Shown here one piece after another: positions 1 to 64,000 of a DNA stretch of 64,000 nt. The notes under the pieces were generated by a model. It did not search any database, was not told the DNA's origin, and worked only from the letters and a program-made list of their open reading frames with translations. The translations under genes and the position numbers were made by a program. Numbering within the stretch: the stretch's first letter is position 1; every line of letters begins with the position of its first letter. This DNA comes from Cohaesibacter intestini (GTDB lineage Bacteria; Pseudomonadota; Alphaproteobacteria; Rhizobiales; Cohaesibacteraceae): the NCBI RefSeq assembly GCF_003324485.1, contig NZ_QODK01000002.1:620001-684000 (forward strand). Direction: 5' to 3'.

Positions 1-1227
1 CATCACGCAGAAGCTCGGGATCGAGGCCTTGGCGATGAAGCCGATATCATGCCCCGTCATGCCTTGCAGCACGAACAGATTGAAGCCAATTGGCGGGGTA
101 ATCTGGGCCATTTCAACCACGATCATCAAATAGACCCCGAACCACAACATATCAAAACCCGCCGCCCGCACCATTGGCTCGATAACCGCCATCGTCAGAA
201 CGATGGAGGAAATGCCATCAAGGAAGCAGCCAAGCAGAATGTAAAACAGCGTCAGAATGATGATCAGCGACAGAGGCGAAGGCTGCCATGCGGCGATGCC
301 CTCAGCCAGCGCTTTCGGGATGCCCGTAAAGCCCATGGCAAGGGAAAGAAAGCCCGACCCCATCAGAATGAACATGATCATCGTCGTCGTCCGCACCGAG
401 CCCAACACAGACTCGCGGAACGTCTTTATCGACAAGGTCCGCTGAAACGCCGCCAGAATGAGCGATCCCAACACCCCAAGGGCTGCGGCTTCGGTTGCGG
501 TAGCGATCCCCCCATAGATCGACCCAATCACAGACAGGATCAGCGCGATCACCGGCAACAGGCCGAGGAAAGCATCCATTTTTTCAGACCAGCTGGTCGA
601 CGGATCTTGCTTAACCAGCGAGGGATTGCGCAGACCCCAAAAGGCAATATAGCCCATGAACATCAAGGCCAGAGCCACGCCCGGGATCATTGCCGCCATG
701 AACAGACGCGCAATGCTCTCATTGACCGTCACCCCGTAAATGATCATCGAGATGGAAGGCGGGATCAACAATCCAAGCGTCCCGGCCCCGGCAAGCGAGC
801 CGACGATCTGGGTTTCCGGATAGCCACGCTTGCGTAGCTCTGGAATGGCCATTTTGCCCACGGTGGCAACGGTTGCCGCCGACGAGCCGGAAATGGCCGC
901 AAAAATCGCCGAGGCCCCGACATTCACATGCAGCAATCCGCCGGGCAGACGCCGCATGAAGGGGGCAATGCCGCGAAACAGGGTTTCCGACAGGTTGGTG
1001 CGGAACAGAATTTCCCCCATCCAGATGAACAAAGGCAAGGCTGTCAATGTCCAGGAGGACTGCTCCCCCCAGATGGTCAGCGCCATTGCGTCGCCAATCG
1101 GAGCCGAGGTGAACAGAAACATGCCCAAAATGGCGGTGATCAGCAGCGACGCCCCCACCCAGACAGACGTGCCCAGCAGGAAAAACAGGGCAAACAGGAA
1201 TATGGCAATGGAAAGCGCTTCGGTCAT
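1..1227 (-). CDS. dctM: TRAP transporter large permease (DctM), 3' end cut by window edge
   Basis: The frame is open from an ATG at 1227 to base 1 (409 codons), so only about 15-25 C-terminal residues should be missing compared with the usual 425-430. The protein is almost entirely hydrophobic, with glycine/proline-rich loops typical of the DctM/SiaM 12-helix membrane subunit, for example GGLLHVNVGASAIFAAISGS near residue 95 and LIPPSISMIIYG near residue 155. It forms the Na+-coupled channel of a TRAP system. The start overlaps the dctQ stop as ATGA (1224-1227), so translational coupling is likely. It is the last visible gene of the dadA-like/dctP/dctQ/dctM operon. Substrate is unknown; the neighbouring D-amino-acid dehydrogenase-like gene and racemase suggest an amino acid or derivative (inference). 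Confidence 0.95.
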   Translation of the reverse strand, partial: MTEALSIAIFLFALFFLLGTSVWVGASLLITAILGMFLFTSAPIGDAMALTIWGEQSSWTLTALPLFIWMGEILFRTNLSETLFRGIAPFMRRLPGGLLHVNVGASAIFAAISGSSAATVATVGKMAIPELRKRGYPETQIVGSLAGAGTLGLLIPPSISMIIYGVTVNESIARLFMAAMIPGVALALMFMGYIAFWGLRNPSLVKQDPSTSWSEKMDAFLGLLPVIALILSVIGSIYGGIATATEAAALGVLGSLILAAFQRTLSIKTFRESVLGSVRTTTMIMFILMGSGFLSLAMGFTGIPKALAEGIAAWQPSPLSLIIILTLFYILLGCFLDGISSIVLTMAVIEPMVRAAGFDMLWFGVYLMIVVEMAQITPPIGFNLFVLQGMTGHDIGFIAKASIPSFCVM

Positions 1228-1751
1228 ACCTCTTGCGGCCCTCCATCAGCCACCCGTTCCGGGTCGATTTCGCGATAGTTGAACAGGGCGATCATCAAGA
1301 CATGAATGGTGGAAATAGCGAACAGGATCGAGCCGATCACCACAGGGGTCTGCGGGATCCACAACAGGATCGCATCCGCGCCCTCGCTACGCTCCCCATA
1401 TTCATACGAATCCAGCATCAGACGAACCATGTAATAGGCGAGAAAACAGGCGACCGAGGCGATGACGAAATGCGCCCACAATTCAAAGCCACGCCGAGCG
1501 GCCCCGAAAAAGCGCTGGGTCATCAGGGTGACGCGAATATGCCCCTCACTTCGGAAGGTATAGGCCAGCGCCATAAAGGTGCTTGTCGCCATGACATAGC
1601 CCGCAACGTCGGACGCACCGCCCGCAAACAGGCCGATCTGTCTGGCAAGGATGCTATAAAGCACCAGACAGCACAGCAGAACGAGCAACAACCCGGCGCC
1701 CCATGCACCGATAAGATAGATCCGGTCCAAAAACCGGCTGATCTGAGCCAT
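1224..1751 (-). CDS. dctQ: TRAP transporter small permease (DctQ)
   Basis: The protein has 175 residues and four predicted membrane helices (about 14-36, 48-68, 86-110, 130-152), the size and topology of the DctQ family. DctQ pairs with DctM in the inner membrane. The N-terminal segment with LLLVLLCCLVLYSILARQIG is the usual first helix ending in a conserved Arg. It lies 91 bases downstream of dctP, separated by a stem-loop, and overlaps dctM by four bases. The start at 1751 has a GGA element 8 bases upstream. Family assignment is secure; substrate is not readable from this subunit. Confidence 0.93.
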   Translation of the reverse strand: MAQISRFLDRIYLIGAWGAGLLLVLLCCLVLYSILARQIGLFAGGASDVAGYVMATSTFMALAYTFRSEGHIRVTLMTQRFFGAARRGFELWAHFVIASVACFLAYYMVRLMLDSYEYGERSEGADAILLWIPQTPVVIGSILFAISTIHVLMIALFNYREIDPERVADGGPQEV

Positions 1752-1810
1752 GATGGAAATCCTGAATTAAGACTGATTTCAGCAAGCCAAGGGCGACTGC
1801 AAAGCAAAAC

Positions 1811-1832
1811 GGGAGAGCCCATAGGCCCTCCC
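1811..1832 (-). terminator. Stem-loop between dctP and dctQ (attenuator-like)
   Basis: A 9-bp stem (1811-1819 with 1824-1832, one G-U pair in the minus-strand RNA) and a 4-base loop lie 10 bases after the dctP stop. They are followed on the minus strand by GTTTTGC. The short T-run suggests partial termination or 3'-end protection of the dctP message rather than a full stop, since dctQM follow in the same orientation. Confidence 0.6.
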
Positions 1833-1842
1833 ATCCATTGTC

Positions 1843-2814
1843 TTACATGCCTTCATAGGCTTTCAGGATGGCCGCACCGGACTCCCCGGCCCGCTCAAGC
1901 CACTGGGCTTTCAACTCACTGCCCGCTTTTTCAAACGCCTTCATCATGTCTGGGCTTGCAGGGGCAACCATCATGCCTTTTTCCTTGAACTGTTCGATAT
2001 ACCAGCTGTCCAGCTCTTCGGATTTGGTCCAGCATTTGGCCTCGGCAGTGGCCGCCGCTTCCTTGACCGCGGCTTTGACGCTGTCATCAAGGCGCGCCCA
2101 TGCCTTGCCATTGACGATGACCATGTTGCGCGGCAACCATGCTTTCACATCATAATAATATTTCACATGCTCCCAGAGCTTGCGGTCATAGCCGGTGGCG
2201 CCGGACGAAATCATCGACTGCGCAACACCGGTCGCAAAGGCCTGACTCAGTTCAGCCGCTTCAATTTTGGTTGGAGCCATGCCCAGACTCTCGGCAATTT
2301 TCGAGGTGGTGGCATTATAGGCACGGAACTTCAGGCCTTCCACATCCGCAGGAACCTTGGCTTCCTTGATGGAATAAAAACCCTGTGGTGGCCATGGGCA
2401 AGAATAGAGAAACTCGATGCGTGCTTTGGCGAGCGTCTCGACCAGAGCCGGTTTGGAGGCCTCGTAGAGCTTTTTGGAATCAGCAAAAGAGGTCGCAAGG
2501 AATGGGATCGAGTCAATCTCATAGAGCGGATTCTCATTGCCCAAAGCCGAAATCAGGCGTTCACCGATTGGCACGAGGCCTTTGCGAACCGCGCCGAAAA
2601 TCTCGGAGCCACCAAACAGGGCACCTGATGGATGGGTGGTAATTTCCAGCGCGCCACCGGTTTTCTCGGCCACATCTTTGGCAAACTCAGCAGCAGCCTC
2701 GGAATGGAAATTGGTGGCCGAATAAGCCAGTGCCATATCCCATTTTTCCGCTTGGGCAGACGCCCCCATCAGTGCAGTGCAAGCAACAGAAGCAAGAAGA
2801 AGTTTGACTTTCAT
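1843..2814 (-). CDS. dctP: TRAP transporter solute-binding protein (DctP family)
   Basis: The protein has 323 residues with a clear signal peptide (MKVKLLLASVACTALMGASA, cleavage near AQA) and a DctP fold. The family's ligand-carboxylate arginine region is seen as GLKFRAYNATTSKIAESLGM near residues 157-176. It is the periplasmic receptor that delivers substrate to the DctQM pair encoded downstream. An AGGGGAA ribosome site lies 7 bases before the ATG at 2814. It lies 43 bases after the dadA-like gene in the same orientation, so they are probably co-transcribed. Ligand is not determinable; a carboxylate such as an amino or keto acid is expected for the family. Confidence 0.95.
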   Translation of the reverse strand: MKVKLLLASVACTALMGASAQAEKWDMALAYSATNFHSEAAAEFAKDVAEKTGGALEITTHPSGALFGGSEIFGAVRKGLVPIGERLISALGNENPLYEIDSIPFLATSFADSKKLYEASKPALVETLAKARIEFLYSCPWPPQGFYSIKEAKVPADVEGLKFRAYNATTSKIAESLGMAPTKIEAAELSQAFATGVAQSMISSGATGYDRKLWEHVKYYYDVKAWLPRNMVIVNGKAWARLDDSVKAAVKEAAATAEAKCWTKSEELDSWYIEQFKEKGMMVAPASPDMMKAFEKAGSELKAQWLERAGESGAAILKAYEGM

Positions 2815-2857
2815 GAAAATGTTCCCCTGATTATTGGAAGGTTATGATTGATGGTGA

Positions 2858-4138
2858 TTATTGTTTTCTTGGACGAATGAACCGCTCTGGACGAAACGGT
2901 TCGGATTGCAGTTTATGCTCCCGACCTTCTATCTGGTCGGCTAGGATTCTGGCCGTTCCCGGACCGGTATTGACGCCAATATGCTGGTGGCCAAAGGCAA
3001 AATACAAGTCCTTTTGACCGGGAGCTGCCCCGATCACCGGTCGGCAATCGGGCATAGTGGGTCGGCATCCCATCCATGGCTCGTCAAGCTGCCGTTCGCC
3101 GAGCGTCACCGCCTGTCTGGCCGAGGCCTCGGCCAGCTCCAGTTGCGCAAAGTTCTTCTCGGCATCAATGTCTGCCAACTCAACGCCGGTGCAAAGCCGC
3201 AAGCCGCCGCGCATCGGTGCCAACACATAGCCCGCAGAGACATCATAGATCGGACGGCTCAGCTCTGTCACCTCGTCGGTCCCCTCACCACGCCCGGAAC
3301 CGGAATAATGCATGTGATAGCCGCGCTCATAGCCCATCGGCACTTGGAAACCAAAGCGCGCCAAAAAGTCCTTCGACCATGGCCCCAGCGCGATCACCAG
3401 CTTGTCCGCGGAAAAGTGTTCTCCATCGCTCGCTTTGACGTGCCAACGATCGGCACTCTGTTCGATGGCTACCAGATTGGCCTTTGCAAGGGTCCCGCCG
3501 CGCGTCACAAACAATTTGGCATAGGCCTGCACCAGAGCCGAAGGGTCGCGGATCGAGCGGGTATCGCGGATCCAGACCCCTTGCTCGAAAATCGGCTTCA
3601 GACCCGGCTCCATCGCCGCAATATCACCCTTCTCCAGCATCTGCATATCAAGACCAAAGCGCTGATAGGTTTGGCGCAGAAAGGCCGCATTGTTGAAATC
3701 CTTCATGCTGCGATAGAGAAACAACCAGCCATCATCTTGCACCAAATGCTGAGCCTCAGCCTCTTTGATCAGACGGGCATGCTCACTTCGGGACAATTCA
3801 ATCAGATCAAACAGAGCCTTGGCTGTCCGCTCAAACGCCGAGGGTCGGGCATGCAACAAAAAGCGGATCGCCCAGCCGGTATTCTTGAGCATGAAGCCAA
3901 GCTTGTAGCGCATCGACGCAGATTGATTGAGCATCAATTTGGGCAATTGCTGCCACAGCATGGGGTTGTTGATCGGAACCAGTGAGGTTCGGGTGATGAT
4001 GCCCGCATTGCCGTGCGAAGTCTCTAGCCCCGGCTCGCGCCGATCCAGCAGCGTGACCTTCATGCCCCGGCGCTGCAACTCCAACGCGATGGATGTGCCG
4101 ACCATGCCGGCGCCACAAACAAGAACAGATTCTGTCAT
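2858..4138 (-). CDS. dadA: FAD-dependent D-amino-acid dehydrogenase-like oxidoreductase (DAO family)
   Basis: The protein has 426 residues. The N-terminal Rossmann dinucleotide motif is VLVCGAGMVGTSIALELQRR (about residues 5-24), followed by HGNAGIITRTS. The C-terminal FAD-binding segment is GHQHIGVNTGPGTARILADQ. Length and motifs match DadA and related glycine/D-amino-acid oxidases, which oxidatively deaminate amino or N-alkyl amino acids in the cytoplasm or at the inner membrane. The ATG at 4138 is chosen because AAGGAG lies 9 bases upstream; an in-frame upstream extension to 4276 has no ribosome site and no family similarity. It heads the operon with dctPQM, so the transporter likely feeds it. 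Exact substrate (D-amino acid, hydroxyproline epimer, sarcosine-like) is open, and the dadA symbol is by family only. Confidence 0.88.
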   Translation of the reverse strand: MTESVLVCGAGMVGTSIALELQRRGMKVTLLDRREPGLETSHGNAGIITRTSLVPINNPMLWQQLPKLMLNQSASMRYKLGFMLKNTGWAIRFLLHARPSAFERTAKALFDLIELSRSEHARLIKEAEAQHLVQDDGWLFLYRSMKDFNNAAFLRQTYQRFGLDMQMLEKGDIAAMEPGLKPIFEQGVWIRDTRSIRDPSALVQAYAKLFVTRGGTLAKANLVAIEQSADRWHVKASDGEHFSADKLVIALGPWSKDFLARFGFQVPMGYERGYHMHYSGSGRGEGTDEVTELSRPIYDVSAGYVLAPMRGGLRLCTGVELADIDAEKNFAQLELAEASARQAVTLGERQLDEPWMGCRPTMPDCRPVIGAAPGQKDLYFAFGHQHIGVNTGPGTARILADQIEGREHKLQSEPFRPERFIRPRKQ

Positions 4139-4447
4139 CACCGATGCTCCTTGACCTGAACAGTCGCAGGTTTGTGACAAAAACCCAAGATGCAATTTGT
4201 GGCGATTTGCCCAAAATTCCGTCAAAACTCCGCACTTACTATCGCTTTGCGGCAATTTGCCGGAACGACCTGCCAAGAGCCTAGGTAGTTCTCGCTAGAG
4301 ATCTCCTATCAATTCCGAAGCCGATGTCTGAGCGAATTTAGACTGGGGTCCGATCCGCCAGACAGGCTGGCTGTTGCATTTTCGTTGAAACAATCAAGCC
4401 AACATCATTATGTTATTGGTTGACGCGACAGAAAGCAGACCAAAGAA
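4139..4447. other. Divergent intergenic region between dadA-like gene and racemase gene
   Basis: These 309 bases carry both promoters for the divergent units. No convincing ORF is present; an in-frame extension of the minus gene reaches 4276 but has no ribosome site. The notable element is a 13-base imperfect palindrome at 4250-4262 with a related half at 4201-4212, described separately. Confidence 0.6.
4250..4262. promoter_or_regulatory. Candidate operator CGGCAATTTGCCG
   Basis: Inverted half-sites GGCAA/TTGCC around a single central base, in the dadA-like/racemase intergenic region. The identical 13-mer occurs again at 49192-49204 between dapA and slt, beside an inverted copy. A degenerate copy (GGCGATTTGCCC) lies at 4201-4212. 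Repeated palindromes at two amino-acid-related promoters suggest a shared regulator (inference); the binding protein is unknown. Confidence 0.4.
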
Positions 4448-5173
4448 ATGACCGACCCGACCCACACCACTGCGCCCTTTCTGGGAATCCTCATGCTCGA
4501 TACCCGGTTCGAGCGCCCCTTGGGGGATGCAGGCAATCCGGCATCCTATCCCTTCCCGGCCCGACTGGCGGTTGTTAAGGGCGCAGGAAGCCTTGAAATC
4601 GTCAGAGACGGCAAACCATCCGACGCCCATATTGAGGCATTCATTCAGACAGCCCGTCAGTTGGAGGCCGAAGGTGCAGCCGCCCTCACCTCAACCTGTG
4701 GCTTCCTGATCACCATACAGGACGAACTTGCCCGCGCCGTTGCGATCCCCGTGCTTCTATCGGCTCTATGCTCCTATGCACGGATCAAGCGACATCACCC
4801 TTCAGGGCGCATCGGCATTCTGACCGCCTCCAAAACTGCCCTCGGCGACACCGCCCTGTTGGCCGCAGGCATTAACAATGATGACGTTGTGATTGAGGGG
4901 CTGGAACAATGCCAAGCATTCGCCAATGCCATTCTGCGTCCCAAAAGCCAACAGACGGGGCCCATCGACCGGCCTGCGATCGAACAAGAACTGATCGCCA
5001 AGGCACGCGGCATGATGGCCAAGCATCATGATCTTCAGGCCTTTTTGCTCGAATGCGGCAACCTGCCGCCCTACCAGCAGGCATTGCATCAGGCCACGGG
5101 CCTTCCGGTCTACTCGTTGCTGGACGCCGTCACCTGTCCAAGCTTTGCAGCTGGCTTGTTACGCCCAAAATAG
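4448..5173 (+). CDS. Aspartate/glutamate/hydantoin racemase-family protein
   Basis: The protein has 241 residues. The two catalytic cysteines of the Asp/Glu racemase superfamily are visible as LTSTCGFLITIQ (about residue 83) and LLECGNLPPY (about residue 202). It starts with GILMLDTRFERPLGD rather than the GxxxT of glutamate racemase MurI, so a catabolic amino-acid or hydantoin racemase is more likely than a cell-wall one. It is divergent from the D-amino-acid dehydrogenase-like/TRAP operon, which fits interconversion of enantiomers before oxidation. No clear ribosome site is visible in front of the ATG at 4448 beyond a weak AAAGAA. Substrate uncertain. Confidence 0.82.
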   Translation: MTDPTHTTAPFLGILMLDTRFERPLGDAGNPASYPFPARLAVVKGAGSLEIVRDGKPSDAHIEAFIQTARQLEAEGAAALTSTCGFLITIQDELARAVAIPVLLSALCSYARIKRHHPSGRIGILTASKTALGDTALLAAGINNDDVVIEGLEQCQAFANAILRPKSQQTGPIDRPAIEQELIAKARGMMAKHHDLQAFLLECGNLPPYQQALHQATGLPVYSLLDAVTCPSFAAGLLRPK

Positions 5174-5407
5174 AACACCCTTTTATCAACCTCAACAATT
5201 CACGACCAATAAAGAAACCGAAATCAAAGCAGTCATCCATGTATATAAATACAAAACACGTCAATTAAGTTTTATACCACAGTGAATTAATCTCCGTTTA
5301 ATCAAATCAATTAAAACTTACATCAATATCCAAGTAAAGCAAGAAATCTTCATTCTTAGCAGGCATAGTCGCGGTCAGATTTTGAAGCGCATTGGGGGCG
5401 TTTTGGC

Positions 5408-6469
5408 ATGACCTGCTTAAGAGAAAGAAGTCTTCTTGTTTCTACCACACTTATGATGGTCTTGCTTGCAACGGGGACAACGCAAGCAGAAACACAAGAA
5501 ACCAGAACCACGATCAACATCGCCAGCACTTTTCCGCGCGACATTCCAATTGCAGGAACCGTCAATACAGGCCTGTCAAAAAAGATCGATCGCCTGTCAG
5601 GCGGCACCTTTTCTGTTGCCTTTCACGAACCCAACGAGCTGGCGCCCGCCAAGGAAGTGATCTCTGCGGTGTCTGAGGGCAAGATTGATGGTGCCTGGTC
5701 CGGTGCAGGCTGGTTCTCCTCCAAGGACAGCGCCTTCAACTTTTTCTCCAGTGTCCCTTTTGGTCCCAGCATCAGCGAATATCTCGCCTGGCTTTATGAG
5801 GGGGGCGGTCTCGAACTCTCCCGTCAGATGTTTCACAAATACAACGTGCACAATGTGCCTTGTGGCATGATTTCCCCTGAAGCAGCAGGATGGTTTCCCA
5901 AGGAAATCCGCAATGTTGAGGACCTGTCAGGCCTTCGTATGCGGATTTTCGGGCTTGGCGCAATGGTCATGCAAAAGCTGGGTGTCGAAACTGTGCAACT
6001 GACATCCACCGACCTGATGACCGCGTTTGAATCGGGAGAAGTCGACGCTGCCGAATATTCTGCCCCGGCAATCGACCAACCACTCGGTTTTTCCAAATAT
6101 GCCAAATTTTACTATTTTCCCGGCTGGCAGCAGCAGGCCACCCTGTTCATGCTGTTCATCAACAAGACCAGATGGGATGCCCTGCCAGATCAGCATAAGG
6201 CGATGATCGAAATCACCTGCGGTGATGTCATGCGCGGCATGATCGCCAAGAGTGAAGCGGTCCAATGGCGGGCAATGAACCAGTTGCGTATGGATGGTGT
6301 CATCTTCAAACGCTGGGAGCCGGAATTGCTTGTTGCCTTTGAAGATGCCTGGCTGGAAGTGGCCGCAGAGCAATCTGCCAACACTCCGAATTTTAAACGG
6401 GTCTATGACTCCTACATCGAATTTCGCAAAAATTATGCAATGTGGCGCCGGTTCAGCTTCCTGCAATAG
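5408..6469 (+). CDS. Orphan TRAP-type (DctP/TakP-like) periplasmic solute-binding protein
   Basis: The protein has 353 residues with a signal peptide (MMVLLATGTTQAE around residues 16-29) and a DctP-fold body. Segments such as GWFPKEIRNVEDLSGLRMRI and GLGAMVMQKLGVETVQL resemble TakP-like alpha-keto-acid/mannitol-type receptors. No DctQ or DctM gene is adjacent. Instead a membrane GGDEF-EAL gene begins 55 bases downstream in the same orientation. This suggests that the protein acts as a periplasmic sensor subunit for c-di-GMP signalling rather than, or as well as, a transport receptor (inference). A GGGGGC element precedes the ATG. The preceding 234 bases (5174-5407) are AT-rich and carry no gene. 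Confidence 0.9.
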   Translation: MTCLRERSLLVSTTLMMVLLATGTTQAETQETRTTINIASTFPRDIPIAGTVNTGLSKKIDRLSGGTFSVAFHEPNELAPAKEVISAVSEGKIDGAWSGAGWFSSKDSAFNFFSSVPFGPSISEYLAWLYEGGGLELSRQMFHKYNVHNVPCGMISPEAAGWFPKEIRNVEDLSGLRMRIFGLGAMVMQKLGVETVQLTSTDLMTAFESGEVDAAEYSAPAIDQPLGFSKYAKFYYFPGWQQQATLFMLFINKTRWDALPDQHKAMIEITCGDVMRGMIAKSEAVQWRAMNQLRMDGVIFKRWEPELLVAFEDAWLEVAAEQSANTPNFKRVYDSYIEFRKNYAMWRRFSFLQ

Positions 6470-6524
6470 GCCCAAATGGCGCGCCCACATCGAATTACGA
6501 CACGCTTTCATAAGGAGCGTCAGT

Positions 6525-9011
6525 TTGAAAATGAAAATTCATTCCATTGGTTCACGGCTCTTTCTGGCATTCGCTCTTGCGCTCGCCGTGGTGTTTTGTG
6601 GCGGTGTTTTCACATTCATGGAATTGAGAAAAACTGAACAGATCGCGCAGCTGGTAACCACCTCCATCGTACCAAAACGTCAGATATGGAACGATATCAA
6701 GGCGCTCAGCAATCAGCATTTTGTCCTGTCCAAACAACAACTGCAAACCAATGATTTCCGGGAATTGGCGCGGATCAAGACTGCGATCAAGGAGACCGAA
6801 CTCAGCCTGTTTGTGGAACAAGTTTCCCTGAGTAGCTTGGGCCTGACCAACAGGGAGAGCGACGATTACGATGCGTTTCAAAATCACATGCAAACCTATC
6901 TGATGGAAGCGGCGACCGCGCTCAACAAGTTGAATTCCGGGCAGTATAAAATCGCCTATTCCCGGTTTGACAAAACCGCAAAGACTTCGCTGAAACGCGC
7001 CCTCGCCAAGATCGAGTCGTCGATTGAGACCATCAACCGCGAACATGCGCAGGCCAACATGGCCCATCGCGATTCCATCAACCAGTCCAAGCGCATGATG
7101 GTGATCAGTTTCATCCTCCTGCTCCTCACATTGATTGCCTTGCTGCGCTGGATTACCATCCGGATCAGCAATCCGCTGTTGAATCTGAGTTCGACATTGC
7201 GACGCCTCACGGAAGGCAACTATTTGACCCGCATTCCCGACTTTCCGGACAGAAAGGACGAAATCGGCTTCATCACCAATGCAGCAAAAGCCTATCAGGA
7301 GGTTGCCCAGCGTCGGCTTGAATTGTCAAAAGTTGTCGAACGCGAAGCCAAGCGCCTCGATGCGGTGCTTTCCAACATGCCTGTCGGTCTGTGCATTTTT
7401 GATCAGAATTTCAGGATCATTCTGAAAAACCAGTCATTCAACGAGCTCTATGAGCTTGATCAGGCGGACGACCAATCAAACCAGAAATACTGCGAACTGA
7501 TCGGAGCAAAGATTCGGAAAAATCTCGATGGCGCCAGCGAGGAGATGTCCTGTCATGATCTCATCACCAAGGTGCGGTCCAACCAGTCGTTTGCCCACAC
7601 CTGGCGCCTCGACAATGGTCGAGCGATTTCTGTGACCATCCAGAAAACCTCTGAAGGCTGGGTCTCGATCCACAAGGACATCACGGAGCGCCTGAATGCA
7701 GAGGCGAAGGTTCTGCATATGGCCCATCACGATTCCCTAACCGGCCTTTTCAATCGCAACCTATTTGCAGATACGCTGGAGAACGTCATCAGACGGGCCA
7801 AAGACGGTGAAGCCGCGTCCGTTATGGTGCTGGATCTCGACCGCTTCAAATCCATCAATGACACCCTCGGCCACAAGGCAGGCGATGAACTGCTGCAACA
7901 GGTCGCCATACGTTTGCAGAAAGTTTGCTCGCCGGGCGATCTGGTCTTCCGACTGGGCGGCGATGAGTTTGCCATCATCCACCACTCAAATGACATTCAT
8001 GCAAGCTCCAGGACGCTGGCAGAAGCCATTCTGGCAATTCTCGAAGAGAACTTCATTCTGGAAGGACAAACTGTCTCTGCCGCAGCCAGCATCGGCATAG
8101 CCATTGCGCCTGACCATTGTGAAACCACCGACGGTATCTACAAGGCGGCCGACATCGCGCTCTATCATGCCAAAAATATGGGCCGAAAGTGCTTTGCGAT
8201 GTTCACCACCAAACTGGAAGAAGACATCCGGGCGAAAGAGTCGCTGGAAAAATACATGCTGGAAGCCTTCAACAAGTCTGAATTCCAGATGCAGTATCAA
8301 CCGATCATCGACACAGATTCCGGCGAAGTGCGCTCCTTTGAAGCCTTGATGCGCTGGAACCCGATGGATGACACCGCGGTTTCCCCTGCCCTGTTCATTC
8401 CGTTGGCAGAAGAAAATGGCTTCATCAACACCCTTGGAGAATGGGCATTGGAAGAAGCGCTCAAAACAGCAGCCAACTGGCCAGACGACATCCGGGTAGC
8501 GGTCAATTTGTCGCCGATTCAGCTGAATGACGAGACGCTTTATGACACCGTCAGCAACCTGCTGAACAAGTATCAGGTGGAGCCGCAGCGTCTGGAGCTT
8601 GAAATCACTGAAACGGTTCTACTCGACGACAACGCAGCCAACATCAAGCTGCTCAAACGTCTGCATGATCTGGGAGTCCGTATTGCCCTTGATGACTTTG
8701 GTACCGGCTACTCCTCGCTGAGCTATTTGCGGATGTTCCCGTTCGACAAGATCAAGGTCGACCGTTCCTTTATCAAAGCCATGGGGAATGATGACAACTC
8801 TCTGGCCATTGTCCGGGCGATTGTCGGTCTGAGCCGTGAATTGGGCATTGACTGCACCGCAGAAGGGGTTGAGGACAAAAAGCGATTGAAAGCAATCGAG
8901 AGCGAAGGCTTCAGCGAAGTGCAGGGATTTGTCTTCAGCAAGGCCATGCACGCAGATGCCTTGATGGACTTTCTGGAAATGACCGAATATCGAGGCCGCA
9001 TAGCCAGTTAA
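6525..9011 (+). CDS. Membrane-bound GGDEF-EAL protein (4-helix periplasmic domain, HAMP, PAS)
   Basis: Numbering from the ATG at 6531: helix 1 at 9-30, a helical periplasmic domain about 32-187, helix 2 at 189-207, HAMP to about 260, PAS about 277-388, GGDEF about 395-560 and EAL about 570-825. The synthase motif RLGGDEF (474-480) is intact. So are the phosphodiesterase motifs FEALMRW (603-609), DDFGTGYSSLSYL and KIKVDRSFI, so both activities look possible. The inhibitory I-site position reads SPGD (467-470) instead of RxxD. AAGGAG at 6512-6517 is 7 bases from an in-frame TTG at 6525 but 13 from the ATG at 6531, so TTG is favoured. A weak hairpin (ACGCT/AGCGT, 6502-6520) overlaps this site. 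Probably co-transcribed with the upstream binding protein. Confidence 0.95.
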   Translation: MKMKIHSIGSRLFLAFALALAVVFCGGVFTFMELRKTEQIAQLVTTSIVPKRQIWNDIKALSNQHFVLSKQQLQTNDFRELARIKTAIKETELSLFVEQVSLSSLGLTNRESDDYDAFQNHMQTYLMEAATALNKLNSGQYKIAYSRFDKTAKTSLKRALAKIESSIETINREHAQANMAHRDSINQSKRMMVISFILLLLTLIALLRWITIRISNPLLNLSSTLRRLTEGNYLTRIPDFPDRKDEIGFITNAAKAYQEVAQRRLELSKVVEREAKRLDAVLSNMPVGLCIFDQNFRIILKNQSFNELYELDQADDQSNQKYCELIGAKIRKNLDGASEEMSCHDLITKVRSNQSFAHTWRLDNGRAISVTIQKTSEGWVSIHKDITERLNAEAKVLHMAHHDSLTGLFNRNLFADTLENVIRRAKDGEAASVMVLDLDRFKSINDTLGHKAGDELLQQVAIRLQKVCSPGDLVFRLGGDEFAIIHHSNDIHASSRTLAEAILAILEENFILEGQTVSAAASIGIAIAPDHCETTDGIYKAADIALYHAKNMGRKCFAMFTTKLEEDIRAKESLEKYMLEAFNKSEFQMQYQPIIDTDSGEVRSFEALMRWNPMDDTAVSPALFIPLAEENGFINTLGEWALEEALKTAANWPDDIRVAVNLSPIQLNDETLYDTVSNLLNKYQVEPQRLELEITETVLLDDNAANIKLLKRLHDLGVRIALDDFGTGYSSLSYLRMFPFDKIKVDRSFIKAMGNDDNSLAIVRAIVGLSRELGIDCTAEGVEDKKRLKAIESEGFSEVQGFVFSKAMHADALMDFLEMTEYRGRIAS

Positions 9012-9330
9012 CGCCAAACCGCCAAGCCTCCTTTTCGAGAATTGGAAACGGGGAGCCTCCTGCTTGACTTCGCCGGTATGGGCACTGGGGCACTAGACAC
9101 AGGGGCGCTGGGGCGCTGGGGCTCACGACCTCGCTAATATCATTGGCAATCGAAGGTATCTCAAACACCATATCACTGGTATGACTGACCAGCCCTGCAG
9201 CTTCCCGCAAGGCATTGGCGGCCAACGCAATATCACCAATCCGGCGAAAGAGGATTATCGCAGCCTCTCCCCCCAGCAGATTGATACACCGGACTATTTT
9301 CCAACTGGGCCTCACGCAGCCCATCATAAA
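9012..9330. other. Spacer between GGDEF-EAL gene and sensor-kinase gene; no supported gene
   Basis: Most of a ~400-base gap. A minus-strand open frame crosses it and contains a protein-like stretch (RRIGDIALAANALREAAGLV), but it lacks a plausible start and runs into the neighbouring gene, so a decayed remnant is possible but unproven. A G-rich repeat is described separately. Confidence 0.4.
9087..9124 (+). repeat. G-rich short tandem repeat (GGGGCGCT) with G-quadruplex potential
   Basis: Four GGGG tracts at 9087, 9102, 9110 and 9118. The last three are exactly 8 bases apart (unit GGGGCGCT), 75-110 bases after the GGDEF-EAL stop codon on the coding strand. The pattern fits the G4-forming consensus apart from one 11-base loop. 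Confidence 0.45.
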
Positions 9331-9368
9331 AAGCGGCCCGACAGGAGACAAATCCTGTCGGGCCGCTT
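9331..9368. terminator. Bidirectional intrinsic terminator
   Basis: A perfect 16-bp stem (9331-9346 with 9353-9368) and a 6-base loop, flanked by an A-run on the left and a T-run on the right. It can therefore stop transcription from the GGDEF-EAL gene (plus) and from the sensor kinase (minus), which converge here. Confidence 0.9.
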
Positions 9369-9410
9369 TTGCAAGATACGATCACATGCTTCTAGGACAT
9401 GAAGGATGAA

Positions 9411-11303
9411 TCAGGCCGCAATCGCTTCGCTGACGCAATTGCTCGCCGGTTGGTAGGACGCGACGGTAAAACGAATGCTGGTCTTGGCGCCCGGCATGGT
9501 CACAACCGAAATTTCCCCGCCATGATCCTCGACAATCTTTTTGCAGACGGCGAGCCCAATGCCTGTGCCTTGATATTCATCATCGTTATGAAGACGCGCA
9601 AACATCTCGAACACCTTGTTGTAATATCGCGGTTCAATGCCGATCCCATGATCGCTCACCAGAATTTCGACCATTCCATTGTGAAGCTCTGATGCAGAGA
9701 TCCGGATCTTCGCCTTGTTGCTACCGGCAAACTTGACCGCATTGTCGATCAGATTGGAAAAGACTGTTTCGATCATATGTGTGTCCGCATAGATCTCGAG
9801 TTGCTCATCGATATCAAACGACACATGCGCGGATTTCAGTTCGTTTTCTTTCATGTCCAGCAGACTCTGCACCATCACATTGAGGCGGATTGGAAAGTGA
9901 CTGAAATTCGGATTGCCATACTTGGTGTAGTTCTGGAAGGAATCGATCATGTTCCGCATCCGACTCGACGACCTTTGGAGTCGCGTCATGACATCCCTCG
10001 TTTCCGTCTCATTCATATCGGCGTCCAGATCGTCTCGTAAGAGTTCAACAAACCCTTCGATCCGTTTGAGCGGCGCTCTGAGATCATGGGCGACAATCGA
10101 AGAAAACCGCATCAGATCCTCATTCTTTGCCTGCAGCTTCCGACAAGCCTTCTCGAAGCCTTCACGCAACAGCTCTTCTGTCTCCGCGGAGGCTTGAGCC
10201 CGGTCCTTTTCGACCAGCAAGCGATGCGACATGCGACGGGCCGTGATCAATGCACGATGTTGTTCATTGCCCAACGACCGCGTGACCAGATAAAGAAGCA
10301 GTGAAATCAGCATACCGATCACGCCAAACAGAAGCGGCAGGAAGCGTTCAGCTCTCGTCACGAAGGCCTGTGTGGCAGCAAAGGTCAGTGTCCACTGTTT
10401 GCCACCCATCTCGACCTGTCTGACGATGGTATCCAATCCTGACATTTCCACCTTGTCGGCGGTTGCCTGATCGCTGCCATAAATCCGATGGGACAGGCCA
10501 TCAGAGCTGCGATCAAAAACCTCGAAATCAATCCCCTCTGCGGTGACCACTCCGAGTCCATCGAAGAAATCCAGCCCATCAATCGGGCTGAAGACAAAAC
10601 CCTGAAGCTTCTGACGCCGCGCAGCCAATCCGTCTGCTGCGGTGCCCCTCTGATAAACTGGCACAAACATAGTGAAACGGTTCCGACGGCCTGCCATGCT
10701 GCTGGTCTCGGCATTGCCAATGGCAAGCTTGCCACTGTCGCGCGCCCGAGCCATTGCCTCGCGGTAAGCCAGATTTGACCAGAGGTCAGACCCGACAGCA
10801 ACCGCATCACCATCGGTGAAGGATGTAGCAAATCGTGTTGTGGTGAATTTTTGTGACAGGTTTACGGACTGTCCGGCTTTCTCAGCAAGCTTGTCACCCA
10901 CTTCCCGGTCCACCGATTGGCCCGACGTCTGGCCAGCCAGAGCGCGTCCGGCCTCACTCGAACCAATCAGCCCGGCATAGCCATACCCCTCAACCCCTTT
11001 TTGCAGGTGGCTCGGGCTGAGCCCGTCAACAAATTGCAGCCAAACGTCACCGGTCATCGGCACCTGGCTTCGCAGCAAACCGGCTCCCGCCCAAAGTTTG
11101 GTTTCCTGGGCGTGCATTTTCATTTTGACAGCCAATTCAATATTGGCAGCATGCATCGCAAAGCGACGTTCAACGGCGGTCCAAAGCCACTGATGAAAGA
11201 ACACACACGACGCGATGGTCGTTGCCATGGAGATCGCGAAAACGCCAAGCGCCACGCGACCGCCAGTTATCTTCTTTTGCCTTAGCTGTCTTAAACGATA
11301 CAT
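9411..11303 (-). CDS. CHASE-domain sensor histidine kinase
   Basis: The protein has 630 residues. Membrane helix about 16-38; a periplasmic CHASE-type domain about 45-310 (WLQFVDGLSPSHLQKGVEG and FSPIDGLDFFDGLG are recognisable parts); second helix about 320-342; a short coiled linker; HisKA with the phospho-accepting His in VAHDLRAPLKRIEGF near residue 405. The ATPase domain has N box NLIDNAVKFA, G1 DHGIGI and GTGIGLAVCKKIVEDHGG. The ATG at 11303 is chosen because GAGGTG lies 9 bases upstream; a GTG at 11315 lies inside that site. CHASE domains bind small extracellular molecules. The upstream single-domain receiver, 35 bases away, is the likely partner. The gene ends at a strong terminator. 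Confidence 0.93.
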   Translation of the reverse strand: MYRLRQLRQKKITGGRVALGVFAISMATTIASCVFFHQWLWTAVERRFAMHAANIELAVKMKMHAQETKLWAGAGLLRSQVPMTGDVWLQFVDGLSPSHLQKGVEGYGYAGLIGSSEAGRALAGQTSGQSVDREVGDKLAEKAGQSVNLSQKFTTTRFATSFTDGDAVAVGSDLWSNLAYREAMARARDSGKLAIGNAETSSMAGRRNRFTMFVPVYQRGTAADGLAARRQKLQGFVFSPIDGLDFFDGLGVVTAEGIDFEVFDRSSDGLSHRIYGSDQATADKVEMSGLDTIVRQVEMGGKQWTLTFAATQAFVTRAERFLPLLFGVIGMLISLLLYLVTRSLGNEQHRALITARRMSHRLLVEKDRAQASAETEELLREGFEKACRKLQAKNEDLMRFSSIVAHDLRAPLKRIEGFVELLRDDLDADMNETETRDVMTRLQRSSSRMRNMIDSFQNYTKYGNPNFSHFPIRLNVMVQSLLDMKENELKSAHVSFDIDEQLEIYADTHMIETVFSNLIDNAVKFAGSNKAKIRISASELHNGMVEILVSDHGIGIEPRYYNKVFEMFARLHNDDEYQGTGIGLAVCKKIVEDHGGEISVVTMPGAKTSIRFTVASYQPASNCVSEAIAA

Positions 11304-11338
11304 GGGCCTTGTCACCTCTGGTCATGCGACGCAAGAAA

Positions 11339-11782
11339 TCAGCTCATCAATTGCGTTTTTACTTTCGGCAGATTCTTGATTGCCGCGAAGAATTCCTCTG
11401 AAGTGAATGGTTTGACGATATAACCATCGCTGCCGACGTCAAACGACTCGAAGATATCGGACGGGTCGTCCGAAGCAGAGAACATCAACACAGGCACTTG
11501 ACCATAGTCCGGGTGCGCCCTGATCTTCTGCAAGGCTTCGAAACCGTTGATCTTAGGCATATTGACATCCATCAGGATCAGGAAGGTTCTCTTTTCGATC
11601 CCCAGCTCGATCAACTCGTCAAGCGCTTCGAAAATTCGCTCGGGTTTCCGCTCGGAAACAAACCGGTTGACAATGCCCTCTTTGCGCAGCTTGCGCCGCG
11701 TCAGAAAAATCTCGTCAACATTATCATCCACCATGATTAACGTGGTTTCCGATACCTTTCGTGCTTCTGTTTGAACTGTCAT
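11339..11782 (-). CDS. Single-domain response regulator (receiver only)
   Basis: The protein has 147 residues and consists of one receiver domain. Acidic pair IMVDDNVDE, phospho-acceptor Asp in LILMDVNMPKING, switch Ser in MFSASDD and Lys in YIVKPF are all present, so it should be phosphorylatable. No output domain follows. The start at 11782 has GGAG 6 bases upstream; an in-frame ATG 12 bases earlier has none. It lies 35 bases upstream of the CHASE kinase and is probably its partner, acting by protein-protein contact as in Rcp1- or CheY-like systems (inference). Confidence 0.92.
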   Translation of the reverse strand: MTVQTEARKVSETTLIMVDDNVDEIFLTRRKLRKEGIVNRFVSERKPERIFEALDELIELGIEKRTFLILMDVNMPKINGFEALQKIRAHPDYGQVPVLMFSASDDPSDIFESFDVGSDGYIVKPFTSEEFFAAIKNLPKVKTQLMS

Positions 11783-12089
11783 GCCTAGCTCCATGAAATA
11801 TTTATAGACGCAAACTTTCTTCAGCATCCATAATCAAGGAGAAAAATTTAATTTAGTCTAATAAACAAGCCTTTTGATTTTATATTTTCATTATCCTTAC
11901 TTACTTTAATATTGAATAAAATTGTACAATTTTTGCCATTATAGAATAATAGTATGATTTATAGCCACAATAACGCAATAATAAAAAACAGTGAAATAAG
12001 AATGAGATTCATTACGACGGAAATGCGCATAACAAAATGCAAATCCGACTTGGTCTCAACTTTAATCTTCACAGAATATTACAGATTAT
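11783..12089. other. AT-rich intergenic segment with probable promoter for the receiver-kinase pair
   Basis: These 307 bases are strikingly AT-rich compared with the rest of the window, especially 11840-12070. They separate two same-strand signalling units and contain no gene. The composition fits a promoter region, or a nucleoid-protein-bound or acquired junction; no specific site could be assigned. Confidence 0.5.
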
Positions 12090-13244
12090 CTATCCGGACA
12101 AAGCAATCTTCTGTTCGAACTGAACTATTTCCTGCGTCTCACTCACATCCGGCAGGACATTGTGCGCTGCCTGCAGCAGCGAGAAGGAGAAAGTCGACCC
12201 TTTGCCCTTTACTGACTGACACCAGATCTTGCCCCGATGCCGATCCAGAATCCGTCTGCAGGTCGCCAGTCCCAGGCCGGTTCCGGCATACTCATCTTCG
12301 CTATGCGCCCGATGAAATGGCTTGAAGATGGACACCAGATCCTCCTCATCCAAGCCGATGCCGTTATCCCTTATGTCGATCTGCCAAAAGTCGCCTTTCT
12401 GATGAGCATCAATATGGATCTGCGGTTTGTCTGCCTTGCAATATTTGATCGAATTGCCGATCAGATTTTGCAGCAACTGAACGATCTGTGGCGGGTCCGC
12501 GAGCACGGTTGGCAAAGGTGCATGGGTGATATCCGCCCGACTTTCCTCAATGTCGAAATGCAGATTGTTAAGGGCATCCTGAAGCAGGTCTGCCAGACAT
12601 GCCGATTGCAGAGGCCGGTCCGTATTGGAAGACTTGTTGTAAATCCGCAAGGTATCAATCAGTTCCGAGGCGCGTCGTGCCGACCGTTCGATGCGATCAG
12701 AAAACTCCTGCACCTCATCGTGACACTCTTCCTCTATTGCCTCCTGAATCAACTCATTCATCCCGCGAATGACATTGATCGGAGCTTTCAAATCATGCGC
12801 CAGCACGTTGGCGAAGGTTGCAAGATCGGCTTGATGATCATCGATTTTTCGCAACAACGCGACCCGCTCGACCGTATTGAGAATCACCCGCTGCAGCGCT
12901 GAACCGGTCAGATCGTTTTTCGAAAGATACTCCTGAGCGCCCCCCTTGATGGAGTCCGCTGCGATTTTCTCATTGCCTTGTCCGGTCAACATCACCACTG
13001 GCAGATGACTCTCGTGGACCTGCAACTCTTCCAACAGTTCCAGACCATTCCGTCCGGGCAGACTGAAGTCGAGCAAGATACAGTCGACACTAACAGACTG
13101 GCATTGGGCAATTGCCTCTCTGGCAGAGGCAACTTCAAAATAGCGATAGCGCGTGTCCCCACCCTGCTTCGTCAATAGATGCTTATATAAGTCGCGATCG
13201 TCTTCGCTATCATCGACAATCATCACGTTGAGTCGATTAGTCAT
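12090..13244 (-). CDS. Receiver-histidine kinase hybrid (N-terminal REC, soluble)
   Basis: The protein has 384 residues and no membrane segment. Receiver domain residues 1-120 (MIVDDSEDDRDLY, acceptor Asp in CILLDFSLPGRNG, VMLTGQGN, Lys in YLSKND). It is followed by HisKA with His in LAHDLKAPINVIRGM, then HATPase with N box LLQNLIGNSIKYC, DNGIGL and GTGLGLATCRRILDRHRGK. An N-terminal receiver on a kinase is typical of relay intermediates that accept phosphate from another kinase. GAGGGTGG lies 6 bases before the ATG at 13244. It overlaps the upstream receiver gene by 8 bases, so three genes (kinase, receiver, hybrid) form one tightly coupled operon. Confidence 0.93.
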   Translation of the reverse strand: MTNRLNVMIVDDSEDDRDLYKHLLTKQGGDTRYRYFEVASAREAIAQCQSVSVDCILLDFSLPGRNGLELLEELQVHESHLPVVMLTGQGNEKIAADSIKGGAQEYLSKNDLTGSALQRVILNTVERVALLRKIDDHQADLATFANVLAHDLKAPINVIRGMNELIQEAIEEECHDEVQEFSDRIERSARRASELIDTLRIYNKSSNTDRPLQSACLADLLQDALNNLHFDIEESRADITHAPLPTVLADPPQIVQLLQNLIGNSIKYCKADKPQIHIDAHQKGDFWQIDIRDNGIGLDEEDLVSIFKPFHRAHSEDEYAGTGLGLATCRRILDRHRGKIWCQSVKGKGSTFSFSLLQAAHNVLPDVSETQEIVQFEQKIALSG

Positions 13245-13701
13245 TTTTGTCCACCCTCGGGAGCGCCGAAACCTCCAGCCAGAATTTCTTGATGCTCGCT
13301 ATTGTGTTGACAAAGCCCTCCAATTCGATCGGCTTTGTGACATAGGAGTTTGCTCCCTTCTCGTAACAATCCCTGACATCCAGATAATTGTTCGACGTTG
13401 TCAGCACGACCACCGGAATGGACTTGAGATCTTCGTCAGACTTGATGATTTGCAAAATCTCCCGACCATCCATGCCTGGCATGTTGAGATCCAGCAGGAT
13501 CAGCCCCGGCAGGATCTCCAGATCGTCCTCCTCGCCCACGGCCCCATATTTGAGAAAATCGAGTGCTTCGCGACCGGAAGAACAGCGCAGTATCGGATGT
13601 TTCACGCTGCCTGTCCGCAGGAAGGCCCTTGAAGTTGCTTCAAAATCATCGTCGCTATCCTCGACAATCAGAACGGGCTGTACGGCACTATGCGCAATCA
13701 T
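13237..13701 (-). CDS. Rcp1-like single-domain response regulator
   Basis: The protein has 154 residues. The receiver carries VEDSDDDFEATSRAF, acceptor Asp in LILLDLNMPGMDG, Thr in VVLTTSNN and Lys in YVTKPIELEGF. The sequence around the acidic pocket and the C-terminal helix (FVNTIASIKKFWLE) resembles the phytochrome-partner Rcp1 family. No output domain. The start at 13701 overlaps the kinase stop as ATGA and has GAGAGG upstream. It most likely receives phosphate from the upstream Cache kinase and passes it to the downstream hybrid or another target protein (inference). Confidence 0.93.
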   Translation of the reverse strand: MIAHSAVQPVLIVEDSDDDFEATSRAFLRTGSVKHPILRCSSGREALDFLKYGAVGEEDDLEILPGLILLDLNMPGMDGREILQIIKSDEDLKSIPVVVLTTSNNYLDVRDCYEKGANSYVTKPIELEGFVNTIASIKKFWLEVSALPRVDKND

Positions 13702-16034
13702 GCTGCCTCTCTTTCTGCGCAAGTCTTGGGGTCTGAGGAAGCGGACAAGGTGAAGAAGAATGTTGTACCCTTGCCCAACTCCGACTGAAGCCAAATCGAT
13801 CCGCCATGCTGATGGATAATTTTTTCAACGAAGGTCAAACCAGCACCGGTTCCGTCGCTGAAGTCGTTTGAACTTTCCAATCGCTTGAACAGCTTGAAGA
13901 CGGAATTGTGATAGGTCTCATCAATGCCGACGCCATTGTCACGCACGGAAAATATGCCTGTCTGCGGATCATAGCCGACGTCAACCAGCTTCTGATCCTT
14001 GTCATTATACTTTGCAGCATTGACAATCAGGTTGCGGAAGACCTCGGTAACACGCACCTTGTCACACACCACTGTCGGCAGGTCGGATGAAATGGTCAGC
14101 TTGACATGGTCAGCCTCGAATCCATCCCGTGAAGTCATCTCGATATCAGCAAGAACTGCCGCCAGATCTGTCGGCTCGGTAACGGCATCCTGTTGTCCCA
14201 ATCGTGAAAAATGAAGCAGGTCAGCCACGAGCCTCTCCATCCGTTTGGTCAGAAACTGCAGTCTGTCCAGCCGTTTCTTGCCATCACAGTCCAGCACGTC
14301 ATCGTAATCCTCAAGAAGGAAGCTGGAATGATTGTGAATTGCTCTCAAGGGCTCTCGCAGATCATGAGCCGCAATATGCGCAAAGCTGTCAAGCTCCTGA
14401 TTGGACCTGACCAGGCGAGCAATCAGGTCTTCGCGCTCCTCTTCCTGCCGCTTGCGTTCGGTGATGTCCCGCACCACAACAGTCAGCAGAAATCGCTCGG
14501 TGATATCGACACGCCGCATCGTCAACATGGCCGGAAAGGTTCGGCCACTCGCATGCAAACCGATCACCTCATATTCCGCATGTTCCTTTGAACCAGTCCA
14601 GAAACGATCCTCGCGCAACTCAACAAAACTGATTGGTTCTCCATCTTGGCTGAGGAGGATCTCTTCGGCACGCTTGCCAATCAACGTGTCCCGACTATAG
14701 CCAAATGTCGGCTCAGCGGCCCGGTTGGAGCCAATCACCACTTGTTCATCGTCGAAAGTGAGGATCGCATCCGCAACATTTTCCAGAACCGTAGCAGCTT
14801 TTGCCCGACTTTCATTAAGATCCAGCGCCATCCGCCTGGAAGCACGCGCCAGCGCACCGATTTCATCACGCATATAAACGGGCAGATCAGAGCCGAAATG
14901 CGACGCATCTTCACTTTGAAGCGCCATTGCAATTGCTTGCAATGCCCGCGACATGCGCCGTGCCAGCGGCAGGGTTAGCAACGAGATCAATGCCACCAGA
15001 AAGAATGAGAAAAACAGGAACGACCGCAACGAGGCGATCACGGGAGCAAGCGCTTGTGCACGGCTGGTTGTCTGGGCGACTCCGACAAACACGTCAGGAT
15101 TGCCGGGATTGACATTCAATTTGACAAAGTAACTAAGCGCATCCTCACTTTTGAAGCTGCCTTCGTCGCTTTCATAACCCTTGAAGTGGGCAACAAGCTC
15201 ACTCGGCAAATAGCTTTGGTCTTCATGAAACTCAAACGAACCAAATTTGCTTAACGCGTCAATTTTCAAATAGTCGCCGTGATTGTTAATGGCATAGGCC
15301 ACACGGGATGGCGTGCTGTTCTGGAGACCAAGCTGCATCAGTTTTTCATAATTCACATTGATCACAACCAGCCCGAACATCTGGCCGTCATCATCAAAGA
15401 CCGGCACGATAGTCCGCAACGTCGGCGTCATGAGCGTATCAACCTTGCCATGCTCGCGATTATAGGTGACGTCAGAGAAATAGGTCTGTCCGGCTTGAAG
15501 ACGAAGGCTTTCCTGAAAGTAGCGTTCGCCTTCCTTTTGTTGCAAATTCTGCGGGGTGACGACATCGATACCATCATTGGTCTGATCCACACGCACCAGC
15601 TCACGCCCGCCGTCAGCGACGCCGATATAGTGCAATTGGGTATAGTGGCTTCTCGCTCTCAACAATGAGATGAAAATGGTTTCAAGGCGGCCACGCCAAT
15701 GGGCGGTGGTGGATCCGTCCTTGGGGTCGACATCATTGTTACGAGTTGAAGCAATCAGCCCGGCAATGGGAGGCAGCTGGGAGATGATAAAAGCTTCATT
15801 TTGCAACTCTTTATAGATACCAGCAAACTTCTGCGCGACAATTCTGGTTTCTTCACGCAGGTTTCGGATTTCCGAATCCAGCACGATCTTGCGAGTGTAA
15901 TTGTAGTAAAAAACACAAAGTAAAACGGCAAAAACCATCGCACTGGCACCAACAAAGATCGTCGTCTTTGTCGCCAGTGAAGGAGATGAAGAAAATTGTC
16001 GCCTCACCCCCGATATGAGCGAAATCGAATGCAT
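13698..16034 (-). CDS. Cache-HAMP-PAS sensor histidine kinase (phytochrome-type kinase core)
   Basis: The protein has 778 residues. Helix about 23-46; a large periplasmic double-Cache-like domain about 50-330 (HYIGVADGGRELVRVDQ, FGLVVINVNYEKLMQLGLQ); second helix about 333-355; HAMP; PAS (VLENVADAILTFDDEQVV to about 520). HisKA has the His in AHIAAHDLREPLRAIHNHS, and HATPase carries FRNLIVNAAKYNDKD, DNGVGIDE and GTGAGLTFVEKIIHQHGGS. The kinase core resembles bacteriophytochrome kinases, but no chromophore domain is present. The ATG at 16034 is preferred to a GTG at 16046; neither has a strong ribosome site. First gene of the kinase-receiver-hybrid operon. Confidence 0.93.
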   Translation of the reverse strand: MHSISLISGVRRQFSSSPSLATKTTIFVGASAMVFAVLLCVFYYNYTRKIVLDSEIRNLREETRIVAQKFAGIYKELQNEAFIISQLPPIAGLIASTRNNDVDPKDGSTTAHWRGRLETIFISLLRARSHYTQLHYIGVADGGRELVRVDQTNDGIDVVTPQNLQQKEGERYFQESLRLQAGQTYFSDVTYNREHGKVDTLMTPTLRTIVPVFDDDGQMFGLVVINVNYEKLMQLGLQNSTPSRVAYAINNHGDYLKIDALSKFGSFEFHEDQSYLPSELVAHFKGYESDEGSFKSEDALSYFVKLNVNPGNPDVFVGVAQTTSRAQALAPVIASLRSFLFFSFFLVALISLLTLPLARRMSRALQAIAMALQSEDASHFGSDLPVYMRDEIGALARASRRMALDLNESRAKAATVLENVADAILTFDDEQVVIGSNRAAEPTFGYSRDTLIGKRAEEILLSQDGEPISFVELREDRFWTGSKEHAEYEVIGLHASGRTFPAMLTMRRVDITERFLLTVVVRDITERKRQEEEREDLIARLVRSNQELDSFAHIAAHDLREPLRAIHNHSSFLLEDYDDVLDCDGKKRLDRLQFLTKRMERLVADLLHFSRLGQQDAVTEPTDLAAVLADIEMTSRDGFEADHVKLTISSDLPTVVCDKVRVTEVFRNLIVNAAKYNDKDQKLVDVGYDPQTGIFSVRDNGVGIDETYHNSVFKLFKRLESSNDFSDGTGAGLTFVEKIIHQHGGSIWLQSELGKGTTFFFTLSASSDPKTCAEREAA

Positions 16035-16575
16035 TATGAGCCCCACTTAAAACCGGCATGCCCGATGAGTCAGGCGCCGTTACGCAAGTGCCTTCACGGG
16101 GCGAACCAAAACCCTCCAGCACCAACGTTATTATAGTATAACAACTTGCCGGGTTAATTTTGCGTGTAACAATCCTGCTTTGTCCTGCAACCTTTTCTTA
16201 TCAATGCAGTATCGCCGTGCGAACCGCAAAGATTTCAATGAAGGCAAGCATAAAAACGCGATATAATTCAATTAGATACACGAATGAGAAATTATTGCGT
16301 CAACCAAGAAAGACAAAATGCAACCAGCAATATGCCCTGTCTTTCGATGTTTATTTTCAGGGGAATCAGGCAAATCCCTTAGCTCATGAACCAGTTTTTC
16401 TGCCAACAACATGATTTCTTGGCAAGGGCCCACCGGTCCGCCCCCGCAGAATGGACGTGTCGATTTCGGCTCCAAGCATTTCTGATTGCTTCGCAGCGTC
16501 ATCGATCGCCAAGAGAGCCTGACTGAATGCACTGCCAGTAACGTGCGGGGCCGGTTGACCGCGTTGCAAGTGGAC
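16035..16575. other. Intergenic region upstream of the Cache-kinase operon; possible coding remnant
   Basis: These 541 bases have no clear gene. The AT-rich part (about 16120-16340) probably holds the kinase-operon promoter. On the minus strand, 16384-16569 encodes a protein-like stretch (HVTGSAFSQALLAIDDAAKQ) without a start, stop context or recognised family, directly downstream of the GntR stop. It may be a gene remnant. Confidence 0.4.
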
Positions 16576-17346
16576 CTAGGGCCTGATCAGAACAGCCCGC
16601 TCAAGCATGAAAGCCTCGGCATCGATCATGTGATCTCGCATAATCGAGCGGGCCTGCTCCTGATCACCAACTTTCAAAGCCCGTAACAATCGGACCTGAT
16701 AGTTGATCCCCTGCTCGCGCAACCGCCAAGGTGTCGGCTCGGAATAGATCGCCCGACACTCCGTCTTGTCGGTCAGCAGGCTGAGAAGAAACCGGCAGAC
16801 AAAACCGAGCAAAGAATTAGGAGAAGCCTTGGCAAGCTCCTTATGAAAATCCAGCTCGGCCAGCCGCTGTTTATATTCTTCATCCGCCGACTTTGGATCA
16901 TCCTCATACAAATTGATCAGAGCCTGCAGGCGGCCAAACTGCTCGGCCGACAGACGACCGGCAACACTCGCCGCCAACTCTGGCTCAAGCGTCTTGCGCA
17001 AGGCATAGATGTCTGCAATGGACGGTGGCTCGAACAGAAACAGATTGTCAAGAAACCGGATCGCATGATCCGTTTCGATCGCCGAGACAAAGACACCGCC
17101 CCCCGGACCGGTTTTTGTCGTGATCAGCCCCTGGAACTCAAGCAGCTTGAGCGCTTCCCTCGTGGTTCCTCGTGAAGCCCCCATCTGCTCCGGATCCACC
17201 CAGGCCGTGGGAACCCGATCGCTAACCTGAAGTCCCGACGTAACGATACGCTCACGAATCTGATCGGCGATCAGGTCAGGTCTTTTGCGCTTTTTCGAAC
17301 CTGCCGAGACTGCATTGCTTGTTTCTTGTTCTTCCTGAATCGACAT
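16576..17346 (-). CDS. GntR-family (FadR/FCD subfamily) transcriptional regulator
   Basis: The protein has 256 residues. N-terminal winged helix about 20-95 (LIADQIRERI, SRGTTREALKLLEFQGLITT), then an all-helical FCD ligand domain (ALRKTLEPELAASVAGRL; HMIDAEAFML at the end). FCD regulators usually bind the substrate or an intermediate of the pathway they control. It is the last gene of the peptide-type ABC operon, one base after the ATPase stop, so it likely autoregulates that operon. The start at 17346 is chosen because the preceding in-frame codons lie inside the ATPase gene; a weak AGG precedes it. The palindrome at 22993-23006 is a candidate binding site. Confidence 0.9.
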   Translation of the reverse strand: MSIQEEQETSNAVSAGSKKRKRPDLIADQIRERIVTSGLQVSDRVPTAWVDPEQMGASRGTTREALKLLEFQGLITTKTGPGGGVFVSAIETDHAIRFLDNLFLFEPPSIADIYALRKTLEPELAASVAGRLSAEQFGRLQALINLYEDDPKSADEEYKQRLAELDFHKELAKASPNSLLGFVCRFLLSLLTDKTECRAIYSEPTPWRLREQGINYQVRLLRALKVGDQEQARSIMRDHMIDAEAFMLERAVLIRP

Positions 17347-17347
17347 G

Positions 17348-18328
17348 TCAACCTGCCAAAAATGGATGCAAGCATGCACTTCGATGGGTCTCTTCAGCCT
17401 TGTTATCATCAAGAATGGGGCGCACCGATTTGCACTGGTCGGATCTTCTGTCACATCTTGCATAGAATGCGCAACCCACCGGAGGGTGAAAAGGGTCTGG
17501 TAGTTCGGTGTTGGCGTCTTCCGAGATCAAGACCTTGCGCCCCGGAGCCGGAGCGGATTGCAACAACAGACGCGTATAGGGATGCCGTGGATTGCGGAAG
17601 ACATCTTCCGTGCGACCGATTTCAACAAGAGATCCGAAATACATCACCATGACCCGATCACAAATGCTCTCAACGACCGACAGATCATGACTGATGAAGA
17701 GATAGGTCAGACCGAACTGGCGCTTGAGGTCATCCAGAATGTTGAGCACCTGCGCCTGCACGGACACGTCGAGCGCCGAAACCGGTTCATCCAGAACGAT
17801 CAGCTCGGGATCGGCGGCCAGCGCACGGGCAATGCCGATCCGCTGGGCCTGTCCACCTGAAAATTCGTGCGGATAGCGATCAAGAAATTCCGGGGCCAGA
17901 TTAACCGCCTGCAGCAATTCCTCCAGACGCGCCTGCCGCATGGATCGATCCATATCCCGCAACTGGATGAGCGGAGCTTCGAGAATCTGTCTGATTGTCT
18001 TTCTGGGATTGAGCGAGGCAACAGGATCCTGAAACACATACTGGATTTTCTGTGCTAGGCGTTTGTGGTCTTTCTTTGCCATGCCAGCAAGATCGGTTCC
18101 GGCGAAGGTAATGGTGCCACTGGTCGGCACATCGAGCCCGACGATCATCCGCGCCAACGTGGACTTGCCGCACCCGGATTCCCCGACAATGCCCAGCGTT
18201 TCCCCATCCGACACTTTGATATCAATCCCCTGGACGGCATGCACGGCGGGTTTCGGCTTGCCCAGAAGGCTCTTGCCACCACCGAACCGGCGCTCGACCT
18301 TGTCCAGATGCAACAGGGCTTCAGACAT
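17348..18328 (-). CDS. Peptide-type ABC transporter ATP-binding protein (DppF/OppF)
   Basis: The protein has 326 residues. Walker A GESGCGKSTLARMIVGL, signature FSGGQAQRIGIARAL, Walker B LIVLDEPVSALDVS and switch His in LFISHDLSVV. The C-terminal oligopeptide/dipeptide transporter extension carries the cysteine cluster typical of this subfamily (HPPVGCAFYARCDRRSDQC), an iron-sulfur-like motif in Dpp/Opp ATPases. It overlaps the fused permease-ATPase gene by 8 bases. It provides one of the two nucleotide-binding domains of the importer; the other is the C-terminal half of the upstream fusion. Confidence 0.95.
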   Translation of the reverse strand: MSEALLHLDKVERRFGGGKSLLGKPKPAVHAVQGIDIKVSDGETLGIVGESGCGKSTLARMIVGLDVPTSGTITFAGTDLAGMAKKDHKRLAQKIQYVFQDPVASLNPRKTIRQILEAPLIQLRDMDRSMRQARLEELLQAVNLAPEFLDRYPHEFSGGQAQRIGIARALAADPELIVLDEPVSALDVSVQAQVLNILDDLKRQFGLTYLFISHDLSVVESICDRVMVMYFGSLVEIGRTEDVFRNPRHPYTRLLLQSAPAPGRKVLISEDANTELPDPFHPPVGCAFYARCDRRSDQCKSVRPILDDNKAEETHRSACLHPFLAG

Positions 18329-20264
18329 CGTTGCCTCCTTGGTTCATGGGATAGAGACACCGCACGGCGCGGCCTGTTGCCAATGTCTTGAGAGCAATGT
18401 CTCCATGCCGACACGCATCCTGAACAGCCGGGCACCGATCCGCAAAGGCGCATCCGTCGGGCAGATTGTTCACAAGAGGCGGTCGTCCCTCGATGGCATC
18501 AAGGCGACGATCCGGCTGCCCCAGCACGGGCACGCAGGCAATCAGCTTGGCCGTGTAAGGATGGGCTGGCGCGTCGAGTATAGCCTTGGTCGGACCGGTT
18601 TCGACGATCTTGCCTGCATACATCACGGCGATACGGTCACAGATCGTTGAAACGACACCGAAATCGTGGGTGATGAAGAGAATGCCAACGTCACGCTCCT
18701 TGCGCAAGGCATCAAGCAGCGCCAGAATCTGGGCCTGCACGGTCACATCTAGGGCCGTTGTCGGCTCATCTGCAATGATCAGCTTGACCTCATTGGCCAG
18801 CGCCATGGCGATGCAAACCCGTTGACGCATCCCCCCCGACAACTCGTGCGGGAAGGCATTCAATCGCTTGGCGGGATTGGGAATGCGAACAAGGGACAAC
18901 AAATCCTCGGCCTTGGCCATCGCCTGCCTCTCATCCAGAGGCTGATGCGCCCTGATCGCCTCGACCAGCTGATCACCAACAGTGAAGAGCGGATGCAGGG
19001 TGGACAGGGGATCCTGAAACACATGACTGACCGCGGAGCCGCGCAACTGGCGGATTTCCTCATCGCTTTTGGACAGCAGATCCTCCCCTTCCAGAAGGGC
19101 TATCCCGTCCGTGATCCGCCCCGGAGGTGTCGGCACAAGTCCCATGATCGACATCGCCGTGACCGACTTACCCGAACCGGATTCCCCGACCAGCCCAAGA
19201 CACTCGCCCTGCCGAACGGCCAGATCCACGCCACCGACCGCCTTGAAGATCTCACTGCCGATCTGGAACTCCGTCTTCAGCCCCTTGATATCAAGTGTGT
19301 CCTCAGCCGCGCTCTCAAAGCCAGGAGCCGCTTGGCGGGTGATCGCGGTGCGCATGACCGGACGGGTCAGAGCGCCGGACTTGAGACGCGGATCAAGGAT
19401 GTCCCGCAACCCGTCCCCTAGCAGGTTGATGCTCATGACGACCACAAAGATCATCACGCCGGGAATGATCGACACATGCGGCGCCGTGAACAGGATCTTG
19501 CGCCCCTCGCCCAACATCGACCCCAAGTCGGCCTGTGGTGGTTGCGCACCAAGCCCCAAAAACGACAGCCCCGCCGTCTCGAGGATCATCCAACCGATTG
19601 TCGTCGACATGGTGATGATGATGACCGGCAAGACATTGGGCAAGACTTCGCCGAACAGGATCCCCGCATGGGATTTCCCCGACAGGCGGGCTGCATCGAC
19701 AAATTCCCGGCGGGACAGTCCCACCGTGATGCCGCGAATGTTGCGGGCAAAGAAGGGAATGTTGACAATGGCGATGGCATAGAGCGCATTCAGCAACCCC
19801 GGTCCGAGTGCGGCAACAATGGCAAGGGCGAGCAGGATATAGGGAAAGGCCATGATCATATCGATGCCGCGCATCATGATATTGTCGACACGCCCACCTG
19901 CATAACCGGCAACCAAACCAATCAGCGAGCCGACAAAGGCAGCGATGCAGGTCGCTGACACGCCAACAGCCAGACTGACACGGCTGCCCCAGATGAGGCG
20001 GGAGAGAATATCACGACCAAGCGCATCGGTTCCCAACCAGTGTCCTTCGGTCAGGATCGGCAACAGACGATCAGCCGGAGCTGTCGCATCGGGATTGGCC
20101 AGAGGCAGGATCGGAGCTGCAAGGCTGATCAGCACCACCAGCACCAGAATGCAAAGGCCGATCGATGCCAGCACATTGTTGCGCAGCAGCTTGAATGCTG
20201 TTGGTCGTCCACCTTGGCGCTTTCTTGCCGCAGGCGCCTTGGAATTTGTTGCAGTGTCAGTCAT
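18321..20264 (-). CDS. Fused ABC permease-ATPase (DppC-DppD) for peptide-type import
   Basis: The protein has 647 residues and combines two usually separate subunits. Residues about 1-300 are a DppC-type permease (helix ASIGLCILVLVVLISLAAPI, then GTDALGRDILSRLIWGSR, six helices). Residues about 325-647 are a DppD-type ATPase with Walker [18 protein letters not shown], signature LSGGMRQRVCIAMAL, Walker [15 protein letters not shown], His in FITHDFG and a C-terminal cysteine cluster (LPDGCAFADRCPAVQDAC). No stop or frameshift separates the halves. Such C-D fusions are known in Rhizobiales peptide/nickel-type systems, so this is a genuine fusion. It overlaps dppB by one base (TGATG). Confidence 0.95.
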   Translation of the reverse strand: MTDTATNSKAPAARKRQGGRPTAFKLLRNNVLASIGLCILVLVVLISLAAPILPLANPDATAPADRLLPILTEGHWLGTDALGRDILSRLIWGSRVSLAVGVSATCIAAFVGSLIGLVAGYAGGRVDNIMMRGIDMIMAFPYILLALAIVAALGPGLLNALYAIAIVNIPFFARNIRGITVGLSRREFVDAARLSGKSHAGILFGEVLPNVLPVIIITMSTTIGWMILETAGLSFLGLGAQPPQADLGSMLGEGRKILFTAPHVSIIPGVMIFVVVMSINLLGDGLRDILDPRLKSGALTRPVMRTAITRQAAPGFESAAEDTLDIKGLKTEFQIGSEIFKAVGGVDLAVRQGECLGLVGESGSGKSVTAMSIMGLVPTPPGRITDGIALLEGEDLLSKSDEEIRQLRGSAVSHVFQDPLSTLHPLFTVGDQLVEAIRAHQPLDERQAMAKAEDLLSLVRIPNPAKRLNAFPHELSGGMRQRVCIAMALANEVKLIIADEPTTALDVTVQAQILALLDALRKERDVGILFITHDFGVVSTICDRIAVMYAGKIVETGPTKAILDAPAHPYTAKLIACVPVLGQPDRRLDAIEGRPPLVNNLPDGCAFADRCPAVQDACRHGDIALKTLATGRAVRCLYPMNQGGNDV

Positions 20265-21208
20265 CAGCGCAACCTCGGATCAAGCATGGACTGGATGACA
20301 TCAACGACCAGATTGAACAGAACATAGGCCGTGGCAACCACCAACACCCCGCCCTGCACCAGCAACAAATCGCGCGTGGAAATGGCCTTGACCAGCATCG
20401 ATCCGATGCCGGGCCATTGGAAAACGGTTTCGATATAGACGGCACCACCGAGCACGAAACCGGCCTGAATGCCGATCACCGGAATGACGCTGACCAACGC
20501 GGCCTTGAAGGCATGACGATAGATCACCCGTCTCTCAGAGATGCCTTTGGCCCGTGCGGTCCGGATATAGTCCTGCCGCAACACTTCCAGCATCGAGGTG
20601 CGGGTGAGACGGGCAATCACCCCGGTTGCCACCACCGCCAGCGTGAAGGCGGGCATCGCCAGATGGTGCATCAAATCGGCAAGATCCCCACCGCCATAAA
20701 TCGCAAACATGCCGCTGGGCGGGAAAATCCGCCACTGCACGGCAAAAACGAAAATCAACAGAAGACCGAGCCAGAAGGACGGCATGGAAATACCGATCAA
20801 CACGGCAAAGGTCAGCACTTTGTCCGCCCATCCATATTGCCGGACCGCCGACACGATGCCCGCCAGCAACCCCAGCACCGAGCACAGAAGCAGTGCGGGG
20901 CCAGCAAGGATCAGGGTGGCGGAGAAACGCTCGAGCACCTCGTCAATGACCGGTCGATTGAGCGTGTAGGACCGTCCAAAGTCGCCCTGTAGCATGTTGC
21001 CCAGCCAGATCAGATATTGCTGGACCATCGGCTTGTCCAGCCCGAGATCCTGATTGAGCTTGGCGACATTCTCCGGCGTTGCAAACGACCCCAGAATGGC
21101 AAGGGCGGGATCACCGGGAATCATGGCCATGATCGCAAACACAATTACGGACAAGCCCAATATGACCGGAATGGCGGCAAGCAGCCGCTTGAAAATATAT
21201 CCACCCAT
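20264..21208 (-). CDS. Peptide-type ABC transporter permease (DppB)
   Basis: The protein has 314 residues and six predicted helices with the DppB/OppB N-terminus (YIFKRLLAAIPVILGLSVIV, then MIPGDPA). The EAA-like loop before the last helices contains RTARAKGISERRVIYRHAFK. It forms the transmembrane pore with the permease half of the downstream fusion. The ATG at 21208 is chosen because GGAGG lies 7 bases upstream; an in-frame start at 21268 sits before that site and adds a non-conserved 20-residue tail. It lies 125 bases after the binding-protein gene, with a stem-loop in between. Confidence 0.93.
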   Translation of the reverse strand: MGGYIFKRLLAAIPVILGLSVIVFAIMAMIPGDPALAILGSFATPENVAKLNQDLGLDKPMVQQYLIWLGNMLQGDFGRSYTLNRPVIDEVLERFSATLILAGPALLLCSVLGLLAGIVSAVRQYGWADKVLTFAVLIGISMPSFWLGLLLIFVFAVQWRIFPPSGMFAIYGGGDLADLMHHLAMPAFTLAVVATGVIARLTRTSMLEVLRQDYIRTARAKGISERRVIYRHAFKAALVSVIPVIGIQAGFVLGGAVYIETVFQWPGIGSMLVKAISTRDLLLVQGGVLVVATAYVLFNLVVDVIQSMLDPRLR

Positions 21209-21292
21209 CGGCTGTCCTCCGTCACCAAGGCTGTCAAACATTCCGGTCGCTTTGGCAACCCTGCTCAAAGCGGCCGGAAAGATTATGTAACA

Positions 21293-21322
21293 AGCAGCCA
21301 GTCATGCGGGTGACTGGCTGCT
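21293..21322 (-). terminator. Stem-loop between binding-protein and permease genes
   Basis: A perfect 12-bp inverted repeat (21293-21304 with 21311-21322) and a 6-base loop lie 11 bases after the binding-protein stop. The following minus-strand sequence (TTGTTAC) has only a weak T-run, so it probably protects the upstream mRNA or attenuates transcription rather than ending it. Confidence 0.65.
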
Positions 21323-21333
21323 GGAGCGTTGCC

Positions 21334-22890
21334 TCAAGGCTTGGAAACCTTGTGCAACATCAGGAAGAAGGATGGCTGCAGCTTGAAGTCCTTCACAGCG
21401 GCACTCATCACGGCATTCTGCTTCCAGTTGGCCACAAAGACCCAAGGGGCATCTTCATAGACAATCTGCTGCATGTCCTTATACAGCTTGGCGCGTTCGG
21501 CCTGATCGGTCGACTGACGGGCCTTCTCCAGAAGCTCATCCACCTTCGGGTTGGAATAGTAACCGGAGTTGAACCCACCCTTATCAGGCCAGGCTTCGGT
21601 GCGCAGGGCAAGGAAAGGCAGCGTGTCCGGATCGTTGGTCATCCATGCCATCTCGGCCATGTCTGCCTTGCCTTCAAGGCCGGGATTGACCTTGCCAAGG
21701 AAGGTGTTCCACTCATAGGTCTCGATCTTGACCTTCATGCCAACCGCTTCGAGATCGGCCTGAATGGCGGTTCCCATGGCGGTGGGATCAAGCATACCGG
21801 ACCCACCTTCTGTGACATAGAAGGTCAGCTCCTTGCCGTCATAGCCGGCTTCCTTGAGCATCGCCTTGGCTTTTTCCGGATCATACGGATAAGGAGACAG
21901 GCTTTCATCATAGGCCCAGGCAAAGGCAGGCGGAGTCGGCCCGGCCGCCACTTCGGCCGTCCCCTGCAGGATATTCTCGACAAGGGCGGTCTTGTTGATG
22001 GCATAGTTGGCTGCCTGACGGATTTCCTTGGTCGCAAATGGTCCTTCCTTGGCATTGAGGATCAGGAACCAGAGATGCGGACCGGCCTGCTCCTGAACGG
22101 CAAAGCGGGCGTCGTCGCGGAACTGGGTCAGATTGTCAGGTGGGACTTCGACCATCACATCGAGGCCACCGGCGAGCATTTCGGCCACACGGGTGTTGGC
22201 GTCCGTGATCGGGCGGAAGACCACGGCTTCAAGCGCCGGGGCACCATCCCAATAGTCGGCATTCTTCTCCAACACCACCTTGGCATTGGATTCCCATTCC
22301 GCAAATTTATAGGCACCGGTGCCAGCTGGATTGCGACCAACATCCTTGCCATGATCCATCACCGCTTTGGGCGAAATGATCAGGCCCGTCGGATAGGCCA
22401 GATTGGACAGGAAGGGCGCATAAGGGGCATTGAGATCGAATTTGACCGTCATCGCATCGACAACAGTGACCTCTTCAACCGCCGAGAAGAAGAAGGACAG
22501 CGGGAATGGACCGGTATCGTGATAGGGATGATCGTCCTTGAGCATCCTGTCAAAATTGAACTTGACCGCTTCGGCATCGAAGCTCGACCCGTCATGGAAC
22601 TTGACCCCTTCGCGCAGCTTGAATGTGTAGCTCTTGCCATCATCAGAAATGGTCCAACTGGTTGCCAGAGATGGCTCCACTTCCAGTGTGCCGTCTTTGT
22701 AGCGGACCAACCCGTCATACATGTTCATCAAGATGCGAAAATCATTCACCGCCGTGTCCGCAGCAGGGTCCAAGGACTTCGGTTCGGCAATTTGTCCAAC
22801 AATCAAAACATTGGGGGGCGTTTGGCTGTAGCCAGGTGAGGCAAATAATAATGAGGCCGCCGCCAGCGCGGCGGTTAGCAACCGTTTCAT
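21334..22890 (-). CDS. ABC transporter substrate-binding protein (DppA/OppA, SBP family 5)
   Basis: The protein has 518 residues with a signal peptide (MKRLLTAALAAASLLFASPG) and a mature start near SQTPPN. Family-5 hallmarks include EPKSLDPAADTAVNDF near the N-terminus, LATSWTISDDGKSYTFKLRE and GVKFHDGSSFDAEAVKFNFD. It binds peptides or related cationic/amide solutes in the periplasm for the DppB / DppC-D / DppF importer encoded downstream. The operon reads binding protein, permease, fusion, ATPase, GntR. It is divergent from an amidohydrolase and an amidase, so the cargo may be an N-acylated or amide compound rather than a simple dipeptide (inference). Confidence 0.94.
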   Translation of the reverse strand: MKRLLTAALAAASLLFASPGYSQTPPNVLIVGQIAEPKSLDPAADTAVNDFRILMNMYDGLVRYKDGTLEVEPSLATSWTISDDGKSYTFKLREGVKFHDGSSFDAEAVKFNFDRMLKDDHPYHDTGPFPLSFFFSAVEEVTVVDAMTVKFDLNAPYAPFLSNLAYPTGLIISPKAVMDHGKDVGRNPAGTGAYKFAEWESNAKVVLEKNADYWDGAPALEAVVFRPITDANTRVAEMLAGGLDVMVEVPPDNLTQFRDDARFAVQEQAGPHLWFLILNAKEGPFATKEIRQAANYAINKTALVENILQGTAEVAAGPTPPAFAWAYDESLSPYPYDPEKAKAMLKEAGYDGKELTFYVTEGGSGMLDPTAMGTAIQADLEAVGMKVKIETYEWNTFLGKVNPGLEGKADMAEMAWMTNDPDTLPFLALRTEAWPDKGGFNSGYYSNPKVDELLEKARQSTDQAERAKLYKDMQQIVYEDAPWVFVANWKQNAVMSAAVKDFKLQPSFFLMLHKVSKP

Positions 22891-22992
22891 AGCATTCTCC
22901 CTCTCTATCGATCCTGATATTTAATCCTTATAATTGCATCTTTTTCAAGCATTGATTATGATAAATTGATAGATGACATGTAATTGCTTATT

Positions 22993-23006
22993 ATTTATGC
23001 ATAAAT
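22993..23006. promoter_or_regulatory. Candidate operator: perfect 14-bp palindrome ATTTATGCATAAAT
   Basis: It lies in the 156-base divergent promoter region between the ABC operon and the amidohydrolase gene, 40 bases before the plus-strand start. A perfect palindrome of this size in a divergent promoter next to a GntR-regulated operon is a plausible operator. It is AT-rich, so chance occurrence in an AT-rich spacer cannot be excluded. Confidence 0.4.
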
Positions 23007-23046
23007 TCGGCTTTTGCGTAATTCGCGCTCAGAAAGGGAATAAGGA

Positions 23047-24288
23047 ATGACCAACCATCGCGTTCACATAAGGTCCGAACGGTTGAAAAGTCTGCTGGGT
23101 GCGATCAACCAATTTGGGTTCAACGCCACAACCGGTGGATACAACCGCCCCGGTTTTTCCCATGCTGACAAACAGGTTCGGGACTGGTTTGCAACCCAGC
23201 TCACCAAGGATGGCTTGATGGTCACACAGGATGCGGCGGGCAATGTGTTTGGTCGACTGGGGCCGATTGATACCCCTTGCATCATGGTTGGCTCGCACCT
23301 CGACACCGTGCCTGAAGGCGGAGCGTTTGACGGAGCACTCGGTGTTGCCATCGGTCTGGAATGCATCCGTTCCATCAAAGAAAAGGGCATCGCATTGCGT
23401 CACCCCATCGTTGTCGCGGCAACGTCAGACGAGGAAGGCCGGTTCGGCGGCATGCTTGGCTCACAGACGATCAGCGGCCAGCTCGCTCAGGGATGGACCG
23501 AGGAAGCGGAAGATGCCGATGGTATCAAACTGACGGACGCCATGCGTCATCAGGGATATGATCCGGACGCCCTGCAGCTGTCCGCTTGGCCGTTCGGCAG
23601 TATCAAGGCCTTTCTGGAGCTTCATGTCGAACAAGGTCCGATGCTGGAAACTGCCACCCAGTCGATTGGGATCGTCGAAGGCGTTTCAGGGGTTCTGGTC
23701 TTGTCGATTGATCTGGACGGTGTCGCCAATCACTCGGGCACCACCCCCATGGAACTGCGATCCGATGCCTTTGCCGGACTGGCCCAGATAGCGGCAGGCA
23801 TACCCGACATGATCCGCGAGATCGGCACCGATCAATCCCGCATCACCATCGGCAAGGTCGCAATCGAACCAAACTTCCCCCACACCATTCCCGGCCATGC
23901 CAGCTTCACCGTCATCATTCGCGATCTGTCGTCCGATGTGATGGGCTTGCTGCGCGCAAAGCTAACGGAGAATGTTGACAAAGTCTGCGAGCAACATCGC
24001 CTGACCCATCGGATCGAGGAACGCAGCTACATTGCACCAACCCTGCTTGATCCGGCCCTTCGCGCCACCTTTCTCACTGAGGCCAAAGCCCTTGGCCTTG
24101 AGCATCAGATTATGCCCTCGGGCGCCGGTCACGACGCCCAGACGATGCAGGCCTTCTGTCCATCGGGCCTGATCTTTGTGCCCAGCAAGGACGGCATCAG
24201 TCACGCTCCGGAAGAATGGACCGATTGGCCAGACATTGAAAAAGGCGCCCAATTGATGCTCAACACGATCCTGCAACTCGCCACCTGA
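23047..24288 (+). CDS. M20-family amidohydrolase (N-carbamoyl-L-amino-acid hydrolase / ureidohydrolase type)
   Basis: The protein has 413 residues. The binuclear-zinc ligands of the hydantoinase/carbamoylase branch are visible: His in MVGSHLDTVPEGG, Asp in GGAFDGALG, acidic pair in ATSDEEGRFGG, His in LELHVEQGP and His in GISHAPEEW near the C-terminus. This branch (HyuC, AllC, beta-ureidopropionase) cleaves N-carbamoyl amino acids, releasing CO2 and ammonia. It is followed 13 bases later by an acetamidase/formamidase gene and is divergent from a peptide-type importer, which suggests an uptake-and-deacylation pathway. Annotation as allantoate amidohydrolase is also possible; no other purine genes are present. 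Confidence 0.9.
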   Translation: MTNHRVHIRSERLKSLLGAINQFGFNATTGGYNRPGFSHADKQVRDWFATQLTKDGLMVTQDAAGNVFGRLGPIDTPCIMVGSHLDTVPEGGAFDGALGVAIGLECIRSIKEKGIALRHPIVVAATSDEEGRFGGMLGSQTISGQLAQGWTEEAEDADGIKLTDAMRHQGYDPDALQLSAWPFGSIKAFLELHVEQGPMLETATQSIGIVEGVSGVLVLSIDLDGVANHSGTTPMELRSDAFAGLAQIAAGIPDMIREIGTDQSRITIGKVAIEPNFPHTIPGHASFTVIIRDLSSDVMGLLRAKLTENVDKVCEQHRLTHRIEERSYIAPTLLDPALRATFLTEAKALGLEHQIMPSGAGHDAQTMQAFCPSGLIFVPSKDGISHAPEEWTDWPDIEKGAQLMLNTILQLAT

Positions 24289-24301
24289 CCGGAGCTGCCC
24301 C

Positions 24302-25246
24302 ATGTGCCAAGCCTGCCATTACACCATTCACGCGGCCCAGCATCATTTTGGCTGGGACAATCAAATCCCACCGGTCGCGCATGTCACTCCGGGTTCGCGG
24401 GTCCATCTGGCCTGTCAGGATGCGTCCGCGGGTCAGTTGCGCGCAACAAGTGGCCTTGATGATCTGATCGCAATGGATCCGACCAAAGCCAATCCGGTCA
24501 CAGGCCCCCTCTATATCGAGGGCGCGGAACCGGGTGATATTCTCAAGGTGACTCTGGAAGACTTCACGCCTTCCGGATTTGGCTGGACCGCAAACATTCC
24601 CGGCTTCGGACTGCTTGCCGATCAGTTTCCAAATCCAGCGCTTCATATCTGGTCCTATGATGCCAAAGGGCTAACACCTGCCCTCTTTGGCCCACATGCA
24701 AAAGTCCCGCTCAAGCCCTTTGCAGGCACAGTGGGCAATGCGCCCGCTGAACCGGGTTGCCATTCGGTCATTCCACCGCGTCGGATCGGGGGCAATCTTG
24801 ACATTCGCGACCTTGCCAAAGGCTCGGAACTCTTCCTTCCGGTCGAGGTTGCCGGTGCGCTTTTCTCCATCGGCGACACCCATGCCGCACAAGGCGATGG
24901 TGAAGTGTGCGGCACCGCCATTGAAAGCCCGATGGACATCACCTTGCGCCTTGATCTAATCAAACAGAGCCCACTTGCCATGCCGCGCTTCAGGACGACA
25001 GGCCCGGTAACCAATCACCTCGATACCAAGGGTTATGAGGTGACGACCGGCGTGGGTCCTGACTTGATGGCCGGGGCACGGGATGCGGTTGCAGGCATGA
25101 TCGATCTTCTTTGTGCTGAGCATGGTCTGGCCGCTATCGACGCCTATTTGCTGGCCTCGGTCTGTGGTGATCTGCGAATATCCGAAATCGTCGACGCACC
25201 CAACTGGGTCGTATCCTTCTACTTTCCGCGCTGCGTCTTCGAATAG
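24302..25246 (+). CDS. Acetamidase/formamidase family protein (FmdA/AmdA)
   Basis: The protein has 314 residues. Family features include HFGWDNQIPPVAHVTPGSRV, a conserved Asp in HLACQDASAGQLR, GPLYIEGAEPGDILKVTLED, and GDTHAAQGDGEVCGTAIESP with the conserved His/Glu region. FmdA-like enzymes hydrolyse formamide or short amides to the acid and ammonia. GGAG lies 7 bases before the ATG, 13 bases after the M20 gene, so the two are probably one operon. The pair could convert N-acyl or amide compounds imported by the divergent ABC system (inference). Confidence 0.9.
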   Translation: MCQACHYTIHAAQHHFGWDNQIPPVAHVTPGSRVHLACQDASAGQLRATSGLDDLIAMDPTKANPVTGPLYIEGAEPGDILKVTLEDFTPSGFGWTANIPGFGLLADQFPNPALHIWSYDAKGLTPALFGPHAKVPLKPFAGTVGNAPAEPGCHSVIPPRRIGGNLDIRDLAKGSELFLPVEVAGALFSIGDTHAAQGDGEVCGTAIESPMDITLRLDLIKQSPLAMPRFRTTGPVTNHLDTKGYEVTTGVGPDLMAGARDAVAGMIDLLCAEHGLAAIDAYLLASVCGDLRISEIVDAPNWVVSFYFPRCVFE

Positions 25247-25302
25247 CGGGGCTTCCCAACGGACAAAATGCGAGATGCCAGACAGGGAACCCAAAGGAAC
25301 GG

Positions 25303-26604
25303 CTACTTGGTCATCACAATGGCTTCAAGGCGCGCCTTGTCATCCTCGATCACCAAACCCGCCTGAGCTCGCTTGAGCGCTAGGGCGGCCTGCTCCTGTG
25401 CGGCTCGCCGGAAGGCATGGTCTCCAAGGCGACTGAGCGCTTTGAGGCTCTTGCGAAGCCGCAACTGAACTTCGATTTGCTTGTCTCCGTCGCGGGCCAG
25501 CAAATTGAACGCATCGTCAAACAGATCAGCCGATGTCAGAGGAGGAACAAAGATATTGTCATATACGGCATGCCCCTCACCTCCTATGCTGCCCTCGTCC
25601 CTATCGCCACAGCCACGCTTGGCCCACACATGGAGCAAGCGCGTCAGACGGCCAATAACATCGATAGCCGTACCGGGATCATTAATGCCCGGAGATAGCG
25701 CGCGCATGCCTATTTCGCTCAATACACACAGGCCAAAGCGTGGGTCCTGATCAAAGCTGCGCTCGTCCTTGATGATCACAGCCTTCTGGATCGCACTGCA
25801 AAGTCGGTCCATGTCGTCCCTGTCCGTTCCTGTCTGGCTGATATGAAAGCGCGCCATAGGCGTATCGGGGAAAACGAAAGAGCCGGGATCGACCAGAAAA
25901 TAGATTGCTGCTTCCCGCTCGCCAATACAGGCCGACAGATGAGGCATATCAATATGCTGGATATAGCCGATCCTTGAGGGGTAAACAGACACGGCATCAC
26001 TCGGGATCACGGTGTCTTCGCGCAAAGGATTGCTCCCCAGATAAGGCGTCGCCAGTCGCGACTGCAGAGCGGTGCGCGTTGCCTCCTCCACCTGATCGGC
26101 AGCATTCTCCACCCGCCCCAATTGGGTCAGATAGTCAATCCAGCGCAACAGGGATACAACAATCAGCGCAATGACAATGATCGTCACAGCAAACAGAACC
26201 GCACGTCCCTGCGGTCCGTAGGCTCCAGTCTTGAGCACGATCAACCCGACGATGCTGAACAGGAATGATCCGACAAAGGTGGAAAGAACGGTTTGCGATA
26301 TATTGTCCTGTATCAGCAACTTGGTCGCCCGCGGTGTGGCATTGCTGGTCGCCGATTGGTAGGCCGACGTCATCACGCTGAGGGAAAATGTCGTCACCGC
26401 AAGCATGCTGGATGCGATGATAGAAAGAATGCTGTCCACCGCTTCGGCTCTGATATCGACGCCCAGCTCCCACGGCACGACAGTCTCAGCCAAGGTGGCA
26501 AGGATTGCTGCCGCCACCCCAAGCGCCCCAATCAAAGCGGCCCGCACCCAAAGACGCCTTGCGGTTTGCAGTAAGACCCACTGCCATTTGGTCATATGTT
26601 TCAT
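25303..26604 (-). CDS. DUF2254 family inner-membrane protein
   Basis: The protein has 433 residues. Four hydrophobic segments lie in the first ~170 residues (about 16-36, 60-82, 105-127, 135-160), followed by a soluble C-terminal domain (VYPSRIGYIQHIDM, CVLSEIGMRALSPGINDPGT), the pattern of the DUF2254 family. Molecular function is unknown. The ATG at 26604 is chosen because AGGAA lies 10 bases upstream and the first helix follows directly; an upstream in-frame start at 26676 adds an unsupported tail. It converges with the formamidase gene, has no operon partner, and appears to be a stand-alone gene. Confidence 0.85.
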   Translation of the reverse strand: MKHMTKWQWVLLQTARRLWVRAALIGALGVAAAILATLAETVVPWELGVDIRAEAVDSILSIIASSMLAVTTFSLSVMTSAYQSATSNATPRATKLLIQDNISQTVLSTFVGSFLFSIVGLIVLKTGAYGPQGRAVLFAVTIIVIALIVVSLLRWIDYLTQLGRVENAADQVEEATRTALQSRLATPYLGSNPLREDTVIPSDAVSVYPSRIGYIQHIDMPHLSACIGEREAAIYFLVDPGSFVFPDTPMARFHISQTGTDRDDMDRLCSAIQKAVIIKDERSFDQDPRFGLCVLSEIGMRALSPGINDPGTAIDVIGRLTRLLHVWAKRGCGDRDEGSIGGEGHAVYDNIFVPPLTSADLFDDAFNLLARDGDKQIEVQLRLRKSLKALSRLGDHAFRRAAQEQAALALKRAQAGLVIEDDKARLEAIVMTK

Positions 26605-26816
26605 GTGCCGACGGTTCCTAGCGATGGCGCAATGCACCGGAATGGAGGATTTCGCTAGATAAACGGTCCGCACCACTCTTTTGTTCCCGATAACCGGAAC
26701 AAGATCGCTCGCTCAGCTGATCTGAGCCATTGTTTCCAGCCTGCTGGCAACACAGCAGCACGCAACGCCATTGTCAAAACACACGCCGAAACGCCTTCCA
26801 AAAGCGCCTGTTGGAT

Positions 26817-26840
26817 GTGGCCCGGATCATTCCGGGCCAC
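26817..26840. terminator. Perfect 10-bp stem-loop downstream of rpiB
   Basis: A stem at 26817-26826 pairs with 26831-26840 around a TCAT loop, 50 bases after the rpiB stop on the minus strand. No long T-run follows in either direction, so it may be a 3'-end protecting hairpin or a weak terminator for the TRAP-rpiB operon. The rest of 26605-26890 holds no gene and presumably includes the DUF2254 promoter. Confidence 0.5.
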
Positions 26841-26890
26841 ACGTTTGGATTGCTCATGCACCGTCATCGACTTTGCCTGAGCCTCAAAAG

Positions 26891-27349
26891 CTAGTCATTC
26901 AGGCTTCTAGCACGGTCCATCTCGTGAAGCTTCTCGACCCGGCGACGGAAATCCTCGTCCGTCGAGAATTCCGCATCCAGATAAGCGGCCACCAGATCCT
27001 TCGCCAGCCACGGACCGACGATCTGTGCACCGATGCACATCACATTCACATCATCATGCTCGACACATTGATGGGCGGAATGGATGTCATGGCAAACGGA
27101 GGAGCGGATACCAGCCACCTTGTTTGCTGCAATGGACGCCCCGACGCCAGTACCGCAAACCATGATCCCACGGTCAGCCTTGCCGCTGAGAATTTCGGAT
27201 GTCAGCGCCCGGGCAATATCGGGAAAGTCGACGGGATCCGGGGTGTAAGAGCCAACATCGAGCACGCTATGCCCTTTTTCCTCGATGAAGTCGACGACGG
27301 TTTTCTTGAGGGGAAAGCCTGCATGATCGGAGCCAATGACAATTTTCAT
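26891..27349 (-). CDS. rpiB: Ribose-5-phosphate isomerase B family (RpiB/LacAB) sugar-phosphate isomerase
   Basis: The protein has 152 residues. The N-terminus KIVIGSDHAGFPLKKTVVDF and the segment MVCGTGVGASIAANKVAGIR match RpiB, including the catalytic-base Cys in CGTGVG. RpiB interconverts ribose-5-P and ribulose-5-P, while close relatives isomerise allose-6-P, galactose-6-P or erythrulose-4-P. It is the last gene of a GntR/TRAP operon (25 bases after dctM), which points to a catabolic sugar-phosphate role rather than a housekeeping one. AAAGG lies 9 bases before the ATG at 27349. The true substrate may be a tetrose or other uncommon sugar phosphate (inference). Confidence 0.92.
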   Translation of the reverse strand: MKIVIGSDHAGFPLKKTVVDFIEEKGHSVLDVGSYTPDPVDFPDIARALTSEILSGKADRGIMVCGTGVGASIAANKVAGIRSSVCHDIHSAHQCVEHDDVNVMCIGAQIVGPWLAKDLVAAYLDAEFSTDEDFRRRVEKLHEMDRARSLND

Positions 27350-27374
27350 GAAATCAAACCTTTGAAACGGGGGA

Positions 27375-28649
27375 TTATCTGAGGAAACCGGGAAGCCACA
27401 GAACGACATCCTCGGCGAAGGTGATAATCGCGAGACACAGAAGAAGCGGAACATAGAAGGGCAACAAGGCCTTGAGAAGCGACCGCAAGGAAATCCCTGC
27501 GATGGAAGAGACAAGGAACAGAGACAGGCCCATCGGAGGCGTCAGCAGCCCCAGCATCAGATTGAAGATGACCACGATGCCCAGATGAACCGGGTCGATC
27601 CCGGCCATGACCAGAGGCGGTGCAATGATCGGCACCACCAGCAAAGTGGCCGTGGTGGAATCGAGTACCATGCCAACGACGAAGAAGATCAGGTTGGCGA
27701 TGATCAACAGAACAATCGGGTCTGTCGACAGCTGCAAAATGACCTTGGAGAAGTCCTGCGGGATCTGTTCGATCGCAAGGATCCATCCAAACAGCGACGC
27801 CGCCGCCACAATGATCAGAATGGCACTGGTGCTGCGCAGTGTCAGCAGCAAGGCGGTCCAGATATGCTGCAAAGTCAACTCGCGATAGACGACAGCACTG
27901 ATCAGCAACACATAGGCTGCCGTCACCGAGGCCGCCTCAGTTGGTGTGAAAATACCCAGCATCATGCCCGCAATCATCAGGATTGGCGTAAGCAGAGCAG
28001 GCAAAGCTGGCAAAAAGCTGTTGGCAATTTCACGACAGGTCGGCCAGCGTTCCGAACGTGGCATCTTGGTGACGATGGCAATGATCGCCGCCGTGATCAT
28101 CAGCAACACGATGCAGATGAGCGCCGGAATGATGCCAGCAATCAACAATTGGATGATCGACACGCTGGTTACTGAACCATAGACGATAAGCGGAATGGAG
28201 GGTGGGAAGATCGGCCCTACAACTGCCGAAGACGCTGTCACTGCAGCTGAAAAGGGGGCGGCAAAGCCACGTTTCTTCATCGCCTCGATCTCGATTTTGC
28301 CAAGGCCGCCGATGTCGGCAAGTGCCGCGCCGGACATGCCTGAGAAAATAAGACTGGAGAAGATATTCACCTGCGCCAGCCCGCCAGGGATGCGCCCCAC
28401 AAGCGTGTCAGCGAACCGGAAAATCCGGTCCGTGATACCGGACAGATTCATCAGGTTGCCAACAAAGATGAAGACCGGCACAGCAACGAGCGGAAAACTG
28501 TCCAGTGCATAGGTGACCCGCTGGGCAAGCAAGGCAACCGGCAGGCCTTCGATCGCGACATAACCTATTGAGGGAATGAGGATCGCATAGACCACCGGAA
28601 AGCCCAGCAGAAACAGCACCAGAAAGAATAAGATCATGATGAGACCCAT
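27375..28649 (-). CDS. dctM: TRAP transporter large permease (DctM)
   Basis: The protein has 424 residues, full family length, with about 12 hydrophobic segments and the conserved motifs GGLAQVNIFSSLIFSGMSGA (near residue 90) and IFPPSIPLIVYG (near residue 140). It forms the ion-coupled translocation channel. The ATG at 28649 is one base from the dctQ stop, indicating coupling. It lies between dctQ and rpiB in the gntR-dctP-dctQ-dctM-rpiB operon. With an aldose-phosphate isomerase at the end of the operon, a sugar or sugar-acid cargo is more likely than a C4-dicarboxylate (inference). Confidence 0.95.
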   Translation of the reverse strand: MGLIMILFFLVLFLLGFPVVYAILIPSIGYVAIEGLPVALLAQRVTYALDSFPLVAVPVFIFVGNLMNLSGITDRIFRFADTLVGRIPGGLAQVNIFSSLIFSGMSGAALADIGGLGKIEIEAMKKRGFAAPFSAAVTASSAVVGPIFPPSIPLIVYGSVTSVSIIQLLIAGIIPALICIVLLMITAAIIAIVTKMPRSERWPTCREIANSFLPALPALLTPILMIAGMMLGIFTPTEAASVTAAYVLLISAVVYRELTLQHIWTALLLTLRSTSAILIIVAAASLFGWILAIEQIPQDFSKVILQLSTDPIVLLIIANLIFFVVGMVLDSTTATLLVVPIIAPPLVMAGIDPVHLGIVVIFNLMLGLLTPPMGLSLFLVSSIAGISLRSLLKALLPFYVPLLLCLAIITFAEDVVLWLPGFLR

Positions 28650-28650
28650 G

Positions 28651-29109
28651 TCACTCTCCTTTCACGGCAGTGCTAGCTGAGCCGTGCAGCCCCTGCCGCA
28701 GATGGACCAACGCCCCCAGTCCCACACCAACAAAGGTCGCTCCAAAAAAGATCCAGGACGGAATTTTAAGCGTCGGAGTGGAGTTGGTCAGATTGCCCAT
28801 GATGCTGATATAGGCCGCATAGCACAGAAAGGCACAGGCGAGCGTGGCAGATATGCTGATCAGGATGGTCAAAGCGACACCGGCCCGACCGGTGATGAGG
28901 CTGCGAAGCTCCGTCATCACGACATTCTCGCGATTGTCGATCACCAGTGGGTAGGATACAAACACCAGACAGATCAACAGAAAGCGGGTCAGCTCTCCGG
29001 TCCCAATGAGGGCAGAGCCAAGCAGATCGCGCATGATCACTTGCAGCAAAGGCAGAAACACCAGAGCAGCAAGCAAACAGACGCACAGGATTTGGTAGAG
29101 ACGTTTCAT
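28651..29109 (-). CDS. dctQ: TRAP transporter small permease (DctQ)
   Basis: The protein has 152 residues with four hydrophobic segments (about 4-24, 38-56, 74-98, 112-132) and the usual Arg after helix 1 (PLLQVIMRDLLGS). The ATG at 29109 is preferred because a perfect stem-loop (29142-29165) lies directly upstream, and alternative in-frame starts at 29151 or 29202 would place that stem-loop inside the coding region. The ribosome site is weak. It partners dctM, one base away. Confidence 0.88.
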   Translation of the reverse strand: MKRLYQILCVCLLAALVFLPLLQVIMRDLLGSALIGTGELTRFLLICLVFVSYPLVIDNRENVVMTELRSLITGRAGVALTILISISATLACAFLCYAAYISIMGNLTNSTPTLKIPSWIFFGATFVGVGLGALVHLRQGLHGSASTAVKGE

Positions 29110-29141
29110 CGAAAAGGACCAATCGCGGCGAGAAAAGGGAT

Positions 29142-29165
29142 GCAGGGCCATCGCAATGGCCCTGC
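29142..29165 (-). terminator. Stem-loop between dctP and dctQ of the rpiB operon
   Basis: A perfect 10-bp stem (29142-29151 with 29156-29165) and 4-base loop, followed on the minus strand by CCCTTTTC. It probably attenuates transcription into dctQM or stabilises the dctP message. Confidence 0.65.
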
Positions 29166-29228
29166 GGGATCGGGGATGTAACGTCAACAGAATGGACACC
29201 ACCCCAGATCGAGCGCGAGGTTCAAGCC

Positions 29229-30218
29229 TTATTTCATGGCCTGGATTTCTTTGATATACGGATCATAAGAGGAGAAATCCTCGGAGATCTGCTTGAGAAC
29301 ACGGTCCTGGAACGCCTTCAGGTCGAGACCATTGTCGACCGTGGTGAATGTCATGCCTTTATCTGTCAGTTCCTTGACCAGAGCATCCTGCGAGGACTGG
29401 GCCCATTCCAGAGACTGGTTGGCCTTGTCGTCAAGGATCGCGGAGATCGTAGTACGCTGGTCTTCGCTCAGCCCCTGCCAGACCTTCTCGTTGATGAAGA
29501 TGGCAAGGATCGACTGCATGTGGCTGGTCATCGCAACATGGCTCTGGACCTCATGCAACTTGTTCGCCGAGATCATGGTCAGCGGGTTTTCCTGTCCGAC
29601 GACCAGTCCGGTCATCAAAGCGGTCGGCAATTCGGACACCTCGACCGGGGTCGGAGTTGCGCCCATCCCCTTGATCATCGAGACCCAGAGATCCAGTGGC
29701 ACAGCACGAAACGGTTTGTTGGCCATATCGTCAGGCGACTTGATCAAGAAGTTGGACGAGAGTTGACGAGCACCGCGATAAATCCGGCCAATGATGCGGA
29801 CACCACCTTCCTTGACCAGCTTATCGTTGATTTGCTGAAGCGCCTTAGACGTCTTCGGATTGGTGGCTTCAAGGGCGTGGGCAGCATCACGATAGATGAA
29901 GGGTGCGTTGAAGACCGCAGCATCAGGCACCATCCGCGCCAGCGAGGCAAAGTCATGGTGCCCCATCTGGATTGAACCCAGCTTCACACCATCGACCATT
30001 TCAGCAACGTTGCCCAACTGGCTCGCAGGATATACCTGGATCTCGACATCCCCCTTGAGGGTATCGTTTATTTCGACGGCCGCTTCTGACGCAAACCGTG
30101 TTTGAAAATCACCTTCAGCCCCGACATGCGCATAGCGCAGGGTTACTGCTGAGGCGGGAAATGCGCACAGGCATACCGTTGCGGCGAGCATAAGCTGCCG
30201 AGCATTCTTAAAGAACAT
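29229..30218 (-). CDS. dctP: TRAP transporter solute-binding protein (DctP family)
   Basis: The protein has 329 residues with a signal peptide (MLAATVCLCAFPASA) and mature start VTLRYAHVGAEGDFQTRF. Typical DctP features are SQLGNVAEMVDGVKLGSIQM and the ligand-binding arginine segment NKPFRAVPLDLWVSMIKGMG. The ATG at 30218 is chosen because GGGAGGAA lies 5 bases upstream; a start at 30233 would overlap that site. It follows gntR by 18 bases and precedes dctQM and rpiB. Its pocket should bind a carboxylate-bearing sugar derivative if the pathway ends at RpiB (inference). Confidence 0.94.
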   Translation of the reverse strand: MFFKNARQLMLAATVCLCAFPASAVTLRYAHVGAEGDFQTRFASEAAVEINDTLKGDVEIQVYPASQLGNVAEMVDGVKLGSIQMGHHDFASLARMVPDAAVFNAPFIYRDAAHALEATNPKTSKALQQINDKLVKEGGVRIIGRIYRGARQLSSNFLIKSPDDMANKPFRAVPLDLWVSMIKGMGATPTPVEVSELPTALMTGLVVGQENPLTMISANKLHEVQSHVAMTSHMQSILAIFINEKVWQGLSEDQRTTISAILDDKANQSLEWAQSSQDALVKELTDKGMTFTTVDNGLDLKAFQDRVLKQISEDFSSYDPYIKEIQAMK

Positions 30219-30236
30219 CTGAGTTCCTCCCAAAGC

Positions 30237-30995
30237 CTAATTTACTGTCTGAGTTTTCTCCTGAGATCCAAGATACTGAGAAATCAGGTTTTTGCGACGC
30301 AGGACGTCGCCTATTGCAAAATGCTCCCTCAGCCGCCGGTCGGCCTCGTCAGCGTTCTTTGCAACAATTGATAGAAACACCTCCCTATGTGCTGCTACCA
30401 AATCCTCTACACCGTCATTCTGACGGAATGCCTGTCGGCGCTGGATGTGGCTGCGCTTGAGCAGCTCGGACAAAGCACCGTAAAGCGTGATCAATGATTG
30501 ACTGTGGCTGGCATGCACGATCGACTGATGGAACATGAAATCCGCATGCCCCCCTTCTTCCGGATCTTCGAGCGTGGCGACCAGAATGTTCAACCATTTG
30601 CCCAGCCGGTTCAAATCGACATCATTGGCCCGCTCACATGCCAGTCGGATCGCCTGACACTCGATTGCGATCCGGGCCTGAAAGACATCCTCCAGAATGG
30701 CCTGTTCCTGAGAAAAACAGAAAGTGAAGAAGTCCGACAACATGCTCAGATCGACCTTGCCGATATAGGTACCACTGCCGTGGCGCACATCGAGAATACC
30801 AAGCATCGACAAAGAGCGCAGAACTTCCCGCAACAAAGGACGCCCAACAGACAGCTCTTGCGCCAGATCGCGCTCGGGCTTGATCTTGTCGCCGACCTTC
30901 AGCTCACCGCGCAGAATGCGTTCCTTGAAGTAAGAAACGATCCGGTCGGCGCTGCTTGGCTCCTGCTGTTTTGCAAAGTCGTCGTTGCTTATCAT
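30237..30995 (-). CDS. GntR-family (FadR/FCD) regulator of the TRAP-rpiB operon
   Basis: The protein has 252 residues. Winged-helix domain about 15-85 (IVSYFKERILRGELKVGDKI, SVGRPLLREVLRSLSMLGIL, HGSGTYIG), then an FCD helical domain (FQARIAIECQAIRLACERAN, DFMFHQSIVHASHS with metal-ligand-like His). It is the first gene of the operon that encodes the TRAP transporter and RpiB. It therefore probably represses its own operon and releases it when the imported substrate or a phosphorylated intermediate binds (inference). Confidence 0.92.
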   Translation of the reverse strand: MISNDDFAKQQEPSSADRIVSYFKERILRGELKVGDKIKPERDLAQELSVGRPLLREVLRSLSMLGILDVRHGSGTYIGKVDLSMLSDFFTFCFSQEQAILEDVFQARIAIECQAIRLACERANDVDLNRLGKWLNILVATLEDPEEGGHADFMFHQSIVHASHSQSLITLYGALSELLKRSHIQRRQAFRQNDGVEDLVAAHREVFLSIVAKNADEADRRLREHFAIGDVLRRKNLISQYLGSQEKTQTVN

Positions 30996-31589
30996 GAATG
31001 GCCTCCCAACCGATAAACAAAGCGTAATCTCTTAAAACCAAATTCTCAAACGCTTTCGGAGAAAATCGACCACGCTCATCCAGAACCGGAAAAATCCAAA
31101 CACGAGCCAACCTGAAGACACAAGTGGGGCAAAATTTTAATTATTAAAATTCAATAATTTAGAAAACAACAGCCAGTTACAAGTAGCTTCAGACGAAATC
31201 CAAACAGATCCTCAAAATTGGTCTTACCTCTGAAATACCAAGTGGATAATCTCATCACAGACACCAAAGACCAAGCACCCTAACGCCCCTCCCAAGGCCA
31301 GACGCAATGTCATCACTCTTTTTGAAAACCCGCTCAAACGTCCTGCGACATCCATCCTGACGCATGATCATACGAAAGGGCGCGGTCGCGGGTCATGATT
31401 GCCTAGGGAAGTAAGCCAGCCGGAAATGACCATATCAAACAGTCCGGCGCACATGCAAAGGAGGCACAAAAGGGCATGCGATGAAGGGCAGCCACCATGC
31501 AGATTCGGCTTACCCTCAGCCCCGCAAACAGGCTTGATTTGCAACCATGGGGCGGGCATGACAGGATCGAAAAGAACGACGATCAACCT
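30996..31589. other. Intergenic region between gntR and the 945-residue protein gene
   Basis: These 594 bases form the largest gene-free stretch. The right side near 31000-31150 is AT-rich and must hold the promoter of the gntR-TRAP-rpiB operon. The left side follows the stop of the large exported-protein gene? No: that gene ends at 31590 reading leftward, so 31300-31589 is its 3' untranslated side. Small open frames here (for example 31368-31586 minus) have no ribosome site and no protein-like pattern. No strong terminator was found. Confidence 0.5.
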
Positions 31590-34427
31590 TCACTGCCCCT
31601 CCTCTATGCCCTTGAGGAATTTTTCCGTCATCGCCTTCATTTGGCGATCCGTCATCGTCGGAATGCGGTTCTTGACTTGCTTGGACCATTGATAGAGCGC
31701 CCGATTGGCAGCAAGAGAACGGCCACCGATTGCCTTGGACTCAATGACACGACTGAGCTTATAGCCCTTGGCCGCCTGTATGAGCTTTTCCTGCTGGGTC
31801 GCCATTTCCGGCAACTCCTCACGAAACTTGTTGGCCAGATCCTTTCGAAACCGCACCACATCCTTCTTCGCAAGGCTTTGCGTCGTGCCCTTTTCAAAAA
31901 GACGTGTCGGCTTACCAACCTCAACCACATCATCACCGCGCAAGCTATGAGTAATCTTGCCTGACGGATCGAGCTTGTCGATCCGGCCCGATGTCTGGTT
32001 CATCACATCCTTGACATTGAGCCCTGTTTTGGACTGGAACGCACCCGTCCCCTTGTCGCCCCCATAGGCATGGGTCTTGAGATCCTGCGTCGTTAACTTC
32101 CCACCCGAAACCTTGTTGACGGCCTTGTCGTAATAGCGCGAGAAGAGCGTCTCCGCTTCCTTACCTTGCGCGGTGGCCGTGCCTTTGGGGGTAAAGTCGA
32201 TATCGGACGCCCCGCCCCGATAGGTCATGCCTTTGCGCGCATGACTGCCGGTATTTTCAAAATGCGTCAAATGCCCCTTGAGATCAGGACGATCCTTGTA
32301 AAGCTGTTTGACGGCTTGCTCTCTGGCGGCAAGATCAAGATCGTGACGCACAGCGTCGCTCACCTTTTTGGCCTTGTCGGTGAGATAGCGCGGATTCTTT
32401 TTCAGAGCTTCGATGCCAGCCTTGTATGTCTCACTGGTCGGATCAAGCCGCATATGGGGCGTGATCTTGCGGGCATCAAACTGGCCGCCAGCCTTGCCCA
32501 GCGTCTCATTAAGATTGCCAATCTTGCGGGCCGGATGGTTGGCTGGCAGCTTGGACAGCAGCTTCTTCTGGGTTTCTGTGCGGATCGCATCTGATGCGCT
32601 GTTCCAGTTGCTCTTGCCTGTGGTCACCGCGACATCATCAGCGGTCCCCTTGACCGTCTTGGCCGCCCCGCGCATAGTCTTTGCTTTGGTTAGGGCACCA
32701 GCCGCCAACTTGTTGAGGACGAAACCAACGGTGCCCTGATAAGCTCCCTCCTTGGCCCCTTCCCACAGAATAGACCCTGTGGTGCCTTCGGGATTACCAG
32801 CCTCTTTCAGAGCAGCATTATAGGTGTGCAGGGTTGCCATTGCGGCACCACGGGTCAGAACCGTGTCGAGGGTCATTGCTCCGGTCTCAACGATGAACTG
32901 CTTCATGGTATAGTCAACCTTGAAGGCGACATCTTCCTCCTGTTTGGCAACGATCCTGTTCCAGTCGCCCAGCACGCCATCCTTATCCGTTGCATCAATA
33001 TCGCTCAGGTGATCCTGCATGTCCCTGAGGAAGCGAATGCGATGGAGATCTGTTTCTCCGCTGATCAGGGTTTCAATCCGGCCATCAAGCGCCCTTTTCT
33101 TGTCTGCCACCTCCTTGAGCACTTTCGGCTGCAACTTGCCTTGCTTTTTCGACGTCTGCCAGGCGTCATAGAGTGTCCTGACATCGTCGCTCTGCCCGCG
33201 ATGGGACTGATCATCCAACCGCTTGATGGTGGCGCGACGCTCCTTTTCCTGCTGATAGAGGTTGCGCCCGATCCAGCCGCCATCCTCATCGCTCCAAACC
33301 TCACCATTTTCATTTTGGTCCCCATCCCTCGGGGGACGTGTCTGAGTCATATCTCCTGAATTTTGATCATCGATGGAAGCAATGTCCCGCTCACTTTCTG
33401 GTGGAGGCAAAAAATCTCCCTTTTCTTCGGAATAGACCCATCCCTTTTCATCCCGCGCGCCTTCTTGCGGTTCGAACTCGGCGACTCCGTCCTTTTCGCT
33501 ATACCGCCAGCCCCGATCCTTGAAATCCTGTTGCCAAGCGTCAAACTGATCGATTGGTTCTGTCGTCGGGCTATCTGTGCGGGGGTGTTGCTCGTCATCA
33601 ATCCCCTGTTGCTTCAAGGCATCTTCAAGGGCAATCGTACCATTGCCACCAGACAGCGTCACTGGCTTGCGGTCGGGATCGTCACCATCCGGCTGATCAT
33701 TGGCAACCAGCTCTTGTCGAGGCGGCTCCATTTCCTGCTGGATTGTTTCTGCGGTAATGGCCGGATCTGGCTTTGAAGCCATCGAAGGATCGAACTGATA
33801 GGTTGCCCTATAGCTCAAATGCCTTGCATCAGGATGGACCTGATAGCTTTTCCAGTTGCCGGTCAAATATGTAAATCCCTCCTCAACTTTCATTTGATTG
33901 AGGATATGCCGCTCGCTCTGCTTGGTCATCAAGAGTGAGATGACGCCATCGGCAGAAAGTGATCCTGAAACGCTGCCTGCTTCCGATCCTTTGCCATACA
34001 GCCCATCCTGAATGTTGTTTCGACCATCGCTCCATGTCCGGTCCGACATCGCATACCAGCCCTCAAGCTGTCCGTCGCGAATGACGCCTCGGGCGTCCTC
34101 AACCCATTGGGATCGAACATAGCCGCCCTCCTTGTCCGGATAGGCGGCAGTTCTGATGCAATGGACCCGAAAGCGGTCGCCGCGCACAAACAGCTTGTCA
34201 CATCCCGACGATTTGGAGGTCTGATTGGGAAATGCGTCCCCTTTTGACCAATGCGTTTGGTTGCCATTGACCAGTTGCGTGCTTCCCTTGAGAAAATCCG
34301 CATCAAAATTTCTCGGATAAGACACCGTCTCCTGCGCCCTCGCACTGAAGCTGATACCAACGAAACAAAGCAGGAGGGCAAGGGACAAACAAAAGGTCGA
34401 GAGCCTTCTTTTTGTTGAATATGTCAC
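31590..34427 (-). CDS. Large exported protein of unknown function with nucleotidyltransferase-like signature
   Basis: The protein has 945 residues and no family I recognise. A GTG start at 34427 is chosen because GGGAGGG lies 6 bases upstream and a signal peptide follows at once (CLSLALLLCFVGISFSARAQ). Order: an N-terminal domain about 32-210 with WSKGD, GWYAMSDRTWSDGR; an acidic, Pro/Asp-rich linker about 215-400 with three Trp/Tyr boxes (GWRYSEKDG, GWVYSEEKG, GEVWSDEDGGW); a helical region about 400-620 with a glycine/alanine-rich stretch (TGSILWEGAKEGAYQGTVGF). A C-terminal domain contains a TGS, 13 residues, then DIDF (about 727-745), which fits the nucleotidyltransferase-fold motif hG[GS]x(9-13)Dh[DE]h. 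Layout resembles a secreted effector or polymorphic toxin, but no immunity gene or secretion marker is evident. Last gene of a three-gene operon. Confidence 0.8.
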   Translation of the reverse strand: MTYSTKRRLSTFCLSLALLLCFVGISFSARAQETVSYPRNFDADFLKGSTQLVNGNQTHWSKGDAFPNQTSKSSGCDKLFVRGDRFRVHCIRTAAYPDKEGGYVRSQWVEDARGVIRDGQLEGWYAMSDRTWSDGRNNIQDGLYGKGSEAGSVSGSLSADGVISLLMTKQSERHILNQMKVEEGFTYLTGNWKSYQVHPDARHLSYRATYQFDPSMASKPDPAITAETIQQEMEPPRQELVANDQPDGDDPDRKPVTLSGGNGTIALEDALKQQGIDDEQHPRTDSPTTEPIDQFDAWQQDFKDRGWRYSEKDGVAEFEPQEGARDEKGWVYSEEKGDFLPPPESERDIASIDDQNSGDMTQTRPPRDGDQNENGEVWSDEDGGWIGRNLYQQEKERRATIKRLDDQSHRGQSDDVRTLYDAWQTSKKQGKLQPKVLKEVADKKRALDGRIETLISGETDLHRIRFLRDMQDHLSDIDATDKDGVLGDWNRIVAKQEEDVAFKVDYTMKQFIVETGAMTLDTVLTRGAAMATLHTYNAALKEAGNPEGTTGSILWEGAKEGAYQGTVGFVLNKLAAGALTKAKTMRGAAKTVKGTADDVAVTTGKSNWNSASDAIRTETQKKLLSKLPANHPARKIGNLNETLGKAGGQFDARKITPHMRLDPTSETYKAGIEALKKNPRYLTDKAKKVSDAVRHDLDLAAREQAVKQLYKDRPDLKGHLTHFENTGSHARKGMTYRGGASDIDFTPKGTATAQGKEAETLFSRYYDKAVNKVSGGKLTTQDLKTHAYGGDKGTGAFQSKTGLNVKDVMNQTSGRIDKLDPSGKITHSLRGDDVVEVGKPTRLFEKGTTQSLAKKDVVRFRKDLANKFREELPEMATQQEKLIQAAKGYKLSRVIESKAIGGRSLAANRALYQWSKQVKNRIPTMTDRQMKAMTEKFLKGIEEGQ

Positions 34428-34484
34428 GTCGTTCCCTCCCTGCTTTATCGCTTTGCTCAATGGCGTTTCAACAGCCTCGTGCCT

Positions 34485-35204
34485 TCACAGATCCCACGCA
34501 TCCCTGCCTTTTTTGATGCCCCAGGAGGATCGGAATTTGACCTTGTCGCCCTCTCCCGTTTCAGCCTCTGGCGCGCCATCGGCGCGATACACATAGGAGC
34601 CTTTGGCTGCCACCTTGGCTTTCCGGATAACGACTGTCTCGGCGATCCGGTCTCCAAGGCGCTGGTTGCGATCGGACCTTGCTATCAGAATGACCCCGAC
34701 GAGATAGAAGAACAGCCCATCAATGAGACGCAGGAAATTGCGGATGAACGCCTGACGCATAGAACAGGGCGAGCCATCGCTCGACACCACCTTGATACCC
34801 GTCACCAGCTTGCCAAATGACTGTCCATTGCGCCCCTCGGTGAGCATGAAATAGCCAAGCGAAGCAACAAAGCTCAGTCCCATCGTGACAAGGGCTGGAG
34901 TCCCTTCCAGAGAAAAACCCTCTTGTGTGACCCCACCCATGTCACCGGCCACCTGCATGCCAATGACATAGAAGATGATGAAGACGATGATCAGATCGAC
35001 CAGATGAGCAACAAACCGCTTCCCCAATCCGACATAGTCCAGCGATGGGATGACAGCATGTCCCGGTTGGACGTCCCGGCGGGACTGTGCGTCGGGTTCC
35101 CTTTGTTCAGGCGCTGCCTCGGACAGCTCAACCGCACCGCCGCATGCAGGGCAGAATTTGGCCTCTGGGGGCAACCGGGTGCCGCAATGGTTGCAAAATG
35201 ACAT
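34485..35204 (-). CDS. RDD-family membrane protein with N-terminal zinc ribbon
   Basis: The protein has 239 residues. The N-terminus FCNHCGTRLPPEAKFCPACG is a Cys4 zinc ribbon (CxxC-x11-CxxC). After an acidic linker, the RDD domain spans about 55-195 with helices near 68-86, 102-122 and 158-175. The name-giving residues appear as RFVAHLVDLIIV (Arg/Asp), GQSFGKLVTGIKVV and RNQRLGDRIAETVV. RDD proteins are of mixed or unknown function; some act as ion antiporters. It lies 12 bases after the exported PsbP-like gene and 57 bases before the 945-residue exported protein, all in one direction, which suggests a shared envelope function (inference). Confidence 0.88.
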   Translation of the reverse strand: MSFCNHCGTRLPPEAKFCPACGGAVELSEAAPEQREPDAQSRRDVQPGHAVIPSLDYVGLGKRFVAHLVDLIIVFIIFYVIGMQVAGDMGGVTQEGFSLEGTPALVTMGLSFVASLGYFMLTEGRNGQSFGKLVTGIKVVSSDGSPCSMRQAFIRNFLRLIDGLFFYLVGVILIARSDRNQRLGDRIAETVVIRKAKVAAKGSYVYRADGAPEAETGEGDKVKFRSSWGIKKGRDAWDL

Positions 35205-35216
35205 GGTGTCCTCCCG

Positions 35217-35882
35217 TCATTCCAATTTGTCGTCATAAAAACGGATCGAATTGAAAATGGACCAGACAAAAAGCTCATTGCGCTGCGACTGCGTTGCCTG
35301 AGTTAGAAAGCCAAAGCGATAGATCAGGTATTTTGTCTCGAAAAAGAAAGCAAACTCATGCAGCAGCTTGCCGCTTTTCTGGTCCGGATACTCGATGTGA
35401 AAAAACTCATAGGCATGGCCATCCTGCACATCCTCGAAATGATAGAGCAGGCGCTGAGAGGCAATGGACGTATCGCGATAGGGCTCCGTCATGGCTTCAA
35501 GAGCGGAATAATCGGTCTTTGCGCCAAGAAAGACCCCCAAAAGCATCCCGATCGGTGGATCTTCGCCGCTTTTGGTGTCCTTTCCGACAAACAGAAGCGA
35601 ATAGCCATTGCTTTCTTCCATCAACTGGCCTTGCCAGAAGTCCGGGATCGCAAGGCGAAAGCCAATCGGCTTATTCTCATCTCGTGCAATGAATGCGGGC
35701 AAGCCGATGGCACGACTGTCAGCCCAGCGATAAGCGAAGGGGGCATCATTCGGCAGACCGGAAGCATGGGAGGAATTGGTGGGCACAAGCAACAGCAAAG
35801 CAACACTTGTGACTATTGCCATACCGATCAAACGCATTGTCCATGACATGAACAACCCATTCACTTTACCACTTCCGCGCAT
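35217..35882 (-). CDS. Exported protein, possibly PsbP/DcrB-like fold, unknown function
   Basis: The protein has 221 residues. A hydrophobic signal or anchor segment at about 16-36 (MRLIGMAIVTSVALLLLVPT) precedes a soluble domain. Its pattern (GFRLAIPDFWQGQLMEESNG, SLLFVGKD, then LLHEFAFFFETKYLIYRFGF and a final FNSIRFYDD) resembles PsbP/DcrB-type domains, which often begin with F-x-hydrophobic-P-x-x-W. That is pattern resemblance only, not a family match. GGGAGGG lies 7 bases before the ATG at 35882. It is the first gene of the three-gene operon with the RDD protein and the large exported protein. Confidence 0.75.
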   Translation of the reverse strand: MRGSGKVNGLFMSWTMRLIGMAIVTSVALLLLVPTNSSHASGLPNDAPFAYRWADSRAIGLPAFIARDENKPIGFRLAIPDFWQGQLMEESNGYSLLFVGKDTKSGEDPPIGMLLGVFLGAKTDYSALEAMTEPYRDTSIASQRLLYHFEDVQDGHAYEFFHIEYPDQKSGKLLHEFAFFFETKYLIYRFGFLTQATQSQRNELFVWSIFNSIRFYDDKLE

Positions 35883-36280
35883 ATCTCGGCCCTCCCTTTC
35901 TAGGGTCTCGCCAAGGGACGCTCAGATTGTCAGAATTGCAGCTTCTTGGAATTTGGCCCCAACCCTTCTGCCGTCCCGATCCTGCCCCTTGATGATATCA
36001 CGGCAGCCAGTCGCAAAATTGAGAAAGTGCCTCACCAAGACATCTGTAGCAGTTGATGAGGCGGATCGACCACCGTCGCCGCGCCCTCTAAGATGCAAAA
36101 GACCTTCAGGTGTCTGAGACCATTCAACATCGCCTCTTTTAAATTCAGCAAGGGATGTCAAGTAAGGCGACCACAAAGCCACTAGGCTGCGGACACTGGC
36201 AGGAACAACAAGGGCAAAGACCAGACGGCATGGTGCCTCTGCCTTCCCATTGAGGAATTAAGGTCGATGAAGGGAACGAG
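35883..36280. other. Divergent intergenic region upstream of the three-gene operon and araC
   Basis: This 398-base spacer carries the promoters of two divergent units. A minus-strand open frame at 35922-36182 (86 codons) has no ribosome site and no recognisable domain; it is not called. Nothing else distinctive was seen. Confidence 0.5.
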
Positions 36281-37189
36281 ATGAAAACGAGCAGTGTGAA
36301 TGACTATGAAGCCCGGCTGCTGCGGGTTTTGGAGCATATCGATTCCAACCTGACAGACCCGTCAAGTCTTGCAGACCTTGCCCGCATTGCGCATTTCTCC
36401 CCGTTCCATTTCCATCGCATCTTCAAGGGCATGACAGGAGAAACCGTCGGCGGCTATATCCGGCGACGGCGTCTGGAGGTGGCAGCGGAGCAATTGATCT
36501 GCGGCGATCATCCCGTCACGCTCCTCGCCTTTGATGCCGGGTTTGAAAATAGCGAGAGTTTCTCACGCGCCTTCAAGACCCATTTCGGCATGACCCCCAG
36601 CCAGTATCGTTGCACGGGCAAGTCGCCAATCACCTCGCGGGCGTTGAAAGCGGCCCGCTTGGGGATGCTGCACACGCAAGCCCGTGCACTTGTCCACTAT
36701 ATGAAAACAGAAGGAAGACGAACGATGTTTGACGTCGAAATCAAGAAACTGCCAGCAATTCACGCGGCCAGTTTGCGTCACATTGGACCCTACAACAAAT
36801 GTGGCACAGCATTTGAAACGCTTTGCAAAACCGCGACACAAGAAGGACTGTTCAGACAGGACACTATGGCAATGTCGATCTGTTACGACGATCCCCATTC
36901 CGTTGACAGCGAGAAACTGCGCTGTGACGTTTGCATCACTGTGCCAGAAGGCACCAAGGTGACAGATCCGATCAAACTGCAAACCATTCCGGCCGGGGAT
37001 TATGCGGTGGCGGTTCACAAAGGCTCCTACGACACGCTTCAGGCTGCCTATGATTGGCTGTTCGGACAGTGGCTGCCTCAGTCAGGCCGCGAAGCAACCG
37101 ATGAAAACTCGATTGAAGTCTATCTGACTGATCCCGCCGAAACCAAGCCGGAAGACAACCGCACCGAGATCCGTATCCCGCTGATCTGA
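36281..37189 (+). CDS. AraC-family regulator with GyrI-like effector-binding domain
   Basis: The protein has 302 residues. N-terminal AraC double helix-turn-helix about 8-110 (SLADLARIAHFSPFHFHRIF, and AFDAGFENSESFSRAFKTHF with FGMTPSQYR). A C-terminal GyrI/Rob-like small-molecule domain spans about 150-300 (VEIKKLPAIHAASLRHIGPY; YAVAVHKGSYDTLQAAYDWL; IEVYLTDPAETKP). Such regulators respond to amphipathic drugs or metabolites and often control efflux or detoxification genes. It is a lone gene, convergent with the next GntR gene, so targets are not evident from context. Confidence 0.93.
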   Translation: MKTSSVNDYEARLLRVLEHIDSNLTDPSSLADLARIAHFSPFHFHRIFKGMTGETVGGYIRRRRLEVAAEQLICGDHPVTLLAFDAGFENSESFSRAFKTHFGMTPSQYRCTGKSPITSRALKAARLGMLHTQARALVHYMKTEGRRTMFDVEIKKLPAIHAASLRHIGPYNKCGTAFETLCKTATQEGLFRQDTMAMSICYDDPHSVDSEKLRCDVCITVPEGTKVTDPIKLQTIPAGDYAVAVHKGSYDTLQAAYDWLFGQWLPQSGREATDENSIEVYLTDPAETKPEDNRTEIRIPLI

Positions 37190-37297
37190 GATGAAACACC
37201 CCTTGTGATGGGGTCCAAGACCCGCCGGGACGTCTCCTTTTGGGGATGCCCCGGCTGTGTCCGTTCTGGGGGGCAGCTGCACCGGTATCGGCGCCGG

Positions 37298-37963
37298 TCA
37301 GCTCGATGACATCGCCTTTAAAAGACCAATACGCTGCATGCGTCCGCGGCGGATATGCCGGCGCGCAGCATCCTCGGCCGCCGTCGTGTTGCCGTCCTCG
37401 ATCGCTTGATAGATCTCCTCATGATCCTGCAATGACCAGGTATTATAATCATAACGCCCCTGCGTGGTGCCGCGGATCATGCCAGCGGACACCAGCAGAA
37501 TCTCGGCGCTGCGCAGCAAATAGCGATTGCTGGCAATTCTGTATACACAACGATGGAATCGGTCGTTGATATCGAGAAAATCGGTCTCATCGGTGGCACC
37601 ACGCCGCTGTTCATCCAGAATACCGCGCAATTCTATCAGATCTTCCGTCGTAGCCTTCTTCGCAGAGAGCTTGGCCGCAAGACACTCAACCGCCTCACGC
37701 ATGTCATAGATTTCTTCGGCCCGCTCGATATCAATCTCGGCGACAAAAATCCGGCCACTGTCCACAGTCGACAGAAATCCCTCATTCAGCAGGCGGCGAA
37801 TGGCCTCCCGAGCGGGGGTCCTGCTGACCTGAAACCGGTCACAGATATCAGCCTCGCTTACACGCTGGCCTGCGCTTAAGGCGCCATCTCTGAGCAATTC
37901 GCGCATTTTTGCATACACTTGATCGCTCAAAGGGAGGTCCGCAATGTCTTGCTGAATCCGCAT
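37298..37963 (-). CDS. GntR-family (FCD) regulator of the dehydrogenase/aldolase/TTT operon
   Basis: The protein has 221 residues. Winged helix about 12-75 (QVYAKMRELLRDGALSAGQR, SRTPAREAIRRLLNEGFL), then a short FCD domain (YDMREAVECLAAKLSAKKAT, DINDRFHRCVYRIA, DHEEIYQAIEDGNTTAAEDA). It is divergent from the 2-hydroxyacid dehydrogenase gene with 125 bases between. A near-perfect TTGGTATACCAA-type palindrome in that spacer is a likely operator. It probably represses the divergent serA-like/rraA-like/tctCBA operon until its substrate arrives (inference). Confidence 0.92.
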   Translation of the reverse strand: MRIQQDIADLPLSDQVYAKMRELLRDGALSAGQRVSEADICDRFQVSRTPAREAIRRLLNEGFLSTVDSGRIFVAEIDIERAEEIYDMREAVECLAAKLSAKKATTEDLIELRGILDEQRRGATDETDFLDINDRFHRCVYRIASNRYLLRSAEILLVSAGMIRGTTQGRYDYNTWSLQDHEEIYQAIEDGNTTAAEDAARRHIRRGRMQRIGLLKAMSSS

Positions 37964-38056
37964 GGGAAAAAATCTCCTACAATTTCAGTTGGATATTAGA
38001 TATAGCCCGACGCTCTCAGATTGTAAATGTATTTAGTATTTGACTTCAACGCCATT

Positions 38057-38068
38057 TTTGTATACCAA
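38057..38068. promoter_or_regulatory. Candidate GntR operator (TTTGTATACCAA)
   Basis: It matches 11 of 12 positions of the palindrome TTGGTATACCAA known from ExuR/UxuR-type FCD GntR regulators. It lies 20 bases before the plus-strand start at 38089 and about 95 bases from the start of the divergent gntR, so binding could control both promoters. Confidence 0.5.
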
Positions 38069-38088
38069 AAAATCAATTGAGTTATTAA

Positions 38089-39111
38089 ATGGATACAGCG
38101 GCGATGAGCTCTGAAATGCAAAAGAAAATATTGGTCACGCGAAACCGAATTGACAGTTCGGCGGTGGACCTGCTCAAGGAAAACGGCTTCGAATGCGTGT
38201 TTTCTCCGCCCTACGCCAAGCCTGAAGAGGTGGTAGAAACCGCCAAAGCCAACAATGTCTGCGCGATCATGGTCTCTCAGGGCAAAATCACGGATGCCGT
38301 GATCACGGCTTCTGGCGCAGTCGAGGTTATCGCCAAACATGGCAGCGGCGTGAACAACATCAATCTGGCCGCAGCCGAAAAACACAAAATCCCTGTATAC
38401 AGAGCGGCCGGTGCCAACGCCCGCGCCGTAGCCGAACATGCCATCGCGCTTGTCATCGCGCTGCGCAAATCCCTGCCCTATCTGGATGATGCCACAAAGG
38501 GCGGCAATTGGCCCAAAGGCACTTTCATCGGCAAGGACTTCGCTGACACCAAACTGGGCCTGATCGGCTGTGGCGCAATCGGTCGCGAAGTGGCTGGGAT
38601 GGCCATGGCGCTTGGCATGAAAGTGTCCGTTTTCGATCCTGCTTTGCTCGCCGATGGTGGCGCGTCCGGCCCTGAAGGGGCGACGGTTGTTGCCGATATC
38701 GAGACCATCTCAACCAACAGCGATGTCATCTCGCTGCATTGCCCGCTTGTTCCCGCGACCAAACATCTCATCAACCGCGCGTTTCTGGAAAAGATGCCAT
38801 CCCATGCCCTAATCGTGAACACAGCACGCGGTGGCATGATCGACGAAGAGGCGCTGGCCGAAGCCTTGGAAAATGGCGTGATCGCAGGAGCTGGCATTGA
38901 CAGTTTCGAGCAGGAACCGCCTGCCGCCGATGCCACGCTTTTCAAGGCTCCCAATCTGATCGCGACGCCGCATGCTGCCGGCCTCACCCCCGGTGCAGAA
39001 CGCAACATGGCAACAATGGCAGCCCGTTTCATCATTGACCATTTTGAAGGTCGGGAAATTGATCCCGCCTTTCTGGCAACATCCGCCGCACTCGGCGGTC
39101 TGCAAGAATAG
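38089..39111 (+). CDS. D-isomer-specific 2-hydroxyacid dehydrogenase (SerA-like)
   Basis: The protein has 340 residues. The NAD-binding motif LGLIGCGAIGREVAGMAMAL lies near residue 155. The catalytic triad is visible as Arg in NTARGGMID, Glu in GIDSFEQEPP and His in TPHAAGLTPG. The length lacks the ACT domain of biosynthetic phosphoglycerate dehydrogenases, which fits a catabolic 2-hydroxyacid or tartronate/glycerate-type enzyme. The first start is weakly supported; ATGs at 38104 and 38116 are alternatives with no better ribosome site. It is followed 8 bases later by an RraA-like gene and then a TctCBA transporter, so it likely oxidises an imported hydroxy acid (inference). Confidence 0.9.
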   Translation: MDTAAMSSEMQKKILVTRNRIDSSAVDLLKENGFECVFSPPYAKPEEVVETAKANNVCAIMVSQGKITDAVITASGAVEVIAKHGSGVNNINLAAAEKHKIPVYRAAGANARAVAEHAIALVIALRKSLPYLDDATKGGNWPKGTFIGKDFADTKLGLIGCGAIGREVAGMAMALGMKVSVFDPALLADGGASGPEGATVVADIETISTNSDVISLHCPLVPATKHLINRAFLEKMPSHALIVNTARGGMIDEEALAEALENGVIAGAGIDSFEQEPPAADATLFKAPNLIATPHAAGLTPGAERNMATMAARFIIDHFEGREIDPAFLATSAALGGLQE

Positions 39112-39119
39112 GAGAGAAC

Positions 39120-39797
39120 ATGGCTGAAGGTTTCAGAATCAAGGAAAGTTGGGAGCGGGTTGATCCGGCCCTGATTGCCCGCGCGGCCAAACTGCCAGTG
39201 TCCAACATCAGCGACGTCATGAACCGCCATACCGGGGCCCCTGCCAGCATGCGTCCCCGGCATCGTCAGGGCGTTCTCGCAGGTCCCGCCCTGACGGTGA
39301 GTGTCCGTCCCGGTGACAATCTGATGCTGCACAAGGCTCTTGTCATGGCCCAGCCTGGCGACGTGATCGTTGTCGATGCCGGTGGCGCGCTGGACAATGC
39401 CATCATGGGCGAGTTGATGCTTGCACGCGGCGTCGTATCCAAGATTGCCGGTGTGGCCATCTGGGGCGCAATTCGCGACCTCGACAGCATCAGCAAACAG
39501 GATGTCCCCGTTTTCTCGAGCGGCATCAGCCACCGCGGCCCATACAAGGACGGCCCGGGCGAAATCGGGCTTCCGATCGCGATTGGCAATATGACAGTCA
39601 ATCCCGGCGATCTCATCGTCGGCGATTGGGATGGCCTTGTTTGCCTACCCAAGGAAAGCGCTGCAGAAATTCTCGACCGTGCTGACAAAAAGCATGCAGG
39701 CGAAGAACGTCAATATCAGACAACCATTGAAGGCAAATATAATGGCGACTGGATTGACAAGAACCTGAAAGAGCTCGGCTGCGAATTCATCGCATGA
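39120..39797 (+). CDS. RraA-family protein, probable 4-hydroxy-2-oxo acid aldolase / oxaloacetate decarboxylase
   Basis: The protein has 225 residues. The fold signature includes VSNISDVMNRHTGAPASMRP, PGDVIVVDAGGALDNAIMGE and KIAGVAIWGAIRDLDSISKQ, in which Arg-Asp of IRDL corresponds to the metal/substrate site of HMG/CHA aldolases. Members cleave 4-hydroxy-4-methyl-2-oxoglutarate-type acids or decarboxylate oxaloacetate; the RNase E inhibitor RraA of E. coli is a distant relative. GGAGAG precedes the ATG. Its place between a hydroxyacid dehydrogenase and a carboxylate transporter favours the aldolase/decarboxylase role. Confidence 0.88.
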   Translation: MAEGFRIKESWERVDPALIARAAKLPVSNISDVMNRHTGAPASMRPRHRQGVLAGPALTVSVRPGDNLMLHKALVMAQPGDVIVVDAGGALDNAIMGELMLARGVVSKIAGVAIWGAIRDLDSISKQDVPVFSSGISHRGPYKDGPGEIGLPIAIGNMTVNPGDLIVGDWDGLVCLPKESAAEILDRADKKHAGEERQYQTTIEGKYNGDWIDKNLKELGCEFIA

Positions 39798-39862
39798 TGT
39801 CCGAGATTTTCACGACAAACCAGACGATAGTCATCGAAATTCAATAGGGAGGAACCTGATCG

Positions 39863-40828
39863 ATGTTTTTCAAACCCCTTAAAACGGCCGCGATTGTCTC
39901 GGCACTTGTGGCCACGGCAGTTCTGCCTGTCAAAGCCGCTGATTTCCCGTCCCGCGGCATCGAGTTTGTTGCCGGCTATGGTCCGGGCGGCGGACATGAC
40001 ACCATGTTGCGTTCCATGGCCAAGGTCATTCGGGAAACCAAACTTGTCGACGCATCCATCAACGTCGTTAACAAACCCGGCGGCGGCGGCGCCACCTCTC
40101 TTGGCTATCTGAGCAGCCACGAAGGGGACGGCCACTATCTAATGGCAGCGACCTCATCCTTCATCACCACCCCGCTGACGGCCGATGTTGGTCTGAACTA
40201 CAAGGACTTCACTCCGATTGCCCGTCTGGGTATCGACCCAACCTTGCTCGTTGTTCCCGCCTCCTCCCCGATCAAGAGCCTTGATGACATCAAGACGTCC
40301 GGTCGCGTGCTCAATGTTGCAGGCGGCGGCCGTGGCCAGATCGAGCATATCGCCACGATCATGGTTTCCGAAGAGCTTGGCGTGAAACTCAACTTCATCC
40401 CGTTCCAGGGCGATGGAGAAGTGGCAAGTGCTCTGCTCGGCGGTCAGGTCGATTTTGCGATGATCAATCCGGGTGCTGTATCCGAGTTCATCAAGAGCAA
40501 TCGCATGCGCGCCATTGCCATTTCGACCGAAGAGCGTGCTGAAATGTTCCCGGAAGTTCCAACCTTCAAGGAAAATGGCTACGATGTTGTTGCATCCGTC
40601 TTCCGCGGTGTGGTTGCAGCCAAAAACATCCCGGCAGAAGCCAAGGCCTATCTCTCCGAACTGGTTGAAAAACTGCAAAAAACTCCAGAATGGACCACAC
40701 AGTATCTGAAGCCAAACGGGATCATCCCCGGCTATCTGGATGCCGATGCCTTTGCTGCCTATCTGGAAAAAACCAATGGCGTCTATGAAACCAACCTGTC
40801 CAATCTTGGTCTTCTGAAAAAGAACTGA
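39863..40828 (+). CDS. tctC: Tripartite tricarboxylate transporter substrate-binding protein (TctC/Bug)
   Basis: The protein has 321 residues with a signal peptide (VSALVATAVLPVKAADFPSR, cleavage after AA). Family markers are GIEFVAGYGPGGGHDTMLRS, NVVNKPGGGGATSLGYL and GQVDFAMINPGAVSEFI. Bug-type receptors bind carboxylates such as citrate or tricarballylate through two water molecules. GGGAGGAA lies before the ATG. The stop overlaps the tctB start (TGATG). It is the periplasmic receptor for TctBA, with cargo likely processed by the two upstream enzymes. Confidence 0.95.
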   Translation: MFFKPLKTAAIVSALVATAVLPVKAADFPSRGIEFVAGYGPGGGHDTMLRSMAKVIRETKLVDASINVVNKPGGGGATSLGYLSSHEGDGHYLMAATSSFITTPLTADVGLNYKDFTPIARLGIDPTLLVVPASSPIKSLDDIKTSGRVLNVAGGGRGQIEHIATIMVSEELGVKLNFIPFQGDGEVASALLGGQVDFAMINPGAVSEFIKSNRMRAIAISTEERAEMFPEVPTFKENGYDVVASVFRGVVAAKNIPAEAKAYLSELVEKLQKTPEWTTQYLKPNGIIPGYLDADAFAAYLEKTNGVYETNLSNLGLLKKN

Positions 40829-41292
40829 TGGGCACCATGAAAACTGCAGAAATCACATTTCTGGCAATTCTGGCGGCTTTTGCCGCCAGTCTTGCGTTCG
40901 GATCGCTCGATCTCAAATATGCAGACGAGTTCTCCTTTGGTCCCGGCTTCGTCCCGCTGAATGTTGGTATCCTGATTTTTGTCTGCTGCGCAATTCAGGC
41001 CTTGCGAAGCTTTGCCAAAAGCCGGCAGGAAAAGGCCGAGACCGATGGCAGGCAGGAACAGGAGGCCAGCTCTCCCAATGTGAGTGGTCTACTGATCACC
41101 GCGGCTATCATTGTTCTGGCAGTCGCTGCCATGGCACTGGGCTCTGTGCTCGCTCCCATCTTTGCAATGATTGTCCTGATGTCCTGGCGCGTCGCACGTC
41201 ATCCGATCACATCCTCACTGTTTGTCGGTGCCACCACGACCGCCACCATCTATGTCATCTTTGCCATTTGGCTGAACCTGCCGGTGCTCTGA
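40828..41292 (+). CDS. tctB: Tripartite tricarboxylate transporter small membrane subunit (TctB)
   Basis: The protein has 154 residues with four hydrophobic segments (about 8-26, 38-56, 83-110, 125-148), the size and topology of TctB. The segment FAASLAFGSLDLKYADEFSF followed by GFVPLNVGILIF is the usual N-terminal half. The start overlaps the tctC stop by one base; a second ATG at 40837 is possible. It partners TctA in the inner membrane. Confidence 0.92.
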   Translation: MGTMKTAEITFLAILAAFAASLAFGSLDLKYADEFSFGPGFVPLNVGILIFVCCAIQALRSFAKSRQEKAETDGRQEQEASSPNVSGLLITAAIIVLAVAAMALGSVLAPIFAMIVLMSWRVARHPITSSLFVGATTTATIYVIFAIWLNLPVL

Positions 41293-41323
41293 GCCGCAGC
41301 AAACAATTCACGGGACGAAACAC

Positions 41324-42841
41324 ATGCTGGATTCGTTATCTCAACTGATGATGGCGTTCAATCAGGTCGCCACGCCGGAAAACCTGCTCCTGATTTTTGT
41401 AGCAGGCTTGATTGGCACCCTTGTCGGGGCCCTGCCCGGCCTCGGGCCATCGGCGGGCATTGCCCTGATGATGCCTCTGACCTTCGGAATGAACCCGATT
41501 TCAGGCCTCTCCTTGTTGACCGGCGTCTATATGGGCACCATGTATGGCGGGCGTCTGACGGCAATTCTCATCAACACCCCCGGCGATGCCCCCGCCATCG
41601 TGACGGCCATGGAAGGCTATCCGATGATGCTGAAGGGCAAGGGGGGGCAAGCGCTCGGCATCTCCGCGATTGCCTCTTTCGTTGGTGGCATTTTCGGTCT
41701 GTTGATGCTGATCTTCTTTGCACCAATCATCGCTGAATATGCCATCTTCCTTGGGCCACCAGAGTATTTTCTGCTCATGTTGCTTGGGCTTAGCATGATC
41801 ATTGTGCTGGCAGGGTCCGATCCGCTCAAAGCCCTTCTGGCTACCCTTTTCGGCGTCTTGCTCAGCACCATCGGCAGCGACTATGTCTCGGGCAATGTGC
41901 GCTTCGCCGTCGTGCCAGAACTGATCGAAGGGGTGGACTTTGTTGCTGTCATCATCGGTCTGTTTGGTATTGGCGAAGTGTTGGTCAATATCGAGGAACG
42001 CGTTAAATTGAATATGGGCAAACCCAAATTCAAGTTTAGCGAATTCATCCCCGATCTGGCAGAACTCAAGCATATCAGCTTTCCAACCCTACGCGGCTCG
42101 GTAATTGGCACAGGCATCGGCGTGTTGCCCGGAGCAGGCGCCACCATCGCCACCTTCATCGCCTATATCACCGAGAAGAAACTCTCCAAACAGCCGGACA
42201 AGTTCGGCAAAGGCGCGTCCGAAGGATTGGCCAGTCCCGAAGCGGCCAACAATGCAGCGGTTCCCGGTTCCCTCATTCCTCTGCTGACCCTTGGTATTCC
42301 CGGCTCGGGTGGCACCGCCATCATGCTCGGCGCTCTGATCATGTTTGGTCTCAACCCCGGTCCGATGCTGATGATCCAGTCGGCTGACATCGTGTGGGGC
42401 ACCATCGCGGGCCTGACGATTGCCAACCTGTTCCTGCTGGGCTCCAACATCTTGCTGATCCCGGTCTTTGTGAACGCCCTGCGGCTGATTCAGAACCACC
42501 TCAATGCCATCGTCGTCGCCTTCTGTCTGGTGGGGGCCTTCTCCATCAACTATGGCACCTTCGATGTCTGGGTAACCATCGTCTTCGGTGCCATCGGCTA
42601 TCTGATGAAACGCGCCAACTATCCAACCGGTCCGTTCATTCTGGCTCTGGTTCTGGCACCCTTGGCAGAAAACTATCTGCGCCAGTCGATCATGCTTGGA
42701 CAAGGGTCATGGAGTATCTTTGTCAACAAACCGCTGACAATGACATTCACAATCCTGGTGTTGGGCGTTGTTGTCCTCGGTCTGGCCAAATCTCCGACCC
42801 AGAAGTTCATGAGCCGACGCCGGAACCGGGCCGCCAACTGA
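41324..42841 (+). CDS. tctA: Tripartite tricarboxylate transporter large permease (TctA)
   Basis: The protein has 505 residues and about 11-12 helices, with TctA hallmarks GALPGLGPSAGIALMMPLTF near residue 38, VYMGTMYGGRLTAILINTPG near residue 67, and ASPEAANNAAVPGSLIPLLT near residue 305. It is the proton- or sodium-coupled channel of the transporter. It lies 31 bases after tctB and ends the operon at a strong terminator at 42920-42955. Confidence 0.96.
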   Translation: MLDSLSQLMMAFNQVATPENLLLIFVAGLIGTLVGALPGLGPSAGIALMMPLTFGMNPISGLSLLTGVYMGTMYGGRLTAILINTPGDAPAIVTAMEGYPMMLKGKGGQALGISAIASFVGGIFGLLMLIFFAPIIAEYAIFLGPPEYFLLMLLGLSMIIVLAGSDPLKALLATLFGVLLSTIGSDYVSGNVRFAVVPELIEGVDFVAVIIGLFGIGEVLVNIEERVKLNMGKPKFKFSEFIPDLAELKHISFPTLRGSVIGTGIGVLPGAGATIATFIAYITEKKLSKQPDKFGKGASEGLASPEAANNAAVPGSLIPLLTLGIPGSGGTAIMLGALIMFGLNPGPMLMIQSADIVWGTIAGLTIANLFLLGSNILLIPVFVNALRLIQNHLNAIVVAFCLVGAFSINYGTFDVWVTIVFGAIGYLMKRANYPTGPFILALVLAPLAENYLRQSIMLGQGSWSIFVNKPLTMTFTILVLGVVVLGLAKSPTQKFMSRRRNRAAN

Positions 42842-42919
42842 CCTTTCAGTGAAGTGAAAGCAAGGAACAAGGTGTAACCTCGGCCGCTTCAGTCCGGAAG
42901 ATTGAACGAAAATGCAACA

Positions 42920-42955
42920 ATGCAGGCCAGTCCCCTGACTGGCCTGCATTTTTTT
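42920..42955 (+). terminator. Intrinsic terminator of the serA-like/rraA-like/tctCBA operon
   Basis: A perfect 12-bp stem (42920-42931 with 42938-42949), a 6-base loop and a run of seven T. The rest of the 298-base gap 42842-43139 holds the promoter of the next gene and no ORF. Confidence 0.93.
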
Positions 42956-43139
42956 GTAAGCATGAAAAAGTCAAGCCTGATCTCACAAACATGAACACAG
43001 ACAGTAAATCTCCTTCACTACCCCGCTAAGCAATTGAAATTAAGCCGTTAAACTCGCTTGAATTACCAAGAGAACGCGAATGGATTCTTGGCGCAGAAGG
43101 CTCCATCTTCTGGCTTTGACCATCGATTAGGAGGCTTAC

Positions 43140-44057
43140 TTGTCCAAATTTTCAAAGTCGCTTCAGACGGCTCTGTCAATGTTCATCCTGTGCCTGACAG
43201 CACCCACGGCCATTGCCCAGGAAGGGGCCCCGAAGCTTTCCTTCAGCACGAGCGTGGCTGTCATGGGATCCGGAAAATCGGAGCTGGGCAAGGGCAACAA
43301 ACTGCAATGGTATCGCGGCAGCCTGGATGCTGCTTTAACATGGGCTCCCGAACCAAGAACATCATATGGAGCGGAATTCAGTTTGGGACGCACCCACTAT
43401 GATTTCGATGCCAATGTTCTTGGCCGGAGTAAACTTGATGTTGATGAATTCAGCCTTTCCCTGCCCGTCAACATGCCTTTCATGGAGCGCGGCGGTCTGT
43501 TCTTCTCGCCTCAACTCTCCTATTCGGGACAGTCAGGTGCTGAATTCGAGGACAGCATAACGTATGGCGCCATCGGCGCTGTGGCCTGGCAAATGTCACC
43601 CAACCTGTTGATCGGGCCGGGCGTCGGTGTCTTCAGCACATTTGAAGGCAGCGAAGACGACATCAGCCTCTTCCCGTTTCTGGTTTTGGATTGGAAATTT
43701 CATGACGACTGGTCCCTGTCGACAGGGGCGGGTTCGGTTGTCAGTCGTGGCCCGAACTTGCAATTGTCCTATCAGGCGAGCGATGCCCTCAAGTTTGGCG
43801 TGGAAGCCGGATATGAAAGCACGGAGTTCCGGCTCAACAAAAATCATCCTATTTCTGGTGGCATAGGCAAACAAAGCCATGTGCCGATTGCCTTCACAGC
43901 CAACTACAGCCCGCGGGAAAATCTAACCATCGCAGCCTCCGTTGGAGCCTCGCTGGGGGGGAACCTGCAGTTCAATGACAAGAACGGCAAAAAGGTCTAT
44001 GACAAAGATTATGACATCACGCCGATCTTTGGCGTCAAGATGTCACTTGAATTCTAG
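43140..44057 (+). CDS. Probable outer-membrane beta-barrel protein, unknown function
   Basis: The protein has 305 residues. A TTG start at 43140 is chosen because AGGAGG lies 5 bases upstream and a signal peptide follows (ALSMFILCLTAPTAIAQ). The mature part is rich in alternating hydrophobic/polar strands with aromatic ends (LQWYRGSLDAALTWAPEPR, LFFSPQLSYSGQSGAEF, LFPFLVLDWKFHDDWSLS) and ends in VKMSLEF, the C-terminal Phe typical of outer-membrane barrels. No domain name can be given with certainty. It is a single gene, convergent with tetR. Confidence 0.75.
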   Translation: MSKFSKSLQTALSMFILCLTAPTAIAQEGAPKLSFSTSVAVMGSGKSELGKGNKLQWYRGSLDAALTWAPEPRTSYGAEFSLGRTHYDFDANVLGRSKLDVDEFSLSLPVNMPFMERGGLFFSPQLSYSGQSGAEFEDSITYGAIGAVAWQMSPNLLIGPGVGVFSTFEGSEDDISLFPFLVLDWKFHDDWSLSTGAGSVVSRGPNLQLSYQASDALKFGVEAGYESTEFRLNKNHPISGGIGKQSHVPIAFTANYSPRENLTIAASVGASLGGNLQFNDKNGKKVYDKDYDITPIFGVKMSLEF

Positions 44058-44060
44058 TCG

Positions 44061-44095
44061 AAGAAGTGTGGCAGTGTGATGCTGCCACACTTCTT
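44061..44095. terminator. Bidirectional terminator-like stem-loop
   Basis: A perfect 14-bp stem (44061-44074 with 44082-44095) and 7-base loop between the convergent barrel gene and tetR, with AAGAAG and CTTCTT at the stem base. It touches the first base of the tetR stop codon. Confidence 0.8.
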
Positions 44096-44730
44096 TAGGC
44101 TGTCTGGTGGCTTCTGAGATACGAGATCACCATTCGCACCACCTCTTCAGCGACAACGTCTATATATCCAGAATGACCATGGAGGACAGCGCGGTGGATG
44201 CTGCCCTCCACCGTCTCACGGATGACAAGTGCAGTGGCTGTGATGTTACGAATAGGAAGCTCGCTGGCCAGACGCTGAAACAGTCTTTGTTGTGCTGCGT
44301 CGATCTTTTCGGACATGGCGGCTCTGCTTTCCGCATTGACCGATACTGGCACGACTTCGGTCAGGACGCGATGCAACTCAGGCTCATTTTGGTGGAGGTC
44401 AACCGTTGCCCGAACCAGCCTGCGGATCGCATCGTCAAGCGGCAACGATTCCGCTTCTGCAAATGCCTTCTCCATGATGGCAGACGTCTCATGATGATGT
44501 CGACGCTGCAACTCCTCGATGATCTCATCGCGATTGGAGAAATATTGATACAGCGACCCAATGCTCATTCCGGCTCTTTCGGCAATGCGTGTCGTATTGG
44601 TGGCTTCATATCCGACGTCTGCCAGCAGCAACTGCGTACTCTCTAATACCGCTTCCACCATGACTTTTGCTCGCTCCTGTTTGGGGCGCCGGCGAACGGA
44701 CGATTGAGATGGCGTTTTCTTGCTGTTCAT
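44095..44730 (-). CDS. TetR-family transcriptional regulator
   Basis: The protein has 211 residues. N-terminal helix-turn-helix about 22-70 (TTRIAERAGMSIGSLYQYFS, NRDEIIEEL), then an all-helical ligand domain ending in VVAEEVVRMVISYL. The ATG at 44730 is chosen because GGAG lies 7 bases upstream; an in-frame start at 44757 has none. It is divergent from the membrane-anchored FAH-like gene, and repeated TAAGTCA motifs in the shared promoter suggest that it controls that gene (inference). Confidence 0.92.
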   Translation of the reverse strand: MNSKKTPSQSSVRRRPKQERAKVMVEAVLESTQLLLADVGYEATNTTRIAERAGMSIGSLYQYFSNRDEIIEELQRRHHHETSAIMEKAFAEAESLPLDDAIRRLVRATVDLHQNEPELHRVLTEVVPVSVNAESRAAMSEKIDAAQQRLFQRLASELPIRNITATALVIRETVEGSIHRAVLHGHSGYIDVVAEEVVRMVISYLRSHQTA

Positions 44731-44793
44731 CAGAGTGCTCCGTGCTCGGTAGAACATGAATGAGAGGCTTCGTGCTTTATGATCAAGTGAATT

Positions 44794-44822
44794 TTAGTCA
44801 TATAAGTCAGAAAGATAAGTCA
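44794..44822. promoter_or_regulatory. Direct repeats T(T/A)AGTCA in the tetR / FAH-like promoter region
   Basis: Copies at 44794-44800, 44803-44809 and 44816-44822 in the AT-rich divergent spacer. TetR proteins normally bind inverted repeats, so these could instead be a different regulator's site or part of a longer operator. Confidence 0.35.
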
Positions 44823-44917
44823 ATCATTGCGGTCAATCGAATGCGAATTAAAAATATGAGTGATTCTTCATATTATGGCACTGTCAGACAATTTTCCAAG
44901 CCTCGTTTGGGGATATT

Positions 44918-46147
44918 TTGAAAATAGTGAAGGAATGCACTTTGAGATATTTCTATTACATTATTGTTGCAATCGCGGCCTGCTATGGGGCGTTATTCGT
45001 CGCCTTGCAATTGCCAATGGTGTCGCGCACCCAACCCATCGAGGCGGCGTTGCCGATCTCCCAGCTTGCAAATCCGGGTAAGGCCTTGACCTTTGCACGC
45101 GCCAATGTTGACGGCATGCCCCATATGCTGCTGGTCACCGAGTTGACGGGGCAAGGAGCCAAGGCCATCGATCTCAGTGTGATGGCTGGGAGAGACCTCA
45201 ATGATCCTTTTGATGCTCTGGACCATTTTGGACGACCGGCACTCGTCCAGATGGCTGATGCGCACCAGAAGACGGCCCAGTCGTTCGATCAGACGCAGTT
45301 GCTTGCAGCTGTTCAAGGCTCCCGACATATTTCCTTTGGAACGAACTTTCTCGATCACGGAACAGAGGTGCACAACGAAACCCCGTTCTATTTTCCCCGC
45401 CTCACCGAACCAACTCCCTCCATATCCAGCCTGCCAATCGACCCCGAGCACCAGATGATTGATTATGAGGTGGAACTTTGCATGAGCTTTGACCGCCCCA
45501 TCGCAAAGCTCGAAGATTTTGACGCGGCGCGGAAGCTGGTTTTCCTTTGCGGAGACTTCAGTGATCGCAAGGTGATGCTGGACGGAATGCCTGACAATGA
45601 AGAAACCCTCAGTGGCATTGGTTTTACGGATGCAAAGAGCTTGCCCGGATTCTTCCCCACCGGCCCCTATATGGTGGTGCCAGATGACTGGCAGGCCTTC
45701 ATTGCAAGCGAGGTGATTGGCACCAGCCTGAACGGCGAGCCTATGCAGTTGACCACTGGCAACATGATGATCGAGGACTTCCGCGCCATGACCGATATTG
45801 CCTTGAAGAGCGGATCAGAGACAAAATGGACTCATCACGGCAACCCGGTTGGCCTGCTGCCCACGGGGCGCATCGAGACCCAGCAAGTGCTTCTGTCCGG
45901 CACCACCGAAGGGGTGTTGTTTCGTCCCCCCAGCCTCAAAGCCAAGATCACCCTAGGTGCAAAATACGCCATGACAGGGCGTTTCTTGACCGGAATGTCG
46001 GGATTTCGATCAGTCGTCAATGACTCGATCAACGCCGCAATCACCGACAAGATCATGCTAATGCCCGGTGACAAGGTAAAGCACCATTCCAGCCGCCTTG
46101 GCACGATCGTCACAACAATCAAAAAGCGAAATTTGGACATGCCCTGA
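44918..46147 (+). CDS. Membrane-anchored fumarylacetoacetate-hydrolase-like protein
   Basis: The protein has 409 residues. A signal-anchor helix at about 12-32 (YYIIVAIAACYGALFVALQL) precedes an FAH-fold domain. The domain shows FLDHGTEVHNETPFYFPRLT, the acidic metal-ligand motif DYEVELCMSFD (Glu-x-Glu) and FLCGDFSDRK (metal Asp). The Glu/Glu/Asp set needed for the divalent metal is kept, so the enzyme may be active. FAH-family hydrolases and decarboxylases are normally cytoplasmic, so an N-terminal membrane segment that would place the catalytic domain in the periplasm is unusual. The TTG start at 44918 has GGGGA 4 bases upstream; a GTG at 44927 is an alternative that shortens but does not remove the helix. 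Divergent from tetR. Confidence 0.82.
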   Translation: MKIVKECTLRYFYYIIVAIAACYGALFVALQLPMVSRTQPIEAALPISQLANPGKALTFARANVDGMPHMLLVTELTGQGAKAIDLSVMAGRDLNDPFDALDHFGRPALVQMADAHQKTAQSFDQTQLLAAVQGSRHISFGTNFLDHGTEVHNETPFYFPRLTEPTPSISSLPIDPEHQMIDYEVELCMSFDRPIAKLEDFDAARKLVFLCGDFSDRKVMLDGMPDNEETLSGIGFTDAKSLPGFFPTGPYMVVPDDWQAFIASEVIGTSLNGEPMQLTTGNMMIEDFRAMTDIALKSGSETKWTHHGNPVGLLPTGRIETQQVLLSGTTEGVLFRPPSLKAKITLGAKYAMTGRFLTGMSGFRSVVNDSINAAITDKIMLMPGDKVKHHSSRLGTIVTTIKKRNLDMP

Positions 46148-46335
46148 CCCACTTGAGGCTATTCGATCTATCGTGATCCGCGACAAATAGAAAAAGGTGC
46201 ATCGGATTTCCCATCGAGTTTTGGGTGCCAAACCGCCAGCCGAGAAGAATAGTCTTGAAAAGACACAATTTGATTGTAGCCAATTCGCTTACTTGGTTAC
46301 GGTTGAAAACCCGATTTTGGAGAAGGTAAGGCACA

Positions 46336-46845
46336 ATGACGCTCGAACGAAAAGTCGCGAATGTTTTTAGGCTTACAGATGAAAACTGGATGAAGCATTC
46401 CAACCCTTGGAGTGTCTGGACAAGATATTCTGTCCTCCCCATTATTGTATTGGCTTTTTGGTGTCGGGTCTGGATCGGCTGGTGGTGTTTGATCCCAGGG
46501 CTCGCATCCTTGTTTTGGATGTTTTTGAATCCCATCTTTTTTCCCAAACCAAAATCAACAAAGAACTGGGCCTCCAGATCGGTGCTGGGCGAAAGGGTTT
46601 ATCTCAACAGGGACAGGATCGACATTCCGGAGATTCACAAAACTCCTCTTTACTCGATACTCAATACGATTTCTTCAATCGGTATGCTGATAGCAATCTG
46701 GTCGATCATCTACTACTCCATTTGGGGCGCAGTCCTTGGCGTCGCCTTGGCCTATCTGGGGAAAAGTTGGTACCTTGATCGAATGGTCTGGCTATATGAA
46801 ATGATGAAGTCGGAAAGCGAAGAATACCAAAGTTGGGACTACTAG
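46336..46845 (+). CDS. Small membrane protein, DUF6653-like
   Basis: The protein has 169 residues. The N-terminus VANVFRLTDENWMKHSNPWS is followed by two hydrophobic segments (about 31-66) and a second pair (about 110-145). The pattern recalls the DUF6653 family as I remember it; the name needs checking. Function unknown. An AGAAGG site lies 7 bases before the ATG. It is a single gene 188 bases after the FAH-like gene, with no obvious partner. Confidence 0.7.
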   Translation: MTLERKVANVFRLTDENWMKHSNPWSVWTRYSVLPIIVLAFWCRVWIGWWCLIPGLASLFWMFLNPIFFPKPKSTKNWASRSVLGERVYLNRDRIDIPEIHKTPLYSILNTISSIGMLIAIWSIIYYSIWGAVLGVALAYLGKSWYLDRMVWLYEMMKSESEEYQSWDY

Positions 46846-46867
46846 AACGCTCGCTCTGTTTTCCTTT

Positions 46868-47312
<445 letters not shown>

Positions 47313-47394
47313 CCAATGAAACACATCTGTGTTTCGCGCAATCCATGACAAACCGCCTGCCAGAAGGCAAGTCAAGAAACCGGAATTCTTGAAG

Positions 47395-47472
<78 letters not shown>

Positions 47473-47676
47473 TCATGGAAGTGTCATCTTTATAGAGGCC
47501 TTCGCAGAATATGAAACCCCCAAATCCGGTTTTCCCCTTCTTTCCTCGAAGGGCTGGTTTGTTCTGCTTGCATAGCCTTTCAAAAGGTAAGAGAATCCGC
47601 GTCTTGCCTTTTCAGATGAAACCAAGGCGCATTCAGAACAGCAACTCGACGACGGTCAAGCGGACCAGACAAACCC

Positions 47677-47699
47677 AAAATCCGGGCCCCATTCCCGGA
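47677..47699 (-). terminator. Intrinsic terminator after smpB
   Basis: A 6-bp G+C stem (47681-47686 with 47694-47699) and a 7-base loop, followed on the minus strand by TTTT, 13 bases after the smpB stop. The rest of 47473-47712 holds no gene and must contain the promoter of the two tRNA genes. Confidence 0.6.
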
Positions 47700-47712
47700 T
47701 GGATGGCTGATC

Positions 47713-48195
47713 TTATCCCCGCTCACGCATCAAGCGGGCTTTGTCGCGCTGCCAGTCGCGCTTCTTGGCGTCCTGCCGCTTGTCATAGTCCTTCTTGCCC
47801 TTCGCCAGGGCTATCGCCAGCTTGGCAATACCCTTGTCATTGAAATAGAGCTTCAGCGGCACAATGGTCATCCCATCGCGCTGGACCCCTTGCAGCAATT
47901 TGGCGATTTCGCGTTTATGCAACAGCAATTTGCGTGGACGGCGTGGTTCGTGGTTGAACCGATTGCCCTGATCATATTCGGGTATATTGGAATTGATCAG
48001 GACAATTTCACCATTTTCGTCTGACGCATAAGACTCGGCAATGTTGGCAACACCCAGCCGCAAGGACTTCACTTCCGTGCCCTTGAGCTGCAGCCCTGCC
48101 TCGATCACATCGCCGATCTCATAATTGTGTCGCGCTTTCCGATTCTCCGCGACAACACGGTTGTTCGGATCGCTTTTCTTCTTTTTCTGTGCCAT
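47713..48195 (-). CDS. smpB: SsrA-binding protein SmpB
   Basis: The protein has 160 residues. It shows the oligonucleotide-binding beta-barrel ([37 protein letters not shown]) and the basic C-terminal tail ([20 protein letters not shown]) that folds in the ribosomal A site. With tmRNA, it rescues stalled ribosomes. It lies 19 bases after dapA, the usual alphaproteobacterial order, and ends at a terminator. The tmRNA gene itself is not in this window. Confidence 0.97.
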
Positions 48196-48214
48196 GGCAA
48201 CACAGATAAGCCCT

Positions 48215-49090
48215 TTAGATCAGACCTGCAACCTTCATTGCATCTTCAATCTCGGCTTTCACCTCTTCCTTGGCAGAGATCAGGGGCAGACGGATCTCAT
48301 TTTCGATTTTCCCGAGCACCGACAGTGCATATTTGGCACCAGCCGGGCTTGGCTGGAGGAACATGGCGCGATGCAAAGGGGACAAGAGGTCATGCAATTC
48401 CAGCGCGGTGGTCCAGTCCCCTTCCAGACAAGCCTCCTGGAATCGGCTGCACAGGCGCGGAGCCACGTTTGACGAGACCGAAATACAGCCCACACCACCC
48501 TGCGCGTTGTAACCAAGCGCGGTTGGATCCTCACCGGACAGCTGGATGAAGTCCGGCCCCATTGCCAAACGCTGACGGGTGACGCGGGTAAGGTCTGCGG
48601 TTGCATCCTTGACACCAACGATATTCTCGCAATCCTCAAACAATCGCGCCATGGTCTCGACGCTCATGTCGATTACGGAGCGAGGCGGGATGTTATACAT
48701 GATGATCGGCAAGGAAATCGCATCAGCAACTGCCTTAAAATGCAGATAGAGGCCATCCTGACAAGGCTTGTTATAATAAGGCGTCACCAACAGAACCCCA
48801 TCGGCACCGGCTTTCTCGGCATGTTTGGCAAGATCGATCGCTTCCGTGGTCGAGTTAGAGCCCGCACCCGCAATCACGGGCACACGCCCATTTGCGACCT
48901 TGACGCAGGTTTCGACAACTTTCTTGTGCTCATCATGGCTAAGCGTTGGGGATTCTCCGGTGGTGCCCACCGGTACAAGACCATGCGTACCTTCAGTGAT
49001 TTGCCAGTCGACAAAAGACTCAAAGGCCTTGTAGTCCACAGCGCCGTCACGAAAAGGGGTGATAAGAGCGGTGCAAGATCCTTTGAACAT
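48215..49090 (-). CDS. dapA: 4-hydroxy-tetrahydrodipicolinate synthase (DapA)
   Basis: The protein has 291 residues. It condenses pyruvate with aspartate semialdehyde in lysine/diaminopimelate synthesis. N-terminus [20 protein letters not shown], phosphate-like loop [15 protein letters not shown], catalytic Tyr in [13 protein letters not shown] and Schiff-base Lys in [13 protein letters not shown] are intact. The ATG at 49090 is chosen because AGAGGAA lies 7 bases upstream; an in-frame extension to 49168 is not conserved. It is the first gene of the dapA-smpB operon and divergent from slt, linking precursor synthesis and turnover of peptidoglycan across one promoter region. Confidence 0.96.
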
Positions 49091-49164
49091 GCTGCGTTTC
49101 CTCTTTTTTGGTGGTCTGAATATTATTTTCAGCGCACCTTTTGTCATTTTAACTAAAAAATCCA

Positions 49165-49204
49165 GCAAATTGCCGAATTAACCGCCATTTCCGGCAATTT
49201 GCCG
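49165..49204. promoter_or_regulatory. Inverted repeat containing two CGGCAATTTGCCG-type elements between dapA and slt
   Basis: GCAAATTGCCG at 49165-49175 pairs perfectly with CGGCAATTTGC at 49192-49202 (11-bp stem, 16-base loop), and the right arm extends to the 13-mer also found at 4250-4262. Position 75-115 bases before the dapA start suggests an operator or attenuating structure. The remaining intergenic sequence up to 49351 shows no gene. Confidence 0.45.
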
Positions 49205-49351
49205 TAAGCTTGGGCGCATAACACCACGATTTGGCCTGTCATGCAACAAAATCGAATCTGTCATCCCCGAAGGGATTTATTCATCATAATTTTGCAAGAT
49301 TGATGTCCCAAAGAAAGATAAACCGATAAATATGAAAATTTTCAAGCAGGT

Positions 49352-51646
49352 ATGCTCTCATCTATGCACAGAATTGCGCTAACGGCCTTAACACTGATCG
49401 CCCTGTCAGCCCAAAGCCTCGCCCAAAGTGCAGGTATCGCCCCGCCTTTGCCGCAGCCAAAGCCGGATGCAGCGCCAGTCGCTGCCCCAGTCGCGGCCCC
49501 TGTGCCGCCCCCTGTGCCGGCTCCACCTGCGGCTGGGTCGATCACCCCTGCTCCGGTCAATCTGACCCGTCAGACCGTCGAGCATCTGATCGACACCCAT
49601 GGCATAGACAACGGCCAGCATCCCGAGAGCCTGTCGGTCCTGCCCAAGACCAAACCGGGTCTCACTCCGATTGCTGCCGCATCCCAGCCAGCAGCAACCA
49701 GCCAACCAGTCAAAGCGGCCTTGCCGAAGGTGGAACGCCATCGCACAGACATTGCCGCACAACGAGGCTCGCTTGAACAGGCCCTTGATGCGCTGTCGAA
49801 ACGCAAGCCCAAGGTGGCTCTGGCGATTCACAAAGGCATGAAGCCTTCGCTTGACCGGGCAATCCTGACCTACATCCTGACCGTCGGCGCCTATCGCGAT
49901 TTTCCTGCCTATGAGATCAAGTCCTTTTATGACCGCAAAACCAACTGGCCCAGTCGCAGCCTGACGGTGCGCAGGATCGAGGAAGCGCTCGCCCGCGAAA
50001 CTCCGCCCGGCCCGGCCCTGTCTCGTGCCTTTGGCAACCAGATCCCGAAATCCACCAGTGCAGCCATTGAGGTGGCCATCGCCCATGCCCGTTCTGGCAA
50101 AGCCAAACAGGCGGCAAGGATCATTCGTCCAATCTGGCGCGGCGAAGGTTTGTCCGCCAAGCTTGAAAGCCGCATCCTGTCGAACCTACGCTCCGTGCTG
50201 GGCCGCGATGACCACTTCCACCGTGCCAGCTATTTGCTCTATCGCGAACGCGCCAATGGGGCAATCCGGATGAAAAAGCTGCTGACCAACGGCCAAAAAC
50301 GTCTGGTCGACGCACGCGTGGCGGTCATCCGCAAAAAACGCAATGCCAGCAGCAAGTTAAGCGCGGTGCCGCGTTCGCTCCGCGCCGATCCGGGCTACAT
50401 CTTTTCTTACATCCAGCATCTGCGCCGCAGCGGCAAGGTCACCAAAGCTGCTGATATGCTGATCAAGGCCCCGCGTGACCCCAAGAAACTAATCAATCAT
50501 CGCGAATGGTGGATTGAACGTCGTCTCCTGTCGCGCATCATGCTCAACAAGGGCGATGCCCGCCGTGCCTACAAGATTGCAGCCCGCCACACGGCCCAGT
50601 CTGGCAAGGATATCTCCGAGGCGGAGTTTCATGCGGGCTTCTTTGCTCTGCGTTATCTCAAGGACCACAAGACCGCAGCGGTGCATTTTGAAAAGAGCTG
50701 GAAACAGGCGAGCCGAGACCGGGACAAATCCCGCGGCCTCTATTGGCAGGGCCGCGCATGGGAAGCCGCTGGCAACCGGCAGGTAGCAGAGAAATTCTAC
50801 AAGGCGGCCGCCAGTCCGGTTTATTATTATGGCCAGCTGGCGCTCGAAGAGCTTGGCCAGACACGGTTGCGCCTGTCCCATCCACCAGCAGCCAGCGCCG
50901 AGGTCAAGGCACGATTTGACCGGCGCGAACTGGTCAAAGCCATCAAGCGCCTGAAGGCAGTGGGTCACGGCAAACGCTCCGGTCCGCTCTTCCGCCATCT
51001 GGCCCGCGCCCTCGATGATCCGTCCGAAATCGCGCTCGCGCACCGTCTGGCCCAGAACTATGGCCTGCATCAATATGCCGTCCAGATCGGCAAGATTGCC
51101 CTTAGTCGTAACATGCCCGCCCACAAGATGGCCTTCCCGCTCAATGTCATTCCACGCTCGGCCAAGACCAATGGCGTCGACAAAGCCCTGATTTATGCCC
51201 TGACCAAGCAGGAAAGCGTCTTCAACATTCAGGCCGTCAGCCATGCCAACGCGCGCGGTTTGATGCAGATGCTGCCCGCCACAGCCAAAAGCACCGCACG
51301 AAAAGTCGGAGTGCGCTATTCTCGCGCCAAGCTGACAAGCGACCCCAAATATGCCGTGCGGCTGGGCAGCCATTTCCTCAAGGAGAATCTCGACCGCTTT
51401 GGCGGCTCCTACATCCTCACTTTCGCGGCCTACAATGCGGGCCCAGGCCGTCCACCCCAGTGGATCGAACGCTTTGGCGATCCGCGCACCAACCGGGTCA
51501 GCGCCATCGATTGGGTGGAACGAATTCCCTTCACCGAAACGCGGGACTATGTCATGAAGCTGATGGAGAATTTGCAGGTTTACGAGGCGCGAATCCATGA
51601 TCGCCCGCTGGACATTTCCAAAGACCTGAAACGCGGCCAGCCATAG
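49352..51646 (+). CDS. Soluble lytic murein transglycosylase (Slt family)
   Basis: The protein has 764 residues with a signal peptide (ALTALTLIALSAQSLAQ) and an Ala/Pro-rich low-complexity stretch about 38-65. A long superhelical helical region (U/L domains, about 110-590) follows, then a C-terminal SLT catalytic domain with catalytic Glu in ALTKQESVFNIQAVSHANAR, then GLMQMLPATAKSTARKVGV and YILTFAAYNAGPGRPPQW. It cleaves glycan strands in the periplasm, forming anhydro-muropeptides. Size fits Slt70-like enzymes plus the Pro-rich insert. Starts at 49352 and 49364 are both weakly supported. Divergent from dapA, a common alphaproteobacterial arrangement. Confidence 0.95.
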   Translation: MLSSMHRIALTALTLIALSAQSLAQSAGIAPPLPQPKPDAAPVAAPVAAPVPPPVPAPPAAGSITPAPVNLTRQTVEHLIDTHGIDNGQHPESLSVLPKTKPGLTPIAAASQPAATSQPVKAALPKVERHRTDIAAQRGSLEQALDALSKRKPKVALAIHKGMKPSLDRAILTYILTVGAYRDFPAYEIKSFYDRKTNWPSRSLTVRRIEEALARETPPGPALSRAFGNQIPKSTSAAIEVAIAHARSGKAKQAARIIRPIWRGEGLSAKLESRILSNLRSVLGRDDHFHRASYLLYRERANGAIRMKKLLTNGQKRLVDARVAVIRKKRNASSKLSAVPRSLRADPGYIFSYIQHLRRSGKVTKAADMLIKAPRDPKKLINHREWWIERRLLSRIMLNKGDARRAYKIAARHTAQSGKDISEAEFHAGFFALRYLKDHKTAAVHFEKSWKQASRDRDKSRGLYWQGRAWEAAGNRQVAEKFYKAAASPVYYYGQLALEELGQTRLRLSHPPAASAEVKARFDRRELVKAIKRLKAVGHGKRSGPLFRHLARALDDPSEIALAHRLAQNYGLHQYAVQIGKIALSRNMPAHKMAFPLNVIPRSAKTNGVDKALIYALTKQESVFNIQAVSHANARGLMQMLPATAKSTARKVGVRYSRAKLTSDPKYAVRLGSHFLKENLDRFGGSYILTFAAYNAGPGRPPQWIERFGDPRTNRVSAIDWVERIPFTETRDYVMKLMENLQVYEARIHDRPLDISKDLKRGQP

Positions 51647-51775
51647 CGCGCAACGCGCGACACTGCTGCGGCCTCTGAGACTTTCTATCTCTTGGCAGCA
51701 GGCATGAGACAGGGTAAGACGAAAAGAGAGGCAGGTTGTTGTCATGACTTGCCTCCTTTTATGGGAGTGACAAGG

Positions 51776-52915
51776 ATGAGCGACCCGATGCAGCCGATTG
51801 TAAGACGGTTTGAAATCACCGCTGGTGACGGACTGATCCTGCGAGGCGAAGTCTTTGGCGATCGCTTGTGGACGGGCACGCCGGTCATTTGCCTGCCGGG
51901 CCTCACCCGCAACAGCCGGGACTTTCACCCCCTTGCGGAGCGTCTTGCCAGCGACCCGGACAATCCCCGCTTCGTGATGATCCTCAACAGCCGCGGACGT
52001 GGTCCGTCCGACTATGACAAGAATCCGGAGAATTACAACATTGTGGTCGAGGCCAATGACGCCCTTCATGCGCTGGCCGCAGCCGGACTGCATGAGGCCA
52101 TTTTCATCGGCACCTCGCGTGGCGGCCTTCTCACCATGGCCATTGCGGCCTTGCGCCCCACCGCCATTGCAGCAGCAGTGATGAATGATATCGGCCCGGT
52201 GATTGACGTCACGGGTCTGGCTCGCATCAAGACCTACCTCAATCGCGCCAAGCCGGTGGAGGACTGGGACGATGCAATCTCGTTCGTCAAGATTGCCAAT
52301 TCCGGTCAGTTCGAAGCCCTGAGCGAAGAAAACTGGCAGCAAATGGCCCAAATGACTTTCCGCGATGACAATGGCAAGCCAGCCAGAGACTATGATATCG
52401 CCATTGCCAAGGCCATGAATGACGTTGATCTTTCAATTCCCTTGCCAGACGCCTGGCCGCAGTTCCTCGCCATGTCCCACGCGCCGGTTCTGGTGCTGCG
52501 CGGCGCACACTCCGACATTCTGAAAGCTGAAACAGTCCGCCAGATGGTGGCCCGCCATCCTGATTGTCAGGCTCACGAAGTGCCGGGACAGGGGCACGCT
52601 CCGCTCTTCGTCAAAGACGAGCTCAACGATTTGGTTGCCGCCTTCCTCGCCGAGGTGGACACAAAGCGCATAGAGCGCACTCCATGTGCCAACCCGGCCT
52701 TCCAGACCGAAACCGAAATCACCTATCTCGAACATCCCAATCAGCCCGATGAGGACAAGATTCCCGAGGCCACACCGGAAGAGGCCCCGCCCCCAAGGGA
52801 GCTGACCGAGGAGGACATTCGCCGCGCCAAAGAGCAGAAACTACAGGATGTGCTCGACATTGCCAGCGAAATGGCAGCCATGGTCGAAGAAGAGAAATCC
52901 GCCTCCCACCGATAG
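51776..52915 (+). CDS. Alpha/beta-fold hydrolase with charged C-terminal extension
   Basis: The protein has 379 residues. Core about 10-270: oxyanion segment VICLPGLTRNSRDFHPLAER, nucleophile Ser in IFIGTSRGGLLTMAI, acid region LVLRGAHSDIL and His in GQGHAPLFVKD. The substrate is unknown; the sequence fits esterase/lactonase-like members. About 90 residues follow the fold, rich in Glu/Pro/Lys and ending in a predicted helix (ELTEEDIRRAKEQKLQDVLD), an unusual tail for this family. The ATG at 51776 has GGGAG 8 bases upstream and lies 129 bases after slt; an in-frame start at 51692 is unlikely. Confidence 0.9.
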   Translation: MSDPMQPIVRRFEITAGDGLILRGEVFGDRLWTGTPVICLPGLTRNSRDFHPLAERLASDPDNPRFVMILNSRGRGPSDYDKNPENYNIVVEANDALHALAAAGLHEAIFIGTSRGGLLTMAIAALRPTAIAAAVMNDIGPVIDVTGLARIKTYLNRAKPVEDWDDAISFVKIANSGQFEALSEENWQQMAQMTFRDDNGKPARDYDIAIAKAMNDVDLSIPLPDAWPQFLAMSHAPVLVLRGAHSDILKAETVRQMVARHPDCQAHEVPGQGHAPLFVKDELNDLVAAFLAEVDTKRIERTPCANPAFQTETEITYLEHPNQPDEDKIPEATPEEAPPPRELTEEDIRRAKEQKLQDVLDIASEMAAMVEEEKSASHR

Positions 52916-52937
52916 CGGGAAATCGCACTTTGCTTGA

Positions 52938-52966
52938 TTGTCTTCTCGACAATTTATCACTAGAAT
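52938..52966 (+). promoter_or_regulatory. Predicted sigma-70-type promoter of the thi operon
   Basis: TTGTCT at 52938-52943 and TAGAAT at 52961-52966 are 17 bases apart. They would start transcription about 7 bases later, at the 5' edge of the TPP riboswitch. Inferred from position and spacing. Confidence 0.5.
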
Positions 52967-52973
52967 GCCGCAC

Positions 52974-53076
52974 TGTCCCGGGGTGCTCGGATGTCTCAAA
53001 GTTGGACAATCCGAGCTGAGATGCACCATCGCGAACCCGTAGAACCTGATCCGGATCACACCGGCGTAGGAAGAGA
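52974..53076 (+). ncRNA. TPP riboswitch (THI element)
   Basis: The universally conserved pieces are present in order: GGGGTGC at 52980, a P3 arm formed by TCGGAT (52987-52992) and ATCCGA (53009-53014), CTGAGATGC at 53016, ACCC at 53035, and AACCTGATCC...CACACCGGCGTAGGAA at 53043-53072. It binds thiamine pyrophosphate and switches off the downstream thiBPQ genes. No T-run terminator follows, so control of translation initiation is more likely; CCTCCCCC at 53162-53169 could pair with the ribosome sites of thiB. Confidence 0.96.
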
Positions 53077-53204
53077 CGAAGCTTTTTCCAAAGCCTCCCT
53101 CCCCACGACCCAATCCGGTCAATCGCTTGGGCGTCTTGCCATCATCATCGTTGGCCGGGCGCCTCCCCCATTGTGACGGCCTGCGCGCTCGCGCAAATCC
53201 CTCA

Positions 53205-53240
53205 CACCCGTTGGAGACAACCCACCCGTTGGAGACAACC
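53205..53240 (+). repeat. Perfect tandem 18-nt repeat duplicating the thiB ribosome-binding site
   Basis: CACCCGTTGGAGACAACC occurs twice without a gap (53205-53222 and 53223-53240). Each copy carries GGAG; the second is 8 bases from the thiB ATG at 53243. The first copy is followed by no start codon at proper distance. Confidence 0.9.
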
Positions 53241-53242
53241 AC

Positions 53243-54253
53243 ATGAAGGCATTGACCCTTTCTCTCATCAGCGCCGCCCTTTTGGCGTCCACATCCTTTT
53301 CGGCAACCGCCGACGACAAGCCGACCCTCACCGTCTACGCCTATGATTCCTTTGTTGCCGAATGGGGCCCCGGCCCTGCCATCAAGAAAGGATTTGAAGA
53401 GACCTGCGGCTGCACGGTGACTTATGTCGCACCCGGGGATGCAACCGAGACCTTCAACCGCGTCCGTCTTGAAGGCAAGAACACCAAAGCCGACATTCTG
53501 GTGGGGCTGGACTCAAACCTTGTCGCCGATGCCGAGAAAAGCGGTTTGTTCGAGGCCCACGGCCTGACGACAGATCACCTCTCCCTGCCGATTGACTGGG
53601 ATGCCTCCACCTATATGCCGTTTGACTGGGGCTATTTTGCCTTTGTCTATGACAGCAACAAAGTGGAAGACGCGCCCAAGAGCTTCGATGAGCTGCTGAA
53701 TGCGCCCGAAGATCTCAAGATCCTCATTCAGGATCCACGCTCCTCCACCCCGGGTCTTGGATTGCTGCTCTGGATCAAGGATGTCTATGGCGACAAGGCC
53801 GGCGAAGTCTGGGCCAAGCTTGCCCCACGTATCGTCACCGTCACCAAGGGCTGGTCGGAGGCCTATGGCATGTTCCTTGAAGGGCAGGCCCAGATGGTGC
53901 TGAGCTATACCACGTCCCCGGCCTATCACATCGTGGCAGAAGAAAAGACCAACTATCACGCAGCCGCCTTTGCCGATGGTCACTATATGCAGGTTGAACT
54001 GGCCGCCATCACCAAAGCAAGCGCCCACAAGGACCTCGCCAAGAGCTTCCTTGCTTATCTGACTGGCCCGGCTGCGCAAAAGGTCATTCCGACCACCAAT
54101 TGGATGTATCCGGTGGCGCTTGACAAGGCCGAGTTGCCTGAAGCCTTTGGCACACTGGTCCAACCGGACAAAGCCCGCCTGATCGCACCCAAGGACGTCC
54201 CGTCCATCCGCCGCGAAGCACTGGATGAATGGCTTTCGGCCCTCAGCCAATAA
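53243..54253 (+). CDS. thiB: Thiamine ABC transporter substrate-binding protein (ThiB/TbpA)
   Basis: The protein has 336 residues with a signal peptide (ISAALLASTSFSATADD) and the ThiB body: LTVYAYDSFVAEWGPGPAIK, FEETCGCTVTYVAPGDATET, DILVGLDSNLVADAEKSG and PFDWGYFAFVYDS. It binds thiamine or its phosphates in the periplasm. It is under the TPP riboswitch immediately upstream and leads thiBPQ, so uptake is shut off when cellular thiamine pyrophosphate is high. A near-perfect hairpin separates it from thiP. Confidence 0.97.
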   Translation: MKALTLSLISAALLASTSFSATADDKPTLTVYAYDSFVAEWGPGPAIKKGFEETCGCTVTYVAPGDATETFNRVRLEGKNTKADILVGLDSNLVADAEKSGLFEAHGLTTDHLSLPIDWDASTYMPFDWGYFAFVYDSNKVEDAPKSFDELLNAPEDLKILIQDPRSSTPGLGLLLWIKDVYGDKAGEVWAKLAPRIVTVTKGWSEAYGMFLEGQAQMVLSYTTSPAYHIVAEEKTNYHAAAFADGHYMQVELAAITKASAHKDLAKSFLAYLTGPAAQKVIPTTNWMYPVALDKAELPEAFGTLVQPDKARLIAPKDVPSIRREALDEWLSALSQ

Positions 54254-54269
54254 TCTCTCCTTGATCAAT

Positions 54270-54295
54270 GCATCGCCCGGACCATCGGGCGGTGC
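54270..54295 (+). terminator. Stem-loop between thiB and thiP
   Basis: A 10-bp stem (54270-54279 with 54286-54295, one G-U pair) and 6-base loop, 17 bases after the thiB stop and 22 bases before the thiP start, with no T-run. It probably protects the thiB message or lowers expression of thiPQ. Confidence 0.6.
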
Positions 54296-54317
54296 GTCCC
54301 ACTGGAAAGGCAACAAC

Positions 54318-55937
54318 GTGCAGCAGAAGGCGAAAAGCGGCATTTTCGGCTACGGCATCCCCGCTGCCTTTGCCTTTGCGTTCCCCATCGGGTTGGTCAT
54401 TGCCAGCCTGATCGCCCTTTGGTCGGTCGCCAGTGACAGCCTGTCCGATGGCTCTCCGCTAACGGCTCTCATCGATCTTGCCTCGGAGCGCTATATTCGC
54501 CGCGCCATCTTCTTCACCCTGTTGCAAGCCACCCTTTCCGCCTTGCTCTCCACTTTGCTGGCCATCCCCTTGGCCCGTGCACTGGCCAGCCGTGATTTTC
54601 CAGGCAGAGGCGCGATCCTGTCCCTGTTCGGTGCCCCTTTCATTCTGCCGGTGATTGTCGCCATTCTCGGCCTGATCGCCATCTGGGGCCGCAATGGCCT
54701 GATGGCGAAAGCGTCCGCAGCGATCAGCCTGCCAGAGCTGCCTTTTTATGGCCTGTTCGGTATTCTGCTGGCGCATGTCTTTTTCAATCTGCCACTGGCA
54801 ACCCGCATTCTGCTGCAAGGCTGGCTGACGATTCCGTCCGAGCATTGGCGTCTGGCCGCCCAATTGGGAATGAAGCACGCTCAGGTCGCTCGCCATATCG
54901 AGTGGCCAATGCTCCGCGAACGCCTGCCCGGCATATTCGCGCTCGTCTTTCTGCTCTGCGCCACCAGCTTCACGGTCGTGCTGGCGCTCGGTGGCGGCCC
55001 CAAGGCAACAACCATCGAACTGGCCATCTATCAGGCCATCCGTTTTGAATTCGATCTTGAACGCGCCGCGATCCTTGCTTGCATTCAGATCCTGCTCTGC
55101 GCCGGATTAGCCTTGCTGTTCCGCACCATCACCAAAGACCATGACACGGGCCAAAGCCTTGGCGGTCTGATCAACCGACAAGACCGCACCAGCCCGCTTC
55201 TGCGTCTGCTCGATGGCATGGTGATTGCTCTGGCACTGGCCTTTCTGGCCTCCCCTTTGCTTGCAGCCTTTGGGCGCGGCGCGCTCAGCCTGATGGTGCA
55301 TGGTGTGGATCTGGATGCCATATTGATGGCAAGCCTGCGCTCTGTTAGCGTTTCTCTGGGCGCTTGCACCATCATGCTGTTGATCAGCCTGCCGCTGGCG
55401 CAAATGTCGCTGCATCTCAAGGGCAAAGGACGGCGCATTGGCGAGCTGCCGGGCTTTGCCATCCTCGTTGCCCCACCCATTGCCTTGGGTGCCGGGCTGT
55501 TTGTCATGCTGCATCAACATATTTCGGTCGATGATCTGGCCCTGCCCCTCACCAGCCTGCTCAATGGCCTGCAAGCGGTCCCCTTCGCGCTCATAATCCT
55601 GTCTCCCGCCATGGCGCGGGTTGAGCGCGATTATGGCCGTCAGATCCTCCATCTCGGCATGGATCGCAGGGCCGCCATCCGGCTGGTTCATTGGCCACTC
55701 ATGCGCCGGCCGTTGGGCCTCAGCCTTGGCATCGCAGCGGCCTTGTCGATGGGCGACCTCGGGGTCATCGCCCTGTTTGGCTCCCCTTCAGAGCCGACCT
55801 TGCCGCTTTATCTTTACCAGCAAATGGGCGCCTACCGCATGGATCAGGCCTATGGCTCCGGTCTGCTCTTGACCCTGTTTGCCTTTGCTGTCTTTCTCCT
55901 CTTTGACAAGGGACTTGGTGGCCGTGATCAAGATTAA
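54318..55937 (+). CDS. thiP: Thiamine/thiamine-pyrophosphate ABC transporter permease (ThiP)
   Basis: The protein has 539 residues, the usual length for this double-size permease, with two homologous halves of about six helices each. The EAA-like loops are visible as EHWRLAAQLGMKHAQVARHI and a counterpart in the second half around ILHLGMDRRAAIRLVHWP. A GTG start at 54318 is chosen because GGAAAGG lies 7 bases upstream; an in-frame ATG at 54225 lies inside thiB. It forms the membrane channel between ThiB and ThiQ and overlaps thiQ by 14 bases. Confidence 0.95.
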   Translation: MQQKAKSGIFGYGIPAAFAFAFPIGLVIASLIALWSVASDSLSDGSPLTALIDLASERYIRRAIFFTLLQATLSALLSTLLAIPLARALASRDFPGRGAILSLFGAPFILPVIVAILGLIAIWGRNGLMAKASAAISLPELPFYGLFGILLAHVFFNLPLATRILLQGWLTIPSEHWRLAAQLGMKHAQVARHIEWPMLRERLPGIFALVFLLCATSFTVVLALGGGPKATTIELAIYQAIRFEFDLERAAILACIQILLCAGLALLFRTITKDHDTGQSLGGLINRQDRTSPLLRLLDGMVIALALAFLASPLLAAFGRGALSLMVHGVDLDAILMASLRSVSVSLGACTIMLLISLPLAQMSLHLKGKGRRIGELPGFAILVAPPIALGAGLFVMLHQHISVDDLALPLTSLLNGLQAVPFALIILSPAMARVERDYGRQILHLGMDRRAAIRLVHWPLMRRPLGLSLGIAAALSMGDLGVIALFGSPSEPTLPLYLYQQMGAYRMDQAYGSGLLLTLFAFAVFLLFDKGLGGRDQD

Positions 55938-56619
55938 AAAGCTACATATCGCGCTGGATGACTGGCAACTGACCGCAGATCTGTCGCTCGCACAGGGCCA
56001 GTTCTGCGCCCTGATCGGTCCGTCAGGTGCGGGCAAGAGCACCATCCTCAACGCCATTGCCGGCTTTTTGCCGATCGGGCCGGGACAGATCCGCATCAAC
56101 GGGCAGGATCTTGCACCCCTGCCCCCTGCAGCACGCCCGGTCGCCATGTTGTTTCAGGAGCACAATCTCTTTGCCCATATGTCCATCGCAGACAATGTGG
56201 CCCTTGGCATCAATCCCTCGCTCAAACTGACGGTGGCTGAGCAAGGAGCCGTCGCCGAAGCACTCGATCAGGTCGGCCTCACGGACATGGGCAACCGCCT
56301 ACCCCGAGCCCTCTCCGGCGGCCAGCGCCAACGCGCCAGTCTCGCCCGCGCCATGCTGCGCAAGAAGGACGTTTTGCTGCTCGATGAACCCTTCGCGGCA
56401 CTGGGGCCAGCCCTGCGCAAGGAAATGCTGGCTTTGGTCGCGGATCTCTCCCGCCAGAATGGCCAGACCGTGATCATGGTCACCCACCATCCCGAAGACG
56501 CAAAAATCGCCTCCGACATCACCGCTTTGGTCGATGAAGGTCACATCGCCCAGTGCGGCCGGACCGATGCCGTCTTTGCGTCCCCTTGCGAGGCACTCAA
56601 GCGCTATCTTGGCCTATGA
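55924..56619 (+). CDS. thiQ: Thiamine ABC transporter ATP-binding protein (ThiQ)
   Basis: The protein has 231 residues. Walker A IGPSGAGKSTILNAIAGF, Q-loop FQEHNLFAHM, signature LSGGQRQRASLARAM, Walker B VLLLDEPFAALGPALRKEM and switch His in VTHHPEDA. The GTG at 55924 is preferred, giving the typical short N-terminus; a GTG at 55918 is an alternative, and AAGGGA lies about 10 bases upstream. It energises import of thiamine by ThiBP. The operon ends at a terminator shared with the convergent dppF. Confidence 0.95.
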   Translation: MIKIKKLHIALDDWQLTADLSLAQGQFCALIGPSGAGKSTILNAIAGFLPIGPGQIRINGQDLAPLPPAARPVAMLFQEHNLFAHMSIADNVALGINPSLKLTVAEQGAVAEALDQVGLTDMGNRLPRALSGGQRQRASLARAMLRKKDVLLLDEPFAALGPALRKEMLALVADLSRQNGQTVIMVTHHPEDAKIASDITALVDEGHIAQCGRTDAVFASPCEALKRYLGL

Positions 56620-56639
56620 AATCCTGCAACAAGGCAAAG

Positions 56640-56675
56640 AAAAACCCGCCAGAGGATCAATCGGGCGGGTTTTTC
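56640..56675. terminator. Bidirectional intrinsic terminator between thiQ and dppF
   Basis: AAAAACCCGCC at 56640-56650 pairs with GGCGGGTTTTT at 56664-56674 around a 13-base loop. A-run and T-run at the two ends allow termination in both directions for the convergent thi and dpp operons. Confidence 0.9.
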
Positions 56676-56697
56676 TATTCTGACCAATACGCTCAGA

Positions 56698-57540
56698 TCA
56701 GGCTCTGGCCTGTTTCTGAACGCGAGCACGGATATTCTCGATGCTGGTCTGCGGGGTCGCAGCCAGCAAGGTCTTGGTATAGTCATGCTGCGGGTCATTG
56801 AAGACCTGATCCCGCGTACCATGTTCGACAATCTCGCCGAAATACATCACCATCACCCGGTCAGCCAGATATTTGACCACCGATAGATCATGCGAGATGA
56901 ACAGATAGGAGAGCTTGAACTCGTCCTGCAAATCCTTCAACAGGTTGAGGATCTGCGCCTGAATAGACAGATCAAGCGCTGATACCGGCTCATCAAGCAC
57001 CAAAATTTTCGGGTTCAGCATCAAGGCACGGCCAATGGCGATGCGCTGGCGCTGACCACCGGAAAACATGTGCGGATAGCGACCGAAATGCTCTGGCTGC
57101 AGACCAACTTTGATCAGCATAGCCATGGCTTTTTCGCGTCGTTCATCCGCCGACATTTCCGGATGGTTGATCAGCAGCGGCTCTTCCAGAACGGCCCCGA
57201 CTTTCTGGCGCGGATTGAGCGAGCCATAGGGGTTCTGGAACACGATCTGGATGGTCCGGCGCATGTCTGCCGTGACCCGCTTATTCTCGATATTATACGA
57301 CTTGCCCTGAATATTGAGTTCACCGGAAGTCTGGACATCGATCAGGGTCAGGATACGGGCCAGAGTCGACTTGCCGCAGCCAGATTCCCCGACCAGCGCC
57401 AGAGTTTCACCTTCAAACAGGTCAAAATCGATGCCCTTCAGCGCTTGCACGGTTTCGGTCTTGCCGAACATTCCGCCCTTGGAGACATAGTCTCGGGTGA
57501 TGTTGCGCACATGCAGAATGGGAGTGGTCTGATCATTCAT
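56698..57540 (-). CDS. dppF: Dipeptide-type ABC transporter ATP-binding protein (DppF)
   Basis: The protein has 280 residues. Walker A GESGCGKSTLARILTLIDV, signature FSGGQRQRIAIGRAL, Walker B LVLDEPVSALDLSIQ and switch His in LFISHDLSVV. It lacks the extended C-terminal cysteine region seen in the other DppF of this window (17348-18328), so it is about 45 residues shorter; the end (ATPQTSIENIRARVQKQARA) looks natural. The start overlaps the dppD stop as ATGA. Last gene of dppABCDF. Confidence 0.94.
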   Translation of the reverse strand: MNDQTTPILHVRNITRDYVSKGGMFGKTETVQALKGIDFDLFEGETLALVGESGCGKSTLARILTLIDVQTSGELNIQGKSYNIENKRVTADMRRTIQIVFQNPYGSLNPRQKVGAVLEEPLLINHPEMSADERREKAMAMLIKVGLQPEHFGRYPHMFSGGQRQRIAIGRALMLNPKILVLDEPVSALDLSIQAQILNLLKDLQDEFKLSYLFISHDLSVVKYLADRVMVMYFGEIVEHGTRDQVFNDPQHDYTKTLLAATPQTSIENIRARVQKQARA

Positions 57541-58391
57541 GATGCAAGCGTATCCTCTTTACTGAAGCCACTGGCAAAATCGCTCACCGTCGGCAGGCGG
57601 TCGCCATCGGCACGCTCTGGCAGGGCAGACAGCAGCGCCTTGGTGTAAGGATGTTTCGGGCTTTCAAACAGGTCAAGCACATTGGCCTCTTCCATCTGTT
57701 CGCCATTATACTGCACCACAACCCGGTCGGCGGTTTCCGCCACCACACCCATATCGTGGGTGATCATGATCAGTCCCATATTGCTGTCGGTCTGGATGTC
57801 CATCAGCAAATCCAGAATCTGCTTCTGAATGGTCACATCCAGCGCCGTGGTCGGCTCGTCAGCAATCAGAAGCTTTGGATTGCAGGCAATGGCCATGGCA
57901 ATCATCACGCGCTGGCACTGGCCACCGGACATTTGATGCGGGAAGCTCGACAGGCGCTTTTCAGGCGTCGGGATGCCAACCGATTCAAACAGTTCGATGG
58001 TGCGTTTTTTTGCTTCTTTCTTGTCCATGCCCAGATGGGTTCTGAGCACTTCGCCGATCTGAAAACCAACCGTAAAGCACGGATTGAGGCTGGCAATCGG
58101 CTCCTGGAAGATCATCGAAATGTCCTTGCCAATCACCTGTCGCCGTTCCTTTGGCGTCAGGGTTTTCAGATCACGACCATCAAAGGACATGACATCTGCA
58201 TTGACGGTGGCGCTGTCGGGCAACAGGCCCATTGTGGCAAGCATGGCAACCGACTTGCCCGAGCCGGACTCGCCAACAATCGCCAGCACTTCGCCTTTGC
58301 TGACCGTATAGTCCACGCCCTTCAAGGCCCGGAACGGCCCCGCGGCGGTATCAAACTCTACCGTCAGATTGCGGATTTCCAACAAACTCAT
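57537..58391 (-). CDS. dppD: Dipeptide-type ABC transporter ATP-binding protein (DppD)
   Basis: The protein has 284 residues. Walker [18 protein letters not shown], signature [15 protein letters not shown], Walker [15 protein letters not shown] and His in MITHDMGVV. Like the DppF of this operon it is compact, without the full C-terminal cysteine extension. The ATG at 58391 is chosen because AGGAGG lies 8 bases upstream; a TTG 6 bases earlier is less likely. It pairs with DppF to power the importer; 12 bases separate it from dppC. Confidence 0.94.
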
Positions 58392-58403
58392 GTGCAAATC
58401 CTC

Positions 58404-59309
58404 CTATGAACGCTTCAGTTTGGGGTCGAGCGCATCGCGCAACCCGTCACCGATGAGGTTAATTGCCAACACCGTCACCAGAATGGCAACGCCCGGGAAG
58501 GTCACAACCCACCAGGCACGCAGAATGAACTCGCGTGCTTCGGCCAGCATCGTGCCCCATTCCGGGGTTGGTGGCTGGGCACCGAGCCCAAGGAAGCCAA
58601 GGGCGGCAATATCAAGAATGGCGTTCGAGAAGGACAAGGTGCCCTGCACGATCAGTGGTGCTGTACAGTTTGGCAGAATGGTCAGGAACATCAGCCGCAG
58701 ATCGCGAGCCCCGGCCACACGCGCAGCCACCACATATTCCCGTTCCCGTTCGGCCATTACCGCAGCACGAGTCAGACGAACAAAATGCGGTTGGAAGACG
58801 ATCGCAATGGCAATCATCGCATTGAGCAGGCCCGGCCCAAGCACCGCCACCATCACCAAAGCCAGCAACAGGCTCGGAAAGGCAAGAATAATGTCCATGA
58901 TGCGCATGATGACGGTATCGACCTTGCCGCCATAATAGCCGGCAATCACACCGACAAAAATACCACCCGTCAACGCGATAAACACGACGACCACGCCAAC
59001 AAACAGCGAGAAGCGTGAGCCCATGATCAGCCGCGACAGGATATCACGGCCCACCGCATCTGTGCCCAGAAGGAACTGGCTTGAGCCCCCCTCCTGCCAG
59101 ACCGGCGGCATCAAGAAGGCGTCACGATACTGGAAGTTTGGATCATGCAGCACAAGAAGAGGTGCCAGCAAAGCAACCAGCGCCAGAAAAACAAAAACGC
59201 ACAGCCCGATGACCGCGCCCCGGTTTTCGCTGAAATAGTACCAGAATTCCTTCAGCACCGCCTTGGTCGACTGGCGGGAAATGTCTTCTACTTTTGTAAT
59301 ATCAGTCAT
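58404..59309 (-). CDS. dppC: Dipeptide-type ABC transporter permease (DppC)
   Basis: The protein has 301 residues with six helices and the DppC N-terminal arrangement: a cytoplasmic tail, helix NRGAVIGLCVFVFLALVALL, then GTDAVGRDILSRLIMGSRFS. The coupling loop appears as EREYVVAARVAGARDLRLMF, and GFLGLGAQPPTPEWGTML is a family hallmark. It forms the inner-membrane pore with DppB, 15 bases upstream. Confidence 0.95.
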   Translation of the reverse strand: MTDITKVEDISRQSTKAVLKEFWYYFSENRGAVIGLCVFVFLALVALLAPLLVLHDPNFQYRDAFLMPPVWQEGGSSQFLLGTDAVGRDILSRLIMGSRFSLFVGVVVVFIALTGGIFVGVIAGYYGGKVDTVIMRIMDIILAFPSLLLALVMVAVLGPGLLNAMIAIAIVFQPHFVRLTRAAVMAEREREYVVAARVAGARDLRLMFLTILPNCTAPLIVQGTLSFSNAILDIAALGFLGLGAQPPTPEWGTMLAEAREFILRAWWVVTFPGVAILVTVLAINLIGDGLRDALDPKLKRS

Positions 59310-59324
59310 ATGTCACACTCCCAC

Positions 59325-60332
59325 CTAGTGATGTCTGATGCGCGGATTGATCAGGCCATAGAGCAGATCAACGATCAGGTTAACGCTCATCACCATTACG
59401 GCGATCATCAGCAAACCACCCTGCACGACCTGATAGTCGCGGCGGGAAATGGAATCGACCATCCACTTGCCGATACCCGGCCAAGAGAAAATGGTCTCGG
59501 TCAGAATAGCCCCAGCCAACAGCACGCCGACCTGCAGACCAATGGTCGTAACCACCGGAATGAGCGCGTTTCGCAAAGCATGCAGACCGATGACACGAAA
59601 CTTGGTCAAGCCCTTGGCGCGCGCGGTGCGGACATAATCTTCGCCCAGCACTTCCAGCATCGCCGACCGGGTCTGACGCGCAATCACCGCCATCGGGATC
59701 GTCGCCAACACGAAGGATGGCAGGATCAAATGCGATGCAGCAGACTTGAATGCCCCTTCCTCGCCAGACAACAGCGAGTCAATCAGCATGAAGCCAGTGA
59801 CCGGTTCAAAGAAGAACATCACCGAAATGCGGCCCGAAACCGGTGTCCATTGCAGAATGCCGGAAAACAGGATGATCATCAGCAGCGCCCACCAGAAGAT
59901 CGGCATCGAATAGCCCACCAGAGCGGTCGTCATGACAGAATGATCAAAGAAAGAGCCACGCTTCACCGCAGCGATGACCCCGGCAGGAATGCCGATGGAT
60001 ACCGCGATGATGATCGCGACGAAAGACAGTTCCAACGTTGCGGGGAACAGGGCAAAAAATTCGTCCCATACCGGACGCCTTGTTGCCATCGACATTCCGA
60101 AATCGCCCTGGAACAGGCCGGTTACATAGTCGAAATACTGCATGATCACAGGTTTGTCGAAACCAAAAGCAGCCTGCAGTTCAGCATAGCGTTCGGGCGA
60201 GATGCCCCGTTCGCCTGCCAGCAGCAGGATTGGATCACCCGGCAGCAGCCGAATGAAGAAGAATGCAACCAGTGTCACGCCGATAAAAGTCGGTATCAGC
60301 ATCCCGACTCGACGCAAGAGAAAACCCAACAT
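59325..60332 (-). CDS. dppB: Dipeptide-type ABC transporter permease (DppB)
   Basis: The protein has 335 residues with six helices. N-terminus LGFLLRRVGMLIPTFIGVTL followed by FFIRLLPGDPILLL, and coupling loop EDYVRTARAKGLTKFRVIGL, are typical of DppB. It lies 224 bases after dppA, with a terminator-like hairpin in the spacer, so expression of dppBCDF is probably lower than that of dppA. The remaining spacer 60333-60510 shows no gene. Confidence 0.95.
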   Translation of the reverse strand: MLGFLLRRVGMLIPTFIGVTLVAFFFIRLLPGDPILLLAGERGISPERYAELQAAFGFDKPVIMQYFDYVTGLFQGDFGMSMATRRPVWDEFFALFPATLELSFVAIIIAVSIGIPAGVIAAVKRGSFFDHSVMTTALVGYSMPIFWWALLMIILFSGILQWTPVSGRISVMFFFEPVTGFMLIDSLLSGEEGAFKSAASHLILPSFVLATIPMAVIARQTRSAMLEVLGEDYVRTARAKGLTKFRVIGLHALRNALIPVVTTIGLQVGVLLAGAILTETIFSWPGIGKWMVDSISRRDYQVVQGGLLMIAVMVMSVNLIVDLLYGLINPRIRHH

Positions 60333-60510
60333 GAATGATGCCAGTCCGTTTGCTGAAAGAGTCAGTCGCCCTTTCAGTCATTTCAGCAGCCATCCCGCCA
60401 CCCGCTTTTATTGTGCGGCTACCCGTCTTGTCGGCTATCCATTGTAGAACGGCGGGAAATTCGAACCACCCTTAGCGGATGCGGCCAGCGCAATCCATAG
60501 GTCCGATACA

Positions 60511-60540
60511 AAAAAGGGCAAAGGCGGACAAATCCGCCTT
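60511..60540 (-). terminator. Terminator-like hairpin after dppA
   Basis: A perfect 8-bp stem (60521-60528 with 60533-60540) and 4-base loop, 16 bases after the dppA stop, followed on the minus strand by TGCCC and TTTTTT. The five-base gap before the T-run suggests a leaky terminator that lets some transcription pass into dppBCDF. Confidence 0.75.
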
Positions 60541-60556
60541 CACCTTTGACATCAGA

Positions 60557-62146
60557 TTACTTGATATCCACACCGTAGAAGATGTGACCACCAAATGGAT
60601 CGATCTTGAAGTCGACCACTTTCTTGCTGACCGGCTTGAAGACAACAGAGTGAGCAATGGTTGCCCATGGAGCTTCACGCTTGAAGACCAGCTGTGCTTC
60701 TTCATACAGCTTGGTGCGCTCTTCCATGTTCGAAGTCTGCTTGGCTTTGATCAGCAGATCGTCAAACTCTTTGTTGCACCATTTTGCACGGTTTGCGCCA
60801 GACTCAACAGCATCACAGCCGAGCAGCACATACATGAAGTTGTCCGGGTCACCATTGTCACCGGTCCAGCCGAGCAGAACGGTGTCATGCTCGCCAGCGG
60901 ACGAACGCTTCAGATACTCGCCCCACTCGAAGGACACGATCTCGGCGTCAACACCAATGGCTTTCCAGTCAGCCTGGATCAGCTCGGCCATACGACGTGC
61001 ATTCGGGTTGTAAGGACGCTGAACAGGCATGGCCCAGATGTTGGTTTTCAGATCGGACTTGCCAGCTTCCGCCAGAAGCTTCTTGGCTGCTTCCGGATCA
61101 TATGGATCATCCTTGGTCGCTTCATTGTAGGACCACATGGTTGGCGGGATCGGGTTCTTGGCAGCAGCACCAGCACCAGCAAACACGGCATCCAGAATAG
61201 CCTGCTTGTTGATGGCCATGTTCAAAGCCTTGCGAACACGAACGTCCTGGAACTTTTCTTTCTGGTTGTTGTAAGCCAGATAGCCGACATTGAGGCCTTC
61301 CTGCTGCATCAGCTCGATGCTGTCATCCGCTTTCATTGCCTCGATGTCAGCCGGATTAGGATAAGGCATGACATGGCACTCGCCAGCTTTCATTTTCTGA
61401 TAGCGAACGGATGCATCCGGTGTGATCGAGAAGATCAGGTTGTCGAGCGGTGCTTTACCAGCCCAATAACCAGGATGAGATTTGTAGCGGATCACGGCAT
61501 CTTTCTGATAGGCAACCAGCTGGAAAGGACCGGTACCAACCGGCTTCTGGTCGAACATTTCAAGGTTGCCGCCTTTGGCGACCTGATCAGCATATTCTGC
61601 GGAATGGATCGACGCAAAGTCCATGGCCATGTTGGCGATGAATGGCGCTTCGACCTTGGAAAGCACGAATTTCACGGTGTTATCGTCAACTTTGACGATT
61701 TCCTTGATCAGGCTGTCCATCGACATGCCACCGAAATATTCGTAGGTGCCACCGGAAACCTTGTTGTAAGGATGGTTGGCATCTTTCTGACGCATGAAGG
61801 AGAAGATCACGTCATCGGCGTTGAAGTCGCGAGTTGGGGTGAATTCCTTGGTGGTGTGGAACTTCACGCCTTTGCGCAGATGGAAGGTATATTCCAGACC
61901 ATCATCAGAAACGTCCCAGCTTTCAGCCAGACCCGGAACGATGTTGGTTGCGCCGCGCTCGAACTCCACCAGACGGTTGAAGACGTTTTTGGAGGACGCA
62001 TCGAAGGTGGTGCCTGCCGTATACAGAGCCGGGGTAAAGCCCTCAGGGCTGCCCTCGGAACAGTAAACCAGGGTTTTTGCCTGCACACTGGTTGCCATAA
62101 CAGCAGCCAAAGCAGTCGCAGCCAGAGCTTTGGTAAGCAACTTCAT
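60557..62146 (-). CDS. dppA: Dipeptide-type ABC transporter substrate-binding protein (DppA)
   Basis: The protein has 529 residues with a signal peptide ([20 protein letters not shown], cleavage after VQA). Mature start [20 protein letters not shown] and segments [40 protein letters not shown] match E. coli DppA-type receptors closely, including the EGSPEGF signature, so dipeptide or haem-precursor binding is likely. First gene of a complete dppABCDF operon. It follows an M24 aminopeptidase gene in the same orientation, 283 bases upstream. Confidence 0.96.
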
Positions 62147-62429
62147 TGTTTGATCCCTCTCAAATCATTATCATTGTGATGTTGCTGCTGACGATATGCT
62201 GTTGGCGCTTCAATGCCGCAAGCATATCTCGTCAGCCTCTCGATTGGGTACCGGAAGCAAGGCTCCCAGGCACCCGAAAACGGTACACCAAAGTCGAGTA
62301 CAAACTCATCAGAAATGCAACGCTTTTATTCAGAATTTTTTGCCCAATTTGGCAAAGAATCTTTGCAATTGTTTCGCGACAGGAAAAATTTTGTCATCTT
62401 TGCCAAGGTGCACAAAAAAATCCTGTCGA
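62147..62429. other. Promoter region of dppA, downstream of the M24 peptidase gene
   Basis: These 283 bases without a gene include the dppA promoter (not resolved) and an inverted repeat TTTGCC/GGCAAA at 62339-62356. An unusually T/A-rich, self-similar stretch (62330-62420) repeats TTTGCCA-like words and could be regulatory. Confidence 0.45.
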
Positions 62430-64000
62430 TCAGTGGCTGATTGGCTCAGTATTTTTGCGAAGCCAATCGCGGGCAAGATCCTCAACCAGATCACCCATCT
62501 CCGCCCGCACCCGCGCATGATAGGCATTCAGCCAGGCGATTTCATCGGCGTCCAGCAAAGCTGGGTCGATCAACTCGCGTGCAATGGGCACGAGGGTCAG
62601 ATCCTGAAAGCCCATATACCCATTGTCCAGCCGGACAATCTCAACCAGATTTTCGATCCGGATGCCATAATGACCGGCTTCATAATAGCCCGGCTCATTG
62701 CTGACAATCATCCCGGGCACCAGATCAAAGGCGCTGACAGGCTTGGCGATCCGCTGCGGCCCTTCATGGACGCACAGAACATGCCCGACACCATGCCCGG
62801 TGCCATGGTCATAATCCATGCCATATTGCCAAAGTGGCTGACGGGCGATGACATCGATATGATGGCCGCGCGTGCCATCGGGGAAGGCCAGCATCGCCAG
62901 CCGGATATGCCCTTTGAGCACCAAACTGTAAGCCTTGCGCACTGCATCGCTGACCGGCGCAAAGGCCATGGTGCGGGTGGCATCCGTGGTGCCACAATCG
63001 AACTGCCCACCACTATCAAGCAGGAAGATGGAGTTTTCGAGCAGCGGTTTGTTGCTCTCTTCATCGACGCTGTAATGGCACATGGCCCCGTTGGAATCCG
63101 AGGCCGCAATCGTCCCGAAGCTTGGCTGGCGAAAACCGTTCAATTTCTGCCGCTCTGCCAGTATATGATCGACCACCTCCAATTCGGTAATCGGATTGCC
63201 TGAGCGGGCCCGTTCGGCCACAGACCCGGCAAGCCAAGAAAGCGTCTGGATCCATGCGACAGAATCACGTTTGCAGGCCTCGGCCATGCCCGCCAGCTCA
63301 ACCTTGTTCTTCACCGCCTTGGCGATTGCCACCGGCCCGCGCTCGAACTGCACGACACCGCCAGCGGCTTCGACAGCCCGCACTGCCGCATAAGGGGCGA
63401 AATCAGGATCGATCAGGACCTTTTGTCCTTTGCCAATCAGGGCCTCAAGCTCGGTCAGGAAGGCATCTGGCGCAAGCAAGGCGATATCATCAAGGCCCTG
63501 CCCTTTTATCCCGTCGGGAAATTTCTGCTGATCGACGAACCACCGCACCGACCCATCGGCCCCAACGATCGAAAAGGAATGCGGCACCGGATTATAGTCC
63601 ACATCACCGCCGCGGACATTGAGCAGCCACGCAATGCCGTCAGGCTGCGTTTCCACCAGCCAATCAACGCCTTTCTTCCCCAGCAGACGCCCGATCCGCG
63701 CCCGCTTGTCCAGAGACGATTCGCCTGCAATCTGCTCCGGCAAACGGCTGATGGCAGCAGTTGGCTTGGCGGGTTGATCGCGCCAGATGAGATCGACAAG
63801 ATTGGTATCGACAACCGCGAGCTTGGCTCCGGCAGCTTGTGCCCCTGCGCTGAAGCGCTCCACCCAGCTTGCTGGCAGCAACATCGCATCATAGCCAACC
63901 GTCCATCCCTCAGCGGCATGTCCGGACAGCCATTGCTCGAGCGGCGCATCAATCAGATGCTCATAGCCAAACAGCTCGGGTGAGGTCTGCTCACGGACCT
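62430..64000 (-). CDS. M24B-family Xaa-Pro aminopeptidase, 5' end beyond the window
   Basis: The reading frame continues to base 64000 (522 codons plus stop), so the start lies outside; relatives have about 600 residues. All five metal ligands of the M24 pita-bread fold are visible: Asp in FLLDSGGQF, Asp in GTTDATRTM, His in GTGHGVGHVLCVHEGP, Glu in SNEPGYY and Glu in IRIENLVEI. The enzyme removes N-terminal residues preceding proline. Internal tandem creatinase-like N-domains fit the eukaryote-like XPNPEP1 type. It stands just upstream of dppABCDF in the same direction, a logical pairing of peptide import and cleavage (inference). Confidence 0.93.
   Translation of the reverse strand, partial: VREQTSPELFGYEHLIDAPLEQWLSGHAAEGWTVGYDAMLLPASWVERFSAGAQAAGAKLAVVDTNLVDLIWRDQPAKPTAAISRLPEQIAGESSLDKRARIGRLLGKKGVDWLVETQPDGIAWLLNVRGGDVDYNPVPHSFSIVGADGSVRWFVDQQKFPDGIKGQGLDDIALLAPDAFLTELEALIGKGQKVLIDPDFAPYAAVRAVEAAGGVVQFERGPVAIAKAVKNKVELAGMAEACKRDSVAWIQTLSWLAGSVAERARSGNPITELEVVDHILAERQKLNGFRQPSFGTIAASDSNGAMCHYSVDEESNKPLLENSIFLLDSGGQFDCGTTDATRTMAFAPVSDAVRKAYSLVLKGHIRLAMLAFPDGTRGHHIDVIARQPLWQYGMDYDHGTGHGVGHVLCVHEGPQRIAKPVSAFDLVPGMIVSNEPGYYEAGHYGIRIENLVEIVRLDNGYMGFQDLTLVPIARELIDPALLDADEIAWLNAYHARVRAEMGDLVEDLARDWLRKNTEPISH

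What the first reader, a model, noticed from the sequence alone, without database searches (positions are those of the whole stretch)
5408..9011. Orphan TRAP-type binding protein paired with a membrane GGDEF-EAL enzyme
Seen: a signal-peptide-bearing DctP/TakP-like receptor with no DctQM genes, followed 55 bases later on the same strand by a c-di-GMP enzyme that has a helical periplasmic domain, HAMP, PAS and intact GGDEF and EAL motifs. Known: Vibrio cholerae NspS (a PotD-like binding protein) regulates the GGDEF-EAL protein MbaA through periplasmic contact. Inference: here a TRAP-type receptor, from a different fold class, plays the NspS role, coupling a carboxylate signal to c-di-GMP turnover.
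Basis: partly seen in the sequence, partly recalled or inferred. Interest (0 to 1): 0.85.

Follow-up and report, generated by a model that had tools for sequence, protein, structure and literature searches.

The report
Nutrient receptor paired with c-di-GMP enzyme
A bacterial nutrient-binding protein of the kind that normally feeds an importer appears to have lost its importer and become tied to a membrane enzyme that sets the c-di-GMP signal, a pairing seen in several families of Alphaproteobacteria.

Summary
Window 5408-6469 encodes an exported DctP-family (TakP-like) receptor; a membrane 4-helix-bundle/HAMP/PAS/GGDEF/EAL protein follows 55 bases later. The receptor has no dctQM of its own.

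The pair is a conserved unit. It recurs in the same order and strand in 16 of 80 named loci: Pleomorphomonas, Azospirillum, Rhodobacter, Mangrovicoccus and several MAGs. The paired receptors form one clade (100/99.7) nested among receptors mostly next to dctM, so a transport receptor was probably recruited once and the pairing kept.

The enzyme's periplasmic domain is predicted as one 4-helix bundle. Close structural matches include LytS, solved bound to the sugar-binding protein XylFII, but also chemoreceptor domains that bind small ligands directly.

Against: the enzyme tree does not unite the partners (not rejected either); tree matching is not significant with one Pleomorphomonas row; the pair was not found in the other 19 genomes of its family, nor in the best hits of two wider samples. 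Contact, ligand and direction of control are untested.

Best reading: it works like NspS-MbaA with another binding-protein family, and is not a member of NspS-MbaA.

The parts
5408..6469 (+). DctP-family (PF03480), TakP-like solute-binding protein without dctQM
5408..5488 (+). Sec-type signal peptide, residues 1-27
   Evidence: read by eye; no signal-peptide program was run
6447..6466 (+). C-terminal tail W346-Q353 region: WxxF[SN]xL in paired receptors, WxxGYL in most unpaired relatives
   Evidence: F349 in 16 of 17 paired, 0 of 86 unpaired close relatives; G350 in 78 of 86 unpaired, 1 of 17 paired
6470..6524 (+). 55-base gap with AAGGAG at 6512-6517
   Evidence: no terminator-like site inside
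6525..9011 (+). membrane GGDEF-EAL protein (TTG start; ATG 6531 alternative)
6624..7091 (+). periplasmic part, about residues 32-187 (ATG 6531 numbering): single four-helix bundle between two hydrophobic segments
   Evidence: 4HB_MCP_1, hydropathy, model pLDDT 90.0, structural matches
7149..7280 (+). HAMP (sub-threshold match)
   Evidence: 22.9 bits against cut-off 25
7368..7703 (+). PAS_7
7722..8189 (+). GGDEF domain, motif intact, no I-site
8262..8942 (+). EAL domain, motif intact

Best explanation
The two genes encode a two-part periplasmic-to-cytoplasmic sensor. The exported TakP-like receptor binds a small molecule (probably a carboxylate or keto acid with a metal ion; inferred) and, in its closed form, docks on the four-helix periplasmic domain of the membrane enzyme (inferred). 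This shifts the enzyme, through HAMP and PAS, between making and breaking c-di-GMP (inferred; both catalytic motifs are intact). The receptor descends from a receptor of a TRAP importer that lost its link to dctQM and was kept with the enzyme (shown by gene order and tree, for the receptor). The analogy is NspS-MbaA, with a binding protein of another family and a 4HB sensor domain.
Confidence: 0.68

Rival explanations
1. The four-helix bundle senses its ligand directly, as in many chemoreceptors, and the receptor only concentrates or removes the ligand in the periplasm.
For: Closest folds are ligand-binding chemoreceptor domains (MCP2201, Vc1313, PcaY_PP). A related enzyme occurs without the receptor.
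Against: The receptor clade is tied to this enzyme type in 16 of 80 loci and the sensor part is poorly conserved (20-25%), while the receptor is 41-61% identical, which fits the receptor as the part that recognises the ligand.
Confidence: 0.15
2. The receptor is still a transport receptor that serves a dctQM encoded elsewhere, and the enzyme merely shares its transcript.
For: The own genome holds many DctM genes (33 matches, some split pieces or weak) and a full DctPQM set lies 2.6 kb away on the other strand. A second receptor without DctM exists at C1:669022 with no signalling partner seen, so orphans need not be sensors.
Against: 27 of 29 DctP already have a DctM near; of the DctM matches without DctP, two read by eye as TAXI-type systems and two are weak (E 9.1e-8 and 3.9e-6). 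The paired receptors are one clade with clade-specific residues. Pairing recurs in genomes whose flanks differ.
Confidence: 0.1
3. The pairing arose more than once or by chance: one receptor type landed next to different GGDEF-EAL genes.
For: The enzyme tree does not unite the paired enzymes and the window's enzyme is very divergent.
Against: One receptor clade, same order, same strand, same domain order in all 16; one origin of the enzymes is not rejected. Even if partners were swapped, repeated pairing would itself point to a function.
Confidence: 0.07

Closest known systems
NspS-MbaA (Vibrio cholerae, Sinorhizobium meliloti)
   Same: A binding-protein gene just before a membrane GGDEF-EAL gene with HAMP; binding protein without its own importer genes; both catalytic motifs present. 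Passages of PMC8967002 and PMC9993111 seen.
   Different: NspS is a PotD-like polyamine receptor (PMC9993111); this receptor is DctP-family (PF03480). The S. meliloti genes overlap by 3 bp (PMC9993111); here there is a 55-base gap. MbaA's periplasmic fold was not compared here.
TakP and related TRAP keto-acid receptors (2hzl, 4yic, 7ug8)
   Different: No dctQM; Glu158 where the four aligned solved receptors have Gln, but this Glu is shared by 85 of 86 unpaired close relatives, so it marks the wider subfamily and not the pair.
XylFII-LytS and TorT-TorS
   Same: Periplasmic binding protein acting on a four-helix sensor domain; the structures are matched by the model. XylFII sits on helices H3 and H4 of LytS according to a passage of PMC9769921.
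   Different: Those are histidine kinases with binding proteins of other families (from memory); here the output is GGDEF-EAL.

Membership tests
DctP-type TRAP solute-binding proteins | Pfam PF03480 over its cut-off and the family fold | tested here: met
DctP-type TRAP solute-binding proteins | encoded with dctQM of the same importer | tested here: not met
   no DctQ or DctM on this strand beside it; the nearest DctM, 4.2 kb away on the other strand, has its own DctP
TakP keto-acid receptors | binds 2-keto acids with a metal ion | not testable with these tools
   pocket Arg179, Glu216 kept, Gln replaced by Glu158; no binding data
NspS-MbaA | PotD-like polyamine-binding protein | tested here: not met
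   only PF03480 was found in the receptor at E <= 0.001
NspS-MbaA | binding-protein gene directly before a membrane GGDEF-EAL gene with HAMP | tested here: met
   the HAMP match is below its cut-off
NspS-MbaA | ligand-bound receptor docks on the enzyme and shifts c-di-GMP output | not testable with these tools
   needs co-folding or bench work
4HB_MCP_1 sensor domains | Pfam PF12729 over its cut-off; single four-helix bundle between two membrane helices | tested here: met
   35.8 bits against 27; model and matches

The most novel reading that the evidence does not exclude
A clade of TRAP receptors left transport altogether, once, and became dedicated co-receptors of a 4HB-HAMP-PAS-GGDEF-EAL enzyme, so that a keto-acid-like nutrient sets c-di-GMP through a TRAP-type receptor in several orders of Alphaproteobacteria.
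Probability: 0.58. Interest if true: 0.68.

Novelty: new variant of a known kind. Interest (0 to 1): 0.6.

Why it matters
TRAP receptors are treated as transport parts. A conserved clade that stands beside a c-di-GMP enzyme and not beside dctQM would extend the NspS-MbaA principle to another family of binding proteins, give a handle on what organic acids mean for biofilm or motility decisions in Alphaproteobacteria, and warn against reading every dctP gene as an importer gene. It is testable in isolates named here (Pleomorphomonas, Azospirillum, Rhodobacter, Mangrovicoccus).

Tried and rejected
Gln-to-Glu at position 158 as a mark of the paired receptors: rejected, since 85 of 86 unpaired close relatives have Glu too.

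Sensor profile A3 to find more pairs in the class: 39 of 385 genomes matched at 1e-18, but 29 fetched loci held no DctP relative; open frames near 580 aa suggest chemoreceptors, which I did not check with Pfam.

Best relatives of the whole enzyme in 21 near genomes: 29 loci fetched, none with the receptor beside them.

Receptor profile in wider samples: class, 41 of 385 genomes matched at 1e-100 and 29 loci were checked beside the window's own, 0 pairs, 21 with DctM; phylum, 14 of 378 genomes, 10 new loci, 10 with DctM, 0 pairs.

Ligand clue from neighbours of the pair and of its nearest transport-linked relatives: none. Viral contigs: no relative. The review that lists binding-protein families in signalling is not held.

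Papers: eight searches listed no paper on a DctP-family receptor that acts on a GGDEF or EAL protein. I saw listings and starts of abstracts, and passages of PMC2405808, PMC9602780, PMC9769921, PMC8967002 and PMC9993111. Subscription papers are mostly not in the library, so this is weak evidence of absence.

Rows dropped before counts: one search left out L007, and eight loci gave no usable receptor hit; one search left out 15 Thalassospira near-copies and L161, and L098 fell out because my script started it at a stop codon upstream of the gene (mended; it is in the 17-row paired set). The counts (27 paired) hold the same Pleomorphomonas genomes twice; those (17 paired) do not. In some searches the 24 outer receptors were counted apart or left out. 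The 86 'unpaired close relatives' are mostly but not all next to dctM in the stretch held. In one search background rows under 381 residues or with stops were dropped.

Full report
What is there. Window 5408-6469 (+) encodes a 353-residue DctP-family receptor with a signal peptide (by eye); Pfam PF03480 E 5.2e-31. It is followed after 55 bases by a GGDEF-EAL protein (6525-9011, TTG start favoured by AAGGAG at 6512-6517) with a 4HB_MCP_1 sensor part, a HAMP match just below its cut-off, PAS_7, GGDEF and EAL. No terminator-like site lies between the genes. Both enzyme motifs are intact; an I-site is missing. No equivalog among the 25 NCBIfam families shown (of 36) reached its cut-off.

No importer of its own. 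The own genome has 29 DctP matches. Matched by eye to the DctM matches, 27 have a DctM within about 2.5 kb. The two exceptions are this receptor and C1:669022. Two DctM genes without DctP (C1:412677, C1:1155699) sit beside or in what I read by eye as TAXI-type systems; two further matches are weak. DctQ was not searched genome-wide.

The pair is conserved, but not in the near family. In 20 genomes of the family (own included) the closest other receptors are 42-44% identical in six genomes; five of these six have a DctM-like gene in the 4 kb held, the sixth (L014) neither DctM nor enzyme. A search of 397 genomes of the order with the receptor put receptors of one genus at the top, and an independent search with the enzyme's sensor part alone hit 14 other genomes: 11 of that genus, each next to that receptor (one split at a contig end, L075 and L096), and 3 of another genus without it. 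Of the 28 new receptor loci fetched, 10 hold the pair, 17 a DctM and 1 a DctQ-like gene only.

Named loci. The scan of 84,980 species genomes kept the best 80 of 465 relatives. Of the 80, 16 hold the pair, 55 a DctQ or DctM-like gene and 9 neither in the stretch held; one of the nine, L161, is the Pleomorphomonas contig end. The 16: MAGs named Bradyrhizobiaceae (61% identical), Pseudorhodoplanes, Hyphomicrobiaceae and Rhodobacteraceae; Mangrovicoccus ximenensis; Rhodobacter sp. TJ_12; Azospirillum sp. SYSU D00513; and nine of the Pleomorphomonas group. From receptor stop to the aligned start of the enzyme the gap is 24-184 bases in 15 of them; in L098 the reading frames overlap by 4 bases. Wider samples gave none: 0 of 29 loci in the class sample and 0 of 10 new loci in the phylum sample, so the pair is scattered and rare.

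One receptor clade. In a tree of 71 receptors, 15 paired and the window's are one side of a branch (100/99.7), with L104 and L107, both next to DctM, as nearest outsiders. An earlier tree of 57 rows gave the same for the window and ten Pleomorphomonas receptors (100/99.8), and a 19-row tree with all 17 gave 100/99. The clade keeps R179, E216 and W240 (17 of 17) and differs from 86 unpaired close relatives at eight columns, most sharply F349 (16 of 17 against 0 of 86). The last residues read WxxF[SN]xL in 16 of 17 against WxxGYL in most others; the exception is Azospirillum L106, the deepest branch.

The enzyme side is less clear. The sensor parts are 20-25% identical to the window's. In a 49-row tree of the cytosolic part the paired enzymes are not one clade; the window's enzyme is long-branched and joins an unpaired one with 82/87; holding the 17 together is not rejected (p-AU 0.276). 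By score the window's enzyme is nearest to paired L099, L106 and L097 (461, 454, 452 bits) and then to unpaired L093 (449; another program). Distances in the two trees agree with r 0.72 (0 of 2000 permutations), but with one Pleomorphomonas row r is 0.43 (217 of 2000). I therefore claim a conserved pairing and one origin for the receptors, not proven co-evolution.

Mechanism. Shown: gene order, conservation, clade, domains, intact motifs. Inferred: ligand (organic acid), docking of the closed receptor on the bundle, change of c-di-GMP output. In V. cholerae, ligand-bound NspS favours cyclase activity of MbaA and free MbaA acts as phosphodiesterase (passages of PMC8967002); whether the sign is the same here is open.

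Known ground. A passage of PMC9602780 says that binding proteins of 13 families have been found to act on receptors, diguanylate cyclases and phosphodiesterases among them; I could not read the cited list, so I cannot say whether DctP is on it. Eight paper searches listed no DctP-family receptor acting on a GGDEF or EAL protein. The principle is known; the family and the clade appear new within what could be searched.

Noticed in passing
window 1-5173: A DctPQM set (-), a DAO-type FAD oxidoreductase (-) and an Asp/Glu racemase-like gene (+) look like a D-amino or imino acid uptake and breakdown cluster, apart from the pair.
   Followed up: partly
window 9411-16046: Five open frames in a row on the minus strand read by eye as histidine kinases and response regulators, directly beyond the pair.
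   Followed up: no
L207:5897-7000 (own genome C1:669022): A second DctP gene without DctM nearby; no signalling gene was recognised by eye in the 13 kb around it.
   Followed up: partly
L093, L094, L095: A relative of the enzyme with a similar sensor part but no receptor gene beside it, in three genomes of one other genus; in L093 and L094 a Complex1_49kDa gene lies upstream.
   Followed up: partly
L117:5896-8090: A betaproteobacterial MAG has a lone TakP-like receptor beside an opposite-strand frame that begins like a SAM domain (by eye).
   Followed up: no
window 6447-6466 and aligned tails: The C-terminal WxxGYL of most unpaired receptors is WxxF[SN]xL in 16 of 17 paired ones; it may mark an altered docking or dimer surface.
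   Followed up: partly
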